From NCBI RefSeq assembly GCF_003664185.1, contig NZ_RCCS01000007.1:186001-250000 (forward strand): 64,000 bases of DNA, read 5' to 3'. Origin of the DNA: Tenacibaculum discolor (GTDB lineage Bacteria; Bacteroidota; Bacteroidia; Flavobacteriales; Flavobacteriaceae). The position numbers and the translations under genes were made by a program. Under the pieces are notes generated by a model. The model did not search any database. It was given only the letters and a program-made list of their open reading frames with translations, and had not been told where the DNA came from. Shown in pieces: positions 1-64,000 of the stretch; position 1 is the first letter of the stretch, and every line of letters begins with the position of its first letter.

Positions 1-51
1 GGCTTTTTGGTAATGTTTTGATGAAATTGGTAAAAATAAAATTTTGTTAAT

Positions 52-1080
52 TTATCTCTTTATCCCTTGTTGATTTATCCATTGTTGATATTTCACTGCA
101 TTTCTATTATGCTGTGCTAAAGAGTTAGCAAATTCATGAAAACCAATCTTATCAACACTTGCACACATATAGTAATAATTGTGTTTTTGATGGTTTAAAA
201 CAGCATCAATAGATGAAATATCTGGCATTGCAATCAAAGTAGGAGGAAGTCCTGTGTTTTTATAAGTATTGTAAGGAGAGTCTATCACTAAATCTTTGTT
301 TAAAACCCTTTTTACAACAAAATCTTGCCCTTTAATTTCTTTAATAGCGTATATAACTGTTGGGTCAGCTTGTAAAGGCCAATTATCTTTTAATCTATTT
401 AAATACAGACCAGCAACAATAGGGCGCTCTACTTTTTTAGCTGTTTCTTTCTGAACGATAGAAGCTAGAGTAATTACTTCTTCTTTTGAAAGGTTTAGCT
501 TTTTAGCTTTGTCTAATCTAGCAGAAGTCCAAAAACGATTGTATTCGCGCAACATTTTATCACGGAAATTTTCAGCAGAAGTATTCCAATAAAACTCATA
601 GCTATTAGGGATGTACATTCCCAGTGCAGATTTTTTAGAAAACTTATTGGTAGCTAAAAAAGAAGGATCTTGCATAGCTTGTAATAAAGCAATAGAGTCT
701 GCTTCAATTTGTTCAGCAATTCTTCCTGCTAATTTTTCTAAGGTATCTTGATTATTGAATGATAAAGTAATTGGTGTTTGATTTCCACTACGTAAAAGGT
801 TAACAACATCATTCATGTTCATCCCTTTTTTTAGTAAATATTTTCCACCTTTAGGTTTGGTGAATTTTTTCTTTTCTGCAACCCAAACAAAATTTTCAGG
901 ATGTTTAACAAATTCAGTAAGTTGTTTTTTTACATCTATAAAAGAAGCATTAGACCCTATGTATATAGCCCCATCTTTAGTAACTGCTTTACCAAATATT
1001 TTTTGATAGTAGTTAAATCCAATAATTCCACCAATTAAAAAAATGGCGGCAATACCTCCTAAAATAATTTTCTTATTCAT
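52..1080 (-). CDS. mltG: Endolytic murein transglycosylase MltG (YceG-like)
   Basis: Inner-membrane lytic transglycosylase that cuts nascent peptidoglycan glycan strands and so limits their length. The 342-residue protein has one N-terminal membrane segment (about residues 5-24) and a YceG domain. The family motif ASIVQKETA is at 206-214, with E212 matching the catalytic glutamate, and LQADPTV follows at 237-243. Length fits the family. It is the last gene of a minus-strand run dapF, acetyltransferase, mltG; its ATG lies inside the end of the acetyltransferase gene (8-nt overlap), so translation is probably coupled. The first 51 bases of the window, downstream of its stop, hold nothing I recognise. 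Confidence 0.93.
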   Translation of the reverse strand: MNKKIILGGIAAIFLIGGIIGFNYYQKIFGKAVTKDGAIYIGSNASFIDVKKQLTEFVKHPENFVWVAEKKKFTKPKGGKYLLKKGMNMNDVVNLLRSGNQTPITLSFNNQDTLEKLAGRIAEQIEADSIALLQAMQDPSFLATNKFSKKSALGMYIPNSYEFYWNTSAENFRDKMLREYNRFWTSARLDKAKKLNLSKEEVITLASIVQKETAKKVERPIVAGLYLNRLKDNWPLQADPTVIYAIKEIKGQDFVVKRVLNKDLVIDSPYNTYKNTGLPPTLIAMPDISSIDAVLNHQKHNYYYMCASVDKIGFHEFANSLAQHNRNAVKYQQWINQQGIKR

Positions 1081-1597
1081 TTATTAATTGAAATAATAGT
1101 TCGTCTTTATATGTTCCGTTGTAAAAAATCCAATCTTTCTTAATTCCAATTTGCTTAAAATTTTGTTTTTCAAAAAGATGTAAGCTATTGGTGTTATCAT
1201 TAGTAATATTTGCATACAATTGATGTAAATGCAAATGTGTAAAGCAATAGTTAATTAGTAATTGTAAAGCTTCAGAGGCAAATCCCTTCTGCTGAAAGTC
1301 AGGATGGATCAAAATTCCAATACCAGCTCTTTTATGTTGTGGATTAAAATCAAACAAATCTATCATACCGACAGATTTACCAGTCGATTTTTCATCAATA
1401 ACTAATCGTAACTGTTTAGCTTCAAAAATATCTAAGTGAGCGTTTTCTAAATATTGTTTCAATAAAAATTTAGAAAATGGAGCTTGTGTATGGCTTACTT
1501 CCCAAAAAGACTCATTGTTTTCAATTTGAAATAAAAACTCTAAGTCTTCAGGTTCTAAAGCTCTTAACTTGATATGTGTTCCAATTAACGTATGCAC
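1073..1597 (-). CDS. GNAT family acetyltransferase (RimJ/RimL type)
   Basis: Probable acetyl-CoA dependent N-acetyltransferase of 174 residues. The opening (IKLRALEPEDLEFLFQIEN) is typical of the RimJ/RimL/SpeG branch, and the acetyl-CoA loop is visible as HPDFQQKGFASEAL around residues 96-110. The substrate cannot be told from sequence. The start codon is GTG, overlapping the dapF stop by one base (TAGTG), and the 3' end overlaps mltG by 8 nt, so the three genes form one tightly packed operon. Nothing links its function to DapF or MltG beyond this position. Confidence 0.85.
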   Translation of the reverse strand: MHTLIGTHIKLRALEPEDLEFLFQIENNESFWEVSHTQAPFSKFLLKQYLENAHLDIFEAKQLRLVIDEKSTGKSVGMIDLFDFNPQHKRAGIGILIHPDFQQKGFASEALQLLINYCFTHLHLHQLYANITNDNTNSLHLFEKQNFKQIGIKKDWIFYNGTYKDELLFQLINE

Positions 1598-2373
1598 TAA
1601 ATATTTATTTTACCTTTAAATACAAAAGTAGCTGGTCCTTTTAAAAAGACCTCAGAATAGATTCCGTTTTGTTCACTAAAAGAAACTTCTAATTCTCCTC
1701 CCTCAACAGGTAAAATAATAGAAGAACTATTTGTTTTTTTTGTTGCATGCATGGCTATGGCAACGGCAGTAACACCGGTACCACAAGCTAAAGTTTCATC
1801 TTCAACTCCTCGTTCGTAGGTACGTACTTTAAAAGTGTTGTTAGCTATTTGTTCTACAAAGTTAACATTACTCCCTTCAGTACCATAAATCTCATTCCTA
1901 ATTTCTTTTCCGTTTGAAAAGACATCATAATTTGCAAGATCGTTTACCAACTGAACATGGTGTGGAGATCCTGTGTTGGTAAAGACGTATTTGTCAAAAA
2001 TATTCACCTTGTCAACATCAATCATTTGTAAAGAAACAAGGTTGTTAGAAATAGAGGCATGATGTAATCCATCAATAGCAATAAAAGTAGTTTCGGTTTC
2101 GAAAAGTCCAAGTTTATGAGCAAAAGCTACAATACAACGACCTCCGTTACCGCACATAGTACTTTCATTACCATCAGAGTTATAATATACCATCTTAAAA
2201 TCGGTAGTATTATCTTCTTCAAGTAGGATAAGACCATCAGCTCCAATACCGAAATGTCTATCACATAATTTTGCAATTATGTCAGTTTTATTTTTTGGAA
2301 AGGTTTTTGAACGATTATCGATCATGATAAAATCGTTACCAGTTCCTTGGTATTTGTAAAATTCTAAATCCAT
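1597..2373 (-). CDS. dapF: Diaminopimelate epimerase
   Basis: Cytoplasmic PLP-independent racemase that converts LL- to meso-diaminopimelate, for lysine and peptidoglycan. Both catalytic cysteines are present: C74 in STMCGNGGRC and C197 in ETLACGTG (numbering from MDLEFYKYQG). Length is 258, normal for the family. A TTG twelve bases upstream also opens the frame, but it lies inside the -7 promoter element at 2383-2390, so the ATG at 2373 is the start. First gene of the operon with the acetyltransferase and mltG; divergent from htrA. dapA and dapB are elsewhere in this window, so the pathway genes are scattered. Confidence 0.96.
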   Translation of the reverse strand: MDLEFYKYQGTGNDFIMIDNRSKTFPKNKTDIIAKLCDRHFGIGADGLILLEEDNTTDFKMVYYNSDGNESTMCGNGGRCIVAFAHKLGLFETETTFIAIDGLHHASISNNLVSLQMIDVDKVNIFDKYVFTNTGSPHHVQLVNDLANYDVFSNGKEIRNEIYGTEGSNVNFVEQIANNTFKVRTYERGVEDETLACGTGVTAVAIAMHATKKTNSSSIILPVEGGELEVSFSEQNGIYSEVFLKGPATFVFKGKINI

Positions 2374-2382
2374 AATAATGGA

Positions 2383-2390
2383 CAAAGATA
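2383..2390 (-). promoter_or_regulatory. Bacteroidota -7 promoter element for dapF
   Basis: The minus strand reads TATCTTTG, an exact match to TAnnTTTG, nine bases before the dapF ATG. It implies a very short leader of about five bases. I see no clear -33 TTG. Confidence 0.55.
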
Positions 2391-2479
2391 CATATTTTAT
2401 GAAGGAAAGAGGACTGTTAAATAGCGGTTAAAATCAGTTAAATAGAAGTTAAACACATTTACTTGAAATGTTAAAATTG

Positions 2480-2487
2480 TATATTTG
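2480..2487 (+). promoter_or_regulatory. Bacteroidota -7 promoter element for htrA
   Basis: TATATTTG matches TAnnTTTG exactly. The expected transcript would start near 2492, after the first in-frame ATG (2468), which supports the ATG at 2510 as the real htrA start. The -33 element is not clear. Confidence 0.55.
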
Positions 2488-2509
2488 GAGTATAAAATTT
2501 TGTAAGCAT

Positions 2510-3877
2510 ATGAAGAAAATTATTGGAACTTTAGGAATTGCGATTTTAGGAGGCGCAATAGCACTTGCAGGATATAAAACATTGATAGAAGAACCGCAAG
2601 TGATTGTAGAAAAATCGGTAGAACCAACAATGCAAACTGTAAAGGCAAGTTACATGCCAACAGTAATAAACTCAACATCAACACCAACCGACTTTACAGA
2701 AGCAGCTGATAAAACAGTACATGCGGTGGTGCATGTTAAAAACACCTCAATAAGAACACAACAAAACCCGTTAGCAGAATTATTTTATGGTAGAGGAAGT
2801 GGAACGAGAAAGTACCAACAAGTAGGTACAGGAAGCGGCGTAATTATTTCTCCTGACGGGTATATTGTAACCAACAATCATGTAATTGAAGGAGCAAGCG
2901 ATATTGAAATTACGTTAAATAATCAGAAAAAGTTAAAGGCAACTTTAATTGGAGCAGATAAAAGTAACGATATAGCTTTATTGAAAGTAGAAGCTGATTT
3001 TGAATTGCCTAATTTACCTTTTGGAAACTCTGATAATATTAAAGTAGGAGAATGGGTCTTAGCGGTAGGGAATCCTTATAATTTAACATCTACTGTTACT
3101 GCAGGTATTGTAAGTGCAAAAGGACGTGATTTGGATGGAAACACCAATATAGACTCGTTTATTCAGACAGATGCAGCTGTAAATCCAGGGAATAGTGGAG
3201 GTGCGTTGGTAAACACACGAGGTGAGTTAATAGGAATTAATACAGCTATTTCATCAAGAACTGGTTCTTTTATAGGATATTCGTTTGCAGTGCCGTCAAA
3301 CATAGCTAAAAAAGTAGTAGATGATTTGTTAGAGTTTGGGACAGTACAAGAAGCTTTAATCGGTATAAATTATGATAATACGGAAAATGGAGTAGAGGTA
3401 ACTGCATTAACAGAGAATGGTGGAGCGAAAAAAGCAGGAATAAAAGAAGGAGATATTATTAGTAAAATTAATAATGTTAAAATTTCTAAGTTTTCTGATT
3501 TGAAAGGGCAATTAACGGCTAGGAGACCAGGTGATAAGGTTGTTGTAACAGTTTTGAGGGATGGAGATGAGTTAGAAAAACTAGTGGTTTTAAGTAAGAA
3601 AAATTTTGTTGCTGTCAGAAGTTTAGGGCTTGTCATTAAAGATTTGTCAAAAAATGATTTAAAGAAGAATAACCTAAAATCGGGAGCAAAGATTATAGAA
3701 AATGTTAACCCTTTTTTAAAACGGTTAGGTGTTGATAAAGGGTTTATAATAACTAGAATAAATGAATTTGAAATTAATGATGCAAAAGATGCTAAAAGTA
3801 AACTTCTAGAAAATAGTTCTTTAATTTTAGAAGGAATAAACTCAAAAGGAGAAAAAGTTAGATACGGTTTAAAGTAA
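2510..3877 (+). CDS. Periplasmic serine protease, HtrA/DegP/DegQ family
   Basis: Envelope quality-control protease and chaperone of 455 residues. It has an N-terminal signal anchor (residues about 4-21), a trypsin-like domain with the triad H124 (TNNHVIEG), D154 (KSNDIALLKV) and S229 (NPGNSGGAL), a first PDZ domain at about 265-350 and a degenerate second PDZ-like domain to the end. An upstream in-frame ATG at 2468 would add 14 residues ahead of the signal peptide and lies 5' of the predicted promoter, so I reject it. The last 20 codons are repeated in degenerate form at 4201-4263, beyond the next gene (see findings). Promoter element at 2480-2487; no hairpin terminator directly follows the stop. 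Confidence 0.93.
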   Translation: MKKIIGTLGIAILGGAIALAGYKTLIEEPQVIVEKSVEPTMQTVKASYMPTVINSTSTPTDFTEAADKTVHAVVHVKNTSIRTQQNPLAELFYGRGSGTRKYQQVGTGSGVIISPDGYIVTNNHVIEGASDIEITLNNQKKLKATLIGADKSNDIALLKVEADFELPNLPFGNSDNIKVGEWVLAVGNPYNLTSTVTAGIVSAKGRDLDGNTNIDSFIQTDAAVNPGNSGGALVNTRGELIGINTAISSRTGSFIGYSFAVPSNIAKKVVDDLLEFGTVQEALIGINYDNTENGVEVTALTENGGAKKAGIKEGDIISKINNVKISKFSDLKGQLTARRPGDKVVVTVLRDGDELEKLVVLSKKNFVAVRSLGLVIKDLSKNDLKKNNLKSGAKIIENVNPFLKRLGVDKGFIITRINEFEINDAKDAKSKLLENSSLILEGINSKGEKVRYGLK

Positions 3878-3926
3878 AATATTTTACTTATTATTGTGAC
3901 TAGTATTAATATAAAATTTAAATATT

Positions 3927-4154
3927 ATGAAATTTTTAAAAAATTCAAATGTAAAAGTATTATCAAACCTAGAACAAAAAGAAATAAATGGAGGAGGAGA
4001 TGGTTGTAGGCAAGTATCTTCATTGAGTGGAATGGGTTGTACGACAGTGTCCTATGATTGCTATAGTGATAATGGATGGAAATATAGAAGTTATACTGAA
4101 GGTTCATGTGGTGGTGGACGTATGGAGGTTGTAAGTGATTCATATTATGTGTGA
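3927..4154 (+). CDS. Small double-glycine-leader Cys-rich peptide (bacteriocin/RiPP-like precursor)
   Basis: 75-residue peptide. The N-terminus MKFLKNSNVKVLSNLEQKEI followed by NGGG resembles the double-glycine leader (LxxLEQKEINGG type) of Bacteroidota bacteriocin-like and RiPP precursors that are cut and exported by C39-peptidase ABC transporters. The mature part starts about residue 24-25 and contains four cysteines (C27, C38, C45, C61), a DNGWKY stretch and a C-terminal RMEVVSDS. It is Ser/Gly/Tyr rich and has no membrane segment. No peptidase, transporter or modifying enzyme adjoins it. It sits between htrA and a duplicated htrA 3' end, and its own hairpin terminator follows at 4181-4210. 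Function unknown. A second peptide of the same design is at 13390-13566. Confidence 0.72.
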   Translation: MKFLKNSNVKVLSNLEQKEINGGGDGCRQVSSLSGMGCTTVSYDCYSDNGWKYRSYTEGSCGGGRMEVVSDSYYV

Positions 4155-4180
4155 TAAAAACTTATCTATAAATAATAAAG

Positions 4181-4210
4181 AGAACTAGGTTTAAAAACCT
4201 AGTTCTTTAA
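4181..4210 (+). terminator. Rho-independent terminator after the peptide gene
   Basis: A perfect 12-bp stem (AGAACTAGGTTT at 4181-4192, its complement at 4195-4206, loop AA) is followed by TTTAATTTT. The right arm overlaps the first six bases of the duplicated htrA tail, so the hairpin spans the junction. Confidence 0.8.
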
Positions 4211-4263
4211 TTTTAAAAGAAATAAAATTAAAAGGGAAGAATGTTAGGTATGGTCTAAAATAA
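4201..4263 (+). pseudogene. Degenerate duplicate of the htrA 3' end (20 codons plus stop)
   Basis: These 63 bases align without gaps to the last 63 bases of htrA (3815-3877): 51 of 63 identical, the first 15 identical without a break. In the same frame they encode SSLILKEIKLKGKNVRYGLK and a stop, against SSLILEGINSKGEKVRYGLK in htrA, 14 of 20 residues. The frame upstream is closed by stops, so it cannot be expressed as protein. The stop TAA (4261-4263) is the first base triplet of the strong hairpin that follows. I infer that this is the former end of htrA (or of a homologue), left behind when the segment with the present tail and the peptide gene was gained. Confidence 0.8.
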
Positions 4264-4308
4264 AAACATAAAAAAAGCTGCTTAAAAGCAGCTTTTTTTA
4301 TGTTTTTA
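4261..4308. terminator. Very strong bidirectional hairpin terminator
   Basis: Perfect 23-bp inverted repeat (4261-4283 with 4286-4308, loop AA) with GCTGCTT at the core and A/T tracts on both flanks. It begins on the stop codon of the htrA-tail relic, as expected if it was the original htrA terminator. It insulates the GAPDH gene from upstream reading. Confidence 0.9.
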
Positions 4309-4334
4309 TTTTAAGATTAATAGAAGGAAATACC

Positions 4335-4342
4335 TATTTTTG
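4335..4342 (+). promoter_or_regulatory. Bacteroidota -7 promoter element for GAPDH
   Basis: TATTTTTG matches TAnnTTTG, 33 bases before the ATG at 4376, giving a leader of about 28 bases. The -33 region has TTA at 4311-4313 with a 21-base gap, a weak match. Confidence 0.5.
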
Positions 4343-4375
4343 CACAAATTTTTTAATTTTAGTTAACACACAACT

Positions 4376-5818
4376 ATGTCAACAATAACAAATTACGAAA
4401 AAGAAGTAGTAAATCAAGCGCAAGTTCGAAGAGCTACGGTTGAGTTTATTAATATCGTTAACGATTTATGGTACGATAAATCTATCGAGTTAGTATTATT
4501 TAGAAATCCATTAGTAGATAAAAGAGCTAGTGAGGTTTTAAACTTAATCGATTACGCTAAAGAGTTTGTAGCGAAGCCAATAACAATAGAAGATGCTTTA
4601 GAAATAGCTAAAGCAATTCAATCGATTGATTTACCACCATCAAAATTAGATATTGGTAAATTAGCTTACGAATTTCACTTACAAGACGATGCATCAGCAG
4701 ACAAGGTAGCTTTTGTAAAAGAGCAATTAAAAGATGCAACTGAAGCAGAAAACATTCAACCAAAAGATGTAGTATTATACGGTTTTGGACGTATTGGTCG
4801 TTTACTAGCTCGTGAGTTGAGTAGTAAGATGGGTAAAGGTTCTCAATTAAGATTAAGAGCAGTAGTTACTCGTGGTAAAATAGATCAAACAGTATTAGAA
4901 AAAAGAGCTTCTTTATTAAGTGTAGACTCTGTTCACGGAGATTTCTTGGGAACAGTTCAAGTAGATGCTGATAATAATGCATTAATCATTAACGGTACAA
5001 CTGTTCACATGATTTCTGCAGCACAACCTGAAGATATTGACTATACGCAATATGGAATTAACGATGCGTTAATTATTGATAACACAGGAGCTTTTAGAGA
5101 TGAAGAAGCATTAAGCCGTCACTTAAAAGCAAAAGGAGCAAGTAAAGTATTATTAACAGCTCCAGGAGCAGGTGTTCCTAACATTGTACACGGAGTAAAT
5201 CATGAAGAAAATAATCCTGATAATATAGATATTTTCTCAGCAGCTTCATGTACAACTAATGCTATTACACCAGTATTAAGTGTGTTAGAAGATAACTTCG
5301 GAATTAAAAAAGGACACTTAGAAACAATTCATGCATATACAAACGATCAAAATTTAGTTGATAATATGCATAAGAAATACCGCAGAGGTAGAGCAGCTGC
5401 TTTAAATATGGTAATTACCGAAACAGGAGCAGGTAAAGCAGTAGCAAAAGCATTGCCAGCATTAGCAGGTAAGTTAACTTCAAGTGCTATTCGTGTACCA
5501 GTACCTAACGGATCATTAGCTATCTTAAACTTACAATTAAAAACTCCGGCAACAGTTGAATCTGTTAACGCTATTATGAAGCAATATGCGTTAGAAGGAG
5601 ATTTAGTAGAGCAAATTCAATACTCATTAAGTAATGAATTAGTGTCTTCTGATATTGTAGGAACAACAGCTCCTTCTATTTTTGATAGTAAAGCAACTAT
5701 TGCAGATGGAGATACTATTGTAATCTACGTATGGTATGATAACGAGTATGGTTACTCACACCAAGTAATGCGTTTAGCAAAGCATATTGCTAAAGTACGT
5801 CGTTATACTTATTATTAA
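4376..5818 (+). CDS. gap: Glyceraldehyde-3-phosphate dehydrogenase, long form
   Basis: Phosphorylating GAPDH converting glyceraldehyde-3-phosphate to 1,3-bisphosphoglycerate with NAD(P). The catalytic domains are normal: nucleotide-binding GFGRIGR at 136-142, catalytic C292 in SAASCTTNAITP and H319 in LETIHAYTND. What differs is an N-terminal extension of about 130 residues before the Rossmann fold, giving 480 residues against about 335 for the standard enzyme. This long form is known from Bacteroidota and some other bacteria; the extension's function is not evident from sequence. Monocistronic: own promoter (4335-4342) and a strong terminator right after. Whether it is glycolytic or gluconeogenic cannot be told here. 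Confidence 0.93.
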   Translation: MSTITNYEKEVVNQAQVRRATVEFINIVNDLWYDKSIELVLFRNPLVDKRASEVLNLIDYAKEFVAKPITIEDALEIAKAIQSIDLPPSKLDIGKLAYEFHLQDDASADKVAFVKEQLKDATEAENIQPKDVVLYGFGRIGRLLARELSSKMGKGSQLRLRAVVTRGKIDQTVLEKRASLLSVDSVHGDFLGTVQVDADNNALIINGTTVHMISAAQPEDIDYTQYGINDALIIDNTGAFRDEEALSRHLKAKGASKVLLTAPGAGVPNIVHGVNHEENNPDNIDIFSAASCTTNAITPVLSVLEDNFGIKKGHLETIHAYTNDQNLVDNMHKKYRRGRAAALNMVITETGAGKAVAKALPALAGKLTSSAIRVPVPNGSLAILNLQLKTPATVESVNAIMKQYALEGDLVEQIQYSLSNELVSSDIVGTTAPSIFDSKATIADGDTIVIYVWYDNEYGYSHQVMRLAKHIAKVRRYTYY

Positions 5819-5837
5819 AATAAAGTTAAAAACAGAT

Positions 5838-5874
5838 AAAAAAAGCCGAAGCATTGATTTGCTTCGGCTTTTTT
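5838..5874 (+). terminator. Rho-independent terminator of the GAPDH gene
   Basis: Stem GCCGAAGC (5845-5852) with GCTTCGGC (5861-5868), 8-base loop, flanked by an A run before and six T after. Confidence 0.93.
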
Positions 5875-5884
5875 GTTATATTTG
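5854..5884 (+). promoter_or_regulatory. Bacteroidota promoter overlapping the GAPDH terminator
   Basis: TTG at 5854-5856, 20-base spacer, TATATTTG at 5877-5884. Both elements fit the Bacteroidota consensus. The -33 part lies in the loop of the preceding terminator. Transcript would start near 5890 and drive the gene at 5917. Confidence 0.6.
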
Positions 5885-5916
5885 ACTAAGAGTAACCCCT
5901 TAAATATGTCCCCTCA

Positions 5917-6279
5917 ATGAAAAAGGTAATAATATTACTGTTCCTACTACTTGGCATTACTTCGCTAAGTTATTCTCAAGAATTAAAAACACTAGTTTCT
6001 GGAAAATGGTTTGTAGATTCAATGAAAATTGGAAATGAAAAATTTGAGTTCTTAGATGGAAAGAACTGGCTAGAGTTAAGTTCTGATGGAAAATATCAGG
6101 TTATGATGAGTAATAAAGAAGAAAGAGGAACATGGAAGTTAATTACAGATACAAATGAGCTAGAGTTTGACAATGAAAGCTTTGAAGAAAATTTAAAAAT
6201 TGAAAAAATTAGCGAAACAATGTTATTAGTTTCAGCAAGAAATAAAGAAACCATCTATACTATGTGGTTAAAAAAATAA
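5917..6279 (+). CDS. Secreted lipocalin-like small protein
   Basis: 120-residue protein with a clear signal peptide (MKKVIILLFLLLGITSLSYS, cleavage before QEL). The remainder is short alternating beta-type sequence opening with LVSGKWFVDSMKIG and containing LELSSDGKYQVMM and GTWKLITD, the pattern seen in lipocalin-like domains of Bacteroidota: a Gly-x-Trp near the start and predicted strands. No lipobox, so probably periplasmic. Own promoter and terminator, hence monocistronic. Ligand and role unknown; the lipocalin assignment rests on pattern only. Confidence 0.65.
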   Translation: MKKVIILLFLLLGITSLSYSQELKTLVSGKWFVDSMKIGNEKFEFLDGKNWLELSSDGKYQVMMSNKEERGTWKLITDTNELEFDNESFEENLKIEKISETMLLVSARNKETIYTMWLKK

Positions 6280-6307
6280 ACTATCATACATAGTTTGTTT
6301 TTTAACG

Positions 6308-6336
6308 ACCGAGGTAAGGGATTGCCTCGGTTTTTT
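6308..6336 (+). terminator. Rho-independent terminator
   Basis: ACCGAGG (6308-6314) pairs with CCTCGGT (6325-6331), 10-base loop, followed by a T run. Ends the lipocalin-like gene. Confidence 0.85.
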
Positions 6337-6410
6337 ATTTAAGTAGATCCTATTTTACTTATACTACTCATAAATCTTTTCCTTAAATTAGCGTCAAAAA
6401 ATAAGATTAA

Positions 6411-8976
<2,566 letters not shown>

Positions 8977-9045
8977 TTTTTAAATAGTAGATAAAATTTC
9001 ATCGTTACGAGTATAACGAAGTGATTTCAAAATTAAAAGGAAAAC

Positions 9046-9702
9046 ATGACCAAACAAACTAAAATAACCGTAGCATCTATTGTATTTCTAGTGGTTGCTA
9101 TTATCGATGTGTATGCAGTAATTACACAAAATAAAACAATAGAAATGATTTTTAAACCGTTATTAATGACATCACTAGCAGTAGTGTATTTGGTATCGGT
9201 TAAAAAGCCAAATTTTTGGCTGCTGTCAGCTTTGTTTTTTTCATTTTGGGGCGATGTTTTCCTATTAGATAAAGCAAACTTTTTTGTGTTTGGTTTAGCA
9301 TCGTTCTTAGTGGCACATGTGGTATATATTAAAATAACTACGAGCTTTTTGTATAAAGATTCAGCAGTTAGAATATTGACTTCGGCCATTCCTTTTGTAT
9401 TGTTATTTGTGGGGCTCTTAGGTTTAATTTATCCTAACTTAGGAGACATGTTGCTGCCTGTAATTGTATACGGGGTTGCTATTTCAACTTTTGGTACGGC
9501 TGCATTACTAAACTATCGTCAGCAAAAAACAACAGCAAATACTTGGTTGTTATTAGGGGCTATTTTGTTTATAGCTTCAGATAGTCTTATAGCATTGAAT
9601 AATTTTTACATGCCCAAACCATTATTTAATATTGCTATTATAGTATTGTATATTGTTTCTCAATATTTAATAGTTAAGGCAATTATAGCCAAGGAAAAAT
9701 AA
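9046..9702 (+). CDS. YhhN/TMEM86-family lysoplasmalogenase-like membrane protein
   Basis: 218-residue polytopic membrane protein with about eight hydrophobic segments. It carries the family's short polar signature FWGDVFLLDK between helices and a second acidic position in the later ASDSLIALN stretch. Members of the YhhN/TMEM86 family hydrolyse the vinyl ether bond of lysoplasmalogens or related ether lipids; bacterial members are largely untested. A weak AAAAGG lies just upstream of the ATG. It stands alone between ligA and a GyrI-like gene. Confidence 0.82.
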   Translation: MTKQTKITVASIVFLVVAIIDVYAVITQNKTIEMIFKPLLMTSLAVVYLVSVKKPNFWLLSALFFSFWGDVFLLDKANFFVFGLASFLVAHVVYIKITTSFLYKDSAVRILTSAIPFVLLFVGLLGLIYPNLGDMLLPVIVYGVAISTFGTAALLNYRQQKTTANTWLLLGAILFIASDSLIALNNFYMPKPLFNIAIIVLYIVSQYLIVKAIIAKEK

Positions 9703-9752
9703 TTTTTAAAGAAAATACATTGCTCCTGACATAGGGTTGACATAATGGACTT

Positions 9753-9760
9753 TATTTTTG
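9753..9760 (+). promoter_or_regulatory. Bacteroidota -7 promoter element
   Basis: TATTTTTG, an exact TAnnTTTG match 21 bases before the ATG at 9782. The nearest TTG (9737-9739) is only 13 bases away, short for a -33 element. Confidence 0.45.
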
Positions 9761-9781
9761 TGTAAAACTTAAAAATAAAAG

Positions 9782-10240
9782 ATGGATACAGAAAAAAAAG
9801 AACCGTTTTATGTTGTTGGTATCTCGGTAAGAACTTCCAATGAAAATCAGCAAGCAGCAAAAGATATACCTGCTTTATGGCAACGATTTATGTCTGAAAA
9901 TATAGCCGATAAAATCCCGAATAAATCTTCAAATGAAGTATATGCTGTGTATACCGATTATGAGTCAGACCATACGAAACCATATACAACAATCATAGGT
10001 TACAAAGTAAACGAGGTAGATGATATCCCCGAAGGGTTTGTGAGCAAAAAAATAGAAGCACCAAACTATAAAACATATGTAGCAAAAGGAAGTTTAAAAG
10101 AGAATATAGTCTACAATAAATGGTTAGAGATTTGGAACGAAGATATAAATAGAGCATATACTTCCGATTATGAGGTGTATGGAACAAAAGCATTAGATCC
10201 AACAAATGCAGAAGTAGAAATATTTATAGGATTAAATTAA
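9782..10240 (+). CDS. GyrI-like / AraC effector-binding domain protein
   Basis: 152-residue stand-alone small-molecule-binding domain of the GyrI/SOUL-like fold. Recognisable pieces are VVGISVRTSNEN at the first strand, the helix IPALWQRFM, the YAVYTDYESDH strand-turn, a central YTTIIGYKV and the closing strand AEVEIFIGL. No DNA-binding part is present. Such single-domain proteins occur widely in Bacteroidota and may bind hydrophobic ligands or hydrolyse cyclopropanone hydrates; the role here is unknown. Own -7 element upstream and hairpin terminator downstream. Confidence 0.75.
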   Translation: MDTEKKEPFYVVGISVRTSNENQQAAKDIPALWQRFMSENIADKIPNKSSNEVYAVYTDYESDHTKPYTTIIGYKVNEVDDIPEGFVSKKIEAPNYKTYVAKGSLKENIVYNKWLEIWNEDINRAYTSDYEVYGTKALDPTNAEVEIFIGLN

Positions 10241-10248
10241 TAATAAAA

Positions 10249-10273
10249 GGGCAGTTTTATAACTGTCCTTTTT
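10249..10273. terminator. Bidirectional hairpin terminator
   Basis: GGGCAGTT (10249-10256) pairs with AACTGTCC (10261-10268, one G-U pair), 4-base loop, T run after and A run before. Serves the GyrI-like gene and the convergent DoxX gene. Confidence 0.85.
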
Positions 10274-10284
10274 GATTTATAAGG

Positions 10285-10674
10285 TTATAATTTGTTACCA
10301 ACTATTGGAATGCTTTTTCTGTTGAAAATCAATAAAATTATTCCAGAGATAAAAGTTATAATAGCGCATATAAACAAAGTACCACCATCACCATCATGCT
10401 CAATACCTAAAATGGTTAAGTGGCTTATAATTGCTCCAGTCATTAAACCCGAAGTTAGCAAAGCACCCAACCAAGTTTTTTTGGGAGTAAATAAAAGTAT
10501 AGAAGCAATTAATTCAAAAATACCAGTTACTATTCGCATATAAGCTTCATTACTTCCAGCTATTTTAGTAAATAAATCAATACTTTCTTGTGCTCCAGTA
10601 AATTTAAAAAACAATGTCTGAAGCATTATAATAGCTGCTATCAGTTTTAAAATTAAAAGAATATATTTTTTCAT
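10285..10674 (-). CDS. DoxX-like small membrane protein
   Basis: 129 residues with four predicted membrane segments. The first (YILLILKLIAAIIMLQTLFF) is followed by KFTGAQESIDLF, which matches the KxxGxxES/A start of DoxX-family proteins, and the second begins with RIVTGIFELIASILL. DoxX relatives are linked to redox or thiol stress at the membrane, but single-domain members have no settled role. Transcribed alone toward a shared terminator at 10249-10273. Confidence 0.8.
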   Translation of the reverse strand: MKKYILLILKLIAAIIMLQTLFFKFTGAQESIDLFTKIAGSNEAYMRIVTGIFELIASILLFTPKKTWLGALLTSGLMTGAIISHLTILGIEHDGDGGTLFICAIITFISGIILLIFNRKSIPIVGNKL

Positions 10675-10736
10675 GCTTAATTGAATCTATTAAGTTAGAC
10701 GTTGCAATTTTTAATGCTTACATAAACTAAAAACAA

Positions 10737-10744
10737 TACTTTTG
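10737..10744 (+). promoter_or_regulatory. Bacteroidota -7 element almost touching the start codon
   Basis: TACTTTTG is an exact TAnnTTTG match ending only five bases before the ATG at 10750, so transcription would begin at or next to the start codon. The -33 box is weak. Confidence 0.5.
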
Positions 10745-10749
10745 TAAGT

Positions 10750-11823
10750 ATGAAAAAAATAATACTTACTCTATCAGTTTTTGGTTTATTGGCTTGTAAA
10801 CAACAAAAAACAGCGCTTAAGTTTTTAGATGAATATGTGGTAAAAGATTCTTTGGTAATTGATAATACCGTTGTTGGTGGAATCTCTGGAATCGATTTTT
10901 ATAATAATAATTACTACATGGTAGTGGATGATGCTACAAACCCAAGAATTTTAGTAGGAGATATTATTGTTAAAAATGATTCAATACAATCGGTAAATTT
11001 TGAAGATGTTATTATAGTAGATACTATAAGTCAGTTTACTAAAAACCATGTATTGGATTTAGAATCTGTTTTCGTAGATAAGGGAATCATAAATTTAGTA
11101 AGTGAAGGGTCTATTCAGTATAAAAAAGACCCGAGTATATTTGAAATTAATGCAGATGGAAGTTTTAAAAGTGAGATAGCAATACCTGATTATTTCAAAG
11201 CAACATCAAAAGCAAAACCAAAACATAATGGTGTTTTTGAAAGTTCTTCAAAAAGTTTTGACGGAAAAGGTTTCTGGGTAGCAATGGAAGCTCCTTTAGA
11301 AGCAGATGGGGAAGAACCAACATTTCACGAAACACAATCTCCTATTAGAATAACCTACTTTGATAACGAATCAAAAAAGGCGACGAAGCAATTTGCTTAT
11401 CAGTTAGAAAAAATTGATAAACCTGCGAAAGGAAACATAAACCTAAACGGAGCAACAGCTATTTTAGAATATGAAAAAAATCACTTTTTCATAATCGAAA
11501 GAGCCTATCAAAGCGGTTATGGAAGCTATGGAAATGTAGTTAGAATTTTTAAAGCATCCATTAACGATGCTTCAACAAACACTTTGGAAATACAATCTTT
11601 AAAAAACGAAAAATATACGCCGTTAAAAAAAGAACTGTTATTAGATTTTAGTTCTGTTGAAAGTCAATTAACAGATGGAATTATAGACAATATTGAAGCG
11701 ATTACTTTAGGTTCAACATTACAAAACGGAAACAAATCGTTAATCTTAGCCGCTGATGATAACTTTCAGTTGTATGGAAAGCAGTTAAATCAGTTTTTAT
11801 TATTAGAAATTGAAGAGAAATAA
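10750..11823 (+). CDS. Lipoprotein with esterase-like/phytase-like beta-propeller domain
   Basis: 357-residue lipoprotein: signal peptide and lipobox GLLAC at about 14-18. The rest fits the family named esterase-like activity of phytase: GGISGIDFYNNNYYMVVDD near the start, VLDLESVFVD, then DGSFKSEIAIP, GVFESSSKSFDGKGFWVAMEAP and NIEAITLG, the conserved Glu-rich blade elements. Members are secreted and some hydrolyse phosphate or carboxyl esters; the substrate cannot be given. The mRNA may be leaderless (see findings). A 29-base gap separates it from the next gene, so they may share a transcript. Confidence 0.8.
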   Translation: MKKIILTLSVFGLLACKQQKTALKFLDEYVVKDSLVIDNTVVGGISGIDFYNNNYYMVVDDATNPRILVGDIIVKNDSIQSVNFEDVIIVDTISQFTKNHVLDLESVFVDKGIINLVSEGSIQYKKDPSIFEINADGSFKSEIAIPDYFKATSKAKPKHNGVFESSSKSFDGKGFWVAMEAPLEADGEEPTFHETQSPIRITYFDNESKKATKQFAYQLEKIDKPAKGNINLNGATAILEYEKNHFFIIERAYQSGYGSYGNVVRIFKASINDASTNTLEIQSLKNEKYTPLKKELLLDFSSVESQLTDGIIDNIEAITLGSTLQNGNKSLILAADDNFQLYGKQLNQFLLLEIEEK

Positions 11824-11852
11824 TATAAATTAGCTACTCGTAATTTTTACAG

Positions 11853-12365
11853 ATGATAAGTACCCTAAAGAAAAAATCTATTCAGAAAGTATACGACAAA
11901 TTAGTTGTAAAAAAAGAGAATACCCCACATAAAGAAACTAAAGTTAAAAGTGTGGCAATATTGTTAGATAATGAAGCTTTAGTAAATGTAGTAATAGCCA
12001 ACTTAACAAACATTTTTCCTTTTCAAAAAGCAGATATAAGAGTACTAGTTTACAAAGAGTACTCAAAGAAAGAAGAGCCATCTACAGAGTTATTTACCGA
12101 AAAAGATTTTGGTTTCAAAGCGAGTTTAAAATCCGACAATTTAAAAGATTTCGTTAAAAACAAATATGACCTACTCATAAACTATACAAAAACGTCAAAC
12201 TTATTAACGAATATGGTAACTTTGTTGTCACAAGCAGATTTTAAAGCTGGTTTTGCAGAAATTGATGACAGATTGTACGATATAGTAGTGTCTGATACTA
12301 GTTTTAACGAAGCAGTTTTAAATCAAGAATTAAAAAAATACCTAACGATTTTAAATAAAATATAA
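11853..12365 (+). CDS. Conserved hypothetical protein upstream of dapA
   Basis: 170 residues, cytoplasmic, no signal or membrane segment, rich in Lys. It looks like the uncharacterised flavobacterial family often found just before dapA (I think DUF6913, from memory). Visible pieces are [15 protein letters not shown] near residue 33, [17 protein letters not shown], and [17 protein letters not shown], which suggest alternating strands and helices. Its stop overlaps the dapA start by one base (TAATG), so expression is coupled with dapA. No function is proposed. Confidence 0.7.
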
Positions 12366-13240
12366 TGCAAAAGTTTGTAGGAACTGGAGTAGCTTTGGTA
12401 ACTCCCTTCAATGAAGATTTAAGTGTAGATTTCGAAGCACTTAAAAAGTTAGTAAATTACAATATTGAAAACGGTACAAACTATTTAGTAATAAATGGAA
12501 CTACTGGAGAAAGTGCAACAATTACTAAAGAAGAAAAAATTGAAATAATAAAAGTAATTGCTGAAGAAAATAAAGGACGTTTACCTTTAGTTTTAGGTGT
12601 TGGAGGAAACAACACACAAACTGTTGTAGAGGAATTACAATCTTTAGACTTATCTGAAATAGATGGAATTTTATCAGTAGCTCCATACTATAGCAAACCA
12701 ACGCAAGAAGGATTCTATCAGCACTATAAAGCAATTTCTTTAGCGAGTCCTAAGCCAATTATTATGTATAATGTTCCTGGCAGAACAGCAAAAAATATGG
12801 AGCCAGCAACAACTTTACGATTAGCAAGAGATTTTGAAAACATTGTTGCAGTTAAAGAAGCAGGAAACAATCAACAACAATACTATGAGTTGTTAAAAGA
12901 CAAGCCAGAAGATTTTTTAGTGATTTCTGGTGATGATGATTTGGCTGTTGGAGTAGCTTTAGCAGGTGGAGCAGGAGTTATTTCTGTAATTGGGCAAGCA
13001 TTACCTAAAGAGTTTTCAAAAATGATTCAGTTAGGATTAGAAGGGAAAGCAAAAGAGGCTTACGATATACACTACAAACTAATGGATATAGTAAATCTAA
13101 TTTTTGAAGAAAATAATCCTGCGGGAATTAAAGCAGTATTACAAAAATTAGGAATCTGTTTAGATGAAGTACGTTTACCATTAGTAACAGCCTCAGAAGA
13201 ATTACAAACAAAAATATCAGACTTTATAGATAATCTATAA
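12365..13240 (+). CDS. dapA: 4-hydroxy-tetrahydrodipicolinate synthase
   Basis: First committed step of lysine and diaminopimelate synthesis: pyruvate plus aspartate semialdehyde. 291 residues, a class I aldolase barrel. Schiff-base lysine K164 lies in VAVKEAGNN, the proton-relay tyrosine Y135 in MYNVPGRT, and the substrate loop GTTGES is at 45-50. Coupled to the preceding hypothetical gene by a TAATG overlap. Followed by its own terminator at 13272-13303. Confidence 0.97.
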
Positions 13241-13271
13241 AAGATGCATATAGAAAACAAGGAGTTAAAAA

Positions 13272-13303
13272 GGCTATAGTTTCATATACTATGGTCTTTT
13301 TTT
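13272..13303 (+). terminator. Rho-independent terminator of dapA
   Basis: GGCTATAG (13272-13279) pairs with CTATGGTC (13289-13296) through eight pairs, two of them G-U, followed by seven T. Confidence 0.8.
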
Positions 13304-13340
13304 AGTTAGAATATTATTTCCATTATTTTTTTTACTAATT

Positions 13341-13361
13341 AAAAAGCCCCTAAAAAGGGGC
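13341..13361 (-). terminator. Terminator of the minus-strand peptide gene
   Basis: Stem GCCCC (13346-13350) with GGGGC (13357-13361). On the minus strand it is followed by a T run (AAAAA at 13341-13345). It lies 29 bases after the stop of the peptide gene at 13390-13566, and its orientation supports that gene being transcribed. Confidence 0.75.
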
Positions 13362-13389
13362 GTTTGAAACTGTAAAATATAGAATAGGA

Positions 13390-13566
13390 TTAGTTTGGGT
13401 TGTCTTCACAAACTACTTCCATAACCCAACCCCAACCGTCATGAACCATTCTTTCATAACAACATACAGGTTCGTCACAGGCTTCTTTAAGATAATCTAA
13501 ACCACCATGCACGGCTTTTTGCTCATTACTGTTTAAAATTTTCCCTAAACTTTTTAAATTTTTCAT
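13390..13566 (-). CDS. Second small double-glycine-leader Cys-rich peptide
   Basis: 58-residue peptide read from ATG at 13566 to TAA at 13390. The leader MKNLKSLGKILNSNEQKAVH plus GG (residues 21-22) fits the double-glycine leader type. The mature part has four cysteines (C30, C35, C36, C53), an HDGWGW stretch and the motif MEVVCED near the end. It shares leader layout, four cysteines, a D-x-GW element and MEVV with the peptide at 3927-4154, so I treat them as one family. Flanked by its own terminator and more than 340 gene-free bases upstream. No exporter or modification gene is near; function unknown, with a secreted bacteriocin-like or signalling role the plausible guess. Confidence 0.72.
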   Translation of the reverse strand: MKNLKSLGKILNSNEQKAVHGGLDYLKEACDEPVCCYERMVHDGWGWVMEVVCEDNPN

Positions 13567-13910
13567 ATTAAAGTTTTTATAATTAGATATGCTTTGGTCA
13601 TTTTAAGGCACCCAAAGTTTATGCCTATAATTTTCAAAACTCATTTACCATGAAATAAATAAGTTTTGCTAGGTTATTCTTTTATTAAAATTTGTTTCCA
13701 GAAAATAATTTTTGATTATTTATCCTTCAAGAATGCAATTTTATTTCAATAAATGTATGGAAACAAAATGAAAGTTTTTCTATTTTTAATAAATTTTAAC
13801 GTTTGTTTAAAAGATTACAATAGATTAAATTACTTTATTTTTAAGCCAATATAAAAGGTATAATAACAGACATATTTTAAAAAGTAGCATACTTTTTATA
13901 ACTGTAGAGT
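13567..13910. other. Intergenic region between the peptide gene and ferritin
   Basis: About 340 AT-rich bases with divergent promoters expected for the peptide gene (minus) and ferritin (plus). On the minus strand AAACTTTG near 13612-13619 is a near match to TAnnTTTG. A 10-bp inverted repeat TTTGTTTCCA (13691-13700) and TGGAAACAAA (13758-13767) could be an operator. No coding frame of interest was seen. Confidence 0.4.
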
Positions 13911-13982
13911 ATGGTATTTGCTTTTCACCTAAGCATTTTTTTAGCATCTTTGTATAAAGATGTAATTTTTAAAGTAGAAAAT

Positions 13983-14498
13983 ATGTTATCAAAAGTAATA
14001 GAGCAGGCATTAAACGACCAAATAAGAGTAGAAGCAGAGTCATCACAAGTATATTTAGCTATGGCATGTTGGGCAGAAATTCAAGGTTTTGAAGGTGTTG
14101 CACAATTTATGTATGCACATTCAGATGAAGAGCGTATGCACATGTTAAAATTAATAAAGTTTGTAAATGAACGTGGCGGACACGCACATATTTCTGATTT
14201 AAAAGAACCACCAGCAAAGTTTGGGTCTTTTAAAGATATGTTCCAAACATTATTTGATCATGAGGTAATGGTATCTAAATCAATAAACGATTTAGTACAT
14301 ATTACATTACAAGAAAAAGATTATGCAACCCATAACTTTTTACAATGGTATGTATCTGAGCAAATAGAAGAAGAAGCATTGGCACGCAACATTTTAGATA
14401 AAATTAACCTAATTGGAGACGATAAGGGAGGACTGTATCTATTTGATAATGATGTTAAACAAATAGTAGCTCAATCTGCTGCTGGAGCTCAGCAATAA
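13983..14498 (+). CDS. ftnA: Ferritin (FtnA type, non-haem)
   Basis: Iron-storage protein, 171 residues, four-helix bundle. The ferroxidase residues fall at the same numbers as in Escherichia coli FtnA: E17 (RVEAES), E50 and H53 (DEERMHM), with further acidic residues in SEQIEEEAL. An ATG at 13911 would add 24 residues, but they do not belong to the family and a -7-like CATCTTTG at 13945-13952 lies inside them, so ATG 13983 is chosen. Monocistronic. Iron control is expected, but I see no clear Fur box. Confidence 0.95.
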   Translation: MLSKVIEQALNDQIRVEAESSQVYLAMACWAEIQGFEGVAQFMYAHSDEERMHMLKLIKFVNERGGHAHISDLKEPPAKFGSFKDMFQTLFDHEVMVSKSINDLVHITLQEKDYATHNFLQWYVSEQIEEEALARNILDKINLIGDDKGGLYLFDNDVKQIVAQSAAGAQQ

Positions 14499-14559
14499 GA
14501 TTAACAAACATTTAGGAGTTCTTTGGAAAAATTATAACAGATTTTGTAGTTTCTTGTTA

Positions 14560-14575
14560 ATCTCATTTATGAGAT
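14560..14575. repeat. Short perfect palindrome upstream of bamD
   Basis: ATCTCAT-TT-ATGAGAT, 7-bp arms, 33 bases before the bamD -7 element. It has no T run on the plus side, so it is more likely an operator-like site than a terminator. A looser inverted repeat (AGATTAACAA at 14498-14507 and TTGTTAATCT at 14554-14563) surrounds this intergenic region. Confidence 0.4.
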
Positions 14576-14608
14576 AAAAAATCGTTTTAATAATCCATAA
14601 TTAATCAC

Positions 14609-14616
14609 TAATTTTG
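14609..14616 (+). promoter_or_regulatory. Bacteroidota -7 element next to the bamD start
   Basis: TAATTTTG matches TAnnTTTG. Only four bases separate it from the first bamD ATG (14621); a second ATG is at 14630. Transcription would begin at about 14620. Confidence 0.5.
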
Positions 14617-14620
14617 CCAG

Positions 14621-15442
14621 ATGCAAAAAATGAAAAATCTAGCGTATATTGCTGTAATGCTTTTAGTACTTTCTTCATGTGGAGAATATCAAAAAGTATT
14701 GAATAAAGGAACTGTAGAAGAACAATACAAAATGGCTGTAAAAATGTACGAAGCTCAAAAGTACAGTAAAGCTTTACGTTTGTTCGAAAAAATAACACCA
14801 TCATACAGAGGGAAACCTCAAATGGAGCGTATTCAATTTATGGTTTCTCAATCTAACTTTAATGAGAAAAATTATGGGTTAGCAGGATATTACTTTAATA
14901 GATTTACAGGAAATTATCCCAAAAGTTCAAAAAGAGAAGAAGCAGCTTTTTTATCAGCTTTAAGCTATTACAAAGCAGCACCTAGTTATAGTTTAGATCC
15001 AACGGATACAAACAAAGCGTTAGAGGCTTTTCAAAAATTTATTGATAATTACCCAGATTCAGATAAGATAGAAGAAGCTAACAAGTATCATGCGGAGTTA
15101 AGAGCAAAACTTGAAAAGAAATCTTTTGAAATAGCAAAAACATATTATAGAACTGCTGATTATGACTCTAGAAATTATAAAGCGGCTATTGTAGCTTTTG
15201 ATAATTTATTAGAAGATTATTTAGGAACTAAGTATAAAGAAGAAGCTTTATACTACCGTTTAAAAGCAGCGCATGATTTTGCAATGAAAAGTACGCAACG
15301 TAGAAAAGCAGAAAGAATTAAAGAAGCAGTCAAAGCGTACGATAAATTAAAAAGAAACTTTCCTGAATCAAAATTCATGGAAGAGTCAAACGAAATGCTA
15401 GCAGCATTAAACAAACAACAAGAACAATTAGCTAAAAGTTAA
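14621..15442 (+). CDS. bamD: Outer membrane protein assembly lipoprotein BamD
   Basis: Essential lipoprotein of the BAM complex that inserts beta-barrel proteins into the outer membrane. 273 residues with a lipobox ending in C20 (LVLSSCGEYQKV) and TPR-type helices, such as AVKMYEAQKYSKALRLFEKI, YGLAGYYFNRFTGNYP and AAIVAFDNLLEDYLG. Because the predicted transcript starts near 14620, either the first ATG is read without a leader or translation begins at Met4 (14630), which gives an equally good signal peptide. First gene of bamD-rpoZ-coaBC-DUF4835, an order conserved in Bacteroidota. Confidence 0.93.
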   Translation: MQKMKNLAYIAVMLLVLSSCGEYQKVLNKGTVEEQYKMAVKMYEAQKYSKALRLFEKITPSYRGKPQMERIQFMVSQSNFNEKNYGLAGYYFNRFTGNYPKSSKREEAAFLSALSYYKAAPSYSLDPTDTNKALEAFQKFIDNYPDSDKIEEANKYHAELRAKLEKKSFEIAKTYYRTADYDSRNYKAAIVAFDNLLEDYLGTKYKEEALYYRLKAAHDFAMKSTQRRKAERIKEAVKAYDKLKRNFPESKFMEESNEMLAALNKQQEQLAKS

Positions 15443-15445
15443 AAA

Positions 15446-15766
15446 ATGGATTATAAAGAAACGAAAGCGCCGTTAAGTACTATAACTTATAATAAAGAAG
15501 CTATCGAGGCTCCAACGCATAATATTTATGAAGCTATTTCTATCATAGCAAAGAGAGCTACACAAATTAATTCTGATTTAAAAAAGGAATTAGTTGATAA
15601 GTTAGATGAGTTTGCTACTTATAACGATAGTTTAGAAGAAGTTTTTGAAAACAAAGAGCAAATCGAAGTTTCTAAATTTTATGAGCGTTTACCTAAGCCA
15701 CATGCTATAGCTGTAGAAGAGTGGTTAAATGGTAAAGTATATTATAGAACTCCAGAGACAAAATAA
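15446..15766 (+). CDS. rpoZ: DNA-directed RNA polymerase omega subunit
   Basis: 106-residue Bacteroidota-type omega subunit, which helps assemble the RNA polymerase beta' subunit. The helix NIYEAISIIAKRATQINSDL corresponds to the omega core, where the MxxxYE/IARRAxQI pattern is usual. Assignment rests as much on position between bamD and coaBC, where this gene is found in the phylum, as on the divergent sequence. It starts 3 bases after bamD and ends one base before the coaBC ATG. Confidence 0.88.
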   Translation: MDYKETKAPLSTITYNKEAIEAPTHNIYEAISIIAKRATQINSDLKKELVDKLDEFATYNDSLEEVFENKEQIEVSKFYERLPKPHAIAVEEWLNGKVYYRTPETK

Positions 15767-15767
15767 T

Positions 15768-16979
15768 ATGTCTGTACTAAGCGGTAAAAAAGTTTTACTT
15801 GGTGTTACCGCCGGTATAGCGGCATACAAAACAGCGAGCTTAGTTCGCTTATTTATAAAATCAGGCGCAGAAGTCAAAGTAATTATGACTCCTGCGTCTA
15901 AAGATTTTATAACACCTCTTACACTTTCCACCTTATCAAAAAATCCAGTTCATTCTACTTTTTATGATAAAGAAGATGAAAATGAATTGTGGAATAATCA
16001 TGTAGATTTAGGTTTATGGGCAGATTTAATGTTAATTGCCCCAGCTACAGCAAATACCTTGTCTAAAATGACAAATGGCACATGTGATAATTTATTATTA
16101 GCAACCTATTTGTCAGCTAAATGTCCAGTGTATTTTGCACCTGCGATGGACTTAGATATGTATCAACATCCATCAACAAAAACTAGTTTAGAAAGTTTAC
16201 TAAGTTTTGGAAATATATTAATTCCTGCTACTTCAGGAGAATTAGCAAGTGGGTTGGTTGGAGAAGGTCGTATGGCTGAACCAGAGGATATTGTTGACTT
16301 TATAGAAAATGATATAGTATCTAAATTACCACTTCGTGGGAAAAAGATGTTAATAACAGCAGGTCCAACCTATGAAGCGATAGATCCAGTACGTTTTATT
16401 GGAAACCACTCTTCAGGTAAAATGGGATTTGAAATAGCAAAAACAGCAGCTAATTTAGGAGCTGAGGTGTTTTTAGTAGCAGGTCCATCACATCAGCAGG
16501 TAAATCATTCTTTTATTCATAGAATAGATGTTAAGTCTGCACAAGATATGTATGAAGCATGTCATAAGTATTTTGCTGAGGTTGACATAGCTGTATTATC
16601 GGCAGCAGTTTCAGACTATCGACCAAAAAATGTAGCTACTCAAAAAATAAAAAAGAAAGAAGCAGCGTTAAGTATTGAGTTAGAACCAACTAAAGATATC
16701 TTAAAATCTCTAGGAGAAATTAAGAAAAAACAGTTGTTAGTTGGGTTTGCATTAGAAACGAACGATGAGGTACAAAACGCAAAAAGTAAGCTTACACGCA
16801 AAAATTTAGATTTTATTGTATTAAATTCGTTACGTGATAAAGGTGCTGGTTTTGCAACCGACACTAATAAAATTACAATTATTGATGCTGATTTTAACGA
16901 AAAATCGTTCGATTTAAAATCGAAAAAAGCAGTGTCAAAAGATATCGTTAACGAAATAATACAAAAATTAAATGCGTAA
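15768..16979 (+). CDS. coaBC: Bifunctional phosphopantothenoylcysteine synthetase/decarboxylase
   Basis: Coenzyme A synthesis, two steps in one protein of 403 residues. The N-terminal CoaC half is a flavoprotein: [15 protein letters not shown], catalytic H78 in WNNHVDLG, and PAMDLDMY in place of the PxMNxxMW motif. The C-terminal CoaB half begins with [15 protein letters not shown] and NHSSGKMG and has the AAVSDYRP motif. The frame is open 13 codons further upstream, into rpoZ, but the conserved start is ATG 15768. The 3' end overlaps the next gene by 8 nt. Confidence 0.96.
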
Positions 16980-17862
16980 GTTTTTCTTTATACTTTCTCT
17001 TCTTTCAGTTACTTTTTCTTCTTATTCACAAGAGTTGAATGCTACTGTAATTATCAATTCAGATAAAGTACAGAGTAGTAACAAACAAGTTTATCAAACG
17101 CTACAAAAAGCGTTAACTGAGTTTATTAATGATAAACAATGGACGAATAGAAACTTTAAGCAACAAGAACGTATCAATTGTGCATTTAACATCATTATAA
17201 ATGAGCAAAATGGGACTAATTTTTCAGCTACTTTACAAGTACAGTCAACTAGACCTGTATATAATTCAACCTACGCTACACCTGTTTTAAACATTAATGA
17301 TACAAACTTTAACTTTCGTTATAATGAGTTTGATCCGTTAATTTACAATCCAACTATCTACGAATCTAATTTAATCTCAACAATTGCTTTTTATGTGTAT
17401 ACAATATTGGGAGTTGATGCAGATACTTTTGCTTTAAAAGGAGGAGAGAATTACTTGAAGCAAGCAGAAAATATTATGTTGTTAGCACAGTCTAACGGAG
17501 AGTCTGGTTGGCAAAATCAAGTAGGAAAACAAAATCGATTTGCTTTAATAGACAATTTATTGTCTTCTAAATTTAGTGCCTTAAGAAGTATATACTACAA
17601 TTACCACCGTAACGGTTTCGATAATTTTGCAGACAATAAAAATTCAGCTAAAGAAGCAATTGAAAAAAGTGTTTTAGATTTAGACAAACTGCACAATATT
17701 ACTATTGGTAATTATATGATTCGCGTTTTCTTAGATGCTAAAGGAGATGAAATAGTAAATGTTTTTTCTGATGGAACTGCTTCAAGAAACCAATCACAAA
17801 TGATTACGGTTTTGAATAAAATTGCTCCAACTTATAAAGATAAGTGGAAAAATATTCAGTAA
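16972..17862 (+). CDS. DUF4835 family protein (called PorD in some annotations), type IX secretion accessory
   Basis: 296-residue secreted protein with signal peptide ([20 protein letters not shown]). It matches the DUF4835 family that follows coaBC in Flavobacteriia. Typical stretches are LNATVIINSDKVQSSNKQVY, the NWTNRNF-like QWTNRNFKQQERINC, and FYVYTILGVDADTFALKGG. The family is listed with the Bacteroidota type IX secretion and gliding machinery in genome annotation, but its biochemical role is not defined. It overlaps the end of coaBC by 8 nt, so it is the last gene of the bamD operon. Confidence 0.83.
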   Translation: MRKFFFILSLLSVTFSSYSQELNATVIINSDKVQSSNKQVYQTLQKALTEFINDKQWTNRNFKQQERINCAFNIIINEQNGTNFSATLQVQSTRPVYNSTYATPVLNINDTNFNFRYNEFDPLIYNPTIYESNLISTIAFYVYTILGVDADTFALKGGENYLKQAENIMLLAQSNGESGWQNQVGKQNRFALIDNLLSSKFSALRSIYYNYHRNGFDNFADNKNSAKEAIEKSVLDLDKLHNITIGNYMIRVFLDAKGDEIVNVFSDGTASRNQSQMITVLNKIAPTYKDKWKNIQ

Positions 17863-17938
17863 AAGGGCTTTGTTATTAAACCATTAAATACAACGTTTAT
17901 AAGCTGTTGAAAAATCAATAGACTTCCTTTGTTTTAGC

Positions 17939-17970
17939 TTGATTTAATTCATTCAAAATCCTTACTTTTA
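17939..17970 (+). promoter_or_regulatory. Probable promoter of recN
   Basis: TTG at 17939-17941, 21-base spacer, TACTTTTA at 17963-17970, one mismatch from TAnnTTTG. The leader would be about 15 bases before the TTG start at 17992. Confidence 0.45.
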
Positions 17971-17991
17971 TTCTTCACAAAAGAATAGAAT

Positions 17992-19644
17992 TTGCTTACA
18001 CATTTATCTATACATAATTATGCGTTAATCAATCAGTTAACGATTGATTTTACAAAAGGTTTATCTATCATTACTGGTGAAACTGGAGCAGGAAAATCCA
18101 TTTTATTAGGAGCTTTAGGTTTGGTAATGGGTAATCGTGCCGACTTATCTTCTTTAAAAGATACTGAGAAAAAGTGTATTATTGAAGCACAGTTTTCGGT
18201 AGAAGGATATGCTTTACAAGAGTTATTTGAAGAGTTAGATCTCGATTATGAACAAGAAACCATAATTCGAAGAGAAATTTTACCATCTGGTAAATCAAGA
18301 GCTTTTGTTAACGATACGCCGGTTACATTATCGGTGTTAAATGCTTTGAAAACAAAGCTCATTGACATTCATTCGCAACATCAAACCATACAGTTGTCAG
18401 ATGTGTCTTTTCAATTCTCTGTTATTGATGCCTTGGCAAAAAATCAGGCTAAAATAGCATCTTATAAAAGAGGTTTGCGCACGTATAACAAATTACGAAA
18501 AGAGCTGAAAGCACTTCAAGAAGAAACTGAAAAATCAAAAGAACAATACGAGTACAACTTACACTTGTTTAATGAGCTTGAAGAAGCGAACTTAAAAGAA
18601 GGAGAGCAAGAAATTTTAGAAGAAAAGTTAGATAAATTAAATAATATTGAAGAAATAAAGTTGAATTTATCAGAAGCTTTAGGTGTTTCGATTAATGAAG
18701 AAATAGGTATTCAAACTTTGCTAAATTCTTTAGAAGGAAGACTACAAAAGATCAGTTCTTTTTCTAAAGAATATGAAGAGTTAGCGAATCGTGTAACGAG
18801 TGTGAAAATTGAATTAGATGATGTAGTTACCGAGTTAGAAAGCGCAAATGAAGAGGTAGAGTTTAATCCTAACGAAATTGAAGAGCTCAATGATAGGTTA
18901 CAATTAATTTATAACCTTCAAAAGAAACATTCAGCATCAACTATAATAGAATTGCAAGAAATTCATGCATTATTATCAGAAAAGGTAGCACAAGTTGAAG
19001 ATGCTGGAGGAATAGTGGCTCAAAAAGAAGGAGAAATTAAAGATGTAGCTAAAAAGTTAGATGAAGTAGCGAAGATGATTACTACTTCGAGAAATAAAGT
19101 AATTCCAAAGTTGAAAAAAGAATTAGAATATCTTTTATCAGAATTAGGAATGCCAAATGCTCGTTTTGCTATTGAATTACTATCTTTAGAAGAATACTTA
19201 TCAAACGGAAAAGATAACTTACAGTTTTTATTTTCAGCTAATAAAGGGGGGAACTTTGGAGAGTTAAAGAAGGTAGCATCAGGAGGGGAATTGTCTCGAA
19301 TTATGTTATCTATAAAAAAAATATTATCTGAAAACATACAGTTACCAACTATTATTTTTGATGAAATAGATACTGGAGTATCAGGAGAGGTGTCTAATAA
19401 AATAGCAAAAATAATGCAAGATATGAGTGCTCATATGCAGGTAATAACCATTACACATTTACCTCAAATAGCTTCAAAAGGAGTACAGCATTATAAAGTG
19501 TTTAAAGGTGAAGAAAAAGGGGTAACAACCTCTAATTTAAAGTTATTGTCAGAAGACGAACGTATTAGAGAAATAGCAGAAATGTTAAGTGGAAAAGATG
19601 TTTCTGAGAGTGCTTTAACTCATGCAAAAGAATTATTAAATTAA
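17992..19644 (+). CDS. recN: DNA repair protein RecN
   Basis: SMC-like ATPase of double-strand break repair, 550 residues. Walker A GETGAGKS is at 29-36, a coiled-coil middle covers about 150-370 with a short hinge-like centre, then the signature LKKVASGGELSRIMLSIK and Walker B TIIFDEIDTGVSG. The start codon is TTG: an in-frame stop lies six bases before it (TAG at 17986) and the family's N-terminus (MLTHLSIHNYAL) begins exactly there, so no ATG alternative exists. Probably monocistronic. Confidence 0.95.
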   Translation: MLTHLSIHNYALINQLTIDFTKGLSIITGETGAGKSILLGALGLVMGNRADLSSLKDTEKKCIIEAQFSVEGYALQELFEELDLDYEQETIIRREILPSGKSRAFVNDTPVTLSVLNALKTKLIDIHSQHQTIQLSDVSFQFSVIDALAKNQAKIASYKRGLRTYNKLRKELKALQEETEKSKEQYEYNLHLFNELEEANLKEGEQEILEEKLDKLNNIEEIKLNLSEALGVSINEEIGIQTLLNSLEGRLQKISSFSKEYEELANRVTSVKIELDDVVTELESANEEVEFNPNEIEELNDRLQLIYNLQKKHSASTIIELQEIHALLSEKVAQVEDAGGIVAQKEGEIKDVAKKLDEVAKMITTSRNKVIPKLKKELEYLLSELGMPNARFAIELLSLEEYLSNGKDNLQFLFSANKGGNFGELKKVASGGELSRIMLSIKKILSENIQLPTIIFDEIDTGVSGEVSNKIAKIMQDMSAHMQVITITHLPQIASKGVQHYKVFKGEEKGVTTSNLKLLSEDERIREIAEMLSGKDVSESALTHAKELLN

Positions 19645-19694
19645 GAGTATATTTGCTTTTAAAACAAACAACGATAGACTAAAATATTTTAAAT

Positions 19695-20507
19695 ATGTAT
19701 AATTTATTAAAAGGGAAAAAAGGAATTATTTTTGGAGCATTAGATGAAAATTCTATTGCATGGAAAGTAGCTGAACGTGCTCACGAAGAAGGAGCAGAGT
19801 TTGTATTAACCAACGCACCAATAGCAATGCGTATGGGAGGTATTAAAGATTTAGCAGCGAAGACAGGATCAGAAATTATTCCAGCTGACGCAACTTCTAT
19901 GGATGATTTAAACAATTTGGTTGAAAAGTCTATGGAAATTTTAGGAGGTAAAATCGATTTTGTTTTGCACTCAATCGGTATGTCAGTTAATGTACGTAAA
20001 GGGCGTCATTATACAGATTCTAAATACGATTTTACAACTAAAGGATGGGACGTTTCAGCGGTATCTTTTCATAAAGTAATGAACGTTTTATATAACAAAC
20101 AAGCCATGAATGAGTGGGGAAGTATTGTTGCATTAACTTATATGGCAGCACAACGTGTATTCCCAGATTACAATGATATGGCTGATAACAAAGCGTATTT
20201 AGAAAGTATTGCACGTAGTTTTGGATATTTCTTCGGAAGAGATCACAAAGTACGTGTAAACACAATATCTCAATCACCTACACCTACAACTGCAGGACAA
20301 GGAGTAAAAGGATTTGACGGATTTATTTCGTATGCTGAAAAAATGTCTCCATTAGGAAATGCAACAGCATTAGAATGTGCTGATTATACAATCTCATTAT
20401 TCTCAGATTTAACTAAGAAAGTAACATTACAAAACTTATTCCACGATGGAGGTTTCTCTAATATGGGAGTGAGTGATGCGGTAATGGAAAGATTTACTGA
20501 AGAATAA
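19695..20507 (+). CDS. fabI: Enoyl-[acyl-carrier-protein] reductase (NADH), FabI
   Basis: Last reduction of the fatty-acid elongation cycle. 270 residues, short-chain dehydrogenase fold. Nucleotide-binding start KKGIIFGALDENSIAW, the SIGMS stretch at 93-97, and the FabI catalytic pair Y159 and K166 in the Y-x6-K spacing (YNDMADNK). Target of triclosan in other bacteria. Ends in a strong terminator at 20535-20564. Confidence 0.96.
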   Translation: MYNLLKGKKGIIFGALDENSIAWKVAERAHEEGAEFVLTNAPIAMRMGGIKDLAAKTGSEIIPADATSMDDLNNLVEKSMEILGGKIDFVLHSIGMSVNVRKGRHYTDSKYDFTTKGWDVSAVSFHKVMNVLYNKQAMNEWGSIVALTYMAAQRVFPDYNDMADNKAYLESIARSFGYFFGRDHKVRVNTISQSPTPTTAGQGVKGFDGFISYAEKMSPLGNATALECADYTISLFSDLTKKVTLQNLFHDGGFSNMGVSDAVMERFTEE

Positions 20508-20534
20508 GATCTTTATAGAAATAGAATTATAGAT

Positions 20535-20564
20535 AAAAAGCAAATCGTTAGATTTGCTTTTTTT
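20535..20564 (+). terminator. Rho-independent terminator of fabI
   Basis: GCAAATC (20540-20546) pairs with GATTTGC (20551-20557), loop GTTA, extended by A and T runs. Confidence 0.92.
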
Positions 20565-20579
20565 ATTGATAGTTATAAT

Positions 20580-21353
20580 ATGAGCAATATTTTACACATT
20601 GAAAAAGAGTTAGCACCGTTAAGGAAGCAACTAAAGGAACATGAACTATATAACTCGTTAGAGCATATTGACGATGTAAAATTATTTATGGAATCGCATG
20701 TATTTGCTGTGTGGGATTTCATGTCACTATTAAAAGCGTTACAAAGAGAGCTTACCTGTGTAAAGTTACCTTGGTTACCTGCTGTAAATACCAAAACGGC
20801 ACGTTTTATCAATGAAATTGTTTTAGGTGAAGAAACTGATATTAATGAATTAGGAGAACCAAAGAGTCACTTTGAAATGTATATTGATGCGATGCGTCAA
20901 GCAGGAGCTAGCATTGATGAAATTTCAAACTTTATTTCAGGTATTATTGATGGAAGACCAGTTGAGGAAGCAATGCAAAATTGTTCAATTATTGAAGAAG
21001 TAAAAGACTTTGTAAACTTTTCTTTTGAAGTAATTAAAACAAATCAACCACATATTATAGCATCGAGTTTTACTTTTGGTAGAGAAGATGTAATACCAGA
21101 TATGTTTTTAGAAATTGTAAAAAATACTGAAGAAAAAGAAGGAAGTTCTTACAGTAAGCTTAAATATTATTTAAACAGACATATTGAATTAGATGGAGAT
21201 GAACACGGACCGTTATCGTTACAAATGATAGAAGAGTTGTGTGGAGAAGATCAACAAAAGTGGGATGATGTGTTGTTTTATGCTAAGGAATCTTTGGAGA
21301 AAAGAATACAACTTTGGAATGGAATAGCTCAACAAATTAAACAAAGAGCTTAG
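20580..21353 (+). CDS. DUF3050 family protein
   Basis: 257-residue soluble protein matching the DUF3050 family, all-helical with a haem-oxygenase-like look. Characteristic parts are [20 protein letters not shown] with a conserved His, [51 protein letters not shown] and [18 protein letters not shown]. The conserved His, Glu and Asp residues suggest a di-metal centre, but no reaction is proven. Six bases separate it from the following glycosyltransferase, so they form a two-gene operon. Confidence 0.8.
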
Positions 21354-21359
21354 GTTATA

Positions 21360-22313
21360 ATGGACTTAAAGTTTTCAATAATAGTACCTGTTTATAATCG
21401 ACCACAAGAGGTTGATGAGTTGTTAGAAAGCTTAACCAAACAAGGTTTTCAAGATGATTTTGAGGTATTAATTGTTGAAGATGGTTCTGAAAATTTATCT
21501 GAAGAAATTGTAAAAAAGTACACTTCACAACTCAATCTAAACTATTTTTATAAAGAGAATAGTGGGGCAGGAGCAAGTCGTAATTATGGAATGCAAAGAG
21601 CATCAGGAAACTACTTTATTATTTTAGACTCCGATGTTATTGTTCCCCCACAATACCTTTCTGAAGTTAAAAAAGCATTAGAAGAGAATTATACAGATGC
21701 TTTTGGAGGTCCAGACGCAGCACATCCTAATTTCACTGCTTTACAAAAAGCTATTAATTATTCGATGACTTCGGTGTTAACAACTGGAGGAATTAGAGGA
21801 AAGAAAAAATCCGTAGGAAAATTTCAACCTAGAAGCTTTAACTTAGGGCTATCGCAGATAGCTTTTAGTAAGACAAGAGGTTTTGATAATCTCAAGGTTG
21901 GTGAAGATATCGATTTAACTTTCCGCCTATGGGAAAGTAGTTTTGAAACACAATTAATAGAAAATGCTTTTGTATACCACAAACGTAGGAGTACTATTAA
22001 GCAGTTTTTTAATCAAACCTTTTCTTTTGGAACAGCAAGACCTATTTTAAACAAAAAATATCCTGAAACAGCAAAATTAACCTATTGGTTTCCGAGTTTA
22101 TTTATTATTGGAATTGATATTGCGATTATAGCACTATTTTTTGGGTATTGGCAGTTGTTAATTTTTTATGGAGGGTATTTTACTTGTATTTTTCTAGACT
22201 CTCTAATTCAAAATAAAAACCTAAAAGTAGCTTTGTTGAGCATAGTGACGACTATTACTCAGTTTTATGGTTATGGATTAGGCTTTTTAGAATCTAAATT
22301 TCTAAAAAAATAA
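21360..22313 (+). CDS. Family 2 glycosyltransferase
   Basis: 317 residues: a GT-A domain opening with FSIIVPVYNRPQEVDELLESL, the nucleotide-binding VEDGS, metal-binding LDSDV, and a later VGEDIDLTFRLWES (acceptor-site acidic pair). Two or three hydrophobic segments at about 240-310 anchor it in the inner membrane. It likely adds a sugar to a lipid carrier or envelope glycan; donor and acceptor unknown. Not in the polysaccharide cluster (49-55 kb). Ends at a bidirectional terminator. Confidence 0.87.
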   Translation: MDLKFSIIVPVYNRPQEVDELLESLTKQGFQDDFEVLIVEDGSENLSEEIVKKYTSQLNLNYFYKENSGAGASRNYGMQRASGNYFIILDSDVIVPPQYLSEVKKALEENYTDAFGGPDAAHPNFTALQKAINYSMTSVLTTGGIRGKKKSVGKFQPRSFNLGLSQIAFSKTRGFDNLKVGEDIDLTFRLWESSFETQLIENAFVYHKRRSTIKQFFNQTFSFGTARPILNKKYPETAKLTYWFPSLFIIGIDIAIIALFFGYWQLLIFYGGYFTCIFLDSLIQNKNLKVALLSIVTTITQFYGYGLGFLESKFLKK

Positions 22314-22339
22314 AAGCTCCCAATTTCTTGAGAGCTTTT
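22312..22339. terminator. Bidirectional terminator
   Basis: AAAAGCTC (22312-22319) and GAGCTTTT (22332-22339) form an 8-bp stem between the convergent glycosyltransferase and arsC-like genes. Confidence 0.8.
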
Positions 22340-22346
22340 AAAAAAA

Positions 22347-22688
22347 TTAAATAATTTCTTTTATGTTTTCTGGCGGTCTGCCTACTACAGCTTTATTTCC
22401 ATTAATTACAATAGGTCTTTCTATTAACTTTGGATTTTTAGCCATTGCTGTAATAATCTCAGCGTCTGATAGTTCTTTTCCTTTATATTCCTCTTTCCAA
22501 ATTTTTTCATTTTTACGAACTAAATCAATCGGAGAAATATTTAAAAGATTAATAATTTCTTTTAATTCTTCTTCAGAAGGAATAGTATCTAAATATTTTA
22601 CGGTTTTAAACTCTTTACCAGAGTTTTCTAAAATTTCTAAACCTTGTCTTGATTTAGAACAACGTGGATTGTGGTATATTTTTATCAT
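22347..22688 (-). CDS. arsC: ArsC-family protein (glutaredoxin-type arsenate reductase or related)
   Basis: 113 residues, thioredoxin-like ArsC fold. Active-site C10 in IYHNPRCSKSRQGLEIL and the conserved Arg-containing KLIERPIVINGNKAVVGRP near the C-terminus, which bind oxyanion in true ArsC. No other arsenic gene is near, so it may equally be a housekeeping YffB-type member. 19 bases downstream of prfB and probably co-transcribed with it. Confidence 0.85.
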   Translation of the reverse strand: MIKIYHNPRCSKSRQGLEILENSGKEFKTVKYLDTIPSEEELKEIINLLNISPIDLVRKNEKIWKEEYKGKELSDAEIITAMAKNPKLIERPIVINGNKAVVGRPPENIKEII

Positions 22689-22707
22689 TTTAATGAGTTT
22701 TATAGTT

Positions 22708-23802
22708 TTAATCTTCTTTTTGTCCCATCATCATTAAATAAGCTTTTAAAAACGGATTGATATTTCCGTCCATAACCGCATCTACATTTCCTGTTTCATG
22801 AGCGGTACGTACATCTTTAACTAACTTATATGGGTGCATTACGTAATTACGAATTTGGCTTCCCCATTCATTTTTCATCTTATTTGCTTCAATTTCATCA
22901 CGAGCAGCTAAACGTTTTTGTAATTCAATTTCATACAATTGTGATTTTAACATTTGCATAGCTGTAGCTCTGTTATCGTGTTGTGAACGAGAGTTAGAAC
23001 ATTGAATTTGAATTCCTGTTGGTTTATGTAATAATTGAACCTTAGTTTCAACTTTATTTACATTCTGTCCTCCAGCTCCACTAGAACGAGCTGTGGTAAT
23101 TTCAATATCAGCAGGATTAACTTCTATTTCAATTGAATCATCAGCAACAGGGTATACATATACAGAAGCAAATGAGGTGTGACGTTTTGCATTACTATCA
23201 AAAGGAGATATACGAACCAAACGGTGCACGCCGTTTTCACCTTTTAACCATCCGAAGGCATAATCACCATCAAATTCTAAAGTAACCGTTTTTATACCAG
23301 CAACATCACCCTCTTGGTAGTTTAAAGTTTTTATTTTATAACCTTGCTTTTCTGCCCACATGGTATACATACGAGTAAGCATCTCTGCCCAATCACAACT
23401 TTCTGTTCCTCCTGCACCAGCTGTAATTTGTATCGTAGCACTTAAACTATCACCTTCTTCAGAAAGCATGTTTTTAAATTCAATATCTTCTAAGAAAGTA
23501 GCTGTTTTTTTAAACTGTGTTGTAAGTTCATTTTCATCAACATCACCTTCTTTATAAAAGTCATATAGTACAGTTAAATCATCATTCATAGCTAGAACAG
23601 CATTGTAATCTTCTACCCATTTCTTTTTAAAACGAAGTAATTTCATTACAGCTTCAGCCTCTTTCGGGTTGTTCCAAAAATTGGGGTTAGCTGTTTTTTC
23701 TTCTTCATTTGAAATTTCAATTAACTTCTTGTCAATTTCTAAATATCCTTTTAACTTGCCAATTCGTTCAGCGATATTTTTAAGCTGTTCGTGTGTAATC
23801 AT
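22708..23802 (-). CDS. prfB: Peptide chain release factor 2
   Basis: Releases peptides at UGA and UAA. 364 residues: stop-recognition motif SPF at 199-201 identifies RF2 rather than RF1, and GGQ is at 244-246. In most bacteria prfB is interrupted after about 25 codons by an in-frame UGA and needs a +1 frameshift for expression. Here the same region ([13 protein letters not shown], codons 16-28) runs through without a stop, so that autoregulation is absent. A -7 element (23808-23815) ends five bases before the ATG, so the mRNA may be leaderless. Confidence 0.96.
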
Positions 23803-23807
23803 AAATG

Positions 23808-23815
23808 CAAAAATA
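23808..23815 (-). promoter_or_regulatory. Bacteroidota -7 element next to the prfB start
   Basis: Minus strand TATTTTTG, exact TAnnTTTG, five bases from the prfB ATG (23802). Confidence 0.5.
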
Positions 23816-23838
23816 CATTTTATAAATCGTAGTTAGAA

Positions 23839-24864
23839 ATGGAAATAAACTTAATAAGTGATACTGTAACGAAGCCAACTAAAGGAATGTTGGAAGCAAT
23901 GATGAGTGCTAAGGTAGGAGATGATGTTTTTAAAGCAGATCCAACAGTAAATTTACTACAAGAAAAAGTAGCTGATATGTTTGGAATGGAAGATGCTTTA
24001 TTTTTTCCTTCGGGAACCATGGCAAATCAAACTGCGATAAAAATTCATACACAGCCAGGGGATAGAATGTTTTGTGATAAATGGGCACATGTATATAATT
24101 ATGAAGGAGGAGGAGCTGCATTTAATGCGGGGGTAACTTCTTGTTTGATTGATGGAGATAGAGGAATGTTTACAGCTAAACAGTTAGATGGTTTAGTTGG
24201 AGGAAGAAATGATATCCATACTCCATACAGTAGATTAGTTTGTGCTGAAAATACTACAAATAAAGGAGGTGGTGCTTGTTGGGATTTTGAAGAATTGCAA
24301 AAGATTCAAAAAGTAGCTAAAGCAAATGATTTGGCATATCATTTAGATGGAGCACGTTTATTTAATGCCTTGGTAGCAAAAAATGAAGCTCCAAAGCAAT
24401 ATGGAGAGTTATTTGATACGATTTCAATTTGTTTGTCAAAAGGATTAGGAGCTCCTGTAGGATCTGTATTAGTGGGTAGTAAAGCTCATATTGAAAAAGC
24501 ATTACGTGTACGTAAGTTATTTGGTGGAGGAATGCGTCAAGCAGGTTTTTTAGCAGCAGCTGGAATTTATGCTCTAGATAATCAGGTAGAACGTTTAGCT
24601 GAAGACCATCAGAAAGCAAAGGAAATAGGAACTGTTTTAGAAAAATGTTCGTACGTAGTAAAAGTGGAACCTATAGAAACGAATATTGTTATTTTTTATG
24701 TTGAAGATTCAATAAATCCAGATGACTTTATGAAAAAGATGGCAGAAAGAGGTGTATTACTAATTTCAATGGGTGAAGGAAAAATCCGTATTGTAACACA
24801 TTTAGATTATACGGATGATATGCATGAAAAGCTACTAGAAGAATTGAAAGCGTTTTCAGAGTAA
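23839..24864 (+). CDS. ltaE: Low-specificity L-threonine aldolase
   Basis: PLP enzyme splitting L-threonine (and allo-threonine) into glycine and acetaldehyde. 341 residues, fold type I. PLP lysine K201 in [19 protein letters not shown] at 168-173 supplies the aspartate and arginine that hold PLP and substrate; [12 protein letters not shown] is at 55-66. Divergent from prfB across 36 bases. Ends at a terminator shared with the convergent membrane gene. Confidence 0.93.
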
Positions 24865-24866
24865 AT

Positions 24867-24900
24867 TAAAAAAAGAGGTTGTCAACGACCTCTTTTTTTA
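24867..24900. terminator. Bidirectional terminator between ltaE and the membrane gene
   Basis: GAGGTTG...CGACCTC stem with A and T runs on both sides. It overlaps the stop codon of the minus-strand gene. Confidence 0.9.
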
Positions 24901-25518
24901 ATTTACTTGTTCAAGCTTCGCTAACTCTTTATAGTTTTTATTCAACTTTCGTAGTAAAATACCATATAGTAGTTGGTAAAATAACCAATATAGACCTATA
25001 ATTATAATTATAAGGAAAATAGAAACAACAATTACAGTTATATAAAAAGTAGCAGTATGAGCATGCTCTTCGTTTAAAAGGGTTTGAGTTATGGTAATAA
25101 GGGCAACAATAAAAACAAAACTTAAATTAATAAAAACATAAGCTTTAACTGTTTTACGAGTTTTTAAAATTTTAGACATTAAAACTTTAGTGTTATCTGA
25201 AGTAGAAATACTTTTGTAGTTTTTATAAAAACGTATTAAGAAATAAATGATTATTAAATAAGAAAGTATCTCAATTTCGAGCATGTAATTTCCTATAAAA
25301 TGACCTTTTAAAGCATCATAATCATTAGGATTGACTCTAAAGAAACAATTAATAACAGCTACAAAAATGAACTCTAAAAGGCCAATAATAAAAATCCATT
25401 TTACTATTGATGATGACTTGGAGTGTGCCATTCTATAGATATCAACCCTAGAAACTTTGTTAGTTTCTTCTGATTGATTACCCCAAGCTTTTTTATATTT
25501 ATCTAAATCTAAATCCAT
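24898..25518 (-). CDS. Membrane protein co-encoded with an ECF sigma factor (possible anti-sigma)
   Basis: 206 residues: a cytoplasmic N-terminal 38 or so residues (MDLDLDKYKKAWGNQ) followed by four predicted membrane helices at about 39-60, 80-98, 125-145 and 158-185, then a short charged tail. It begins six bases after the sigma factor gene, the usual place for an anti-sigma factor. There is no ZAS zinc motif, and the N-terminal segment resembles small membrane proteins found after sigma genes in flavobacteria. An anti-sigma role is inferred from position only. Confidence 0.6.
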   Translation of the reverse strand: MDLDLDKYKKAWGNQSEETNKVSRVDIYRMAHSKSSSIVKWIFIIGLLEFIFVAVINCFFRVNPNDYDALKGHFIGNYMLEIEILSYLIIIYFLIRFYKNYKSISTSDNTKVLMSKILKTRKTVKAYVFINLSFVFIVALITITQTLLNEEHAHTATFYITVIVVSIFLIIIIIGLYWLFYQLLYGILLRKLNKNYKELAKLEQVN

Positions 25519-25524
25519 TTATAA

Positions 25525-26019
25525 CTATGGGTTTAATACTTTTTTCAATTTATCTTTTGCTCTATTCATTTTCACACGAGCATTTACCTCACTAATACCT
25601 AAAGTTTCAGAGATTTCTTTGTAAGGTTTATCTTCTAGGTATAAAAAAATTAATGCCTTATCAATATCATTTAATTTACGGATAGCACCATACAGAGCTT
25701 TTAACTGTACCTCCTCAGTATCATCATACTCTTCAGCTTTAATTTTAAAAGAATAATCTGTAAAATCTTGTGTTTTTATACTTCTTGTTGATTTTCTGTA
25801 TAAAGAAATAGCAGTATTTAATGCTACTCGATACATCCAAGTGCTAAACTTTGCATCTCCTCTGAACTTACTATAGTTTTTCCATAACTGAATGGTAATT
25901 TCTTGAAACAAATCATTATGAGCTTCTTGGTTAGTAGTATAAATCCTACAGACCTTATGCACAATGTTTTGATTGGCTTCGAAATCAGTTAAAAATTTAT
26001 TTTCTAATTCTTTTTTCAC
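25525..26019 (-). CDS. ECF-type RNA polymerase sigma factor
   Basis: 164 residues with region 2 (HNDLFQEITIQLWKNYSKF and KFSTWMYRVALNTAISLYRK) and region 4 (IRKLNDIDKALIFLYLEDKPYKEISETLGISEVNARVKMNRAK). No region 3, as in the SigE/ECF group. Start is GTG; no in-frame ATG lies between it and the promoter-like element upstream. Forms a two-gene operon with the downstream membrane protein. Regulon and signal unknown; no copy of its own promoter is obvious. Confidence 0.9.
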   Translation of the reverse strand: MKKELENKFLTDFEANQNIVHKVCRIYTTNQEAHNDLFQEITIQLWKNYSKFRGDAKFSTWMYRVALNTAISLYRKSTRSIKTQDFTDYSFKIKAEEYDDTEEVQLKALYGAIRKLNDIDKALIFLYLEDKPYKEISETLGISEVNARVKMNRAKDKLKKVLNP

Positions 26020-26053
26020 TAAGTTTAGTAGAGTTGATATGTTATAAGTAGCT

Positions 26054-26061
26054 CAAAAATA
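26054..26061 (-). promoter_or_regulatory. Bacteroidota -7 element for the sigma factor operon
   Basis: Minus strand TATTTTTG, exact match, 34 bases before the GTG start. Confidence 0.45.
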
Positions 26062-26170
26062 CAAATTGTTACAGCTCATCCTAAAAATAATACAACTCAG
26101 TTTGTTTTTATTTTAGAAATAAAGTCTTTGATGAATATTTGTGTCATAATTAACCATAAAAAATAACACG

Positions 26171-26587
26171 ATGAAAATCTTAATACACATTTTTGTTATA
26201 GCAATTTTGTTTACTATTGAAACAGTGTCAGCTCAAAACAAAACAATTACAGCAACAGTTGTAAACGTTACTTCTGACAAAGGAAAAGTAAAGTTCGCTT
26301 TATACACTAAAGAGAACTTTAGAAAAGAACCATTGGAAGCTAAAGAATCACTAGTAAAAGAAGGAAAAAGCACTGTGGTTTTTGAAAAAGTACCTGTTGG
26401 TGAGTATGCTATTATTTGTTTTCATGATGCAAACAATAATAATAGAATGGATTTTGAACCTAACGGAATGCCTTTAGAAGATTATGGTGCATCAAATAAT
26501 AATTTATCACGTTTTGGACCACCTCAATATGATGCCGCAAAATTCTTAGTTAAGGATAAAGATGTATCTTTCGATATTAAATTTTAA
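26171..26587 (+). CDS. Secreted DUF2141 protein
   Basis: 138 residues: signal peptide (cleavage after VSAQ near residue 22), then the DUF2141 domain, recognised by KGKVKFALYTKENF, the VPVGEYAIICFHDANNNNRMDF stretch (Asp/Asn-rich loop), GMPLEDYGASNN and FGPPQYDAAKF. A single immunoglobulin-like beta sandwich is expected; function unknown. It lies 44 bases before the histidine kinase gene and may be co-transcribed. Confidence 0.83.
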   Translation: MKILIHIFVIAILFTIETVSAQNKTITATVVNVTSDKGKVKFALYTKENFRKEPLEAKESLVKEGKSTVVFEKVPVGEYAIICFHDANNNNRMDFEPNGMPLEDYGASNNNLSRFGPPQYDAAKFLVKDKDVSFDIKF

Positions 26588-26631
26588 TGAACTAAGGTAA
26601 ACTTAAGTTTGTAGTAAATAAAAGAAAAGAA

Positions 26632-27987
26632 ATGAAGACACCATTAAAAAAAACACTTAAGAACTTAAAAAATGATATTTGGATTTGTACAAAGCTTACA
26701 ATCATTTTTGGTGTTGTTTTTACTTTAATAAATCAAGCATTTACGTTAAAAGAAGCTGGATTGGTGTTTTTGTTTTCAGCAATGTATTCTTTTATTTTAG
26801 GACTAGGCAATGGAGTTATTAATGACTACTTAAGTGAAAAGTGGGATTGGGTTTCACAAACCAATCAAAGAGTTTGGGCAGGTATCATAACAACAATAAG
26901 CTACACTGTAGTGGCAGTATTATTAATCCATTACGTGCAATACTTTGTTATTTTTAATAACAATATAGATAACTTTTTTAAAGGTCAGTTTTTATGGATG
27001 CATTTATTTGCAATTATACTTTCATTAGCCATCGCTGTGTTTTTCCATGCAAAAGATTTTATGGTAAACTGGAAGGCATCGGTAAAACAAGAAACCACAC
27101 AGCATGAAATAGTAGCTAAAACAGAAACAGCAAAGTTTGAAACCTTAAAGAGTCAAATAGATCCACACTTTTTATTCAATAGTCTAAATGTACTAACCTC
27201 TTTAATAAGTGAAAACCCAAAGCAAGCAGAAAAATTTACTACAAAATTATCTAAAGTATATAGGTATGTATTAGAGCAACGAAATAAAGAATTAGTACCT
27301 ATACAAGAAGAATTACAATTTGCTAAGACGTATATGGAATTATTACAAATGCGTTTTGAAGAAGCTGTACAATTTAATATTCCAGAAGAAGTAAGTAATC
27401 CCGATTTAAAAATAGTTCCATTATCTCTTCAATTATTATTAGAGAATGCAGTAAAGCATAATGTAGTTTCTTCAACTAAACCTTTAGAAATAAAGATTTT
27501 TGAAGAAGAAGGCTTCTTAAAAATTCAAAATAATATTAATCCAAAAGAAGCTATAGGAAAAAGCACAAAAGTTGGATTAAGAAATATAGCAGATCGTTAC
27601 GGTTTAATAACTGATAAAAACGTTCAAATAATTAATAACAATAAAACATTTACAGTGTGTTTACCACTGTTAATTAATATAAAAGATAGTATCATGGATA
27701 CAAAAAGTTTAGAGAATAGTAACTACGTAAAAGCAGTAGAAAAGGTAGAGAAACTAAAAGAGTTTTACCAAAATTTAGTTTCGTATTGTATAGTCATTCC
27801 TTTTTTAATTTTTATAAACCTTAAAACATATTCAAAATTTCAATGGTTTTGGTTTCCAATGATAGGTTGGGGAATAGGACTAGTTTTTCATTATTTAGAA
27901 GTAAATAATTATAGTTTATTCCTAGGAAAAAACTGGGAAGAACGTAAGATTAAGGAATTAATGGATGATGATAAAAACTATAAGTAA
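26632..27987 (+). CDS. LytS-type sensor histidine kinase fused to a 2TM domain
   Basis: 451 residues. Four N-terminal membrane helices (about 20-38, 42-60, 83-102, 121-138), a short coiled coil, then a His_kinase domain of the LytS/YehU type with phospho-acceptor H179 in QIDPHFLFNSLN and N-box N272 in LLLENAVKHNV. Kinase homology ends at about residue 348 (FTVCLPLL). Residues about 364-451 are an extra 2TM domain (KVEKLKEFYQNLVSY, two helices, GKNWEERKIKELM), the same module as the four genes that follow. An in-frame ATG at 27694 opens just this module, suggesting a fused former gene. Partner is the LytTR regulator at 29219. Confidence 0.88.
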   Translation: MKTPLKKTLKNLKNDIWICTKLTIIFGVVFTLINQAFTLKEAGLVFLFSAMYSFILGLGNGVINDYLSEKWDWVSQTNQRVWAGIITTISYTVVAVLLIHYVQYFVIFNNNIDNFFKGQFLWMHLFAIILSLAIAVFFHAKDFMVNWKASVKQETTQHEIVAKTETAKFETLKSQIDPHFLFNSLNVLTSLISENPKQAEKFTTKLSKVYRYVLEQRNKELVPIQEELQFAKTYMELLQMRFEEAVQFNIPEEVSNPDLKIVPLSLQLLLENAVKHNVVSSTKPLEIKIFEEEGFLKIQNNINPKEAIGKSTKVGLRNIADRYGLITDKNVQIINNNKTFTVCLPLLINIKDSIMDTKSLENSNYVKAVEKVEKLKEFYQNLVSYCIVIPFLIFINLKTYSKFQWFWFPMIGWGIGLVFHYLEVNNYSLFLGKNWEERKIKELMDDDKNYK

Positions 27988-27988
27988 A

Positions 27989-28285
27989 ATGAAAAAAGAT
28001 CATACAATAGAGTATAAATACGCAAAAGCAAAAAAGAAAGTAGAAAAAATTAAAGGTTTTTATGTTCACCTTATAGTAACAGTACTAATTATACCCGTTT
28101 TGATTTTTATAAACTTAAAGTTTGTACCCAGTTATCATTGGTTTTATTACCCAATAATAGGAATGTTAATAGGTGTGTTTTTTCATTGGCTAGGAGTTTT
28201 CGGAATAGAAAAAATAGGGTTAGGAAAAGATTGGGAAGAACGAAAAATTAAAGAATTTTTAGAAAATAATAACAATGGAAAATAA
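27989..28285 (+). CDS. 2TM domain protein, copy 1
   Basis: 98 residues from the ATG at 27989; an earlier ATG at 27965 lies inside the kinase gene and would add eight residues of no family likeness. The 2TM layout is a charged N-terminal helix (YAKAKKKVEKIKGFYVHL), helix 1 (IVTVLIIPVLIFINL), a short loop (SYHWFYYPIIG), helix 2, then GKDWEERKIKEFL. It follows the kinase stop by one base and overlaps the next gene by 11 nt. Function unknown; likely a membrane partner of the kinase. Confidence 0.85.
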   Translation: MKKDHTIEYKYAKAKKKVEKIKGFYVHLIVTVLIIPVLIFINLKFVPSYHWFYYPIIGMLIGVFFHWLGVFGIEKIGLGKDWEERKIKEFLENNNNGK

Positions 28286-28562
28286 TTATACAGAAGAGAA
28301 AAAGTATTTAGAAGCAAAAAAGAAAGTAAAACAGGTTAAAGGGTTTTATGCTCATGTTTTAGTAAATATAATTTCAGTAATTATTATTGTTTTAGTGAAT
28401 TTAAAATTCTCACCTTATTATCATTGGTTTTGGTTTCCAGTTATAGGGATAGTACTAGTTACTTTTATTCATTGGATGCTAGTTTTTGGAGTTAATGTAT
28501 TAGGTTTTGGAAAAGATTGGGAGGATAAGAAGATAAACGAATACCTAAATAAAAAGGATTAG
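28275..28562 (+). CDS. 2TM domain protein, copy 2
   Basis: 95 residues. Same order of elements: YLEAKKKVKQVKGFYAHVL, helix, YYHWFWFPVIG, helix with FIHWMLVFG, then GKDWEDKKINEYL. Closest in look to copy 1 and to the module on the kinase. Starts 11 nt inside copy 1, so translation is coupled. Confidence 0.85.
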   Translation: MENNYTEEKKYLEAKKKVKQVKGFYAHVLVNIISVIIIVLVNLKFSPYYHWFWFPVIGIVLVTFIHWMLVFGVNVLGFGKDWEDKKINEYLNKKD

Positions 28563-28563
28563 T

Positions 28564-28905
28564 ATGGAAAATGATTATAAAGAAGAACATAAATATTTAT
28601 TAGCTAAAAAAAGAGTAGAAAAAATAAAAGGATTTTACTGGCACTTGGCAGCGTATGTAATTGTGAATATATTTATTTCAGTCGTAATTATTATGGGATT
28701 GATGAATGAAGATAAATTAACTTTTACAAAATCAATAACCAATTTTGGGGTGTATGCTACTTGGCTTTTTTGGGGGATTGGAGTTTTTTTTCATTGGTTA
28801 GGAGTATTTGGAACCAATATGTTTTTTAATAAAGATTGGGAACAACGTAAAATACAAGAGTATCTAGATGAATTAAAAAAGAAAGAAAATGGAAACTTTA
28901 AATAG
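28564..28905 (+). CDS. 2TM domain protein, copy 3
   Basis: 113 residues, with a longer loop (about 20 extra residues) between the helices: YLLAKKRVEKIKGFYWHLAA, helix 1, then MNEDKLTFTKSITNFGVYATW, helix 2 with GVFFHWLGVFG, and KDWEQRKIQEYLDELKKK. Starts one base after copy 2 and overlaps copy 4 by 17 nt. Confidence 0.85.
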   Translation: MENDYKEEHKYLLAKKRVEKIKGFYWHLAAYVIVNIFISVVIIMGLMNEDKLTFTKSITNFGVYATWLFWGIGVFFHWLGVFGTNMFFNKDWEQRKIQEYLDELKKKENGNFK

Positions 28906-29197
28906 AGAACAACAATATATAAGAGCTCAAAGAAGAGTAGAAGAAATTAAAAAATTTTACAAACATTTGGTGGTTTATATACTAATAAACTTAGTTTTTA
29001 TAGGAAGAAGAATATATAAAGATATTGTTTATGGAGATGAGTCAGTAATGGAGGCCTTTTTAGATATAAACAACTACAATTTGTTCTTTTGGTGGGGAGT
29101 TATAGTATTTTTACACGGATTTAATGTTTTTGCAAAAGGAAAACTTTTTTCTAAAAAATGGGAAGAGCGAAAGATTAAAGAATATATGAACAAATAA
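28889..29197 (+). CDS. 2TM domain protein, copy 4
   Basis: 102 residues and the most divergent of the set: YIRAQRRVEEIKKFYKHLVV, helix 1, loop with RRIYKDIVYGDESVMEAFL, helix 2 (FFWWGVIVFLHGFNVF), and KKWEERKIKEYMNK. It replaces the FHW of the other copies with LHG. Ends 21 bases before the start of the LytTR regulator. Confidence 0.83.
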   Translation: METLNREQQYIRAQRRVEEIKKFYKHLVVYILINLVFIGRRIYKDIVYGDESVMEAFLDINNYNLFFWWGVIVFLHGFNVFAKGKLFSKKWEERKIKEYMNK

Positions 29198-29218
29198 TTG
29201 CTAAAAATAAACCAGACT

Positions 29219-29974
29219 ATGAATGTTATAATTATTGAAGATGAAAAGCCAGCTGCAAGAAGGTTAAGTAGAATGTTAGCGGAACTAAACATAGAAGTTC
29301 AGCAAATGTTGCATTCAGTAGAAGAGTCGATTAATTGGTTTCAAAATAATACTCATCCAGATTTGATATTTTTAGATATTCAGCTTTCAGACGGGTTATC
29401 ATTTGAAATTTTTGAAGAAGTAATAGTAAAATCAGCCATTATTTTTACCACTGCTTATGACGAATATGCATTAAAAGCATTCAAGTTAAATTCAATAGAC
29501 TATCTATTAAAGCCAATAGATGAAGACGAGTTAAAAATAGCTGTAGATAAGTTTAAAGAACATCAACCTTTACAAAGTAACATTCAAGTCAATATAAATG
29601 ACATTCGTAAGCTATTAATTAATCCAGTTGATAGAAAGTATAAAAAACGATTTACTATAAAAGTAGGACAGCACTTAAAAATAATTAATACAGAAGATAT
29701 TGAATGCTTTTATTCGGAAAATAAAGCAACTTATATACAGACCAATTCCAACAGAAACTATTTGATAGATAATTCTTTAGAATACTGGCAAGAAGAGTTA
29801 GATCCAGAGCAGTTTTTTAGAGTAAATAGAACATTTATAGTACATATAAATGCTATAAAAGATATTGTGTCTTATACAAACTCACGCTTACAACTAAAAT
29901 TAGAATCTTATGAAGACTCAGAAATAATTGTAAGTAGAGAGCGTGTAAAAGATTTTAAAAACTGGATTGACTAG
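29219..29974 (+). CDS. LytTR-family response regulator
   Basis: 251 residues. Receiver domain with D53 in LIFLDIQLSDG and K98 in DYLLKPI, then a LytTR DNA-binding domain at about 145-250 (KVGQHLKIINTEDIECFYSE, FFRVNRTFIVHINAI, VSRERVKDFKNWI). A TTG at 29198 also opens the frame, but MNVIIIEDEKPAARR is the family start. Last gene of the kinase-2TM operon and the cognate regulator of the kinase at 26632. Its stop TAG shares the palindrome CTAG with the stop of the convergent AraC gene. Confidence 0.92.
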   Translation: MNVIIIEDEKPAARRLSRMLAELNIEVQQMLHSVEESINWFQNNTHPDLIFLDIQLSDGLSFEIFEEVIVKSAIIFTTAYDEYALKAFKLNSIDYLLKPIDEDELKIAVDKFKEHQPLQSNIQVNINDIRKLLINPVDRKYKKRFTIKVGQHLKIINTEDIECFYSENKATYIQTNSNRNYLIDNSLEYWQEELDPEQFFRVNRTFIVHINAIKDIVSYTNSRLQLKLESYEDSEIIVSRERVKDFKNWID

Positions 29975-30762
29975 CTTAAAGGTTTATAATAAAAGTGGTT
30001 TTCAAAGTTTTTAGTTACAAAATACTGGGAAGGTTTAAGATTTGTAAAACTTTGAAATTCTTTAATAAAATGACTTTGGTCGTAATAACCATTATCTAAA
30101 GCAGTAGACAAATAATGTTTGTTACTCGATAGCAATACTTGTTTTACAGTTTTTTGAAGCCTAGTGATTCGTTGAAATTTTTTAGGAGAAACGCCAAACT
30201 TTTGTTTGAACAGACGTTCAAATTGACGGTAACTTAAGTTACTATGATAGGCTAATTCGTGAAGAGATATTGAATTAAAGTTTTTGTATAGAGTTTTAAT
30301 TATCAAATCCCAATTAACGATAGTAGAAAAATGATGTTTTTTTAATTGATTGCATAGAAAGAAATCAATTAGTTTAATTTTTTCTTCTATACTAGGTAAT
30401 GAATAAAGAATTTCTAAAAGCTCTCTACCTTCATTATTCCATATTCCTTCTACAGACAAATATTGATTAACAATTTGTGTATGAGGTATGGAAGTAAAAT
30501 GTCTAAAACCGCCACTATGAAAACGTACAGAAATATAATTTACATTGTTAGTTGAATCAAAAATTAATTTTTCCCTCGGACAAATAATATGAGCAACATC
30601 TAATTTTTTGTTATTGATAGATAAAGGGGTATCAATATGAAAAAGTACTTCTAAACCAGTGCCTGGTAAAATTAAAGGAAGACTTTTGGTTTGAGAACAA
30701 ACAAAATACCTATCAATATAAGGAGATAGGTATTTTGATGGCTTATAGTGTTTTACACTCAT
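29971..30762 (-). CDS. AraC-family transcriptional regulator
   Basis: 263 residues. C-terminal double helix-turn-helix (SLHELAYHSNLSYRQFERLFKQ and DNGYYDQSHFIKEF, ending FTNLKPSQYF); N-terminal ligand-type domain opening with YKPSKYLSPYIDRYFVC and containing ISVRFHSGGF, as in the AraC proteins with a DUF6597-like domain. Five bases downstream of the monooxygenase gene, so it probably controls or senses with it. Convergent stop shared with the LytTR gene. Confidence 0.87.
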   Translation of the reverse strand: MSVKHYKPSKYLSPYIDRYFVCSQTKSLPLILPGTGLEVLFHIDTPLSINNKKLDVAHIICPREKLIFDSTNNVNYISVRFHSGGFRHFTSIPHTQIVNQYLSVEGIWNNEGRELLEILYSLPSIEEKIKLIDFFLCNQLKKHHFSTIVNWDLIIKTLYKNFNSISLHELAYHSNLSYRQFERLFKQKFGVSPKKFQRITRLQKTVKQVLLSSNKHYLSTALDNGYYDQSHFIKEFQSFTNLKPSQYFVTKNFENHFYYKPLS

Positions 30763-30767
30763 TTAAA

Positions 30768-31046
30768 TTAATAAATATTTATAATAGGCTCTTTGGTAAT
30801 TAAAGGAGTAATATTCTTTATAAATTGATGAAAGTGTGCAGAGTTATTATGTGCATCTACAGCTTTGCTATCAATATACTCTTCATAAAACAAATAATTA
30901 CCTTCGCTAAATAGGTCTTTATGTAATTGATAGGTAATACATCCTGTTTCAGTGTTACTCGTTTTTACCATTTCTACAGCCAATTTCAAAAAATCGTTTT
31001 CTTTTCCTTGTTGAATTGTTATTTGAGCTATAATTACTTTTTGCAT
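30768..31046 (-). CDS. ABM-domain quinol monooxygenase
   Basis: 92 residues, a dimeric alpha-beta barrel of the antibiotic-biosynthesis monooxygenase (YgiN-like) type. Seen: VIIAQITIQQGKENDFL at the first strand and helix, TETGCITYQLHKD, LFYEEYIDSKAVDAHNNSAHFHQF. These small proteins oxidise quinols or related aromatics without a cofactor; the substrate is not known here. First gene of a two-gene operon with the AraC regulator, with a -7 element at 31070-31077. Confidence 0.87.
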   Translation of the reverse strand: MQKVIIAQITIQQGKENDFLKLAVEMVKTSNTETGCITYQLHKDLFSEGNYLFYEEYIDSKAVDAHNNSAHFHQFIKNITPLITKEPIINIY

Positions 31047-31069
31047 TGTGATGAATTAAAATTAAAACT

Positions 31070-31077
31070 CAAAAATA
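31070..31077 (-). promoter_or_regulatory. Bacteroidota -7 element for the monooxygenase-AraC operon
   Basis: Minus strand TATTTTTG, exact match, 23 bases before the ATG at 31046. Confidence 0.45.
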
Positions 31078-31124
31078 CTGTCAAAGGTTTCTTATAAATT
31101 GTAAAAAAACGACATCTTAAAATT

Positions 31125-31667
31125 CTAACGGGTTAAAACATCCTTAAAATTTTTAGTAGCTAAAATATTTCTAAATTCATTAATTTTAACTTTAGAATCA
31201 GGATGTATGTCGTTTCCGTCTTCAGTAAACCAAGCATGAGTACTACCAAGATAGTTCATACCTAAATATTTAGCACTTTCAATAAAAGGCATTTCAAAAC
31301 CATTTCTACGGTCATCAGCCCATGAGTTACTAATCATAGCCATATTTTTACCACGTAATTGTCTTCCTAACTCTTTCTTATATTTTAGTAGGTCAGACAA
31401 TCTATCAAAAAAAGTTTTTAAAGTAGCACTCATGGTATACCAGTAAACAGGAGTAGCAAATACAAGAGTGTCGTACTTGTTAATAATTTCTTCCATTAGG
31501 GGAATAAAGTCATCACCAGCATTAGAGAAGTCGTATTCAAACACACCAATATTTTTGGTTTTTAAGTCAACAAAATCAAAAGATTCATTACTGTTGAGGT
31601 AGTTAATCACTTTATTAGTGTTTCCTGTACTTTTAGAGCTAGCTTGTATAATAATTGTTTTATTCAT
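31125..31667 (-). CDS. NAD(P)H-dependent oxidoreductase / flavodoxin-like fold protein
   Basis: 180 residues, FMN-binding. The N-terminal phosphate loop is IIIQASSKSTGNTNKVINYL, followed by YDTLVFATPVYWYTMSATLKTFFDRL, the family's second FMN contact. No Cys cluster, so not an iron-sulfur flavoprotein. Possible quinone or azo reductase activity. Position next to the monooxygenase-AraC pair suggests a common job in quinone or electrophile stress, which is inference. Confidence 0.83.
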   Translation of the reverse strand: MNKTIIIQASSKSTGNTNKVINYLNSNESFDFVDLKTKNIGVFEYDFSNAGDDFIPLMEEIINKYDTLVFATPVYWYTMSATLKTFFDRLSDLLKYKKELGRQLRGKNMAMISNSWADDRRNGFEMPFIESAKYLGMNYLGSTHAWFTEDGNDIHPDSKVKINEFRNILATKNFKDVLTR

Positions 31668-31773
31668 CTGTTGTTTATTTGGAAGTAAAGCTCAAAAAAA
31701 TAAATAAAGAAATATTTTAGATTTAATTGTAATAATTGATAATAACCAAGAAAAAATCAATTAAAAAACTCTA

Positions 31774-31781
31774 TATTTTTG
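31774..31781 (+). promoter_or_regulatory. Bacteroidota -7 element for the PPK2 gene
   Basis: TATTTTTG, exact match, 25 bases before the ATG at 31807. Confidence 0.45.
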
Positions 31782-31806
31782 TACTTTTATACTATATAAA
31801 AAGCGA

Positions 31807-32661
31807 ATGAACACAAATACCTATAAATTTTCTAAAAAAAGAGAGTTAAAAGAATTTTCAACTAAAGAAGTTGTCGATAATGCTAAGAAAAAGCTAAAAA
31901 AATCAAGAAAAAAGATTAGTGATTTACAAGACACTATGTATGCAGAAGGTAAGTATAGTGTTTTATTGTGCTTACAAGGAATGGATACAGCGGGAAAAGA
32001 CAGTTTAATTCGCGAAGTTTTTAAAGATGTAAATGCGCGTGGAGTAGTGGTACATAGTTTTAAAGTACCAACAGATTTGGAGTTGAAGCACGATTTTTTA
32101 TGGCGTCATTATATAGCATTACCCGCAAAAGGAAAAATAGGAGTTTTTAATCGTACACATTACGAGAATGTTTTGGTAACAAGAGTGCATCCAGAGTATA
32201 TATTTGCAGAAAATATTCCGACAGTAAAAAGTTTAGATGATTTAACTGATGCTTTTTATCATAGTAGAATGGAACGTATTAATCAGTTTGAAAAACACAT
32301 ATCAGAAAACGGAACTATTATTTTAAAATTCTTTTTAAATGTATCTAAAGAAGAACAAAAAAATAGGTTATTACGTAGGTTAAATATTGAAGAAAAAAAC
32401 TGGAAATTTTCTGCTGGTGATCTTGAGGAACGAAAGTTGTGGGATAAATATCAAGAGTGTTATGAAGATATGTTACAAAGAACATCTACAGATAACGCAC
32501 CTTGGTATATAATACCAGCTGATGATAAACCAACAGCACGTTACATTGTAGCAAAAACGTTAGAAGAAGAGTTAGAAAAATATAATTTTAAAGAGCCTAC
32601 ACTTCCGCAGAAAGTGTTAGACCAAATAGATGAATTCAAAAAAGAATTAAATAACGAATAA
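31807..32661 (+). CDS. ppk2: Polyphosphate kinase 2 family (probably class III)
   Basis: Transfers phosphate from inorganic polyphosphate to nucleoside mono- or diphosphates. 284 residues, P-loop kinase fold: Walker A QGMDTAGKDS at 57-66, the lid region with RWDSxxxx-like LDDLTDAFYHSRMERINQFE, and NRTHYENVLVTRVHPE, which is the form typical of class III enzymes (AMP and ADP). Then ILKFFLNVSKEEQKNRLLRR. The class call is by motif likeness only. Own promoter; monocistronic. Confidence 0.9.
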   Translation: MNTNTYKFSKKRELKEFSTKEVVDNAKKKLKKSRKKISDLQDTMYAEGKYSVLLCLQGMDTAGKDSLIREVFKDVNARGVVVHSFKVPTDLELKHDFLWRHYIALPAKGKIGVFNRTHYENVLVTRVHPEYIFAENIPTVKSLDDLTDAFYHSRMERINQFEKHISENGTIILKFFLNVSKEEQKNRLLRRLNIEEKNWKFSAGDLEERKLWDKYQECYEDMLQRTSTDNAPWYIIPADDKPTARYIVAKTLEEELEKYNFKEPTLPQKVLDQIDEFKKELNNE

Positions 32662-32751
32662 AGAGTTAGAAAGTACAAAGCTGTAAAGTATAGATAGAGA
32701 ACATACCAACTTTTTAATATTAAAAACTTTCGAACTAGAGAAACAATATAC

Positions 32752-33579
32752 ATGAAACTAAACTTAACAAAACCAATCGTATTTTTTGATTTAGAAACAA
32801 CAGGAGTAAACATAGCTAAAGATAGAGTAGTTGAAATATCTATTTTAAAAGTGTTTCCTAATGGTAATAAAGAAAGTAAAACATGGTTGGTGAATCCAGA
32901 AATAGAAATACCAAAAGAAGCATCAGATATTCATGGAATTACTAATGAAAAAGTAGTAACAGAACCAACTTTTAAAGAATTAGCACCGCAAATAAATGAG
33001 CTAATTGGCGATGCTGATTTAGCAGGGTTTAACTCAAACCGATTTGATATTCCTTTATTAGCAGAAGAATTATTACGAGCAGGAATTGATTTCGATATGA
33101 ATAACCGTAAAGCTGTAGATGTACAAACTATTTTTCATAAAAAGGAACAACGAACGTTAGGAGCAGGATATCAGTTTTATTGTGGAAAAGAGTTAGTAGG
33201 AGCACATGGAGCAGAAGCAGATACCAATGCAACTTATGAAATCTTATTAGCACAAGTTGAGAAGTATGAAGATTTAGAAAACTCAGTAGAGGCATTAAGT
33301 GAGTTTTCCACACATGGAAAAAGAGCTGATTTTGCTGGTTTTATCTTATTTAATGATAAAGACCAAGAAATCTTTTCTTTTGGAAAGTATAAAGGAAGAA
33401 CTGTAGAAGAAGTACTAAAAGAGAACCCAGGATATAATGCTTGGATTCAAAATGCCGATTTTCCGTTATATACAAAAAAAGTATTACGAGAAATAAAAGA
33501 AAGAATGTCGGCACCAAAAGATACCATGACAGATGAAGAAAAGCTACAAGCTTTACAACAAAAATTTAATTTAAGGTAA
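32752..33579 (+). CDS. 3'-5' exonuclease, DnaQ/ExoX-like
   Basis: 275 residues. N-terminal DEDDh exonuclease domain: D13 and E15 in VFFDLETTGVN, VNPEIEIPKEASDIHGIT, FNSNRFDIPLLAEEL with the third acid, then HGAEADTNATYEIL with the catalytic His and last Asp. Residues about 205-265 form the small C-terminal domain seen in ExoX-like proteins (IFSFGKYKGRTVEEV). Probably a repair or nucleotide-cleaning nuclease rather than the replicative epsilon subunit. Stands alone, 90 bases after ppk2. Confidence 0.88.
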   Translation: MKLNLTKPIVFFDLETTGVNIAKDRVVEISILKVFPNGNKESKTWLVNPEIEIPKEASDIHGITNEKVVTEPTFKELAPQINELIGDADLAGFNSNRFDIPLLAEELLRAGIDFDMNNRKAVDVQTIFHKKEQRTLGAGYQFYCGKELVGAHGAEADTNATYEILLAQVEKYEDLENSVEALSEFSTHGKRADFAGFILFNDKDQEIFSFGKYKGRTVEEVLKENPGYNAWIQNADFPLYTKKVLREIKERMSAPKDTMTDEEKLQALQQKFNLR

Positions 33580-33653
33580 TCTTTAACATTTATTTTTAGT
33601 AATTATCTAAGTTGTTCTTTAATTTAGATATTACGAAAACAAACACTATAAAA

Positions 33654-34139
33654 ATGTTTACAGAATATAAAAAACTACCTCAAAACTCAAGAGTTTGGGT
33701 GTATCAGTCAGATAGAGAGTTTACACAAGAAGAAATAGAATTTATTAGTGCAAAAGCATTACTTTTTATAGATAATTGGACGCGTCATGGGGATGATTTA
33801 AAAGGATCTTTTACTATTAAGTACAATCAATTTTTAATATTGGGAGTAGATGAGAATTTTAATAACGTTTCAGGGTGTTCAATAGATGCTTCTGTACGTT
33901 TTATACAAGAATTAGAAAAAGAGCTAGAATTAGATTTAATGGATAAAATGAATGTTTCTTTTAAAGACGGAGATAACATTAACATCGTAAAACTTCCAGA
34001 GTTCCAAGATTTTGCCAAAGAACAAAAAGTAACAGCAGAAACAGTTGTGTTTAATAATATGGTAAATACTAAAGAAGATTTTGAGAAAAAATGGGAAGTG
34101 CCAGCAAATGAGAGTTGGCATGCACGATTTTTGGTATAA
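33654..34139 (+). CDS. Conserved flavobacterial protein, often mislabelled ABC transporter ATPase
   Basis: 161 residues from ATG 33654; a TTG 42 bases upstream also opens the frame but adds residues without family likeness. The protein starts MFTEYKKLPQNSRVWVYQSD and includes WTRHGDDLKGSFTIKYNQFL and GCSIDASVRFIQEL. It has no Walker motifs, so the ATPase label seen in databases is not supported. I recognise the family but know no function. No membrane segment or signal. Confidence 0.75.
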   Translation: MFTEYKKLPQNSRVWVYQSDREFTQEEIEFISAKALLFIDNWTRHGDDLKGSFTIKYNQFLILGVDENFNNVSGCSIDASVRFIQELEKELELDLMDKMNVSFKDGDNINIVKLPEFQDFAKEQKVTAETVVFNNMVNTKEDFEKKWEVPANESWHARFLV

Positions 34140-34165
34140 CTATTGATTTCATTTAAAAGGAATTA

Positions 34166-34191
34166 AAACTTTACAATAATGTGTAAAGTTT
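34166..34191. repeat. Perfect inverted repeat before the GH3 fusion gene
   Basis: AAACTTTACA (34166-34175) and TGTAAAGTTT (34182-34191) with a 6-base loop, ending 18 bases before the ATG. No T run, so it could be an operator or a leader hairpin covering the start region. Confidence 0.5.
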
Positions 34192-34209
34192 GTAAAGAAG
34201 TATGATAAT

Positions 34210-37134
34210 ATGAAGAGAAAAGTATTTACGGTACTAGCGTTTGTTTTTATACAAATAATTCAAGCTCAGCAAGTAGATCCTTTGTTGGCAAAAGATTCTA
34301 TAGCACAAAATGTTTGGGTAGATAGTATTATGAAAAGCATGTCTGTTGATGAAAAAATAGGGCAGTTGTTCATGATACAAGCTTATTCAAATAAAGATAA
34401 AAAGCATGAGGATTTTATTTCAAGTATGGTTACAAAATACCATGTAGGAAATATTATTTTTATGCAAGGAACACCAGATAAACAAGTAGTTTTAAACAAT
34501 AAATATCAAAAATTAGCAAAAGTACCTCTAATGGTAGGTTTTGATGGTGAATGGGGTTTGGATATGCGTTTAAGAAATACATATCGTTTTCCTTGGAACA
34601 TGACTTTAGGAGCTGTTAAAGATACGATTCTACTTCAAGAAGTTGGTAAAAGAATAGGAGAACATTGTAAGAGAGTAGGAATTCATATGAATTTCGCTCC
34701 AGTTATAGATGTAAATACAAATCCGAATAATCCTATTATAGGAAACCGTTCTTTTGGAGAGAGTAAAGAAAATGTAGCAGAAAAAGCTATAGCTTTTACA
34801 AAAGGAATGCAAGGTGTAGGCGTGTTAGCAAATGCGAAGCATTTTCCAGGACATGGAGATACTGAAGCAGATTCTCATCACACATTACCAACAGTTAATT
34901 TTAGTGAAAGACGCTTAGATTCGATAGAGTTATATCCATTCAAAAAAATATTTGAAGCAGGAGTAGGAAGTGTAATGACTGCACATCTAAGTATTCCAGC
35001 ATTAGAAACCAATCCAAAACTACCATCATCATTATCAAAAAGTGTAGTGACTAATCTGTTACAAAACAGACTAGGTTTTAAAGGATTAGTTATTACTGAT
35101 GGACTGAATATGAAAGGAGCTGCAAATTACTCAACACCAGCAGAAATAGATTTGGCAGCAATTTTAGCAGGGAATGATATGTTATTGATTCCTCAAGATG
35201 TTCCAGGTTCAATTAGATTGATTAAAAAAGCTCTTTTAGAAGGGAAATTAACAGAGGCGCGCTTAAATCATTCAGTTAAAAAGATTTTAAAGGCTAAATA
35301 CCTAGTTGGATTGAATAAGTATAAGCCTATTGTTACAGAAAATGTTCTAAAAGATATAAATAGTCCTTATGATGAGGTTTTACATCGTAAGTTGATAAAA
35401 AACTCTATCACAGTTTTGAAAAATGAAGGAGCCATTTTCCCAATTAATAACCTTAAGGATAAAAAAGTAGCTTATGTTTCTTTAGGAAGTGATAATGGAT
35501 CAAATTTCTATGAAATGCTTAAAAATTATACTAAGGTAGATAAAGTTTCAGATAAGCATTTAAGTGTTTTAAAGAAGAAGTTAGAAAAGTATAATCTTAT
35601 AGTTATTGGTTTTCATAAATCAAATAAAAACCCATGGAAAAGTTATAAGTTTTCTAACAAAGACCTTGTTTGGTTACAAGAAATAGCTAGAAGTAATAAA
35701 GTAGTGTTAGATGTTTTTGCTAGTCCTTATAGTTTACTTCAAGTTCCTTCTTTTACTAATATAGAAGGAGTTGTTATGTCATACCAAAATAGTAAGCTAG
35801 CTCAAGAACTTTCAGCGCAAGCTCTTTTTGGAGCTTTCGATTTAAAAGGAAAGTTGCCAGTATCTATAAAAAATGAGTTTAAAGTTGGGTATGGACTATT
35901 GGTAGACGGATTGGATGTATTACAGTATACAATTCCTGAAGAGGCCGGAGTTTCATCAGAAAAACTTTCAATTATAGACAAAAGAATCGATACCATTTTA
36001 CAAGAGAAAATGTCTCCAGGAGGACAAATTTTAGTAGCTAAGGATGGTAAAGTGATTTATAATAAGAGCTTTGGTTATCATACTTTAGAAAAAAAACATC
36101 CTGTTAAAAATTCTGATATTTATGATTTAGCTTCTTTAACCAAAATATTGGCATCGTTACCAATGATAATGAAAGCCGAAGAAGAGAGAAAAATAAGTTT
36201 GTTTTCAAGTTTAGGAGATGTTTTACCACGATATAGTAAGTCTAATAAAGATACTTTACTATTAAAAGAAGTATTATCTCATTACGGACGCTTACGTTCT
36301 TGGATTCCTTTTTACTTGGGTACTAAAGATAGTATAACAGGTAAAAACTCTACTAAATTTTATAGAAAAAAGCGCACACCAAGGTTTAGTATAAAAGTAG
36401 CTAAAAATTTATACCTAGCTAAAGAATATAAAGATTCAATATACAAGCAGATAGTAGATTCAGAGCAACGAAAAAGGATAGGGTATAAGTATAGTGATTT
36501 AGGATACTATATTTTTAAAGAAATTATAGAAAGAAAATACAAAAGACCATTAAATAAACTAGTTGATGAGCAGTTTTATCAATCTATTGGAGCAAATAGA
36601 ATGACTTACTTACCTTTAACTAAGTTTACAAAAGATGAAATCGTTCCTACTGAAAGAGATAATTACTACAGACACCAATTAGTTCATGGGTATGTTCATG
36701 ATATGGGAGCAGCAATGCTTGGAGGTGTTGGTGGACATGCTGGTTTGTTTGCAAACGCAAATGATGTAGCTAAAATTATGCAAATGTTTTTACAAGATGG
36801 TTCTTATGGAGGAAAAAAGTACTTAGAGCCAGAAACTGTACACAAGTTTAATAAGCGTTATTATGCAAACAAAAAAGTACGTAGAGGTTTAGGTTTTGAT
36901 AAACCACAGTTAAACCCTAAAGTTAAAGCTACCTGTGGTTGTGTGTCAGATGTAAGTTTTGGGCATAGTGGTTTTACAGGAACTTATACTTGGGCAGATC
37001 CAGCAACAGGTGTTGTATATGTGTTTTTATCAAACAGAATTTATCCCACAATGAGAAATTATGGTTTAGTAAAAAGTAATATACGTACTAAAATTCAGCA
37101 AGATATTCAAGATGCTATTTTGATGGCGGAGTAG
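34210..37134 (+). CDS. Secreted GH3 beta-N-acetylglucosaminidase fused to a serine beta-lactamase-like hydrolase
   Basis: 974 residues with signal peptide (cleavage near QAQ, residue 20). GH3 domain of NagZ type at about 35-370: KHFPGHGDT at 210-218 and the nucleophile D297 in VITDGLN. A GH3 C-terminal-like domain at about 390-560. Then a class C beta-lactamase/esterase domain at about 580-970 with S642-x-x-K645 (ASLTK), Y761-S-D (GYKYSDLGYY) and H919-S-G, the usual three motifs with Asp for Asn. It likely acts on peptidoglycan fragments in the periplasm: glycan cleavage plus a D-peptide or ester hydrolase. The fusion is known in Bacteroidota. The last 20 bases overlap the convergent acyltransferase gene. 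Confidence 0.9.
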   Translation: MKRKVFTVLAFVFIQIIQAQQVDPLLAKDSIAQNVWVDSIMKSMSVDEKIGQLFMIQAYSNKDKKHEDFISSMVTKYHVGNIIFMQGTPDKQVVLNNKYQKLAKVPLMVGFDGEWGLDMRLRNTYRFPWNMTLGAVKDTILLQEVGKRIGEHCKRVGIHMNFAPVIDVNTNPNNPIIGNRSFGESKENVAEKAIAFTKGMQGVGVLANAKHFPGHGDTEADSHHTLPTVNFSERRLDSIELYPFKKIFEAGVGSVMTAHLSIPALETNPKLPSSLSKSVVTNLLQNRLGFKGLVITDGLNMKGAANYSTPAEIDLAAILAGNDMLLIPQDVPGSIRLIKKALLEGKLTEARLNHSVKKILKAKYLVGLNKYKPIVTENVLKDINSPYDEVLHRKLIKNSITVLKNEGAIFPINNLKDKKVAYVSLGSDNGSNFYEMLKNYTKVDKVSDKHLSVLKKKLEKYNLIVIGFHKSNKNPWKSYKFSNKDLVWLQEIARSNKVVLDVFASPYSLLQVPSFTNIEGVVMSYQNSKLAQELSAQALFGAFDLKGKLPVSIKNEFKVGYGLLVDGLDVLQYTIPEEAGVSSEKLSIIDKRIDTILQEKMSPGGQILVAKDGKVIYNKSFGYHTLEKKHPVKNSDIYDLASLTKILASLPMIMKAEEERKISLFSSLGDVLPRYSKSNKDTLLLKEVLSHYGRLRSWIPFYLGTKDSITGKNSTKFYRKKRTPRFSIKVAKNLYLAKEYKDSIYKQIVDSEQRKRIGYKYSDLGYYIFKEIIERKYKRPLNKLVDEQFYQSIGANRMTYLPLTKFTKDEIVPTERDNYYRHQLVHGYVHDMGAAMLGGVGGHAGLFANANDVAKIMQMFLQDGSYGGKKYLEPETVHKFNKRYYANKKVRRGLGFDKPQLNPKVKATCGCVSDVSFGHSGFTGTYTWADPATGVVYVFLSNRIYPTMRNYGLVKSNIRTKIQQDIQDAILMAE

Positions 37135-38161
37135 TAGATAATTTGGTGTACAAAAGAATAAGTAAGAAAGAAGTTAAAAAATAGAGTAAAGCTATTTTCC
37201 AGCCAAAAAAGATATTAATTACCCAGCTTTGGGTACAGTAGAACAAAGGAAATAAAATAGCATTTACACCAAACCTAAAGGTGTCTATAAACTCTGTCTC
37301 ATCTACTTTTTTACTTAAAAGCTTCCAAATTGAATATGGAACTAAGCTATTTAAAACAATTAATAGAAATAAAGGAAGAGCGTAGTTTATACTGCGCTTT
37401 TTTTGTGGAAGTATTTTTTTGTCTTTTATAAGAGCATTAACATGATTAACTTTGGTAAAATCAACTTGAGCATTGTTTAAGGTAGACAAAATAGTTTCAT
37501 AATTTTCATCTTGTTTTATATGAACACTTAAATCTTCTAGTTGATTTGAAACAAGTTCCTTTATGTTTTTTACTGATTGATTTATGTTTTGTTTATCGTA
37601 ATAATTGTTAGCCAAAATTGGAGAGCCAAAATGGATAGCAGTTTTTGAAGGGTAACTAGATACATTTTGATATGTAATTCCTACAGGAACGATATTAATT
37701 TTAGTGTCAGGGAAATTATCTAAAGTTTTAAAAATAATCCTTGTAAAACCTTTACTTAAAGGTCTAACAGTTCTATCTTTTTTATGAGTTCCCTCTGGAA
37801 AGATTAGTAAGGTTTTGTTATTTTTTAATATCAACTGACATTTATTAAAAATTTCTTCGTTTTTACTAAGCTGTTGCACACCATCTCTAATACGATATAT
37901 AGGCATCATTCCAAGTAAGTTAAAAAACTTAGCAATAATAGGGTTGTTAAATACTGCAGCGCGTACTAAAAAGTTTGTTCTCCTTTTTATGTGGGTAGCT
38001 ATGAGCAAAGGATCAATTAAACCATTTGGATGATTAGCAGTAAAAATTACAGCTTCATTTTTTGGTATACGTTCACTACCAATCACTGTTGTTTTTTTAG
38101 AGTAAAAGAATAAACCGGTTCTTACAAAGAGTTTAAAAAAGTAGTATAAAAGTGTTTTCAT
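37115..38161 (-). CDS. PlsC-like glycerol-3-phosphate/lysophospholipid acyltransferase
   Basis: 348 residues: N-terminal hydrophobic segment, acyltransferase domain with FTANHPNGLIDPLL (a spacing of five residues between His and Asp, one more than the classical NHX4D), LLIFPEGTHKKDRTVRPL as the phosphate-binding motif, and IVPVGITY. Two further membrane helices at about 265-345. The long spacing and C-terminal helices suggest the DHAP/GPAT-like branch. It makes or remodels phospholipids; substrate uncertain. Followed upstream, in the same direction, by a BASS transporter one base away (operon with DUF4159). Confidence 0.85.
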   Translation of the reverse strand: MKTLLYYFFKLFVRTGLFFYSKKTTVIGSERIPKNEAVIFTANHPNGLIDPLLIATHIKRRTNFLVRAAVFNNPIIAKFFNLLGMMPIYRIRDGVQQLSKNEEIFNKCQLILKNNKTLLIFPEGTHKKDRTVRPLSKGFTRIIFKTLDNFPDTKINIVPVGITYQNVSSYPSKTAIHFGSPILANNYYDKQNINQSVKNIKELVSNQLEDLSVHIKQDENYETILSTLNNAQVDFTKVNHVNALIKDKKILPQKKRSINYALPLFLLIVLNSLVPYSIWKLLSKKVDETEFIDTFRFGVNAILFPLFYCTQSWVINIFFGWKIALLYFLTSFLLILLYTKLSTTPPSK

Positions 38162-39076
38162 TTATTGTTTATTTCTTCCCCAATAAGTAGCTAACATCAT
38201 TCCTGAAAAAATATCCCAAACACCCCAGAACGCAGCAAGAAGAGCCATACCGCCTAAGCCGTCAAAAAAGCTAAAAATAAGAAGTAAACCTAAGCCTCCA
38301 TTTTGTATTCCAGTTTCCATAGAAATCGTTTTACAATCCTTTTTATTTAACTTAAAAGATTTAGCGGTAACATAGCCTATAGCAAACGCATAAATGTTAT
38401 GAAATATCACGAGAAACAATACTAAATGTATATAGTTTTTAAAAATATTCGCATTATCATACAATGCTATTACAATTAATAAGAGGAAAAAGAAGATAGA
38501 AAACGGACGTAAAAGCTTATTTATTTTTTTCGCCATTTCATGATGGTAATGATTAACTAGCATTCCTAAAACTATTGGAATCCCTAAAATAAGAAGTACA
38601 AGTTTAAAAAGCTCAAAAGGATTTAAGGAAACACTTTTTAAAATTTCATTGGTAGGTTCATATAAACTACCCCATAACTGTAGGTTTAAAGGAGTCATTA
38701 TTAAACAAATAATTGTAGAAAAAGCCGTTAGGCTGACAGATAATGCAGCGTTGCCTTTTGCCATTTTACTAAAAAAGTTAGAAACATTTCCCCCTGGACA
38801 AGCAGCAATCATCATCATACCCAAAGCAAAACTAGGATATGGATTAATAATATTAACAAGAACAAAAGTTAAAAAAGGAAGTAGAATAAACTGAGATAAT
38901 AATCCGACAAATAATATTTTAGGGTTGTTAACAAGCCTTTTAAAGTCATCTATTTTTATATCTAGGGCAATACCAAACATAATTATTGCTAGAGCAATAT
39001 TAAGCATCCATAAAGCCTCTGTGTCAAAATTAATCTTAATATTATCAATTTGTAAAGTGTTAATGTTTAAAAGCAT
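38162..39076 (-). CDS. Bile acid:sodium symporter family transporter
   Basis: 304 residues with about nine membrane segments. The BASS signature region is clear: GLLSQFILLPFLTFVL, MMMIAACPGGNVSNFFSKMAKGNAALSVSLTAFST (first sodium-site helix pair) and SMETGIQNGGLGLLL (second). Bacterial members carry pantoate, bile-acid-like or other organic anions with sodium; the substrate is unknown. The stop is adjacent to the acyltransferase ATG and the start overlaps DUF4159 by 17 nt, so all three are one operon. Confidence 0.9.
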   Translation of the reverse strand: MLLNINTLQIDNIKINFDTEALWMLNIALAIIMFGIALDIKIDDFKRLVNNPKILFVGLLSQFILLPFLTFVLVNIINPYPSFALGMMMIAACPGGNVSNFFSKMAKGNAALSVSLTAFSTIICLIMTPLNLQLWGSLYEPTNEILKSVSLNPFELFKLVLLILGIPIVLGMLVNHYHHEMAKKINKLLRPFSIFFFLLLIVIALYDNANIFKNYIHLVLFLVIFHNIYAFAIGYVTAKSFKLNKKDCKTISMETGIQNGGLGLLLIFSFFDGLGGMALLAAFWGVWDIFSGMMLATYWGRNKQ

Positions 39077-39701
39077 ACTCTATTATGTTCGCTCCCATTT
39101 GTAGAGCTTTAGTTCTGATTTCTTTTGGGTCGTTATGTACTGCGGTATCCTCCCAACCATCACTTAAATCACTTTCATAATCATAAAAAACTATGAGTCT
39201 TCCTTTGTAGAATAAACCAAATCCTTGTGGTGGCTTTTTATCATGCTCGTGAATTTTTGGCAAGCCTTTAGGAAAAGAGAAGGTTTGATGATAAATAGGA
39301 TGGTTATTAGGAATTTCTTGAATTTTTAGCTCGGGAAAAACTTTTTTTAATTCTCTTCGTATGTACTTATCAAGACCATAATTGTCTGATATGTGTAAGA
39401 AGCCTCCAGAAATAAGGTAGTTTCTTAGTGTTGATACTTCATTATCTGTAAATAAAACATTACCATGTCCAGTAATAAAAACTATAGGATAGTTAAGGAT
39501 GGTTTCATCATCAAGTTTAATGCTTTGTATGTCTTTATCAATTTGTGTTTTTGTGTTTAGATTAGTAAACTTTACAAGATTTGGTAATGCTGTAGGGTTT
39601 GCATACCAATCACCACCTCCATTATATTGTATAATAGCTATTTCTTGTGAAAAAATATTGAGGTTTAATAGAAAGAAAAAAAACAGGGTGAAGTTTTTCA
39701 T
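39060..39701 (-). CDS. Secreted DUF4159 protein
   Basis: 213 residues with signal peptide (cleavage near IFSQ, residue 19). DUF4159 domain: IAIIQYNGGGDWYANPTALPNL, YPIVFITGHGNVLFTD, LRNYLISGGFLHISDN (a GATase1-like strand and loop), and a closing KALQMGANIIEYAF. The fold resembles class I glutamine amidotransferases without the catalytic Cys. The family often accompanies MoxR/VWA gene sets, but here it heads an operon with a BASS transporter and acyltransferase. Function unknown. Confidence 0.83.
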   Translation of the reverse strand: MKNFTLFFFFLLNLNIFSQEIAIIQYNGGGDWYANPTALPNLVKFTNLNTKTQIDKDIQSIKLDDETILNYPIVFITGHGNVLFTDNEVSTLRNYLISGGFLHISDNYGLDKYIRRELKKVFPELKIQEIPNNHPIYHQTFSFPKGLPKIHEHDKKPPQGFGLFYKGRLIVFYDYESDLSDGWEDTAVHNDPKEIRTKALQMGANIIEYAFKH

Positions 39702-39742
39702 TAATTAACTTTAATTTAAAAGCAATATAGTAAAACAACAAT

Positions 39743-39774
39743 AAAAAACACCAACAAATGTGTTGGTGTTTTTT
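39743..39774. terminator. Hairpin 1, terminator-like
   Basis: Perfect 14-bp stem AAAAAACACCAACA with TGTTGGTGTTTTTT, 4-base loop. A and T runs at both ends allow action on either strand. Terminates anything coming from the plus strand; no gene is known there. Confidence 0.8.
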
Positions 39775-39978
39775 CCCCTTAAAAAAATAAATAAGCTTTC
39801 TTTTATGAAAATTCCCCTAATTTTTCAAAAAAGCTTTTTATTCTATGTGATAAAAATATTGTAAGCTATTATATCTGTAGTCCAGTTACATCCAAAAAGG
39901 TGTTTTAAAACCAACTTTTTATAAAAAGCATGATTAATATTGTTTTGTTTATGGAGTGTGTTTAGTTTATAAAAGGTA

Positions 39979-40008
39979 AAAAACACCAATATTAATATTG
40001 GTGTTTTT
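39979..40008. terminator. Hairpin 2, terminator-like
   Basis: Perfect 15-bp palindrome AAAAACACCAATATT with its complement, no loop base. It shares the AAAAACACCAA core with hairpin 1, 236 bases away. Confidence 0.8.
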
Positions 40009-40161
40009 AAGCTATAGCTTTTCCTTTTTCGTATTGAGAATAAGTGTTCCCAATAATTTTATTAGAAATCTTAATTATAAATTGAAAACCCCTTCAACTA
40101 TTTTCAATTACTAATTTTTTAATTTCACTAAGTAAATATACTTTGGAATAAGGAGATAGAG

Positions 40162-40194
40162 GTTCGAAAACATCCATTTTGGATGTTTTCGAAC
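40162..40194. repeat. Hairpin 3
   Basis: Perfect 15-bp stem GTTCGAAAACATCCA with TGGATGTTTTCGAAC, loop TTT, followed on the plus strand by TGTCTTTTTAT. It lies 31 bases past the stop of the AraC gene (40226), but on that gene's strand the U run is missing; on the plus strand it looks like a terminator of an unseen transcript. Confidence 0.75.
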
Positions 40195-40225
40195 TGTCTT
40201 TTTATAAAAAGAAAGTAATTTTTTT

Positions 40226-41401
40226 TTAATTTAAAACAGCTAGTGATGAGCTTTTAAATTGAACAGGTGTATATCCTGTATGTTTTTTAAAAACAGTATA
40301 GAATGTAGATTTAGAGTTAAATCCAGACTCTAGTCCTATAGATGTTATTGTGTAGCTTGTATAATCAGGATCTAATAAGAGTGTTTTGGCTAAATCTATT
40401 CTCATTTCGTTTAAATAATCAGTAAAAGATTTTTTAGCAATATTATTTATAATAAGAGAAAGTGTACTAGAACTCAACTCTGTGTCTTTTGAAAGATCTT
40501 GTAGTGTGTATTTATTTAGTAAATATTTCTTTTTTGATCGGATGAATTTATCTATCTCGATAAACTGTTCCTTTTGTCTTTCAACCTGATTTTCAGAGAA
40601 ACTTTTTTCCGTATTCAAATTAATTGTGTCAACACTAAAGTCCCCATTTAAATCAATTAGAAGAGATTTTCTAATTCTTTCACGTTCTTTTAATACACGA
40701 ATTTGTTTTAATCCCTGATACCCTAACCAATAAATTAAGACTGTGGTGTAAATTCTTAAAGGATAATATGAAAATAAGAAACCAGTAAAGTTCATACTTA
40801 CCTTAACGATTAAAGCTAAAATCCAAAGAGTATATCCAATAGAACTTAATATAAAGAATGTATAAATCCATCTAAGATTGTCAAATGATAGGATTTTAGG
40901 GAAAAGTTTTTCCTTTTTATATAAAATGTAAAATGAATATATAAAAATACTTAATGAGGTAATTAAACTGAATATTTCTTCAATAGAGGTATATCTCTCG
41001 TAAATAAAATTTAAATTCTCTCTTGAAGCCGAATCACTGTAATAAAGAACAAAACTGATTTGACTAGCAACTAGAATAAAAAAAACAGGAATAATTATCT
41101 TTAATATTTTGTAAGCTTTTTCAGCAAGGTTTAGGTAGTGTATTAAAAACATGTACAAAAAAGGCATTGCTAAAAAGTGCCAAGGAACCTGTACATAGTC
41201 TAAAGCAAACTTATGCTGAAACAATTCTTTTTCTAAAGCCCAAGATTGTATATTGTTTAATGAAATAGCTAATATTAGGAGGTTTAGGTATATCATACTT
41301 TTTTCTCTTCCGTTTTTAGAACAAAAAAGTATAATACTAAAAGCGAAACCGTGAACGGCACTAATCAACAAAAAGAGATTAAAAAAATCTGCTGTAGTCA
41401 A
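40226..41401 (-). CDS. Membrane-anchored AraC-family regulator
   Basis: 391 residues. The N-terminal 230 or so residues hold about seven membrane helices; a linker with RVLKERERIRKSLL follows, and the C-terminal about 110 residues form an AraC double helix-turn-helix (YTLQDLSKDTELSSSTLSLIIN, ITSIGLESGFNSKSTFYTVF, HTGYTPVQF). Such 7TM-AraC proteins act as one-component sensors in Bacteroidota. The start appears to be TTG (41401); no ATG occurs before the first helix. That TTG lies in TTATTTTG, close to a -7 element, so the start is not certain. Signal unknown. Confidence 0.85.
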   Translation of the reverse strand: MTTADFFNLFLLISAVHGFAFSIILFCSKNGREKSMIYLNLLILAISLNNIQSWALEKELFQHKFALDYVQVPWHFLAMPFLYMFLIHYLNLAEKAYKILKIIIPVFFILVASQISFVLYYSDSASRENLNFIYERYTSIEEIFSLITSLSIFIYSFYILYKKEKLFPKILSFDNLRWIYTFFILSSIGYTLWILALIVKVSMNFTGFLFSYYPLRIYTTVLIYWLGYQGLKQIRVLKERERIRKSLLIDLNGDFSVDTINLNTEKSFSENQVERQKEQFIEIDKFIRSKKKYLLNKYTLQDLSKDTELSSSTLSLIINNIAKKSFTDYLNEMRIDLAKTLLLDPDYTSYTITSIGLESGFNSKSTFYTVFKKHTGYTPVQFKSSSLAVLN

Positions 41402-41443
41402 AATAAAAAACCTTTAAGAGTAGCTAAATATACAAAAAATGAA

Positions 41444-42154
41444 TTACTGGTGTAAATAGGCTATACTCTGCACTACATTTAAACCAGCTGTTTCTGTTCT
41501 AAGTCTATTAGCTCCTAAAGATATAGGAATGAACCCTTTATTTAAAGATTGTTGAATTTCCTCATGAGAAAAATCTCCTTCTGGACCAATAAGAATTGTG
41601 TATTTTGATTTAGGAGAAGCAATATTTTTTAAAAACTTTTTTTCAATACTTTCTTCACAATGTGCAATGAATATTTCTTCTGAAAAATCATTTTTTATAA
41701 AATCAGAAAAATTTATAGGAGGGTTAAGTTTAGGTAATGTAAACTGTAGTGATTGTTTCATAGCAGATTGTATAATCCTCTCTAAACGATCAATTTTTAC
41801 AATTTTTCTTTCTGAGTTTTTACAAATAATAGGAGTAATTTCATCAATACCTATTTCTGTAGCTTTTTCTAAAAACCATTCTAAACGATCATTATTTTTT
41901 GTAGGAGCTATAACTACATGTAAATAGTAATCTCTAGTACGAGGTTTTTCTTCAAGTTTAATAATTTTAGCAATACATTTTTTATCGCTTCCAATAATTA
42001 TTTCGGCAAAAAAAAGAGTTCCATTTCCGTTGGTAATGTGTAATACGTCTCCTTCTTTTTTTCGTAATACACGAATTATATGACGACTTTCATCTTTATT
42101 GAAAGTAATTTCTTTTGAAGTAGTTAATAAATCTGAATTATAAAAGAGTTGCAT
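41444..42154 (-). CDS. rsmE: 16S rRNA (uracil-1498-N3) methyltransferase RsmE
   Basis: SPOUT methyltransferase of 236 residues that modifies U1498 in the ribosomal decoding region. N-terminal PUA-like part (HIIRVLRKKEGDVLHITNGNG), then the knotted domain with EWFLEKATEIGIDEITPI, SMKQSLQFTLPKLNPP, LIGPEGDFSHEE and SLGANRLRTETAGL, all RsmE hallmarks. Overlaps the upstream acetyltransferase-like gene by one base (TAATG). Confidence 0.95.
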   Translation of the reverse strand: MQLFYNSDLLTTSKEITFNKDESRHIIRVLRKKEGDVLHITNGNGTLFFAEIIIGSDKKCIAKIIKLEEKPRTRDYYLHVVIAPTKNNDRLEWFLEKATEIGIDEITPIICKNSERKIVKIDRLERIIQSAMKQSLQFTLPKLNPPINFSDFIKNDFSEEIFIAHCEESIEKKFLKNIASPKSKYTILIGPEGDFSHEEIQQSLNKGFIPISLGANRLRTETAGLNVVQSIAYLHQ

Positions 42155-43272
42155 TATAAGTCGAGTTTGTATGTTCTTCTTCTTTTATGAATTTTAGGAT
42201 CAAAATCTTTCCAGATTTGATGAATTGCTTGATTTTCTTCAAGTTCTGGTGTTCTAATACAATTTTGAATTCCTTTAGCTAAAAAGATAGGGTGAAATTG
42301 CTCAAAAATAATAGCGGTTACACCTTTGTTTTGGTATTCAGGATCAACACCAATTAAATAAAACGTAACATCTTTTGAGTTTTTTCTGGCATTTAGCAAG
42401 TGGAAAATTCCAAAAGGGAAAAGTTTTCCTTTTGCTTTTTGTAAGGCTTCAGAAAATGAAGGCATTACAATTGCAAAGGCTACTAATTTGTGATTTTCAT
42501 CAACAACAAACTTTATATATTCAGGATTTATAAAGCTTATGTATTTCTTTTTAAAGTAAGCTATTTGAGCATTTGAAATAGGTACATACGTAGATAGCTT
42601 TGAATAAGTCTTACTAAACAAATCAAACATCTCATCTACATAAGGCATTATTTTATCTGTTGAAGTAAAATTCAAAGGAGTTAAGTTATACCTTCTTTTA
42701 ATTATATTGCTAGCCTTTCCATATTTTTTAATGTCAACATTACTAAAAGAGAATATACTTTCAATATATTCTTTTTCTTTTGTAAAGCCTAATTGCTCTA
42801 AATGTTTAGCATAGTATGGATGATTGTACCAAGTAATCATAGTACCTATATAGTCAAAACCTTCAATAAGAACCCCGGTTTTATCCAAGTTATTAAAACC
42901 GACAGGACCTTCCATATATTCTAGGTTGTTCTCACGACCTATTTCTGCAACTTTATTTAACAAAGCTTTAGATACTTCTATATCATCAATAACATCAAAC
43001 CAACCAAAACGTATCTTTTTTATGTGCTGTTTTTCAATTTCGTAAGAATTGATGATAGCTACAATTCTACCAACTATTTTATTGTTTTTTAAGGCTAAGA
43101 AAAAGCGAGCGTTGGCATATTCAAAAACAGGATTTTTATTCTTGTCAAAACTTTCAATTTCATCCTTAATAATAGGAGGAACCCAATACTTATTGTTTTT
43201 ATAAAGAGAAAAAGGAAACTTAACAAATTGTTTCATTCCCTTTTTGGTTGTTATTTCTTTAATTTGAATCAT
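42154..43272 (-). CDS. GNAT-superfamily protein (YghO-like)
   Basis: 372 residues with the look of the YghO-like GNAT group: an N-terminal half (FVKFPFSLYKNNKYWVPPII, FFLALKNNKIVGRIVAIIN, GFNNLDKTGVLIEGFD) and a C-terminal acetyltransferase-like part ending with FYLIGVDPEYQNKGVTAIIF, the acetyl-CoA loop. Conserved HPYYAKHLEQLGFTKEKEY lies between. Members are found in Bacteroidota near sphingolipid or fatty-acid genes, but the reaction here is unknown. Co-transcribed with rsmE. Confidence 0.75.
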   Translation of the reverse strand: MIQIKEITTKKGMKQFVKFPFSLYKNNKYWVPPIIKDEIESFDKNKNPVFEYANARFFLALKNNKIVGRIVAIINSYEIEKQHIKKIRFGWFDVIDDIEVSKALLNKVAEIGRENNLEYMEGPVGFNNLDKTGVLIEGFDYIGTMITWYNHPYYAKHLEQLGFTKEKEYIESIFSFSNVDIKKYGKASNIIKRRYNLTPLNFTSTDKIMPYVDEMFDLFSKTYSKLSTYVPISNAQIAYFKKKYISFINPEYIKFVVDENHKLVAFAIVMPSFSEALQKAKGKLFPFGIFHLLNARKNSKDVTFYLIGVDPEYQNKGVTAIIFEQFHPIFLAKGIQNCIRTPELEENQAIHQIWKDFDPKIHKRRRTYKLDL

Positions 43273-43290
43273 TTTGCAAATTTAAGGCTT

Positions 43291-44622
43291 TTAATTATCC
43301 TCCTTTTCTTTCTCTTGTTGTTCTTCTTTCTTGATTTCTTCTTCTAGCTTTTTTATCTCTTTTTCAAGTTTTAAACGCTCTTTTTCTTTACGCTTGGCTT
43401 CTTTTTCTTCTTCTTCTTTTATCTTCTTCTCAAGCTTTAGGCGTTCTTTTTCTTTACGTTTAGCTTCTTTTTCAGCTTTCTTTTTAGCCTTTTTAGCGGC
43501 TTTTCTTTCTTCTTTGGCTGTTTTTTTCTTTTGTTTTTTATCTTCTTTAACGATCATGTCAACTAAAGACTCTTGACGTTGTCTCTTTGGTTTTTCATTT
43601 AAAAGGTCACTATCACCAGAGTCAGTATTCGAATCAATTTTTCGTTTATCTTTTTTAGAAAATAATTTACCTACTTTGCTAAACATACGACCAAAGAAGT
43701 TTCTATCCTCGTCATATTTAACAGGTTTTTCTTTTTCAATTTTGTTTCCGAATTCGTCTATCTCAACAAAATCATCTTTATGTCTATTAAGTCTGTACGA
43801 TACCCCTAAAGAACTATAAACTCCAATTTCATCTTGTTGTAAGTTAGCTCTTAAAGAAGCATTAAACTGTAAATTTTCGCTAAAAAGATAGGCAGCTCCA
43901 GCTCCTATATTTGTTTTTTTCTCATACTTTTCAAAAATACCCTGCATTTCAGCAAAACCAGACCAGTAATCATTGAAGTTATAAGTACCAGTTACTATAT
44001 AAGAAAACTGAGAAAAATCAGTACCAATATAATCGTAATGAAGGTTGGTGATAACATTTAACTTGTCGGAAAGTTCATTTTGTAATAAAACGCCAATTTT
44101 AGGACTAAACCCACCTCTTTCATGGTAATCAGTTAAAAAGCTTCCAATATTTATTCCAGCAGAAACACCAATATGTGGTATCCATCTTTTCCAGTCGAAA
44201 GAGTGTCTTTTTTTCCAACTTCTTATTTCTTTGCTTTTATCATCATATTTAGGAGCATAAATCATATACTTTGCACCTAAGCTAAATTGACTCAATCCTG
44301 TTTTATTATAAGATGATTCAAAAATATTTTTAAAAGCAATTTTATCTCTTTGTAAAGAAGTATTAAAATTAACTTCTAGCTTTTCAGAAATAAAACTAGT
44401 TCTAAAAAATAAATTTAAACCTAGTGCTTCAGGGTTACTAAAGGTAGGTGTAGGATTCATCTTTCTATAAAAAACACTTGTTTCAAACTGATAAACTCCC
44501 GAGCCAACACTATAAGGGCTCTCAGAGAAACCTGGCCTATTTGAATTTATAACAGGTGTATATTGCGCGTTAGCAGTTAAAATTGAGCAAAAAACAAAAA
44601 GGATAAGAAGTTTCTTAATCAT
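43291..44622 (-). CDS. Outer-membrane beta-barrel (Phenol_MetA_deg-like transporter) with charged repeat tail
   Basis: 443 residues from the ATG at 44622 (signal peptide, cleavage near NAQ); an earlier ATG gives 16 more residues with no signal fit. Residues about 20-300 form a transporter-type beta barrel (INSNRPGFSESPYSVGSGVYQFE start; LSQFSLGAKYMIYAPKY; SAGINIGSF; GAGAAYLFSENLQFNASLR; SLGVSYRL). After about residue 320 comes a highly charged Lys/Glu/Arg tail of about 120 residues with a 22-residue tandem repeat (EAKRKEKERLKLEK twice) likely to form a long coiled coil in the periplasm. The barrel family name reflects homology, not a proven substrate. Confidence 0.8.
   Translation of the reverse strand: MIKKLLILFVFCSILTANAQYTPVINSNRPGFSESPYSVGSGVYQFETSVFYRKMNPTPTFSNPEALGLNLFFRTSFISEKLEVNFNTSLQRDKIAFKNIFESSYNKTGLSQFSLGAKYMIYAPKYDDKSKEIRSWKKRHSFDWKRWIPHIGVSAGINIGSFLTDYHERGGFSPKIGVLLQNELSDKLNVITNLHYDYIGTDFSQFSYIVTGTYNFNDYWSGFAEMQGIFEKYEKKTNIGAGAAYLFSENLQFNASLRANLQQDEIGVYSSLGVSYRLNRHKDDFVEIDEFGNKIEKEKPVKYDEDRNFFGRMFSKVGKLFSKKDKRKIDSNTDSGDSDLLNEKPKRQRQESLVDMIVKEDKKQKKKTAKEERKAAKKAKKKAEKEAKRKEKERLKLEKKIKEEEEKEAKRKEKERLKLEKEIKKLEEEIKKEEQQEKEKEDN
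43340..43480 (-). repeat. 66-bp tandem repeat coding for the charged tail
   Basis: Two near-copies of a 66-bp unit code for EKEAKRKEKERLKLEKxIKx, with partial copies on each side. Low-complexity purine-rich DNA that is prone to slippage. Confidence 0.6.
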
Positions 44623-44727
44623 ATAATAAATCCAAATTTTCAGGTTGTACAAACATACGTAAAAATACAATTACCTATATAATATAAGTTTTGTAAACTC
44701 TTAACGCTTCCTTTTGCTTCAAATTGT

Positions 44728-44735
44728 TATTTTTG
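44728..44735 (+). promoter_or_regulatory. Bacteroidota -7 element for DUF4834-YfhO
   Basis: TATTTTTG, exact match, 27 bases before the ATG at 44763. It lies inside a longer reading of the frame (start at 44724), which is therefore rejected. Confidence 0.5.
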
Positions 44736-44762
44736 ATTGATTTTTTTATTTTTAAGAAAAAG

Positions 44763-45044
44763 ATGACATATTTAAATGAAGCTGGACCTGTGAATTTTAT
44801 AAAAACCATATTAATTATTCTGTTAGTTTATTATGCTATTAAGTTTTTAGCAAAACTTTTTGGACCATACTTAATAAAAAAAGCAGTAGACAAAGTACAA
44901 AAGAAAGCTGAGCAACAGTATAGAAACCAACAACAAACATCTGATGTTGAAGTAGGAAAGACTGTTATTGATAAAAAGCCAAATAATTCAAAAGAAAGTA
45001 ATAATTCTGTTGGCGAGTACGTTGACTATGAAGAAATAGACTAA
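44763..45044 (+). CDS. DUF4834 family membrane protein
   Basis: 93 residues from ATG 44763. One membrane helix (FIKTILIILLVYYAIKFLAKLF) near the N-terminus, then GPYLIKKAVDKVQKKAEQQY and a charged, Asn/Ser-rich tail. It is the family that precedes YfhO in Flavobacteriia. Two bases separate its stop from the yfhO start, so they are co-expressed. Function unknown; a small partner of the large membrane protein is plausible. Confidence 0.82.
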   Translation: MTYLNEAGPVNFIKTILIILLVYYAIKFLAKLFGPYLIKKAVDKVQKKAEQQYRNQQQTSDVEVGKTVIDKKPNNSKESNNSVGEYVDYEEID

Positions 45045-45046
45045 CC

Positions 45047-47440
45047 ATGAACTTAAAGAAATTTTTACCGTTTGCAATAGCAATTATTGTTTTTGCAATA
45101 GCATCTGTATTGTATTTTAATCCGGTTTTAAGCGGAAAACAAATTAAACAAAGTGACATTACCCAGTTTATAGGAATGTCAAAAGATGTAAAAGAGTATA
45201 GAGCAGAAAAAGGAGAAGAGCCGTATTGGTTAAATAATGCTTTTAGCGGAATGCCAGCATATCAAGTAAGTGCTTATTATCCTAATGATTTTGTGCGTTA
45301 TATTGATAAAGCAATTCGTTTTTTACCTAGACCAACAGATTACCTTTTCTTATATTTTTTAAGTTTTTTCTTGTTGTTAACAGCTTTAAAGGTAGATTGG
45401 AAGCTAGCTGTTTTAGGAAGTTTGTCCTTTGGTTTTTCTACGTATTTAATAATTATTTTTGGAGCTGGTCACAATGCGAAAGCACATGCTATAGGCTATA
45501 TGCCAATGGTGATTGCAGGAGTAATTTATATTTTTAGAAAGCGATATTTACTCGGGTTTATTCTAACGGCCTTGGCAATGGCTTTAGAGATTTATTCAAA
45601 TCATCCGCAAATGACTTATTATTTAGGATTTTGTTTGTTGATTTTGGCAGTTGTTGAAGGTATTGAAGCTTTCAAATCGAGAACATTGCCTGTGTTTTTT
45701 AAACAATCAGCTATTTTAGTAGCAGCAATGTTAATTGGTATTGGAGCTAATTCTACTAGGTTGTTAGCTATGAAAGAATATGCTGATTATAGTACACGAG
45801 GTAAATCGGAGTTAACAATTACTCCTGAAGGGATGCCTAAAGAAAAATCTTCTGGATTAGATAAGGAGTACATAACAGAGTATAGTTATGGAATTGCTGA
45901 GACATTTAATTTATTAATTCCTCGTTTTATGGGTGGAGGAACAGTTGAAGAGTTAGGTGAGAACTCTAATTTTTATCAAGTTTTAGAACAAAATGCAGGT
46001 AGAAGTGTAGCAAAAGACTATTCTAGTCAAGTTTTAACTTATTGGGGAAAGCAACCTATTGTTGAAGCACCAGCTTATATTGGGGCAATTGTTTTTTTCT
46101 TGTTCTTTTTAGGAATTTTCTTAGTAAAAGGACGATTAAAATATTGGTTGGTTGCAGCCACTATTTTTTCCATCGTATTAAGTTGGGGTAAAAACTTCTC
46201 CATAGTAACGAACTTTTTTATTGACTATATTCCGTTATATAATAAGTTTAGAGCAGTTTCATCTATTCAAGTAATTGCAGAATTATGTGTTCCGTTGTTA
46301 GGTGTTCTAGCATTAAAAGAATTTTTCTCTTCTGAGAATTCTTCCGAAGAAAAAGAAGATGCAGTAAAGAAAGCTTTTTATATTGTAGGAGGTATTTCTT
46401 TACTATTCTTACTGTTTGGATCTAGTTTGTTTGCTTTTGAAGGATTACGAGATGCGCAATATCAGCAACTTCCAGAGTTAATTGATGCTTTAATTGCAGA
46501 TAGAAAATCAATGTTATTTAACGATAGTTTACGTTCTCTTTTGCTTGTTTTAGCTGTTGCAGGAATGTTATGGTTTTATTTAAAAGGAAAACTGAAGCAA
46601 GTACCTGTATTGATTGTATTGGGAGGATTAATAATTTTTGATTTAGTGTCAATAGATGCTAATTATGTTAATAAAGAAGATTTTACATTAGCAAGAAGAG
46701 TGCAAAAACCATTTACAGCAACAAAAGCTGATACAGAAATTTTAAAAGATAAAGGATATTACAGAGTTGTTAATTTTAGTGTAAGTCCTATGCAAGATGG
46801 TAGAACTTCATATTTCCATAATTCGATAGGAGGGTACCATGCTGCAAAAATGAAACGTTATCAAGAGTTGTTTGATTATCAAATAGCTAAAAATAATATG
46901 GAAGTACTAAATATGTTAAATACCAAGTACTTTATTATTAGTGATGAACAATTTCAAGAAAACCCTAAAGCGAACGGAAATGTATGGTTTGTAAACTTTT
47001 TAAAAGAGGTTAATTCAGCTAATGAAGAAATTGTAGCATTAGATAGTTTGAATACTAAATCAGAAGCGGTTATTAACTCAAAGGAGTTTAAAGTAGGAGT
47101 TGATACATTTCAAAAAGACTCAACAGCTACTATCTCTTTAGTAAAGAAGGACCTTACTGAATTGATGTATGAGTCAAATACAAATTCAAATCAATTTGCT
47201 GTATTTTCAGAAATTTATTATAAAGATGGATGGAATGCTTATATTGATGGAAATAGTGTACCATACTATAGAGTAAACTATGTTTTAAGAGGAATGGAAG
47301 TTCCTAAAGGAAAACATACTATAACTTTTAAATATGAACCTAGTGTAATAAAAACAGGAAGTTTATTGTCTTTATTCTGTTATGCTTTATTACTGATAAT
47401 ACCTATTGGTTGGTATGTAATAAAAAGAAAGAAGAACTAA
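45047..47440 (+). CDS. YfhO family large membrane protein
   Basis: 797 residues with about 12-13 membrane segments and a large extracytoplasmic C-terminal part before a last helix. Matches the YfhO/GT-C-like family: PYWLNNAFSGMPAYQVSAYYP at the first loop, ANHPQMTYYLGFCL-type stretch (SNHPQMTYYLGFCLLI), LLIPRFMGGG, GWNAYIDG near the end (YKDGWNAYIDGNSVPYYR). YfhO of Gram-positive bacteria glycosylates lipoteichoic acid, so a lipid-linked sugar transferase role is possible but unproven here. Its stop overlaps the convergent AraC-TPR gene by 4 nt. Confidence 0.87.
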   Translation: MNLKKFLPFAIAIIVFAIASVLYFNPVLSGKQIKQSDITQFIGMSKDVKEYRAEKGEEPYWLNNAFSGMPAYQVSAYYPNDFVRYIDKAIRFLPRPTDYLFLYFLSFFLLLTALKVDWKLAVLGSLSFGFSTYLIIIFGAGHNAKAHAIGYMPMVIAGVIYIFRKRYLLGFILTALAMALEIYSNHPQMTYYLGFCLLILAVVEGIEAFKSRTLPVFFKQSAILVAAMLIGIGANSTRLLAMKEYADYSTRGKSELTITPEGMPKEKSSGLDKEYITEYSYGIAETFNLLIPRFMGGGTVEELGENSNFYQVLEQNAGRSVAKDYSSQVLTYWGKQPIVEAPAYIGAIVFFLFFLGIFLVKGRLKYWLVAATIFSIVLSWGKNFSIVTNFFIDYIPLYNKFRAVSSIQVIAELCVPLLGVLALKEFFSSENSSEEKEDAVKKAFYIVGGISLLFLLFGSSLFAFEGLRDAQYQQLPELIDALIADRKSMLFNDSLRSLLLVLAVAGMLWFYLKGKLKQVPVLIVLGGLIIFDLVSIDANYVNKEDFTLARRVQKPFTATKADTEILKDKGYYRVVNFSVSPMQDGRTSYFHNSIGGYHAAKMKRYQELFDYQIAKNNMEVLNMLNTKYFIISDEQFQENPKANGNVWFVNFLKEVNSANEEIVALDSLNTKSEAVINSKEFKVGVDTFQKDSTATISLVKKDLTELMYESNTNSNQFAVFSEIYYKDGWNAYIDGNSVPYYRVNYVLRGMEVPKGKHTITFKYEPSVIKTGSLLSLFCYALLLIIPIGWYVIKRKKN

Positions 47441-49125
47441 TTCTCAATACTTTTTAAAAAAGCAGAAGGAGTTATACCAATGTGTTTTTTAAATGCTCTT
47501 GTAAAAGCAGATGCATTGGTATAGCCTATTTCTTCAGCTATGGTTTGTATAGAATATTTTCTAAAATTTTTGTCTGTCTTTAATTTTTCTACCACATAGT
47601 TAATCTTAAGCTTAGTACAGTATTGCTTAAAAGATTCATCATGATGTTTATTAAAAACAAATGAAATATATGTAGTGTTAGTATCTAGTTTTTCTGCAAT
47701 GTAATTAATTGAAAATTCAGGTTTTAAAAAGTCTAAACTTTCAGTTACGTTTTTAAATTCATCAAGAATTTTGGTTTCTAAAGCCTCATCAATATTATAC
47801 TCTTTTCTTTCAGTTTCTATAGGTTTGTTTTTATTCATTATTAAAATAAGCTGTTTTTTCTTTTCTTTCTCTTTATTTAAAAGATAAAAGGTGATAATAA
47901 TAAAAGTTAATAGTAATACTATAAAAGAAATGATAAGGTTTCGTTGCTTTTTGGCTTCTCTTTTTTCTATAGTTTTGTTGAGTTTTTTAGCCTGCTCAAA
48001 GTTGTTGTTGTAAAATAAATTAAAAGTTTTATCCTTAGTGTTTTTTGCCAAATTATACTGATCTAAAGTAAGTTTAGAATATTTATAGGCACTATCTAGT
48101 TTGTTTAAATTATTGTATTCTTTAGAGAGTATATCATAAATAGTAATAAGTTTACTTGTTTCGCATTTTTTGTGATTCTTTAAGAGTTTGTTTGAATAAT
48201 AAATAGCAGAATCAGGTTTTTTCAAGTTGTGAAAGCAGATAGCTTTTTGAAAATACTCTCTGTGAAAATAAGGATACCCGTTACTTATGTTTTTGTAATT
48301 ATTTATTAAATCAATAGCTTTAGAAAATTCTTTTCTGGCTATTAACACTTCAGTTTTTCTTAAGTTATAAAAGATTTCAGAGTCCTTATGCTCGGGTATA
48401 AACTGTTGAGTTATTTTATAAGCTTTGTTAAAATAGTAATCAGCTGAATCTAGATAAGTTTTATTTGGCTTTTTACTGTTAATAGACATATAAGTGTTTC
48501 CAAGGCAATTAAAAGAATTAGCCTTCCATTGAAGAAAAAAACTATTCTTTTGAACACTTTTTAGAATAGGGTTTTTAGATTCAGAGATAGTGTTTAATAA
48601 TATAGCTTTCGATTTTTCTTGCATGTTAAGCTTATTTTTTATTACAGCTTTACTGAGAGCAAGACCTAACTTATTTCTAATCCATTTTTGATCTTGAATA
48701 GGATGATTTAATATTTCATGTTCATATTTTATGAGAATAGAGTATGCTTCTTCATATTTTTCTTGGTTTTTTTTAAGCCAAAAAAGTCTATTTAAGGCAG
48801 CAATTTTCCTGTCAATAAGGCAAGTTAAATTTTCCACCTTTAACAAAGAGTCTACTTGTTTTATTACATTGATAGATATTCTTTCAGCCTTATCATATTT
48901 TTTTAATCTATAAAAGCCATAAGCTCTACCAGTAGAGGCCTCTATTTTTTTACAGATATTGTTAGAGTTTTCTAATTGATCACAATAAAAAAATAAGCTA
49001 TCACTATTTATATTTTTATAAAAGTCAATTTTACTATGATTTATAGAGTCTAAATACTTCGTTTGGGGAATTATTTTTAAAGAAGAGAATAAGGTTATAA
49101 GTATTATAATTATAAATCTGGTCAT
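47437..49125 (-). CDS. TPR-containing membrane-bound AraC-family regulator
   Basis: 562 residues: signal peptide, about 380 residues of TPR-like helical repeats outside the membrane (AERISINVIKQVDSLLK, YFNKAYKITQQFIPE, AICFHNLKKPDSAIYYSNKL), one membrane helix (about 413-435, IISFIVLLLTFIIITFYLL), then a cytoplasmic AraC domain (INYIAEKLDTNTTYISFVFN, IQTIAEEIGYTNASAFTRAF, HIGITPSAF). This layout is a flavobacterial one-component sensor that reads an outside signal through TPR repeats. The target is unknown; the divergent neighbours are a candidate small RNA and the polysaccharide operon. Confidence 0.88.
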   Translation of the reverse strand: MTRFIIIILITLFSSLKIIPQTKYLDSINHSKIDFYKNINSDSLFFYCDQLENSNNICKKIEASTGRAYGFYRLKKYDKAERISINVIKQVDSLLKVENLTCLIDRKIAALNRLFWLKKNQEKYEEAYSILIKYEHEILNHPIQDQKWIRNKLGLALSKAVIKNKLNMQEKSKAILLNTISESKNPILKSVQKNSFFLQWKANSFNCLGNTYMSINSKKPNKTYLDSADYYFNKAYKITQQFIPEHKDSEIFYNLRKTEVLIARKEFSKAIDLINNYKNISNGYPYFHREYFQKAICFHNLKKPDSAIYYSNKLLKNHKKCETSKLITIYDILSKEYNNLNKLDSAYKYSKLTLDQYNLAKNTKDKTFNLFYNNNFEQAKKLNKTIEKREAKKQRNLIISFIVLLLTFIIITFYLLNKEKEKKKQLILIMNKNKPIETERKEYNIDEALETKILDEFKNVTESLDFLKPEFSINYIAEKLDTNTTYISFVFNKHHDESFKQYCTKLKINYVVEKLKTDKNFRKYSIQTIAEEIGYTNASAFTRAFKKHIGITPSAFLKSIEN

Positions 49126-49260
49126 CTTAATATAAATCAGTCAAATAAAGAAAGCTCTTTTTCTAAAAAAACATATGCAACAACTTCAAATATACATTAT
49201 TTTAATGATGCTTTTTATAAAATACGGTATATAATGTTTTTTTTATAAGTGAAACAATAA

Positions 49261-49268
49261 TATGTTTG
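49261..49268 (+). promoter_or_regulatory. -7 promoter element of a candidate small RNA
   Basis: TATGTTTG, exact TAnnTTTG match. No clear -33 TTG, only a T-rich stretch about 20 bases before. Confidence 0.5.
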
Positions 49269-49274
49269 TAGCAT

Positions 49275-49362
49275 GTAAAACGTACTAATTAAAATAAGTA
49301 CGAATTGCTATGGAAAACTAAATAGTTAAAAGCGAAGGAGTAATCTTTCGCTTTTGTTTTTT
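49275..49362 (+). ncRNA. Candidate small RNA or orphan leader, about 88 nt
   Basis: Predicted from promoter and terminator, not by family. The transcript would hold hairpin CGTACT/AGTACG (49281-49302), a single-stranded middle that includes the mini-frame ATG GAA AAC TAA, and a terminator stem AAAAGCGAA/TTCGCTTTT (49328-49336 with 49347-49355) followed by GTTTTTTA. It lies 76 bases before the polysaccharide operon, which has its own promoter. It is either an independent small RNA or an attenuated leader of that operon. Confidence 0.45.
49328..49362 (+). terminator. Rho-independent terminator in the operon leader region
   Basis: 9-bp stem AAAAGCGAA with TTCGCTTTT, 10-base loop, then GTTTTTTA. 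No annotated gene ends here. Confidence 0.8.
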
Positions 49363-49395
49363 ATACGATGTTACTTAATTCTATTTTAAGCATTG

Positions 49396-49427
49396 TTGTT
49401 TGAAATGATAAAATAGTAATACATTTG
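49396..49427 (+). promoter_or_regulatory. Promoter of the polysaccharide operon
   Basis: TTG at 49396-49398, 21-base spacer, TACATTTG at 49420-49427. Both elements match. The leader before ATG 49439 would be about five bases. Confidence 0.6.
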
Positions 49428-49438
49428 TTATTAAAATA

Positions 49439-49972
49439 ATGTTCATGTATTCTAAACTACCTCAAAAAAGATATAAGCACACACTTGAATTTTTACAGAA
49501 GCATCTTCCTGCACCGGCTATTATACTAGATTTAGGAGTTCGTAACCCTTTTTCAGAAATAATGGAAGAGAACGGTTACACAGTTTATAATACTAATGGG
49601 GAAGATTTAGATTTGTTACCAGAAATAGTAAAAGAATATAAAGTAGATGCTGTAACAGCTTTTGAAATTTTTGAGCATTTGTTAGCCCCTTTCAATGTGT
49701 TAAGAGAAATTGAGGCAACAAAAATAATAACAACTATTCCATTAAAATTATGGTTTACGAGTGCTTATAGGAGTAAAACAGATATGTGGGATAGACATTA
49801 TCATGAGTTTGAAGATTGGCAGTACAATTGGTTATTAGAAAAGTCAGGTTGGAATATTGTTGATACCAAAAAATGGACTAGTCCAATAAATAAGCTTGGA
49901 ATTAGACCTGTTTTGAGAAAATATACTCCTAGGTATTATGCTGTATATGCAGAAAAAGATAATGTGAAATGA
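49439..49972 (+). CDS. SAM-dependent methyltransferase-like protein of the polysaccharide operon
   Basis: 177 residues. Methyltransferase motif I appears as AIILDLGVRNPFSEIM, the acidic turn as NTNGEDLD, and AFEIFEHLLAPFNVL resembles the motif after the cofactor site in class I enzymes. It may methylate a sugar or lipid intermediate of the pathway. ATG 49439 is taken; a second ATG at 49445 is possible. The stop overlaps the next gene in ATGA. Confidence 0.75.
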   Translation: MFMYSKLPQKRYKHTLEFLQKHLPAPAIILDLGVRNPFSEIMEENGYTVYNTNGEDLDLLPEIVKEYKVDAVTAFEIFEHLLAPFNVLREIEATKIITTIPLKLWFTSAYRSKTDMWDRHYHEFEDWQYNWLLEKSGWNIVDTKKWTSPINKLGIRPVLRKYTPRYYAVYAEKDNVK

Positions 49973-51141
49973 GAATAGGAATGATTTTAGATAAAACATT
50001 TCCTCCTGATCCAAGAGTGCATAATGAAGCTATAGAACTTATAAAAGCAGGTCACGAGGTTTTTTTGTTTTGTTTAACGTATACTAATGAGCCTTCAGAA
50101 GAGTTTATAAATGAGATAAAGGTAAAGAGATATAAGTCAAATAAGTTAGAGTATAAATTATCAGCTTTAGCTTATACAATACCGTTATATTCCATTCTAA
50201 TGAAAAAAAAGATAGCTCATTTTCTTAATAAATACGCTATAGAAGTCGTTCATGTACATGATATAGTTGTTGCAGAAGCTGTTCTATTAGCTAATAAAAA
50301 ACAACAATTACCACTTATATTAGATTTACATGAGAACAGGCCTGAGATAATGAAGTTTTATCCTCACTTAAAAAAGTTTCCGCAAAGTATTTTAATATCA
50401 ACTAATAAATGGAAGCAGAAAGAAGAGGAGTTTATTAAAAAAGCTAGCAGGGTAATAGTTGTTACTGAAGAAGCGAAAAAAGAGATATTAGGAAGAGTTA
50501 AAGTAGCAGCAAAAAAAATTTTTATAGTTCCTAATACTGTTAGAAATTCTTTTTTTAAATCATTAAATAAGCTTAAAAAACATACTGCAAAAAATAGCTT
50601 TAACTTATTATATATCGGAGATACAGGTGAAAGGAGAGGATTAAAAACAGTAATAAAAAGCCTACCTGTTTTAAAAAAGGATATAAAAAACATCAAAATA
50701 GTTATTGTAGGAAATGCGAATGACGATTTAAAAGCATTAGTAAAGGAGTTAGATGTAGAGAAATACGTTAGTTTTGAAGGTTGGCAGAATGAAGTGACAT
50801 TCCCAAGTTATATAAGTAATAGTGATATTTGTTTATCCCCACTACATAGAAATATTCACCATGATACTACACATGCAAATAAGTTATTTCAATATATGAG
50901 CTTAGGAAAACCTTTATTAGTTAGTGATGCCACAGCTCAAAAAAATATAATTGAAAAAGTAGGAGGAGGATTAGTACACGAAGAAAAAAATGTGGCTGAT
51001 TTTACAAAGAAAGTTTTAACTCTGTATAAAGAAGAACAATTAAGAGAAAGACTGGGGAAGAATGGTGAAACTTTTGTTAGAAATGAGTTTACTTGGGACA
51101 AGACATCAAAAGGATTGATAAACTTGTACAATAGTTTATAA
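49969..51141 (+). CDS. Family 4 glycosyltransferase (GT-B)
   Basis: 390 residues with GT-B fold: N-terminal GMILDKTFPPDPRVHNEAIEL, the usual opening of this group, then VVHVHDIVVAEAVLLA, and C-terminal NLLYIGDTGERRGLKTVI and LSPLHRNIHHDTTHANKLFQYMSLGKP, which contains the nucleotide-sugar-binding region with the E replaced by a less common form. Probably cytoplasmic face of the inner membrane. ATGA overlap with the methyltransferase gene. Donor sugar unknown. Confidence 0.88.
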   Translation: MRIGMILDKTFPPDPRVHNEAIELIKAGHEVFLFCLTYTNEPSEEFINEIKVKRYKSNKLEYKLSALAYTIPLYSILMKKKIAHFLNKYAIEVVHVHDIVVAEAVLLANKKQQLPLILDLHENRPEIMKFYPHLKKFPQSILISTNKWKQKEEEFIKKASRVIVVTEEAKKEILGRVKVAAKKIFIVPNTVRNSFFKSLNKLKKHTAKNSFNLLYIGDTGERRGLKTVIKSLPVLKKDIKNIKIVIVGNANDDLKALVKELDVEKYVSFEGWQNEVTFPSYISNSDICLSPLHRNIHHDTTHANKLFQYMSLGKPLLVSDATAQKNIIEKVGGGLVHEEKNVADFTKKVLTLYKEEQLRERLGKNGETFVRNEFTWDKTSKGLINLYNSL

Positions 51142-51142
51142 T

Positions 51143-52423
51143 TTGAAAGTATTAATAATTACATATTATTGGGTGCCTGCTGGAGGTTCTGGTATACAAC
51201 GATGGTTGAAGTTTGTAAAATATTTAAGAGATTTTAATATTGAACCAGTAGTTTTTACTGTTGACGGGGCAACATACCCGATTATAGATGAATCACTAAA
51301 AAAAGATGTTCCTAAGAATTTAGAAGTATTTAAAACTCCGATATGGGAACCTAATGATTTATTATCTGTTTTTAAGAAAAAAGAAACAAAAACAAGTGCA
51401 GGATTTCTAGACCCTAATCCAAGTTTTATAGGGAAGGTAATGCAGTATATTCGTGCTAACTATTTTATTCCTGACGCACGTAAGTTTTGGGTAAAACCTT
51501 CAGTTAAAAAACTTAAAAACTATTTAAAAGAAGGTGATATTGATGTTGTTATAACCACAGGCCCTCCACATAGCTTACATTTAATAGGACTAGAATTAAA
51601 AAAAGAATTAGGAGTAAAATGGATTACAGATTTTAGAGACCCTTGGACAGATATTGATTATTTTCATCAATTACCTTTAACTGAAAAATCTAAAATAAAA
51701 CATTATAAGCTAGAAGAGAAAGTTCTAAGATATGCTGATGCAAGTTTGGTAGTAGGGGAAACAATGAAAATGAATTATCAAAAATTTTCCAAAAATATTC
51801 ACGTTATAACCAATGGGTTTGATTCTGAATTGAATGATAAAGAAAATGTTGTTCTTGATAAAAAATTTTCAATAACGCATATAGGCTTGATGAATGCTGA
51901 TAGAAACCCTAAGGTTTTATGGAAAGCTTTATCAGAGTTATGTGTAGAAAATAATGAATTTGCAGAAGACTTAGAAATTAAACTTATAGGAAAAGTAGCT
52001 AAAGAAGTTGAAAAAGTTTTAGAAGGATATCAGTTTAAAAATATTACAAAAATTGCTTATGTTCCTCACCAAGAAGTACAGCAACACCAAAGAAAATCAC
52101 AAATTTTATTGTTAGCTGTAAATAAAGTACCAAGTGCTAAAGGGATTATAACAGGTAAAATTTTTGAATATTTACAAGCAAAACGTCCTATCTTAGCAGT
52201 AGGTCCAGAAGATGGTGATTTAGCAAAAATATTGGCTAAAACTAACTCAGGAACTATTGTTGATTTTGATGATGTAGTAAAAATGAAAAAAGAAATTAAA
52301 CTTCTCTATTATCAATATAAGAAAGGAGTTTTAGAAGTTAATTCTGAAAACATAGAGCAATATCATCGAAAAAAGCTAACTGAAAAATTATCTATCATAT
52401 TAAAACAAGTCGTTAATTCTTGA
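51143..52423 (+). CDS. Glycosyltransferase (GT-B, family 4-like)
   Basis: 426 residues. MKVLIITYYWVPAGGSGIQRW at the start, VVITTGPPHSLHLIGLELKK, GVKWITDFRDPWTDIDYF, HVITNGFDSE and a C-terminal KIFEYLQAKRPILAVGPEDGD, in which the E of the EX7E-like motif is visible. The start codon is TTG (51143), one base after the preceding stop; the conserved N-terminus starts right there and no ATG fits. Family members act on lipid-linked polysaccharide intermediates. Confidence 0.88.
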   Translation: MKVLIITYYWVPAGGSGIQRWLKFVKYLRDFNIEPVVFTVDGATYPIIDESLKKDVPKNLEVFKTPIWEPNDLLSVFKKKETKTSAGFLDPNPSFIGKVMQYIRANYFIPDARKFWVKPSVKKLKNYLKEGDIDVVITTGPPHSLHLIGLELKKELGVKWITDFRDPWTDIDYFHQLPLTEKSKIKHYKLEEKVLRYADASLVVGETMKMNYQKFSKNIHVITNGFDSELNDKENVVLDKKFSITHIGLMNADRNPKVLWKALSELCVENNEFAEDLEIKLIGKVAKEVEKVLEGYQFKNITKIAYVPHQEVQQHQRKSQILLLAVNKVPSAKGIITGKIFEYLQAKRPILAVGPEDGDLAKILAKTNSGTIVDFDDVVKMKKEIKLLYYQYKKGVLEVNSENIEQYHRKKLTEKLSIILKQVVNS

Positions 52424-53505
52424 AAAAAATAGTAACTATATTAGGTGCACGTCCGCAATTTATAAAGGGAGCCGTGTTAAGTAGAGTAATCAAAAAGTAC
52501 AATGAAATTGAAGAAGTAATAGTGCATACTGGACAACATTTTGACGCAAACATGAGCGCTGTTTTTTTTGATGAAATGCAAATTCCTAAGCCTAAGTATA
52601 ACTTGAATATTAATGGACTAAATCATGGGGCAATGACGGGGCAAATGCTAGAAAAAATTGAAGAAATTTTACTAGCGGAAAAGCCTAATGTAGTTGTTGT
52701 ATACGGAGATACTAATTCAACTTTAGCTGGAGCTTTAGCGGCAAAAAAACTTCATATAAAAGTAGTGCATATTGAAGCAGGATTACGTTCATTTAACATG
52801 CTAATGCCTGAAGAAATAAACCGTATCCTAACTGATAGGATAGGGAGCTTACTAAGTTGTCCAACAGATATTGCTGTATCAAACTTAAAAAATGAAAGTT
52901 TTGATAGTTTTGATATTTTGATAGAGAAGCACGGTGATATAATGAAAGATGCTGTAGAGTTTTATAGTCAAGTTTCCGAAGAGAAGTCAACTATTCTTAA
53001 AGACTTAGGTTTAGAGAAAAAAGAGTTTGTATTAGCAACAATTCACCGTCAAGAAAATACAGATAATGAAGGTAAATTGACTAATATTTTCTCTGCTTTA
53101 GAAGAGATTCATAAAACAAAAGAAGTGGTACTTCCTTTACATCCGAGAACAAAAAAGGTGTTAGAGAAATACCGATTACAACCAAACGTTACTTTTATAG
53201 AACCTGTAGGTTATTTTTCAATGTTAGAGTTGTTAAAAAACTGTAGCTTGGTTATTACTGATAGTGGAGGATTACAAAAAGAGGCTTTCTTTAATAAGAA
53301 GTTTTGCATAATAGCAAGAGAAGAAACAGAATGGAAAGAATTAGTAGATAACGGTTATGCAGCTATAGCTGGAGCTAGTACAGAAAAAATAGAAAATTAT
53401 TTCCAACAGTTTTTAGCGACAACAAAAGATTTTAAAGAGCCGTTGTACGGAGAGAATGTAGGAGAAAAAATATATCAATCAATACTAAAATTAATAAAAG
53501 AATAA
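52420..53505 (+). CDS. wecB: UDP-N-acetylglucosamine 2-epimerase (non-hydrolysing)
   Basis: Makes UDP-ManNAc from UDP-GlcNAc, a precursor of surface polysaccharides. 361 residues: TILGARPQFIKGAVLSRV at the start, HTGQHFDANMS, VYGDTNSTLAGALAAKK, HIEAGLRSF, PEEINRILTDRI, ATIHRQENTDN, ITDSGGLQKEAFF, all family markers. Start codon TTG at 52420 within the stop of the preceding gene (TTGA). Its product is a likely donor for one of the operon's glycosyltransferases. Confidence 0.95.
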   Translation: MKKIVTILGARPQFIKGAVLSRVIKKYNEIEEVIVHTGQHFDANMSAVFFDEMQIPKPKYNLNINGLNHGAMTGQMLEKIEEILLAEKPNVVVVYGDTNSTLAGALAAKKLHIKVVHIEAGLRSFNMLMPEEINRILTDRIGSLLSCPTDIAVSNLKNESFDSFDILIEKHGDIMKDAVEFYSQVSEEKSTILKDLGLEKKEFVLATIHRQENTDNEGKLTNIFSALEEIHKTKEVVLPLHPRTKKVLEKYRLQPNVTFIEPVGYFSMLELLKNCSLVITDSGGLQKEAFFNKKFCIIAREETEWKELVDNGYAAIAGASTEKIENYFQQFLATTKDFKEPLYGENVGEKIYQSILKLIKE

Positions 53506-53506
53506 G

Positions 53507-55012
53507 TTGGGAATTGTATTTAAACAATCATTCAGAAACACCTTAATAATTTATTTAGGATTTTTAATAGGCGGTATTAATACCTTGGTATTATATACAC
53601 GATTTTTAGGTGATGAGTATTATGGGTTAGCAACCTATGTGTTTTCTGCTTCAAATTTAATAATGCCCATAACAGCTTTCGGAGTTCATTTTACTATAAT
53701 CAAGTTTTTTTCAGGGTATACTTCAAAGGTAGAAAAAGATAAGTTTTTAAGCTCTATAATTTTTTTACCATTATTCATAGCAATTCCAATAGGGTATTTT
53801 TGGAATTTCTTTCATGATTGGATTATGAGTTATGTAGTAGAAAGTGGAGCTAATGAGAATTTAATAATTGAAGACTACACAATTTATATTTATATAATAG
53901 CTGTTGCCTGTGCTTATTTTGAAGTGTTTTACTCTTGGGCAAGGGTACAAATGCAGTCAGTTTTTGGAAATCTTTTAAAAGAATTATATAATAGAGTGGC
54001 AGTAATGGTTTTGCTTTTAGCTGTGTACTTTAATGTAATAACTAAAGAAGAATTTTTAATTTATATGTCGGTAGCATATATATTTAGAGTTTTGCTAATG
54101 ATGACATACGCTTTTCGTTTGTATACACCAAAATTTACATTTAGTTTACCAAGTAACTTTAAAGAAGTATTGAGATATACTTTTTATATTATTTTAGCAG
54201 GTAGTGCTGGGGCTATTATTTTAGATATAGATAAAGTAATGATACCAGGTAAAGAAGGTCTTGCTACAGCAGCATATTATACGGTAGCTGTGTTTATAGG
54301 GTCGTTTATAGAAGCCCCAAGCAGAGCTATGGGACAAATTTTACAGCCATTAACCTCTAAGGCACTTAATGAAAATAATCCTAAAGAAACAGAGAACTTA
54401 TACAAAAAAAGTTCTATTAACTTATTGTTGATTGGTGGACTATTTTTTGTCTTAGTGAATTGTAATGTGGAGGAATTATTCAGGCTGATGCCGAATAAAA
54501 ACTATGGAAAAGAAGGAGTACTAGTAGTATTATTAATCTCGTCTGCAAAGTTGTTTTTAATGTCATTAGGTAGTAACGGTGCCATTATAAGCAATTCTAA
54601 ATTTTACCGTATTACTTTACCTGTAGGTTTAGGAATGGCCTTTTCTGTATATTTTTTAAATATTTATTTTTTTAATGATTTAGAAATGGGAACGAAAGGG
54701 TTGGCACTAGCAACGCTTATTACAGTTTTAGTATTTAATACCTTTAAACTATGGTTTGTAAAAGAAAAGTTTAATATGACACCTTTTACTAATAAAACAT
54801 TTTTAATGATTCTTATTGTCTTAATTATGTTTTTAGGGTTTAATTTTTGGAACTTCTCAATACCTGAGTTTTACCTTTTGGATTTTCCAATTCATCCTAT
54901 AATAAATATCATTTTAAAAAGTATACTAATTATTGCAGTTTATGTTTTTGTTGTAGTAAAGTTATCTATTTCAGAACAGATAAATAACTTGGCAAAAAGA
55001 TATATAAAATAA
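53507..55012 (+). CDS. Oligosaccharide flippase / Wzx-like (MATE/MOP) membrane protein
   Basis: 501 residues, about 14 membrane helices in a MOP exporter pattern: FRNTLIIYLGFLIGGINTLVLY opening, FGVHFTIIKFFSGY, LDIDKVMIPGKEGLATAAYY (typical DKxM...G of Wzx) and FIEAPSRAMGQILQPL. It would flip the undecaprenyl-linked repeat unit to the periplasmic face. Start codon TTG (53507), one base after the wecB stop. Last gene of the operon; no polymerase or chain-length gene is present here, so it may not be a whole capsule set. Confidence 0.88.
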   Translation: MGIVFKQSFRNTLIIYLGFLIGGINTLVLYTRFLGDEYYGLATYVFSASNLIMPITAFGVHFTIIKFFSGYTSKVEKDKFLSSIIFLPLFIAIPIGYFWNFFHDWIMSYVVESGANENLIIEDYTIYIYIIAVACAYFEVFYSWARVQMQSVFGNLLKELYNRVAVMVLLLAVYFNVITKEEFLIYMSVAYIFRVLLMMTYAFRLYTPKFTFSLPSNFKEVLRYTFYIILAGSAGAIILDIDKVMIPGKEGLATAAYYTVAVFIGSFIEAPSRAMGQILQPLTSKALNENNPKETENLYKKSSINLLLIGGLFFVLVNCNVEELFRLMPNKNYGKEGVLVVLLISSAKLFLMSLGSNGAIISNSKFYRITLPVGLGMAFSVYFLNIYFFNDLEMGTKGLALATLITVLVFNTFKLWFVKEKFNMTPFTNKTFLMILIVLIMFLGFNFWNFSIPEFYLLDFPIHPIINIILKSILIIAVYVFVVVKLSISEQINNLAKRYIK

Positions 55013-55044
55013 AAAGACCTGCACACAAAGGGAACAAGTCTTTT
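55011..55044. terminator. Weak bidirectional hairpin at the operon end
   Basis: AAAAGAC (55012-55018) pairs with GTCTTTT (55038-55044) with a 19-base loop. It fits as terminator of the flippase gene and, on the other strand, of the crp 3' transcript, where a T run follows. Confidence 0.5.
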
Positions 55045-55053
55045 CTTAATAAT

Positions 55054-55087
55054 AAGGGGGAAATGAAACATTAAAAAGGGGGAAATG
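55054..55087. repeat. Direct repeat AAGGGGGAAATG, two copies
   Basis: Twelve-base copies at 55054-55065 and 55076-55087, 22 bases apart. On the minus strand they read CATTTCCCCCTT. Hairpin GAAACATT/AATGTTTC (55065-55072 with 55084-55091) places one C-tract in its loop. Confidence 0.8.
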
Positions 55088-55096
55088 TTTCGCTGA

Positions 55097-55104
55097 CAAA
55101 TATA
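55097..55104 (-). promoter_or_regulatory. -7-like promoter element within the crp 3' region
   Basis: Minus strand TATATTTG, exact TAnnTTTG, 41-48 bases past the crp stop. It could start a short minus-strand RNA of about 80 nt that ends at 55011-55044. No -33 match. Confidence 0.4.
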
Positions 55105-55144
55105 TATAAAATAAGTAAATTGCCTCTTAATTTATGTTAAAAAA

Positions 55145-55723
55145 TTATTGATTATTTAGTTTTTTCTTGATTCTACTAAGTTGTACAGGAGAAATGTTTA
55201 GATATGAAGCAATGTATCGTTGTGTAATTAGTTTATCAATATTTGGGATTCTTTTTTTTAGTGCTATATATCTTTCTGTTGAAGTAAGTGTAGAAATATT
55301 TAAAAGTAATTCTTCAGCTATTAAATAAGCATTTTCAAGTGCTTTTATGTAGAATATACTAAATTCTTTATACTTTAATGTTAGTTCTATAAGTTTATCA
55401 AAATCTCCTTTATAACCTGTTACGTTTGTTAAGGCTTGATAGTTAACTTCCGAGGGAATTTTTTGCATCATTGCAGAGTTTGCTCCAGAAATATCGCCAG
55501 AAATAAAAAAAGCCCTAGTGGTTTCAGTTCCTTTTTCATTCAATAAAAAAGACCGCATAATTCCTGTTTTGATTATAAAAAAATCATTTGAGTATTCTCC
55601 TTCTTTAGTGAGAATTTCTTTAGGTTTTAACTCTGTAAATGTAACTATACCTTCAAATAGAGAAACTAAATAATCTGGCAAGTCAACGTAGAGATGAACA
55701 AAGTTTTTTATATCATCATTCAT
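55145..55723 (-). CDS. Crp/Fnr-family regulator, paralogue 1
   Basis: 192 residues from ATG 55723; a TTG at 55732 also opens the frame. Cyclic-nucleotide-binding-type beta roll at about 10-115 (EGIVTFTELKPKEILTKEGEYS, FFIIKTGIMRSFLLNEKGTETT) and a short helix-turn-helix (IASYLNISPVQLSRIKKKL). No Cys cluster for FNR-type iron sulfur and no complete cAMP phosphate-binding motif, so the ligand is unknown. Paralogue of the next gene upstream. Promoter at 55793-55800. Confidence 0.87.
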   Translation of the reverse strand: MNDDIKNFVHLYVDLPDYLVSLFEGIVTFTELKPKEILTKEGEYSNDFFIIKTGIMRSFLLNEKGTETTRAFFISGDISGANSAMMQKIPSEVNYQALTNVTGYKGDFDKLIELTLKYKEFSIFYIKALENAYLIAEELLLNISTLTSTERYIALKKRIPNIDKLITQRYIASYLNISPVQLSRIKKKLNNQ

Positions 55724-55792
55724 AATTAACAAGTTATATGATAATAGTGAGGGTAAATTACTAAGTTAATAAAAAACTTTCAGTTATTGAAG

Positions 55793-55800
55793 CAAAAATA
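55793..55800 (-). promoter_or_regulatory. Bacteroidota -7 element for crp 1
   Basis: Minus strand TATTTTTG, exact match. It directly follows the hairpin at 55801-55831, so the T stretch may serve both the terminator of crp 2 and the promoter of crp 1. Confidence 0.55.
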
Positions 55801-55831
55801 CAGACCTAACTTTAAGGGGAAATTAGGTCTG
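55801..55831 (-). terminator. Hairpin with C-rich loop after crp 2
   Basis: Perfect 9-bp stem CAGACCTAA with TTAGGTCTG; the minus-strand loop contains TTTCCCCTT. Followed on that strand by TATTTTTG. Probable terminator of crp 2. Confidence 0.65.
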
Positions 55832-55910
55832 AAATGTGTTAAGGGGTATGTAACTTGTTAATTACAATAGCAAATTTAGGATAGTTTTATAGTATAACCA
55901 TTAACATATG

Positions 55911-56483
55911 TTAATAAATGAAATTAGCTCTAATTCTACTAAGTTGAACAGGAGTAATATTAAGATAAGAAGCTATATGATATTGATTAATAAGATTATC
56001 AATATTTGGATAGTTTTCTTGTAGTTTTTTATACCTCTGAGTAGCATCCAACATCTGTAATTCTAAAATTTTGGACTCCTCCCTAATGTATATGTTTTGC
56101 AGTATTTTGTAGTGAAAAATAGAAATTTCATGATATTGTAAAGAAAGATTATAAAAATCTTGATAATTACATTCTAAAACTTCACAGTCGGTTAAGCATT
56201 CATAAATTAATTCAGAAGGCTCATTTTTTATCAAAGCCCCCAAATTACCTGACGTAATTACGGGAGTGTAAAGGGTTTTTGTGTGTTCTTTTCCTTTAGA
56301 GTCTACATTATACGACCTTATAATCCCTTCTTTTAAGATGTATACATTTATGGGCCTCTGACCTAAAGAAACCAACTCATAATTTTTAGGAAACTTCTTT
56401 ATTGATAAAATAGCAAATATTTTATTTAAAGCAGCTTCAGATAAAGGATGAAAATTTTGCGAAAACTCTCTAAAAAACTCCAT
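55911..56483 (-). CDS. Crp/Fnr-family regulator, paralogue 2
   Basis: 190 residues, same plan as paralogue 1: beta roll (KIFAILSIKKFPKNYELVS, YILKEGIIRSYNVDSKGKEHT) and helix-turn-helix HIASYLNITPVQLSRIRANF. The end of the recognition helix is shared with paralogue 1, so they may bind similar sites. Lies between wbqC and crp 1, same strand. No FNR cysteines. Ligand and targets unknown. Confidence 0.87.
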   Translation of the reverse strand: MEFFREFSQNFHPLSEAALNKIFAILSIKKFPKNYELVSLGQRPINVYILKEGIIRSYNVDSKGKEHTKTLYTPVITSGNLGALIKNEPSELIYECLTDCEVLECNYQDFYNLSLQYHEISIFHYKILQNIYIREESKILELQMLDATQRYKKLQENYPNIDNLINQYHIASYLNITPVQLSRIRANFIY

Positions 56484-56520
56484 AAGTAAAATAATGAAAG
56501 GATGAAATAACTAGAGGGGG

Positions 56521-57141
56521 TTATTCCAAATTTACATTAATTTTCTCTAAAAAGCTAATAGTATTAGCACCTTCCATGAAAAGGAGATCTAAAATAGATA
56601 AATTTGGTATGAATCCATATTTTTCATCAAACATTTGAACATAGGAATCCATTTCTATTTCAACTCCTTTTTTAGCAATTGCTAAAGACCTGAAATCAGT
56701 TTTTTCAGGGCTTAATTCATAACTAGTTGTTTTACTAAATTGTTGATCAATTTGTAAGGCATCTGCTATAAATAGATGAGTATCAATATTTAGGTCTTGT
56801 AAAAAGGTGTATTTTTTGCTGAAAATAGTATGTAAATCATCTTCAAAAAATTCGAAAAAAGGAGAAGAGCGATAGGCTGATTGTAACGATTTAAAATGTT
56901 GTTGCTGCCAAGGAAAATCATTTTCCACTAACGTGTCTTTTGTCTTTTTTCTACCGTCTTTTGTTTTGTGTTTAACAGGAATATTTAAGGCAAGTTTACC
57001 GTTAGCTCCATAAATATAACAGCGATTACGGTAGGTTTGCTTTTGATAATTATCTTCTACTTCAAAAGTTATTACGTCTGATTTATAGATTGCAGCATAC
57101 TGTGAAATAGGAGCAAAGTAAGTAGGGATAAAAAGTGACAT
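56521..57141 (-). CDS. WbqC family protein
   Basis: 206 residues. WbqC-like family: LFIPTYFAPISQYAAIYKSD at the start, ENDFPWQQQHFKSLQSAYRSSPFFEFFED (family hallmark) and FGFIPNLSILDLLF-like YGFIPNLSILDLLFMEG. Family members occur in polysaccharide clusters and next to lepB in Flavobacteriia; the reaction is unknown. ATG overlaps the lepB stop by one base. Confidence 0.87.
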   Translation of the reverse strand: MSLFIPTYFAPISQYAAIYKSDVITFEVEDNYQKQTYRNRCYIYGANGKLALNIPVKHKTKDGRKKTKDTLVENDFPWQQQHFKSLQSAYRSSPFFEFFEDDLHTIFSKKYTFLQDLNIDTHLFIADALQIDQQFSKTTSYELSPEKTDFRSLAIAKKGVEIEMDSYVQMFDEKYGFIPNLSILDLLFMEGANTISFLEKINVNLE

Positions 57142-58724
57142 TACGCTTTCTTCTTTTTACTTTTTCTAAAACTATATACAGTATAACCTCCAATTAATAA
57201 TAAAACTAACCAAAGATAAGAAACTGGTTTACCACTGCCGCCAACAGTTGTAAACATTCTATCCCAACGAATAGAGTTTAATTTAGCGATAAAATTAGGT
57301 GCGTTAGCATCCCAACTTAACCAAATCATTACAGGTTTACCAACCACGTGGTCAAAAGGTACGTATCCCCAATTTCTAGCGTCTAATGAGCGTTGACGAT
57401 TGTCTCCCATCATCCAGTAGTAATCTTGCTTAAAAGTATATTCTTTTACCTTTTTACCATTAATGTAAATGTCGTCTCCAAAAATTGTTAAGTCGTTATT
57501 CTCATACCTACGAATGATTTGCTCATAAAAAGGTATGGTTTTAGAGTTTAGCTCTACTGTAGCTCCTTTTTTAGGAATATATATAGGTCCAAAATTATCG
57601 GTTGACCAAGCATATCTTGGGTCGTGAGGAAAAACAGATTTATCATAAGTCCCTTTTGGAGTTATATGCTTTTCAATAGTTTTTACAATAGGGTTTTTTG
57701 CTATCAAAGCTGCCTCTTCATCTGTTAGATTTAAAGCATATCTACCATCTGGCATCATTTGTCCTTCTCTAATATTATATCTAGAAATAGCTCCTTGACT
57801 AAATTTTTCTCCATCAGTATCAATGAAAAAGTACCATTGTGGCTTTGCTCTATCAGGTAATGCCGTTTTTTTTCCATTAATAAACACATAACCATCACGA
57901 ACTTCTAAGCTATCACCAGGAGTACCTACAGCGCGCTTTACATAGTTAGTACGTTTATCAATAGGTTTATAAGTGAATTTTCCAGAATTATCACCCCACA
58001 TTGTAGCTAAGGAATCTGAAGGCCAACTAAAAACAACTATATCGTTACGTTTAATTTTTTGAAAACCAGGAACACGCATGTAAGGTAATGACAGTTTGTT
58101 TAGTAATCCATCTTTATTTTTATCATCAGATAAAAATGATTTTACACCTAATACAGGAATTGTATCATGTGCCATAGGTGCTGCGATTGTAGTCATAGGA
58201 ACACGTGCACCATAATGAAATTTACTTACAAACAAGTAATCACCCACCAATAAGGTTTTTTCTAATGATGATGTAGGAATGGTGTAAGGTTGCATAAAAT
58301 AAGTATGCACTAAAGTAGCAGCAATAATAGCAAAAGCAATAGAACTTACCCATTCACCTAAAGGAGATCTAGGTTTTAAACTTCTGTTTTCTATATGCTC
58401 TGCATTTGTAAAGTAGTTGATATAATAGATGTATAACCCTAAAGTTAGAATAGCTAAGATGGTGTCAGGTCTTTTATTAAAGCCAAAACTTCTACATGTT
58501 TCAACCCAAATAATAGGAAACATTAATAGGTTAACGATAGGAATAAACAATAAAACTACCCACCATTTTGGGCGATTTATTATTTGCATTAGTACTATGG
58601 CATTATATACAGGCACAGCTGCTTCCCAAGCTTTTTTACCAGCTCTAGTATATAGTTTCCAAGTACCTAAAAAATGAATAACTTGTATAAGTAAGAAGAA
58701 TAAAAACCATTCAGTAAATGTCAT
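57141..58724 (-). CDS. lepB: Signal peptidase I, long Bacteroidota form
   Basis: 527 residues, inner-membrane signal peptidase that cuts Sec and Tat leaders. Four N-terminal hydrophobic segments up to about residue 140, catalytic S153 (TIPTSSLEKTLLVGDYL) and K263 (TNYVKRAVGTPGD), conserved MMGDNRQRSLDARNWGYVP near the C-terminus, and a final membrane segment. A long insert between the catalytic parts is usual in the phylum. A 14-bp palindrome (58743-58756) lies just upstream of the start. Confidence 0.95.
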   Translation of the reverse strand: MTFTEWFLFFLLIQVIHFLGTWKLYTRAGKKAWEAAVPVYNAIVLMQIINRPKWWVVLLFIPIVNLLMFPIIWVETCRSFGFNKRPDTILAILTLGLYIYYINYFTNAEHIENRSLKPRSPLGEWVSSIAFAIIAATLVHTYFMQPYTIPTSSLEKTLLVGDYLFVSKFHYGARVPMTTIAAPMAHDTIPVLGVKSFLSDDKNKDGLLNKLSLPYMRVPGFQKIKRNDIVVFSWPSDSLATMWGDNSGKFTYKPIDKRTNYVKRAVGTPGDSLEVRDGYVFINGKKTALPDRAKPQWYFFIDTDGEKFSQGAISRYNIREGQMMPDGRYALNLTDEEAALIAKNPIVKTIEKHITPKGTYDKSVFPHDPRYAWSTDNFGPIYIPKKGATVELNSKTIPFYEQIIRRYENNDLTIFGDDIYINGKKVKEYTFKQDYYWMMGDNRQRSLDARNWGYVPFDHVVGKPVMIWLSWDANAPNFIAKLNSIRWDRMFTTVGGSGKPVSYLWLVLLLIGGYTVYSFRKSKKKKA

Positions 58725-58742
58725 AATCTATATATTTTGTAT

Positions 58743-58756
58743 TTCCTTGCAAGGAA
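58743..58756. promoter_or_regulatory. 14-bp perfect palindrome upstream of lepB
   Basis: TTCCTTGCAAGGAA, 19 bases before the lepB ATG, in the 78-base gap after dapB. Operator-like; regulator unknown. Confidence 0.45.
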
Positions 58757-58802
58757 TAAATTCAATATTATTTGTGTGCTTTTAGAGTTTTTTGTTACGC
58801 TA

Positions 58803-59504
58803 TTAACCTAAGTTTAACACATCTCTCATAGTAAAAACACCTGTTTTACCATTTAACCATTCAGCAGCAATTACTGCACCTAAAGCAAAACCTTGACGAT
58901 TATGAGCGGTGTGTTTAATATCAATTGTATCTACTTCAGAGTTATAAGTTACAGTATGAGTACCTGGAACATCTGGAGTTCGGATAGCTTTGATAGAAAT
59001 ATTTTCGTCTGATGTTTTTTTATCTAGCTCCCAAGCTTTTTTGTTTGTGTTTTCAATAACACCTTCAGCTAATGTAATTGCAGTACCACTAGGAGCGTCT
59101 AGTTTCTTAATATGATGGATTTCTTCAATAGAAACATTGTATTGCTCTAAAGTACTCATTATTTTAGCAAGTTGTTTGTTTAGCTCAAAGAAAACATTAA
59201 CACCTAAACTAAAGTTAGAGGCATAAATAAAAGTACCGTTTTTTTCATTACATAAATCAACAATATCGTTGTATTTATCTAACCAGCCAGTAGTTCCGGA
59301 AATAACAGGTACATTATTGTTAATACAATTGCTTATGTTGTCATATGCAGAAGAAGGAATACTAAAATCAATGGCAACATCAGCTTTTGTAATGTCGTAA
59401 CTATTTTCTCCTGTAGATTTAATAACGATTTCATGTCCTCTTTGTAAAGCAATTTTTTCAATTTCTTTACCCATTCTACCATAACCAAGTAAGGCTATTT
59501 TCAT
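58803..59504 (-). CDS. dapB: 4-hydroxy-tetrahydrodipicolinate reductase
   Basis: Second enzyme of the diaminopimelate pathway, 233 residues. NAD(P) site GYGRMGKEI at 7-15, SGTTGWLDKY, and the catalytic and substrate motif EIHHIKKLDAPSGTA. Ends with FALGAVIAAEWLNGKTGVFTMRDVL. Shorter than the E. coli enzyme by about 40 residues, as usual in Bacteroidota. Downstream of DUF5683 by one base. Confidence 0.96.
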   Translation of the reverse strand: MKIALLGYGRMGKEIEKIALQRGHEIVIKSTGENSYDITKADVAIDFSIPSSAYDNISNCINNNVPVISGTTGWLDKYNDIVDLCNEKNGTFIYASNFSLGVNVFFELNKQLAKIMSTLEQYNVSIEEIHHIKKLDAPSGTAITLAEGVIENTNKKAWELDKKTSDENISIKAIRTPDVPGTHTVTYNSEVDTIDIKHTAHNRQGFALGAVIAAEWLNGKTGVFTMRDVLNLG

Positions 59505-59505
59505 T

Positions 59506-60084
59506 TTAAAAAGAATATTTTAGTGTTAAACCAACCTTTGGTGCTTCAATAAATAAAGGATCTGGAGTTATTACTGGTTTTACAGATAAGCTATCATCTG
59601 TGTCAAATTGTAATAAGTGTGCGTTAACACTAGCTTCAACAATTTGTAAAACGTATAAAAGTACACCAGTTAATAATGATAAATCTCTATTTTTCCGTAA
59701 AGTTTTTTGAGCACTTTCTAAACCAGCAGTAGAAATAAGAACAGTTCCATCCTCTCTAGTAAACTCGTCTTTTAAACCCTGTTTACGAAGTTTAAAAGCT
59801 GTTCGATAGCGGTCATACTGGTTACTATTATCAATATAAAAATAAGCGCTAGCGCTCATTGCTGCCCATACTATAGGGGCTTTCCAATATTTTCCATTAT
59901 AAATTTGCCCCCCTCCAGGAAAAATTGCAGAATAAAAAGCTGCTTTTGAAGGGGATAAAGGGTTGTATTTGTCGCTAGTTAATTGAAGCTGTTTTGCCCT
60001 AACAGCAATAGAATCTTTTTGAGCAAAGGTGTTTTGAAACAAAAAAAGACTAAAAAAAGCGAATATGATTGTACGTACGTTCAA
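59506..60084 (-). CDS. DUF5683 family protein
   Basis: 192 residues, exported: signal peptide with cleavage near TFAQ (residue 22), then YNPLSPSKAAFYSAIFPGGGQIYNGKYWKAPIVWAA, the family hallmark (a Gly-rich turn between helices), and one or two membrane segments. The start is TTG, immediately after the parB stop (TAATTG); no ATG fits the signal peptide. Located between parB and dapB, as in related genomes. Function unknown. Confidence 0.83.
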   Translation of the reverse strand: MNVRTIIFAFFSLFLFQNTFAQKDSIAVRAKQLQLTSDKYNPLSPSKAAFYSAIFPGGGQIYNGKYWKAPIVWAAMSASAYFYIDNSNQYDRYRTAFKLRKQGLKDEFTREDGTVLISTAGLESAQKTLRKNRDLSLLTGVLLYVLQIVEASVNAHLLQFDTDDSLSVKPVITPDPLFIEAPKVGLTLKYSF

Positions 60085-60972
60085 TTACTTTAATAAGTTT
60101 TTAATACGATTAAAGTCTTCTTCTGAATGAAAAGGTATAGAAATTTTACCTTTTCCACGATTGTTCACCGTAACGTCAATTTTATGTCCAAAATAGTCAC
60201 TAATATCCTTAACACTTTCAGAAATATAATTTGGTAAAGCTTTCTTTTTTGCTGTTTTAGCAACCTTACCTGCTTTTAAGTTTTTTACTAGCTCTTCTGT
60301 TTGACGTACCGATAGTTTATCACGAACAATTTTTTCATAAATGTTTAATTGATCAGAATTACTATCAACATTAATTAAAGCACGACCGTGTCCCATTGAA
60401 ATAAACCCATCACGCATTCCAGTTTGAATAATTGGGTCTAACTTAAGTAAACGCAAATAGTTAGTAACTGTAGAACGTTTTTTACCTACACGAGTACTTA
60501 GTTCTTCTTGTGTAAGTTGAATTTCATCAATTAAGCGCTGATAAGAAAGAGCAACTTCAATTGGGTCTAAATTTTTACGCTGGATATTTTCAACCAACGC
60601 CATTTCTAACATTTCCTGATCGTTAGCTAAACGAATGTAAGCAGGAACTGTTTTGTTACCAATAAGTTTAGAAGCTCTAAAACGACGCTCTCCAGAAACT
60701 AATTGGAATTTATCACTTGATAATTTACGAACAGTAATAGGTTGGATAACCCCTAATTCTTTAATAGAACTAGCTAATTCGCGCAACGCTTCTTCATCAA
60801 AATAAGTTCTAGGTTGGTATGGATTTACATCTATTGAATTTATATCAATTTCGATAATATTTCCTACTAACTTATCTGCATTCTTATCTTCTGCTGAATT
60901 TACTTCTGCAGTTTCTTTTAATAATGCTGATAAACCTCTACCTAAAGCTTGTTTTTTTGTTGCTTTTGCCAT
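60085..60972 (-). CDS. parB: Chromosome partitioning protein ParB
   Basis: 295 residues, DNA-binding CTPase that spreads from parS sites. Domain order: N-terminal LGRGLSALL and DINSIDVNPYQPRTYFDEEALRELA, the CTP-binding GERRFRASKL stretch, then VENIQRKNLDPIEVALSYQ, and the central helix-turn-helix TQEELSTRVGKKRSTVTNYLRLL. C-terminal dimerisation part ends the protein. Nine bases downstream of parA. No consensus parS (TGTTTCACGTGAAACA) was noticed in the window. Confidence 0.96.
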   Translation of the reverse strand: MAKATKKQALGRGLSALLKETAEVNSAEDKNADKLVGNIIEIDINSIDVNPYQPRTYFDEEALRELASSIKELGVIQPITVRKLSSDKFQLVSGERRFRASKLIGNKTVPAYIRLANDQEMLEMALVENIQRKNLDPIEVALSYQRLIDEIQLTQEELSTRVGKKRSTVTNYLRLLKLDPIIQTGMRDGFISMGHGRALINVDSNSDQLNIYEKIVRDKLSVRQTEELVKNLKAGKVAKTAKKKALPNYISESVKDISDYFGHKIDVTVNNRGKGKISIPFHSEEDFNRIKNLLK

Positions 60973-60981
60973 TTACAGTGA

Positions 60982-61746
60982 TTATGCGTTTTTAGTTAAA
61001 ATTTCGTTCGCCAAATTTAAGTAATTTACGGCACCTTTACTCGTTGCATCGTATGAAATTATACTTTCTCCATAACTTGGTGCCTCACTTAAACGAATGT
61101 TTCTATGTACTATTGTTTCAAAAACCATAGAACTGAAGTGTTTACGTACTTCATCTACCACTTGGTTTGACAAGCGTAAACGAGAATCAAACATGGTTAA
61201 TAATAAACCTTCTATTTCTAGTTCTTGGTTATGTATTTTTTGAACACTCTTAATAGTATTTAATAGTTTTCCTAAACCTTCTAAAGCAAAATATTCACAT
61301 TGAATAGGGATAACAACAGAGTCAGCCGCTACAAGAGAATTTAAGGTTATTAAACCTAAAGATGGGGCACAATCAATTAAAATAAAATCGTAATCATCTT
61401 TAATATCTTCTAACGCTTTTTTTAACATGTACTCACGTTGTTGTTTGTCTACCAATTCAATTTCAATGGCTACTAAATCAATATGAGCAGGGATTAAGTC
61501 AACGTTAGGTGAGTCCGTTTTTAAAACAGTATCCTTAGCAGGGATTGTATGTTCTAAAACCTGATATGTTCCAATTTCTATACTTTCAACGTCTAAACCT
61601 AAACCAGAAGTAGCATTTGCTTGAGGATCAGCATCAATTAACAATACTTTTTTTTCTAAAACACCTAAAGCCGCAGCTAAGTTTACAGATGTAGTAGTTT
61701 TACCTACACCACCTTTTTGATTTGCAATTGCAATAATTCTACCCAT
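60982..61746 (-). CDS. parA: Chromosome partitioning ATPase ParA (Soj)
   Basis: 254 residues, Walker-type ATPase. Deviant Walker A KGGVGKTTTSVN at 11-22, LLIDADPQANATSGLG, and IDCAPSLGLITLN. It drives segregation of the ParB-parS complex. First gene of the parA-parB-DUF5683-dapB run. A weak -7 (TAAATTTA) is seen upstream on its strand. Confidence 0.96.
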   Translation of the reverse strand: MGRIIAIANQKGGVGKTTTSVNLAAALGVLEKKVLLIDADPQANATSGLGLDVESIEIGTYQVLEHTIPAKDTVLKTDSPNVDLIPAHIDLVAIEIELVDKQQREYMLKKALEDIKDDYDFILIDCAPSLGLITLNSLVAADSVVIPIQCEYFALEGLGKLLNTIKSVQKIHNQELEIEGLLLTMFDSRLRLSNQVVDEVRKHFSSMVFETIVHRNIRLSEAPSYGESIISYDATSKGAVNYLNLANEILTKNA

Positions 61747-62090
61747 TATAATTTATAAAGTTTGAAAGAGGTAAATTTACAATTATTTATCATTTTTGAA
61801 AGAGAAAGACGTTAATAAAAATGATTAAGTTCATAATTGCCACTTATCAAAAGAATTAATTTATATTTATTTTTAATAAGCTAAAATTAAATCCTCTTTT
61901 TTTTTGGGTTTTTTTCCCTCTTAAAGTATAGTTTTTAACATTCTTTACATTAAAGGTTCAATCATACTTTTGAAGTGTTCTTTTTAACTAGTTATAAGAA
62001 TGGTTATGTAGATTATAGAATCTGCTAAAATTAATCGCGGCAACCGAAAAGCGAACGAGTAGGTAAAACTAAATAAACTTTAATTATTAC
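61747..62090. other. Divergent intergenic region between parA and the orphan lipoprotein
   Basis: 344 bases. Holds a 30-base pyrimidine tract (61891-61920, T runs split by GGG and CCC), the promoter at 61965-61972 and a leader of about 112 bases before the lipoprotein. The leader includes the unusually GC-rich stretch AATCGCGGCAACCGAAAAGC (62033-62052). No gene or parS site seen. Confidence 0.5.
61965..61972 (+). promoter_or_regulatory. Bacteroidota -7 element for the orphan lipoprotein
   Basis: TACTTTTG, exact TAnnTTTG match. TTTA at 61944-61947 lies about 18 bases before and could be a weak -33. The leader would be about 112 bases, long for this window. Confidence 0.5.
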
Positions 62091-63056
62091 ATGAAAAAAA
62101 TTATTACAGTAATCATGTTAAGTATCATGATTATATCTTGCAAAGAAGAGGAGGTAAAAGAAAAAACTCAAATAAAAGAAATTGAGCTATCTAGAGAAAG
62201 TGGTTCTAATATGTTGCGTTTTGCAACTGCTGAAGAATTAAAAGCGTTTATTTCACAGCATCATGAATCTGAAACAGATTTATTAGATGAAGCAAGAAGA
62301 ATGTCAGAAGAAGGGAAGTATAATCCATTATTATTAGTTTATAACTTAGAGGTAGATGAAGCAGAAAAGTTAGGGATTAATGAAAAAGAGGTTCCCTTAG
62401 TAAGTTCTAATGATGACATGTTGTTGCTGTTGCTAAACGAAGACGGTGAAATAGGAATTCAGGATAAGATCTTTAGAATTGATGGAGAATTTGTTTACAC
62501 ATACACTGAAGGAAGTTCAAGTCAAATAAACGAATTTTTATCAGCTTACAAAGAAGGTAAAATAGAAATAGAAAAAGGAAAAACCATTGAGTATACCAAA
62601 GACTTAAGTGTATATATGCACAATAACAAGTTGGAAAGAGATGATGTAAGTGCAAAAGGAGCTACTTCATATGTTTATTTCAATAGTAACTATAGGATGA
62701 AAGCCAGACAGTATAATGGATATTGGGTTTTTTATAGTTCTATAGGAGCTAAGACGAAGGTTCAAAAGCGTAAGAAATTTTTATGGTGGTCAAATTGGAA
62801 AACAGTAAAAACAGATAACAGATTAGAGTATGAGTTAAGTTATAAAGTTTATTCAACTTTTGGGTTTCCAACTGTAACGCTTGATGCTTCTGGTCATAAA
62901 TATTGTTATTGTAATTCAGCTAACAAAGTGTATGACTGGTCGGTAGGTTTTCCTATTGCACCTAATATTTATGTTCCTCAGGAAGGTCAAACGAAGCACT
63001 GGGCACATTGGTATAGTACAACTCCAAATACTGTTTCAACTACATTAATTTATTAG
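62091..63056 (+). CDS. Orphan lipoprotein of unknown function
   Basis: 321 residues. Signal peptide with lipobox IISCKEEE (C17). The N-terminal half (about 35-180) is acidic and helical (ATAEELKAFISQHHESETD, LLLLLNEDGEIGIQDKIFRI). The C-terminal half is aromatic and basic (RQYNGYWVFYSSIGAKTKVQ, FLWWSNWKTVK, HKYCYCNSANKVYDW, KHWAHWY), with two close cysteines. I recognise no domain. Likely a surface or outer-membrane protein. It stands alone, with its own promoter and a palindromic terminator. Confidence 0.75.
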   Translation: MKKIITVIMLSIMIISCKEEEVKEKTQIKEIELSRESGSNMLRFATAEELKAFISQHHESETDLLDEARRMSEEGKYNPLLLVYNLEVDEAEKLGINEKEVPLVSSNDDMLLLLLNEDGEIGIQDKIFRIDGEFVYTYTEGSSSQINEFLSAYKEGKIEIEKGKTIEYTKDLSVYMHNNKLERDDVSAKGATSYVYFNSNYRMKARQYNGYWVFYSSIGAKTKVQKRKKFLWWSNWKTVKTDNRLEYELSYKVYSTFGFPTVTLDASGHKYCYCNSANKVYDWSVGFPIAPNIYVPQEGQTKHWAHWYSTTPNTVSTTLIY

Positions 63057-63090
63057 AAACAGAAGTTTAAAACTCAAGTTATTAAATAAA

Positions 63091-63122
63091 AAAACCACAT
63101 TTAATTAATTAAATGTGGTTTT
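63091..63122. terminator. Bidirectional perfect-palindrome terminator
   Basis: AAAACCACATTTAATT (63091-63106) joined to its exact complement (63107-63122), between the convergent lipoprotein gene and dnaN. Confidence 0.9.
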
Positions 63123-63143
63123 CTTAGTTTATATATGTGTTTT

Positions 63144-64000
63144 TTACCCGTTTAACATCACTGGCATTACAAGCATAGTTACTAGTTCTCCTTCTTCAGT
63201 TCCGTCAATTGGAGTTAAAATTCCAGCTCTATTTGGTAAGCTCATTTCAATTAAAACATCGTTAGAATTTAGGTTGTTCAACATTTCACTTAAAAAACGA
63301 GAGTTGAATCCAATCTGCATATCGTCTCCTTGATAATCACAGTTTAATCGTTCGTCGGCTTTATTAGAATAGTCTAAATCTTCGGCAGAAATATTTAACT
63401 CGGTACCAGCCATTTTTAAACGAATTTGATGTGTAGTCTTACTAGAGAAAATTGATACACGACGAACAGAGTTTAAGAAAGAAGCTCTATCTACTGTTAA
63501 TTTATTTGGGTTTTCTTTTGGTATAACTGCTTCGTAATTAGGGTATTTTCCATCAATTAATCGACAGATTAATACTACGTTGTCAAAAGTAAACTTAGCA
63601 TTGGTGTCGTTATACTCAATAGTTACGTTGTTTTCTGAACCTCCTAAAATACCCTTTAATAGGTTTAAAGGTTTTTTAGGCATGATAAACTCAGCCGACT
63701 TATCAGCAGTAATATCAGTACGGGTATATTTTACTAATTTGTGAGCGTCAGTAGCTACAAAAGTTAATTCTTTTGAATTGAACTGAAAAAATACACCGCT
63801 CATAACTGGACGTAAATCATCGTTACCAGCTGCGAAAATAGTTTTTGAAATAGCCGTAGCTAAAATATTTGATGGAATTTCTGTGCTACTTGGAGAAGGT
63901 AATTCTACAGCTTTAGGGAATTCATCACCGCTAAAATATGCCATATCATACTTTCCTTGCTCAGAAATAATTTCAATAGTATTATCTCCTTCAACCTTAA
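63144..64000 (-). CDS. dnaN: DNA polymerase III beta sliding clamp (5' end outside window)
   Basis: Ring clamp that holds polymerase on DNA. The frame stays open to the last base of the window, so the N-terminal part (about 85-90 residues) is beyond it; 285 residues are visible. Internal markers are SRTIFAAGNDDLRPVMSGV-like KTIFAAGNDDLRPVMSGVFF, IMPKKPLNLLKGIL, NSRFLSEMLNNL and the closing LVMPVML. An internal Met at 63944 is not the start. Confidence 0.95.
   Translation of the reverse strand, partial: KVEGDNTIEIISEQGKYDMAYFSGDEFPKAVELPSPSSTEIPSNILATAISKTIFAAGNDDLRPVMSGVFFQFNSKELTFVATDAHKLVKYTRTDITADKSAEFIMPKKPLNLLKGILGGSENNVTIEYNDTNAKFTFDNVVLICRLIDGKYPNYEAVIPKENPNKLTVDRASFLNSVRRVSIFSSKTTHQIRLKMAGTELNISAEDLDYSNKADERLNCDYQGDDMQIGFNSRFLSEMLNNLNSNDVLIEMSLPNRAGILTPIDGTEEGELVTMLVMPVMLNG

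What the first reader, a model, noticed from the sequence alone, without database searches (positions are those of the whole stretch)
3927..4154. Peptide with double-glycine leader and four cysteines, without a visible exporter
MKFLKNSNVKVLSNLEQKEI plus NGGG followed by a 51-residue Cys, Ser, Gly and Tyr rich mature part is the design of a secreted double-glycine peptide. The window shows no C39 ABC transporter, HlyD protein or RiPP enzyme, so it must borrow a machine encoded elsewhere, or be a lone effector or signal.
Basis: partly seen in the sequence, partly recalled or inferred. Interest (0 to 1): 0.62.

Follow-up and report, generated by a model that had tools for sequence, protein, structure and literature searches.

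The report
Orphan secreted disulfide peptide, exporter elsewhere
The small gene encodes a secreted-type peptide with a cut-off leader and two probable disulfide bonds, one of about 40 such peptides scattered over this marine bacterium's genome that probably share one export and disulfide-forming machine encoded far away; the kind is known, but the size and scattering of the set and its fused oxidase look unusual.

Summary
Window 3927-4154 encodes a 75-aa peptide: 23-residue leader ending in GG, then a 52-residue core with four Cys. The genome (Tenacibaculum group) encodes about 40 peptides with the same kind of leader. Eighteen lie beside a C39 exporter, an HlyD-type adaptor and a C39-like/VKOR/thioredoxin fusion on another contig (C7). 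The rest, including the query and a second one in the window (13390-13566, minus), are scattered. All 40 cores have an even Cys number; across species 122 of 125 non-redundant cores do. Genomes with at least three such leaders carry a C39 domain in 46 of 46 cases and the fusion in 44 of 46 (5 of 121 others). A homologue in another species conserves the leader (65%) better than the core (31%), with all four Cys. So 'borrows a machine encoded elsewhere' is well supported. The query sits in a 386-bp insertion between htrA and gapdh with a 66-nt duplicate of the htrA end as a scar; it is absent there in nearly all relatives. Most likely it is an exported, GG-cleaved, disulfide-bonded peptide working like a bacteroidetocin; its target is unknown. 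Cleavage, export, disulfides and activity are inferred, not shown.

The parts
3927..4154 (+). GG-leader peptide gene, 75 aa
   Evidence: leave-out leader HMM
3927..3995 (+). leader, residues 1-23, ending ..LEQKEINGG
   Evidence: same length to GG as 194 of 209 relatives; L(-12), E(-8), I(-4), G(-2), G(-1) fit C39 recognition as described in PMC6363468
3996..4151 (+). core, 52 residues, Cys 27/38/45/61; predicted four-stranded beta fold
   Evidence: Cys conserved in the G141 homologue; single-sequence AlphaFold2 pLDDT about 83-89 over most of the core
4181..4206 (+). inverted repeat after the peptide gene (12-nt perfect arms), probable terminator
   Evidence: the scan lists the stem on the minus strand only
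3814..3879 (+). 3' end of htrA, first (coding) copy of a 66-nt direct repeat
4200..4265 (+). vestigial second copy of the htrA 3' end, 82% identical, scar of the insertion
   Evidence: colinear with the empty site of G156 from here on
2510..3877 (+). htrA/DegQ-like protease gene directly upstream (start at 2510 more likely than the listed 2468)
   Evidence: gene pair htrA-gapdh in most relatives
4376..5818 (+). gapdh-like gene downstream; marks the other side of the insertion site
13390..13566 (-). second GG-leader peptide of the window, 58 aa, four Cys: MKNLKSLGKILNSNEQKAVHGG|LDYLKEACDEPVCCYERMVHDGWGWVMEVVCEDNPN

Best explanation
The gene makes a precursor whose 23-residue leader docks into the C39 peptidase domain of a peptidase-containing ABC exporter encoded on another contig (C7). 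The exporter cuts after Gly23 and moves the 52-residue core across the envelope with the HlyD-type adaptor. A membrane oxidase encoded beside the exporter (degenerate C39-like domain fused to VKOR and thioredoxin) joins the four Cys into two disulfides. The product is a small, acidic, beta-rich secreted peptide. Shown by sequence: the leader, the family, the genome's exporter, the oxidase, the even-Cys rule and the co-occurrence. Inferred: cleavage, export by that machine, disulfides. For activity, my leading guess is a bacteriocin-like peptide for competition (about 45%); signalling or action on eukaryotic hosts or neighbours is open.
For: Leader real and better conserved than the core. The genome holds C39-ABC, HlyD-type adaptor and C39-like/VKOR/Trx fusion together with 18 sister peptides. 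Forty leader peptides in the genome, all with 2, 4, 6 or 8 Cys; 122/125 non-redundant cores even, p 8e-33, against 41 even/34 odd in other ORFs. Genomes with at least 3 leaders: 46/46 have a C39 domain and 44/46 have the fusion, versus 5/121, Fisher 3.9e-32. The predicted helix 14-20 and the L(-12), E(-8), I(-4) positions match the leader helix seen in a C39 co-crystal (PMC6363468). Precedent: bacteroidetocins are GG-cleaved, four-Cys peptides made with a thiol oxidoreductase and a C39-type exporter (PMC6671954).
Against: No expression, cleavage or mass data. The first half of the query's leader (residues 3-9) departs from the C7 type, and its own leave-out score is lower than that of typical members. 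Three genomes (G020, G039, G156) hold one or two leader hits without a detected C39 domain, so orphans can outlive the machine. Position -7 is Gln, not the usual Leu, though this is true of nearly the whole family. For toxin activity: cores average net charge -2.4, unlike the cationic bacteroidetocins.
Confidence: 0.75

Rival explanations
1. It is a class I lanthipeptide precursor, modified by the LanB/LanC pair of the same genome: Ser/Thr dehydrated, Cys joined as thioethers.
For: LanC at C7:234027 and LanB at C7:235273; the query core has 12 Ser/Thr and 4 Cys.
Against: The LanBC locus has its own precursor with a different leader (MLKKKLSLNKEKIASLNDFEMNQIRGG); the query leader lacks the LSLNKEKIASL stretch. 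The family's even-Cys rule and the 27 of 40 cores with fewer Ser+Thr than Cys point to disulfides.
Confidence: 0.06
2. It is exported and cut by the second C39 transporter, on contig C10, which serves a radical-SAM peptide cluster.
For: C10 has an intact C39-ABC gene and no GG-leader peptide of this family close by, so its full range is unknown.
Against: Its own candidate precursor has a different leader ending ..VVGAGQ; peptide number across species tracks the fusion that sits beside the C7-type exporter.
Confidence: 0.1
3. It is a decaying or silent orphan: a cassette dropped in by recombination, no longer made or exported.
For: Insertion scar with a broken htrA copy; rare at this site (2 of about 70 genomes); orphans without an exporter exist in other genomes.
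Against: Frame, leader motif and all four Cys are intact, and a 47%-identical homologue in a distant species keeps them; a terminator-like repeat follows.
Confidence: 0.12
4. It works with the neighbouring HtrA protease, for example as a ligand or substrate of its PDZ domains.
For: Both genomes with the homologue carry it about 50 bp after htrA on the same strand; the C-terminus ends in a hydrophobic residue (V or I).
Against: htrA is nearly universal in the genus and almost always without a peptide; the shared place is explained by one insertion or transfer; C-terminal residues are not conserved.
Confidence: 0.05

Closest known systems
Bacteroidetocins (class IIf bacteriocins of Bacteroidales, PMC6671954)
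   Same: GG leader, four Cys, a C39-type ABC exporter and a thiol oxidoreductase, no obvious immunity gene
   Different: Their leader is 15-16 residues (here 23), peptides are cationic (here mostly acidic), and their gene clusters include a five-TM protein; here about 40 peptides, many away from the exporter, and the oxidase is a C39-like/VKOR/Trx fusion. Core similarity was not tested.
NF047798 leader_Chryseo, 'bacteriocin-like protein' (NCBIfam)
   Same: A GG leader of Flavobacteriia; one sister peptide matches it weakly (E 0.24, below cut-off)
   Different: The query does not match it at all.
Class II microcins and class II bacteriocins exported by C39 peptidase-ABC transporters
   Same: GG leader with L(-12) and a small hydrophobic residue at -4, C39 exporter with HlyD adaptor
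   Different: Usually one or few peptides beside exporter and immunity gene (general knowledge); here a large dispersed set without visible immunity genes.
Class I lanthipeptides of Bacteroidota
   Same: GG-ending leader, Cys and Ser/Thr in the core, LanBC present in the genome
   Different: The leader stretch of the LanBC-linked precursor is absent from the query; even-Cys pattern suggests disulfides.

Membership tests
GG-leader peptides exported by C39 PCATs | N-terminal leader ending in GG/GA/GS with hydrophobic L(-12) and V/I/L(-4) | tested here: met
   sequence; leave-out HMM E 2.1e-4; motif from PMC6363468
GG-leader peptides exported by C39 PCATs | C39 peptidase-ABC exporter in the genome | tested here: met
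   exporter has DCGPTC and downstream His/Asp in the C39 domain (read from the sequence)
GG-leader peptides exported by C39 PCATs | cleavage after GG and export by that transporter | not testable with these tools
   needs mass spectrometry and deletion
Tenacibaculum-group even-Cys leader family (this report) | 23-residue leader, even number of Cys in the core | tested here: met
Bacteroidetocins (class IIf) | leader of 15-16 residues | tested here: not met
   leader is 23 residues; definition from PMC6671954
Bacteroidetocins (class IIf) | peptide gene clustered with C39-ABC, TM protein and oxidoreductase genes | tested here: not met
   query flanked by htrA and gapdh
Bacteroidetocins (class IIf) | antibacterial activity against Bacteroidetes | not testable with these tools
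   no assay
NF047798 leader_Chryseo | score above curated cut-off | tested here: not met
   0 NCBIfam families for the query
Class I lanthipeptide precursors | leader stretch like that of the LanBC-linked precursor | tested here: not met
   by reading
Class I lanthipeptide precursors | dehydration and thioether rings | not testable with these tools
   needs mass spectrometry

The most novel reading that the evidence does not exclude
The C39-like/VKOR/thioredoxin fusion is a leader-guided disulfide oxidase: its degenerate C39 domain (no DCGPTC motif) holds GG leaders, as the active C39 of the exporter does, so that one exporter-oxidase pair folds and secretes a genome-wide library of about 40 unrelated disulfide peptides that can sit anywhere in the chromosome, the query being one that was inserted behind htrA.
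Probability: 0.35. Interest if true: 0.72.

Novelty: new variant of a known kind. Interest (0 to 1): 0.5.

Why it matters
Standard genome mining looks for peptides next to their exporter. Here more than half of a genome's set lies elsewhere, so such peptides are easily missed; the even-Cys rule and the link to one fused oxidase give a simple way to find them. If the oxidase really reads the leader, this would be a compact, general system to make many disulfide-rich peptides in a bacterium, with unknown roles in competition or in association with marine animals.

Tried and rejected
Pfam and NCBIfam: no family for the query. Phage and plasmid records: no match. Genome-contig scan with the single peptide: no relative. 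PDB by sequence: only chance-level hits. Foldseek and VIA-align 2 against PDB: no match with E <= 0.001; best Z 5.0, which is within the range common for unrelated models. HtrA linkage as a conserved operon: rejected, only two genomes of about 70. Flanking direct repeats at other scattered peptides as a general insertion signature: not seen; repeats found in some loci do not resemble a duplicated gene end around the peptide. Literature: no paper found in the held library on this peptide family or on the fusion in this role.

Full report
What is there. The reported ORF exists exactly as given: 75 residues, MKFLKNSNVKVLSNLEQKEINGG followed by a 52-residue core with Cys at 27, 38, 45 and 61. It lies 49 bp after the stop of an htrA/DegQ-like gene and before a gapdh-like gene, on the same strand. 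Neither Pfam nor NCBIfam names it.

Is the leader more than chance? A 23-residue profile built from non-redundant leaders of relatives, with the query and its only clear homologue left out, finds the query at E 2.1e-4 among 1,523 six-frame segments of the window, and the query beats 20,000 shuffles of its own start. The same search shows a second leader peptide in the window, 13390-13566 on the minus strand, between dapA-like and ferritin-like genes.

The family. The window belongs to a genome of the Tenacibaculum group: the fused oxidase described below is 96% identical in T. larymnensis LAR25, the closest named record. A genus-wide search gives many weak matches to the query, mostly confined to residues 10-31, i.e. 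leader and cut site. From the fetched loci 209 leader peptides were collected; 194 have the GG end at exactly residue 23, as the query does. The pattern used to collect them required GG/GS/GA, so the GG itself is not independent evidence, but the distance from the start and the Cys counts are. In the own genome 46 leader matches were found, of which 40 were read as intact peptides: 18 around the C7 exporter and 22 elsewhere, including the two of this window.

The machine. PF03412 finds three C39 domains in the genome. At C7:142-152 kb a C39-ABC exporter, an HlyD-type adaptor and a 532-residue protein lie among the 18 peptides. The 532-residue protein combines a C39-like domain, VKOR (1.9e-11) and Thioredoxin_4 (5.1e-9); its C39-like part shows no DCGPTC motif, so it is probably not a protease (my reading of the sequence). 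The third C39 domain, on C10, belongs to a radical-SAM peptide cluster. Across 167 genomes of the genus, those with at least three leader matches have a C39 domain in 46 of 46 cases and the fusion in 44 of 46, against 5 of 121 for the rest (Fisher 3.9e-32). Shared ancestry inflates such a p-value, but the near one-to-one pattern stands. G130 and G150, the two exceptions, are drafts.

Disulfides. All 40 cores of the genome have 2, 4, 6 or 8 Cys. Over species, 122 of 125 non-redundant cores are even, while other ORFs of the same DNA with two or more Cys split 41 even to 34 odd. With an oxidase beside the exporter, paired Cys is the natural reading. In the G141 homologue the four Cys keep their places (27, 38, 45, 60). 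A single-sequence AlphaFold2 model has a loose leader with a helix at 14-20 and a four-stranded core with pLDDT about 83-89 over most of its length. No known fold stands out, which says little for so small a model.

How it probably works. C39 domains recognise a short leader helix with hydrophobic residues at -12, -7 and -4 and, in ComA substrates, Glu at -8, and cut after the double Gly (PMC6363468). The query has L(-12), E(-8), I(-4), GG; position -7 is Gln, as in 98% of the family. Bacteroidetocins give an experimental precedent in the phylum: GG-cleaved, four-Cys peptides, a thiol oxidoreductase and a C39-type exporter, and no immunity gene, the producers being sensitive themselves (PMC6671954). 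So the lack of immunity genes here does not speak against a toxin. The mostly acidic cores (mean charge -2.4) do differ from the cationic bacteroidetocins. I rate bacteriocin-like action at about 45%, with signalling and action on eukaryotes as open options.

How it got there. In G156, whose htrA C-terminus is closest (85%), htrA is followed after 111 bp by gapdh. In the window the site holds 386 extra bp: the peptide gene, an inverted repeat, and then a vestigial second copy of the last 66 nt of htrA, 82% identical to the first and colinear with the G156 site from there on. The repeat's right arm and tail overlap the start of the vestige (TAGTTCTTTAATTTTA), which suggests joining at a microhomology (inference). 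Of about 70 relatives inspected, only G141 has a peptide here, a 47%-identical one 50 bp after its htrA; its spacer resembles that of the window, so the two probably share one origin. G561 (T. larymnensis) lacks a full-length homologue. Transfer by recombination through the flanking genes is likely but not proven; many losses would be the alternative.

Rivals. A LanB/LanC pair exists, but it has its own precursor with another leader, and the family pattern favours disulfides. The C10 exporter cannot be excluded. Silent or decaying status is possible, since three genomes keep one or two leader hits without a C39 domain, one of them G156. A tie to HtrA is unlikely given how rarely the two are together.

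Verdict. As a gene it is a new member of a known kind. As a system, the large dispersed set with one fused oxidase is a variant that I found no description of in the held literature; the domain fusion itself may be noted in databases (from memory, not checked).

Noticed in passing
window 13390-13566 (-): A second GG-leader, four-Cys peptide in the same window, between dapA-like and ferritin-like genes.
   Followed up: partly
L005 5744-10937 (G000:C10): A likely RiPP cluster: 61-aa precursor with WSRSSWSRSS near its end, radical-SAM protein, a protein with an HEAIH (HExxH) motif, and a C39-ABC exporter. It may make a cyclophane-type peptide.
   Followed up: no
L205 1696-6250 (G000:C7:233.7-238.3 kb): Class I lanthipeptide locus: precursor ending its leader in IRGG, LanC, LanB and a further 292-aa protein, with no C39 exporter seen in the stretch read; it may share the exporter of the peptide family.
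   Followed up: partly
window 3814-3879 and 4200-4265: 66-nt direct repeat of the htrA 3' end flanking the peptide gene, the second copy decayed: scar of the insertion.
   Followed up: yes
L004 5118-10253: Some sister cores give weak Pfam matches to animal Cys-rich families (EB module, Squash inhibitor, Prokineticin), all below cut-off; possibly only shared Cys spacing.
   Followed up: no
G156, G039, G020: Genomes with one or two leader peptides but no detected C39 domain or fusion: possible relics after loss of the machine.
   Followed up: no
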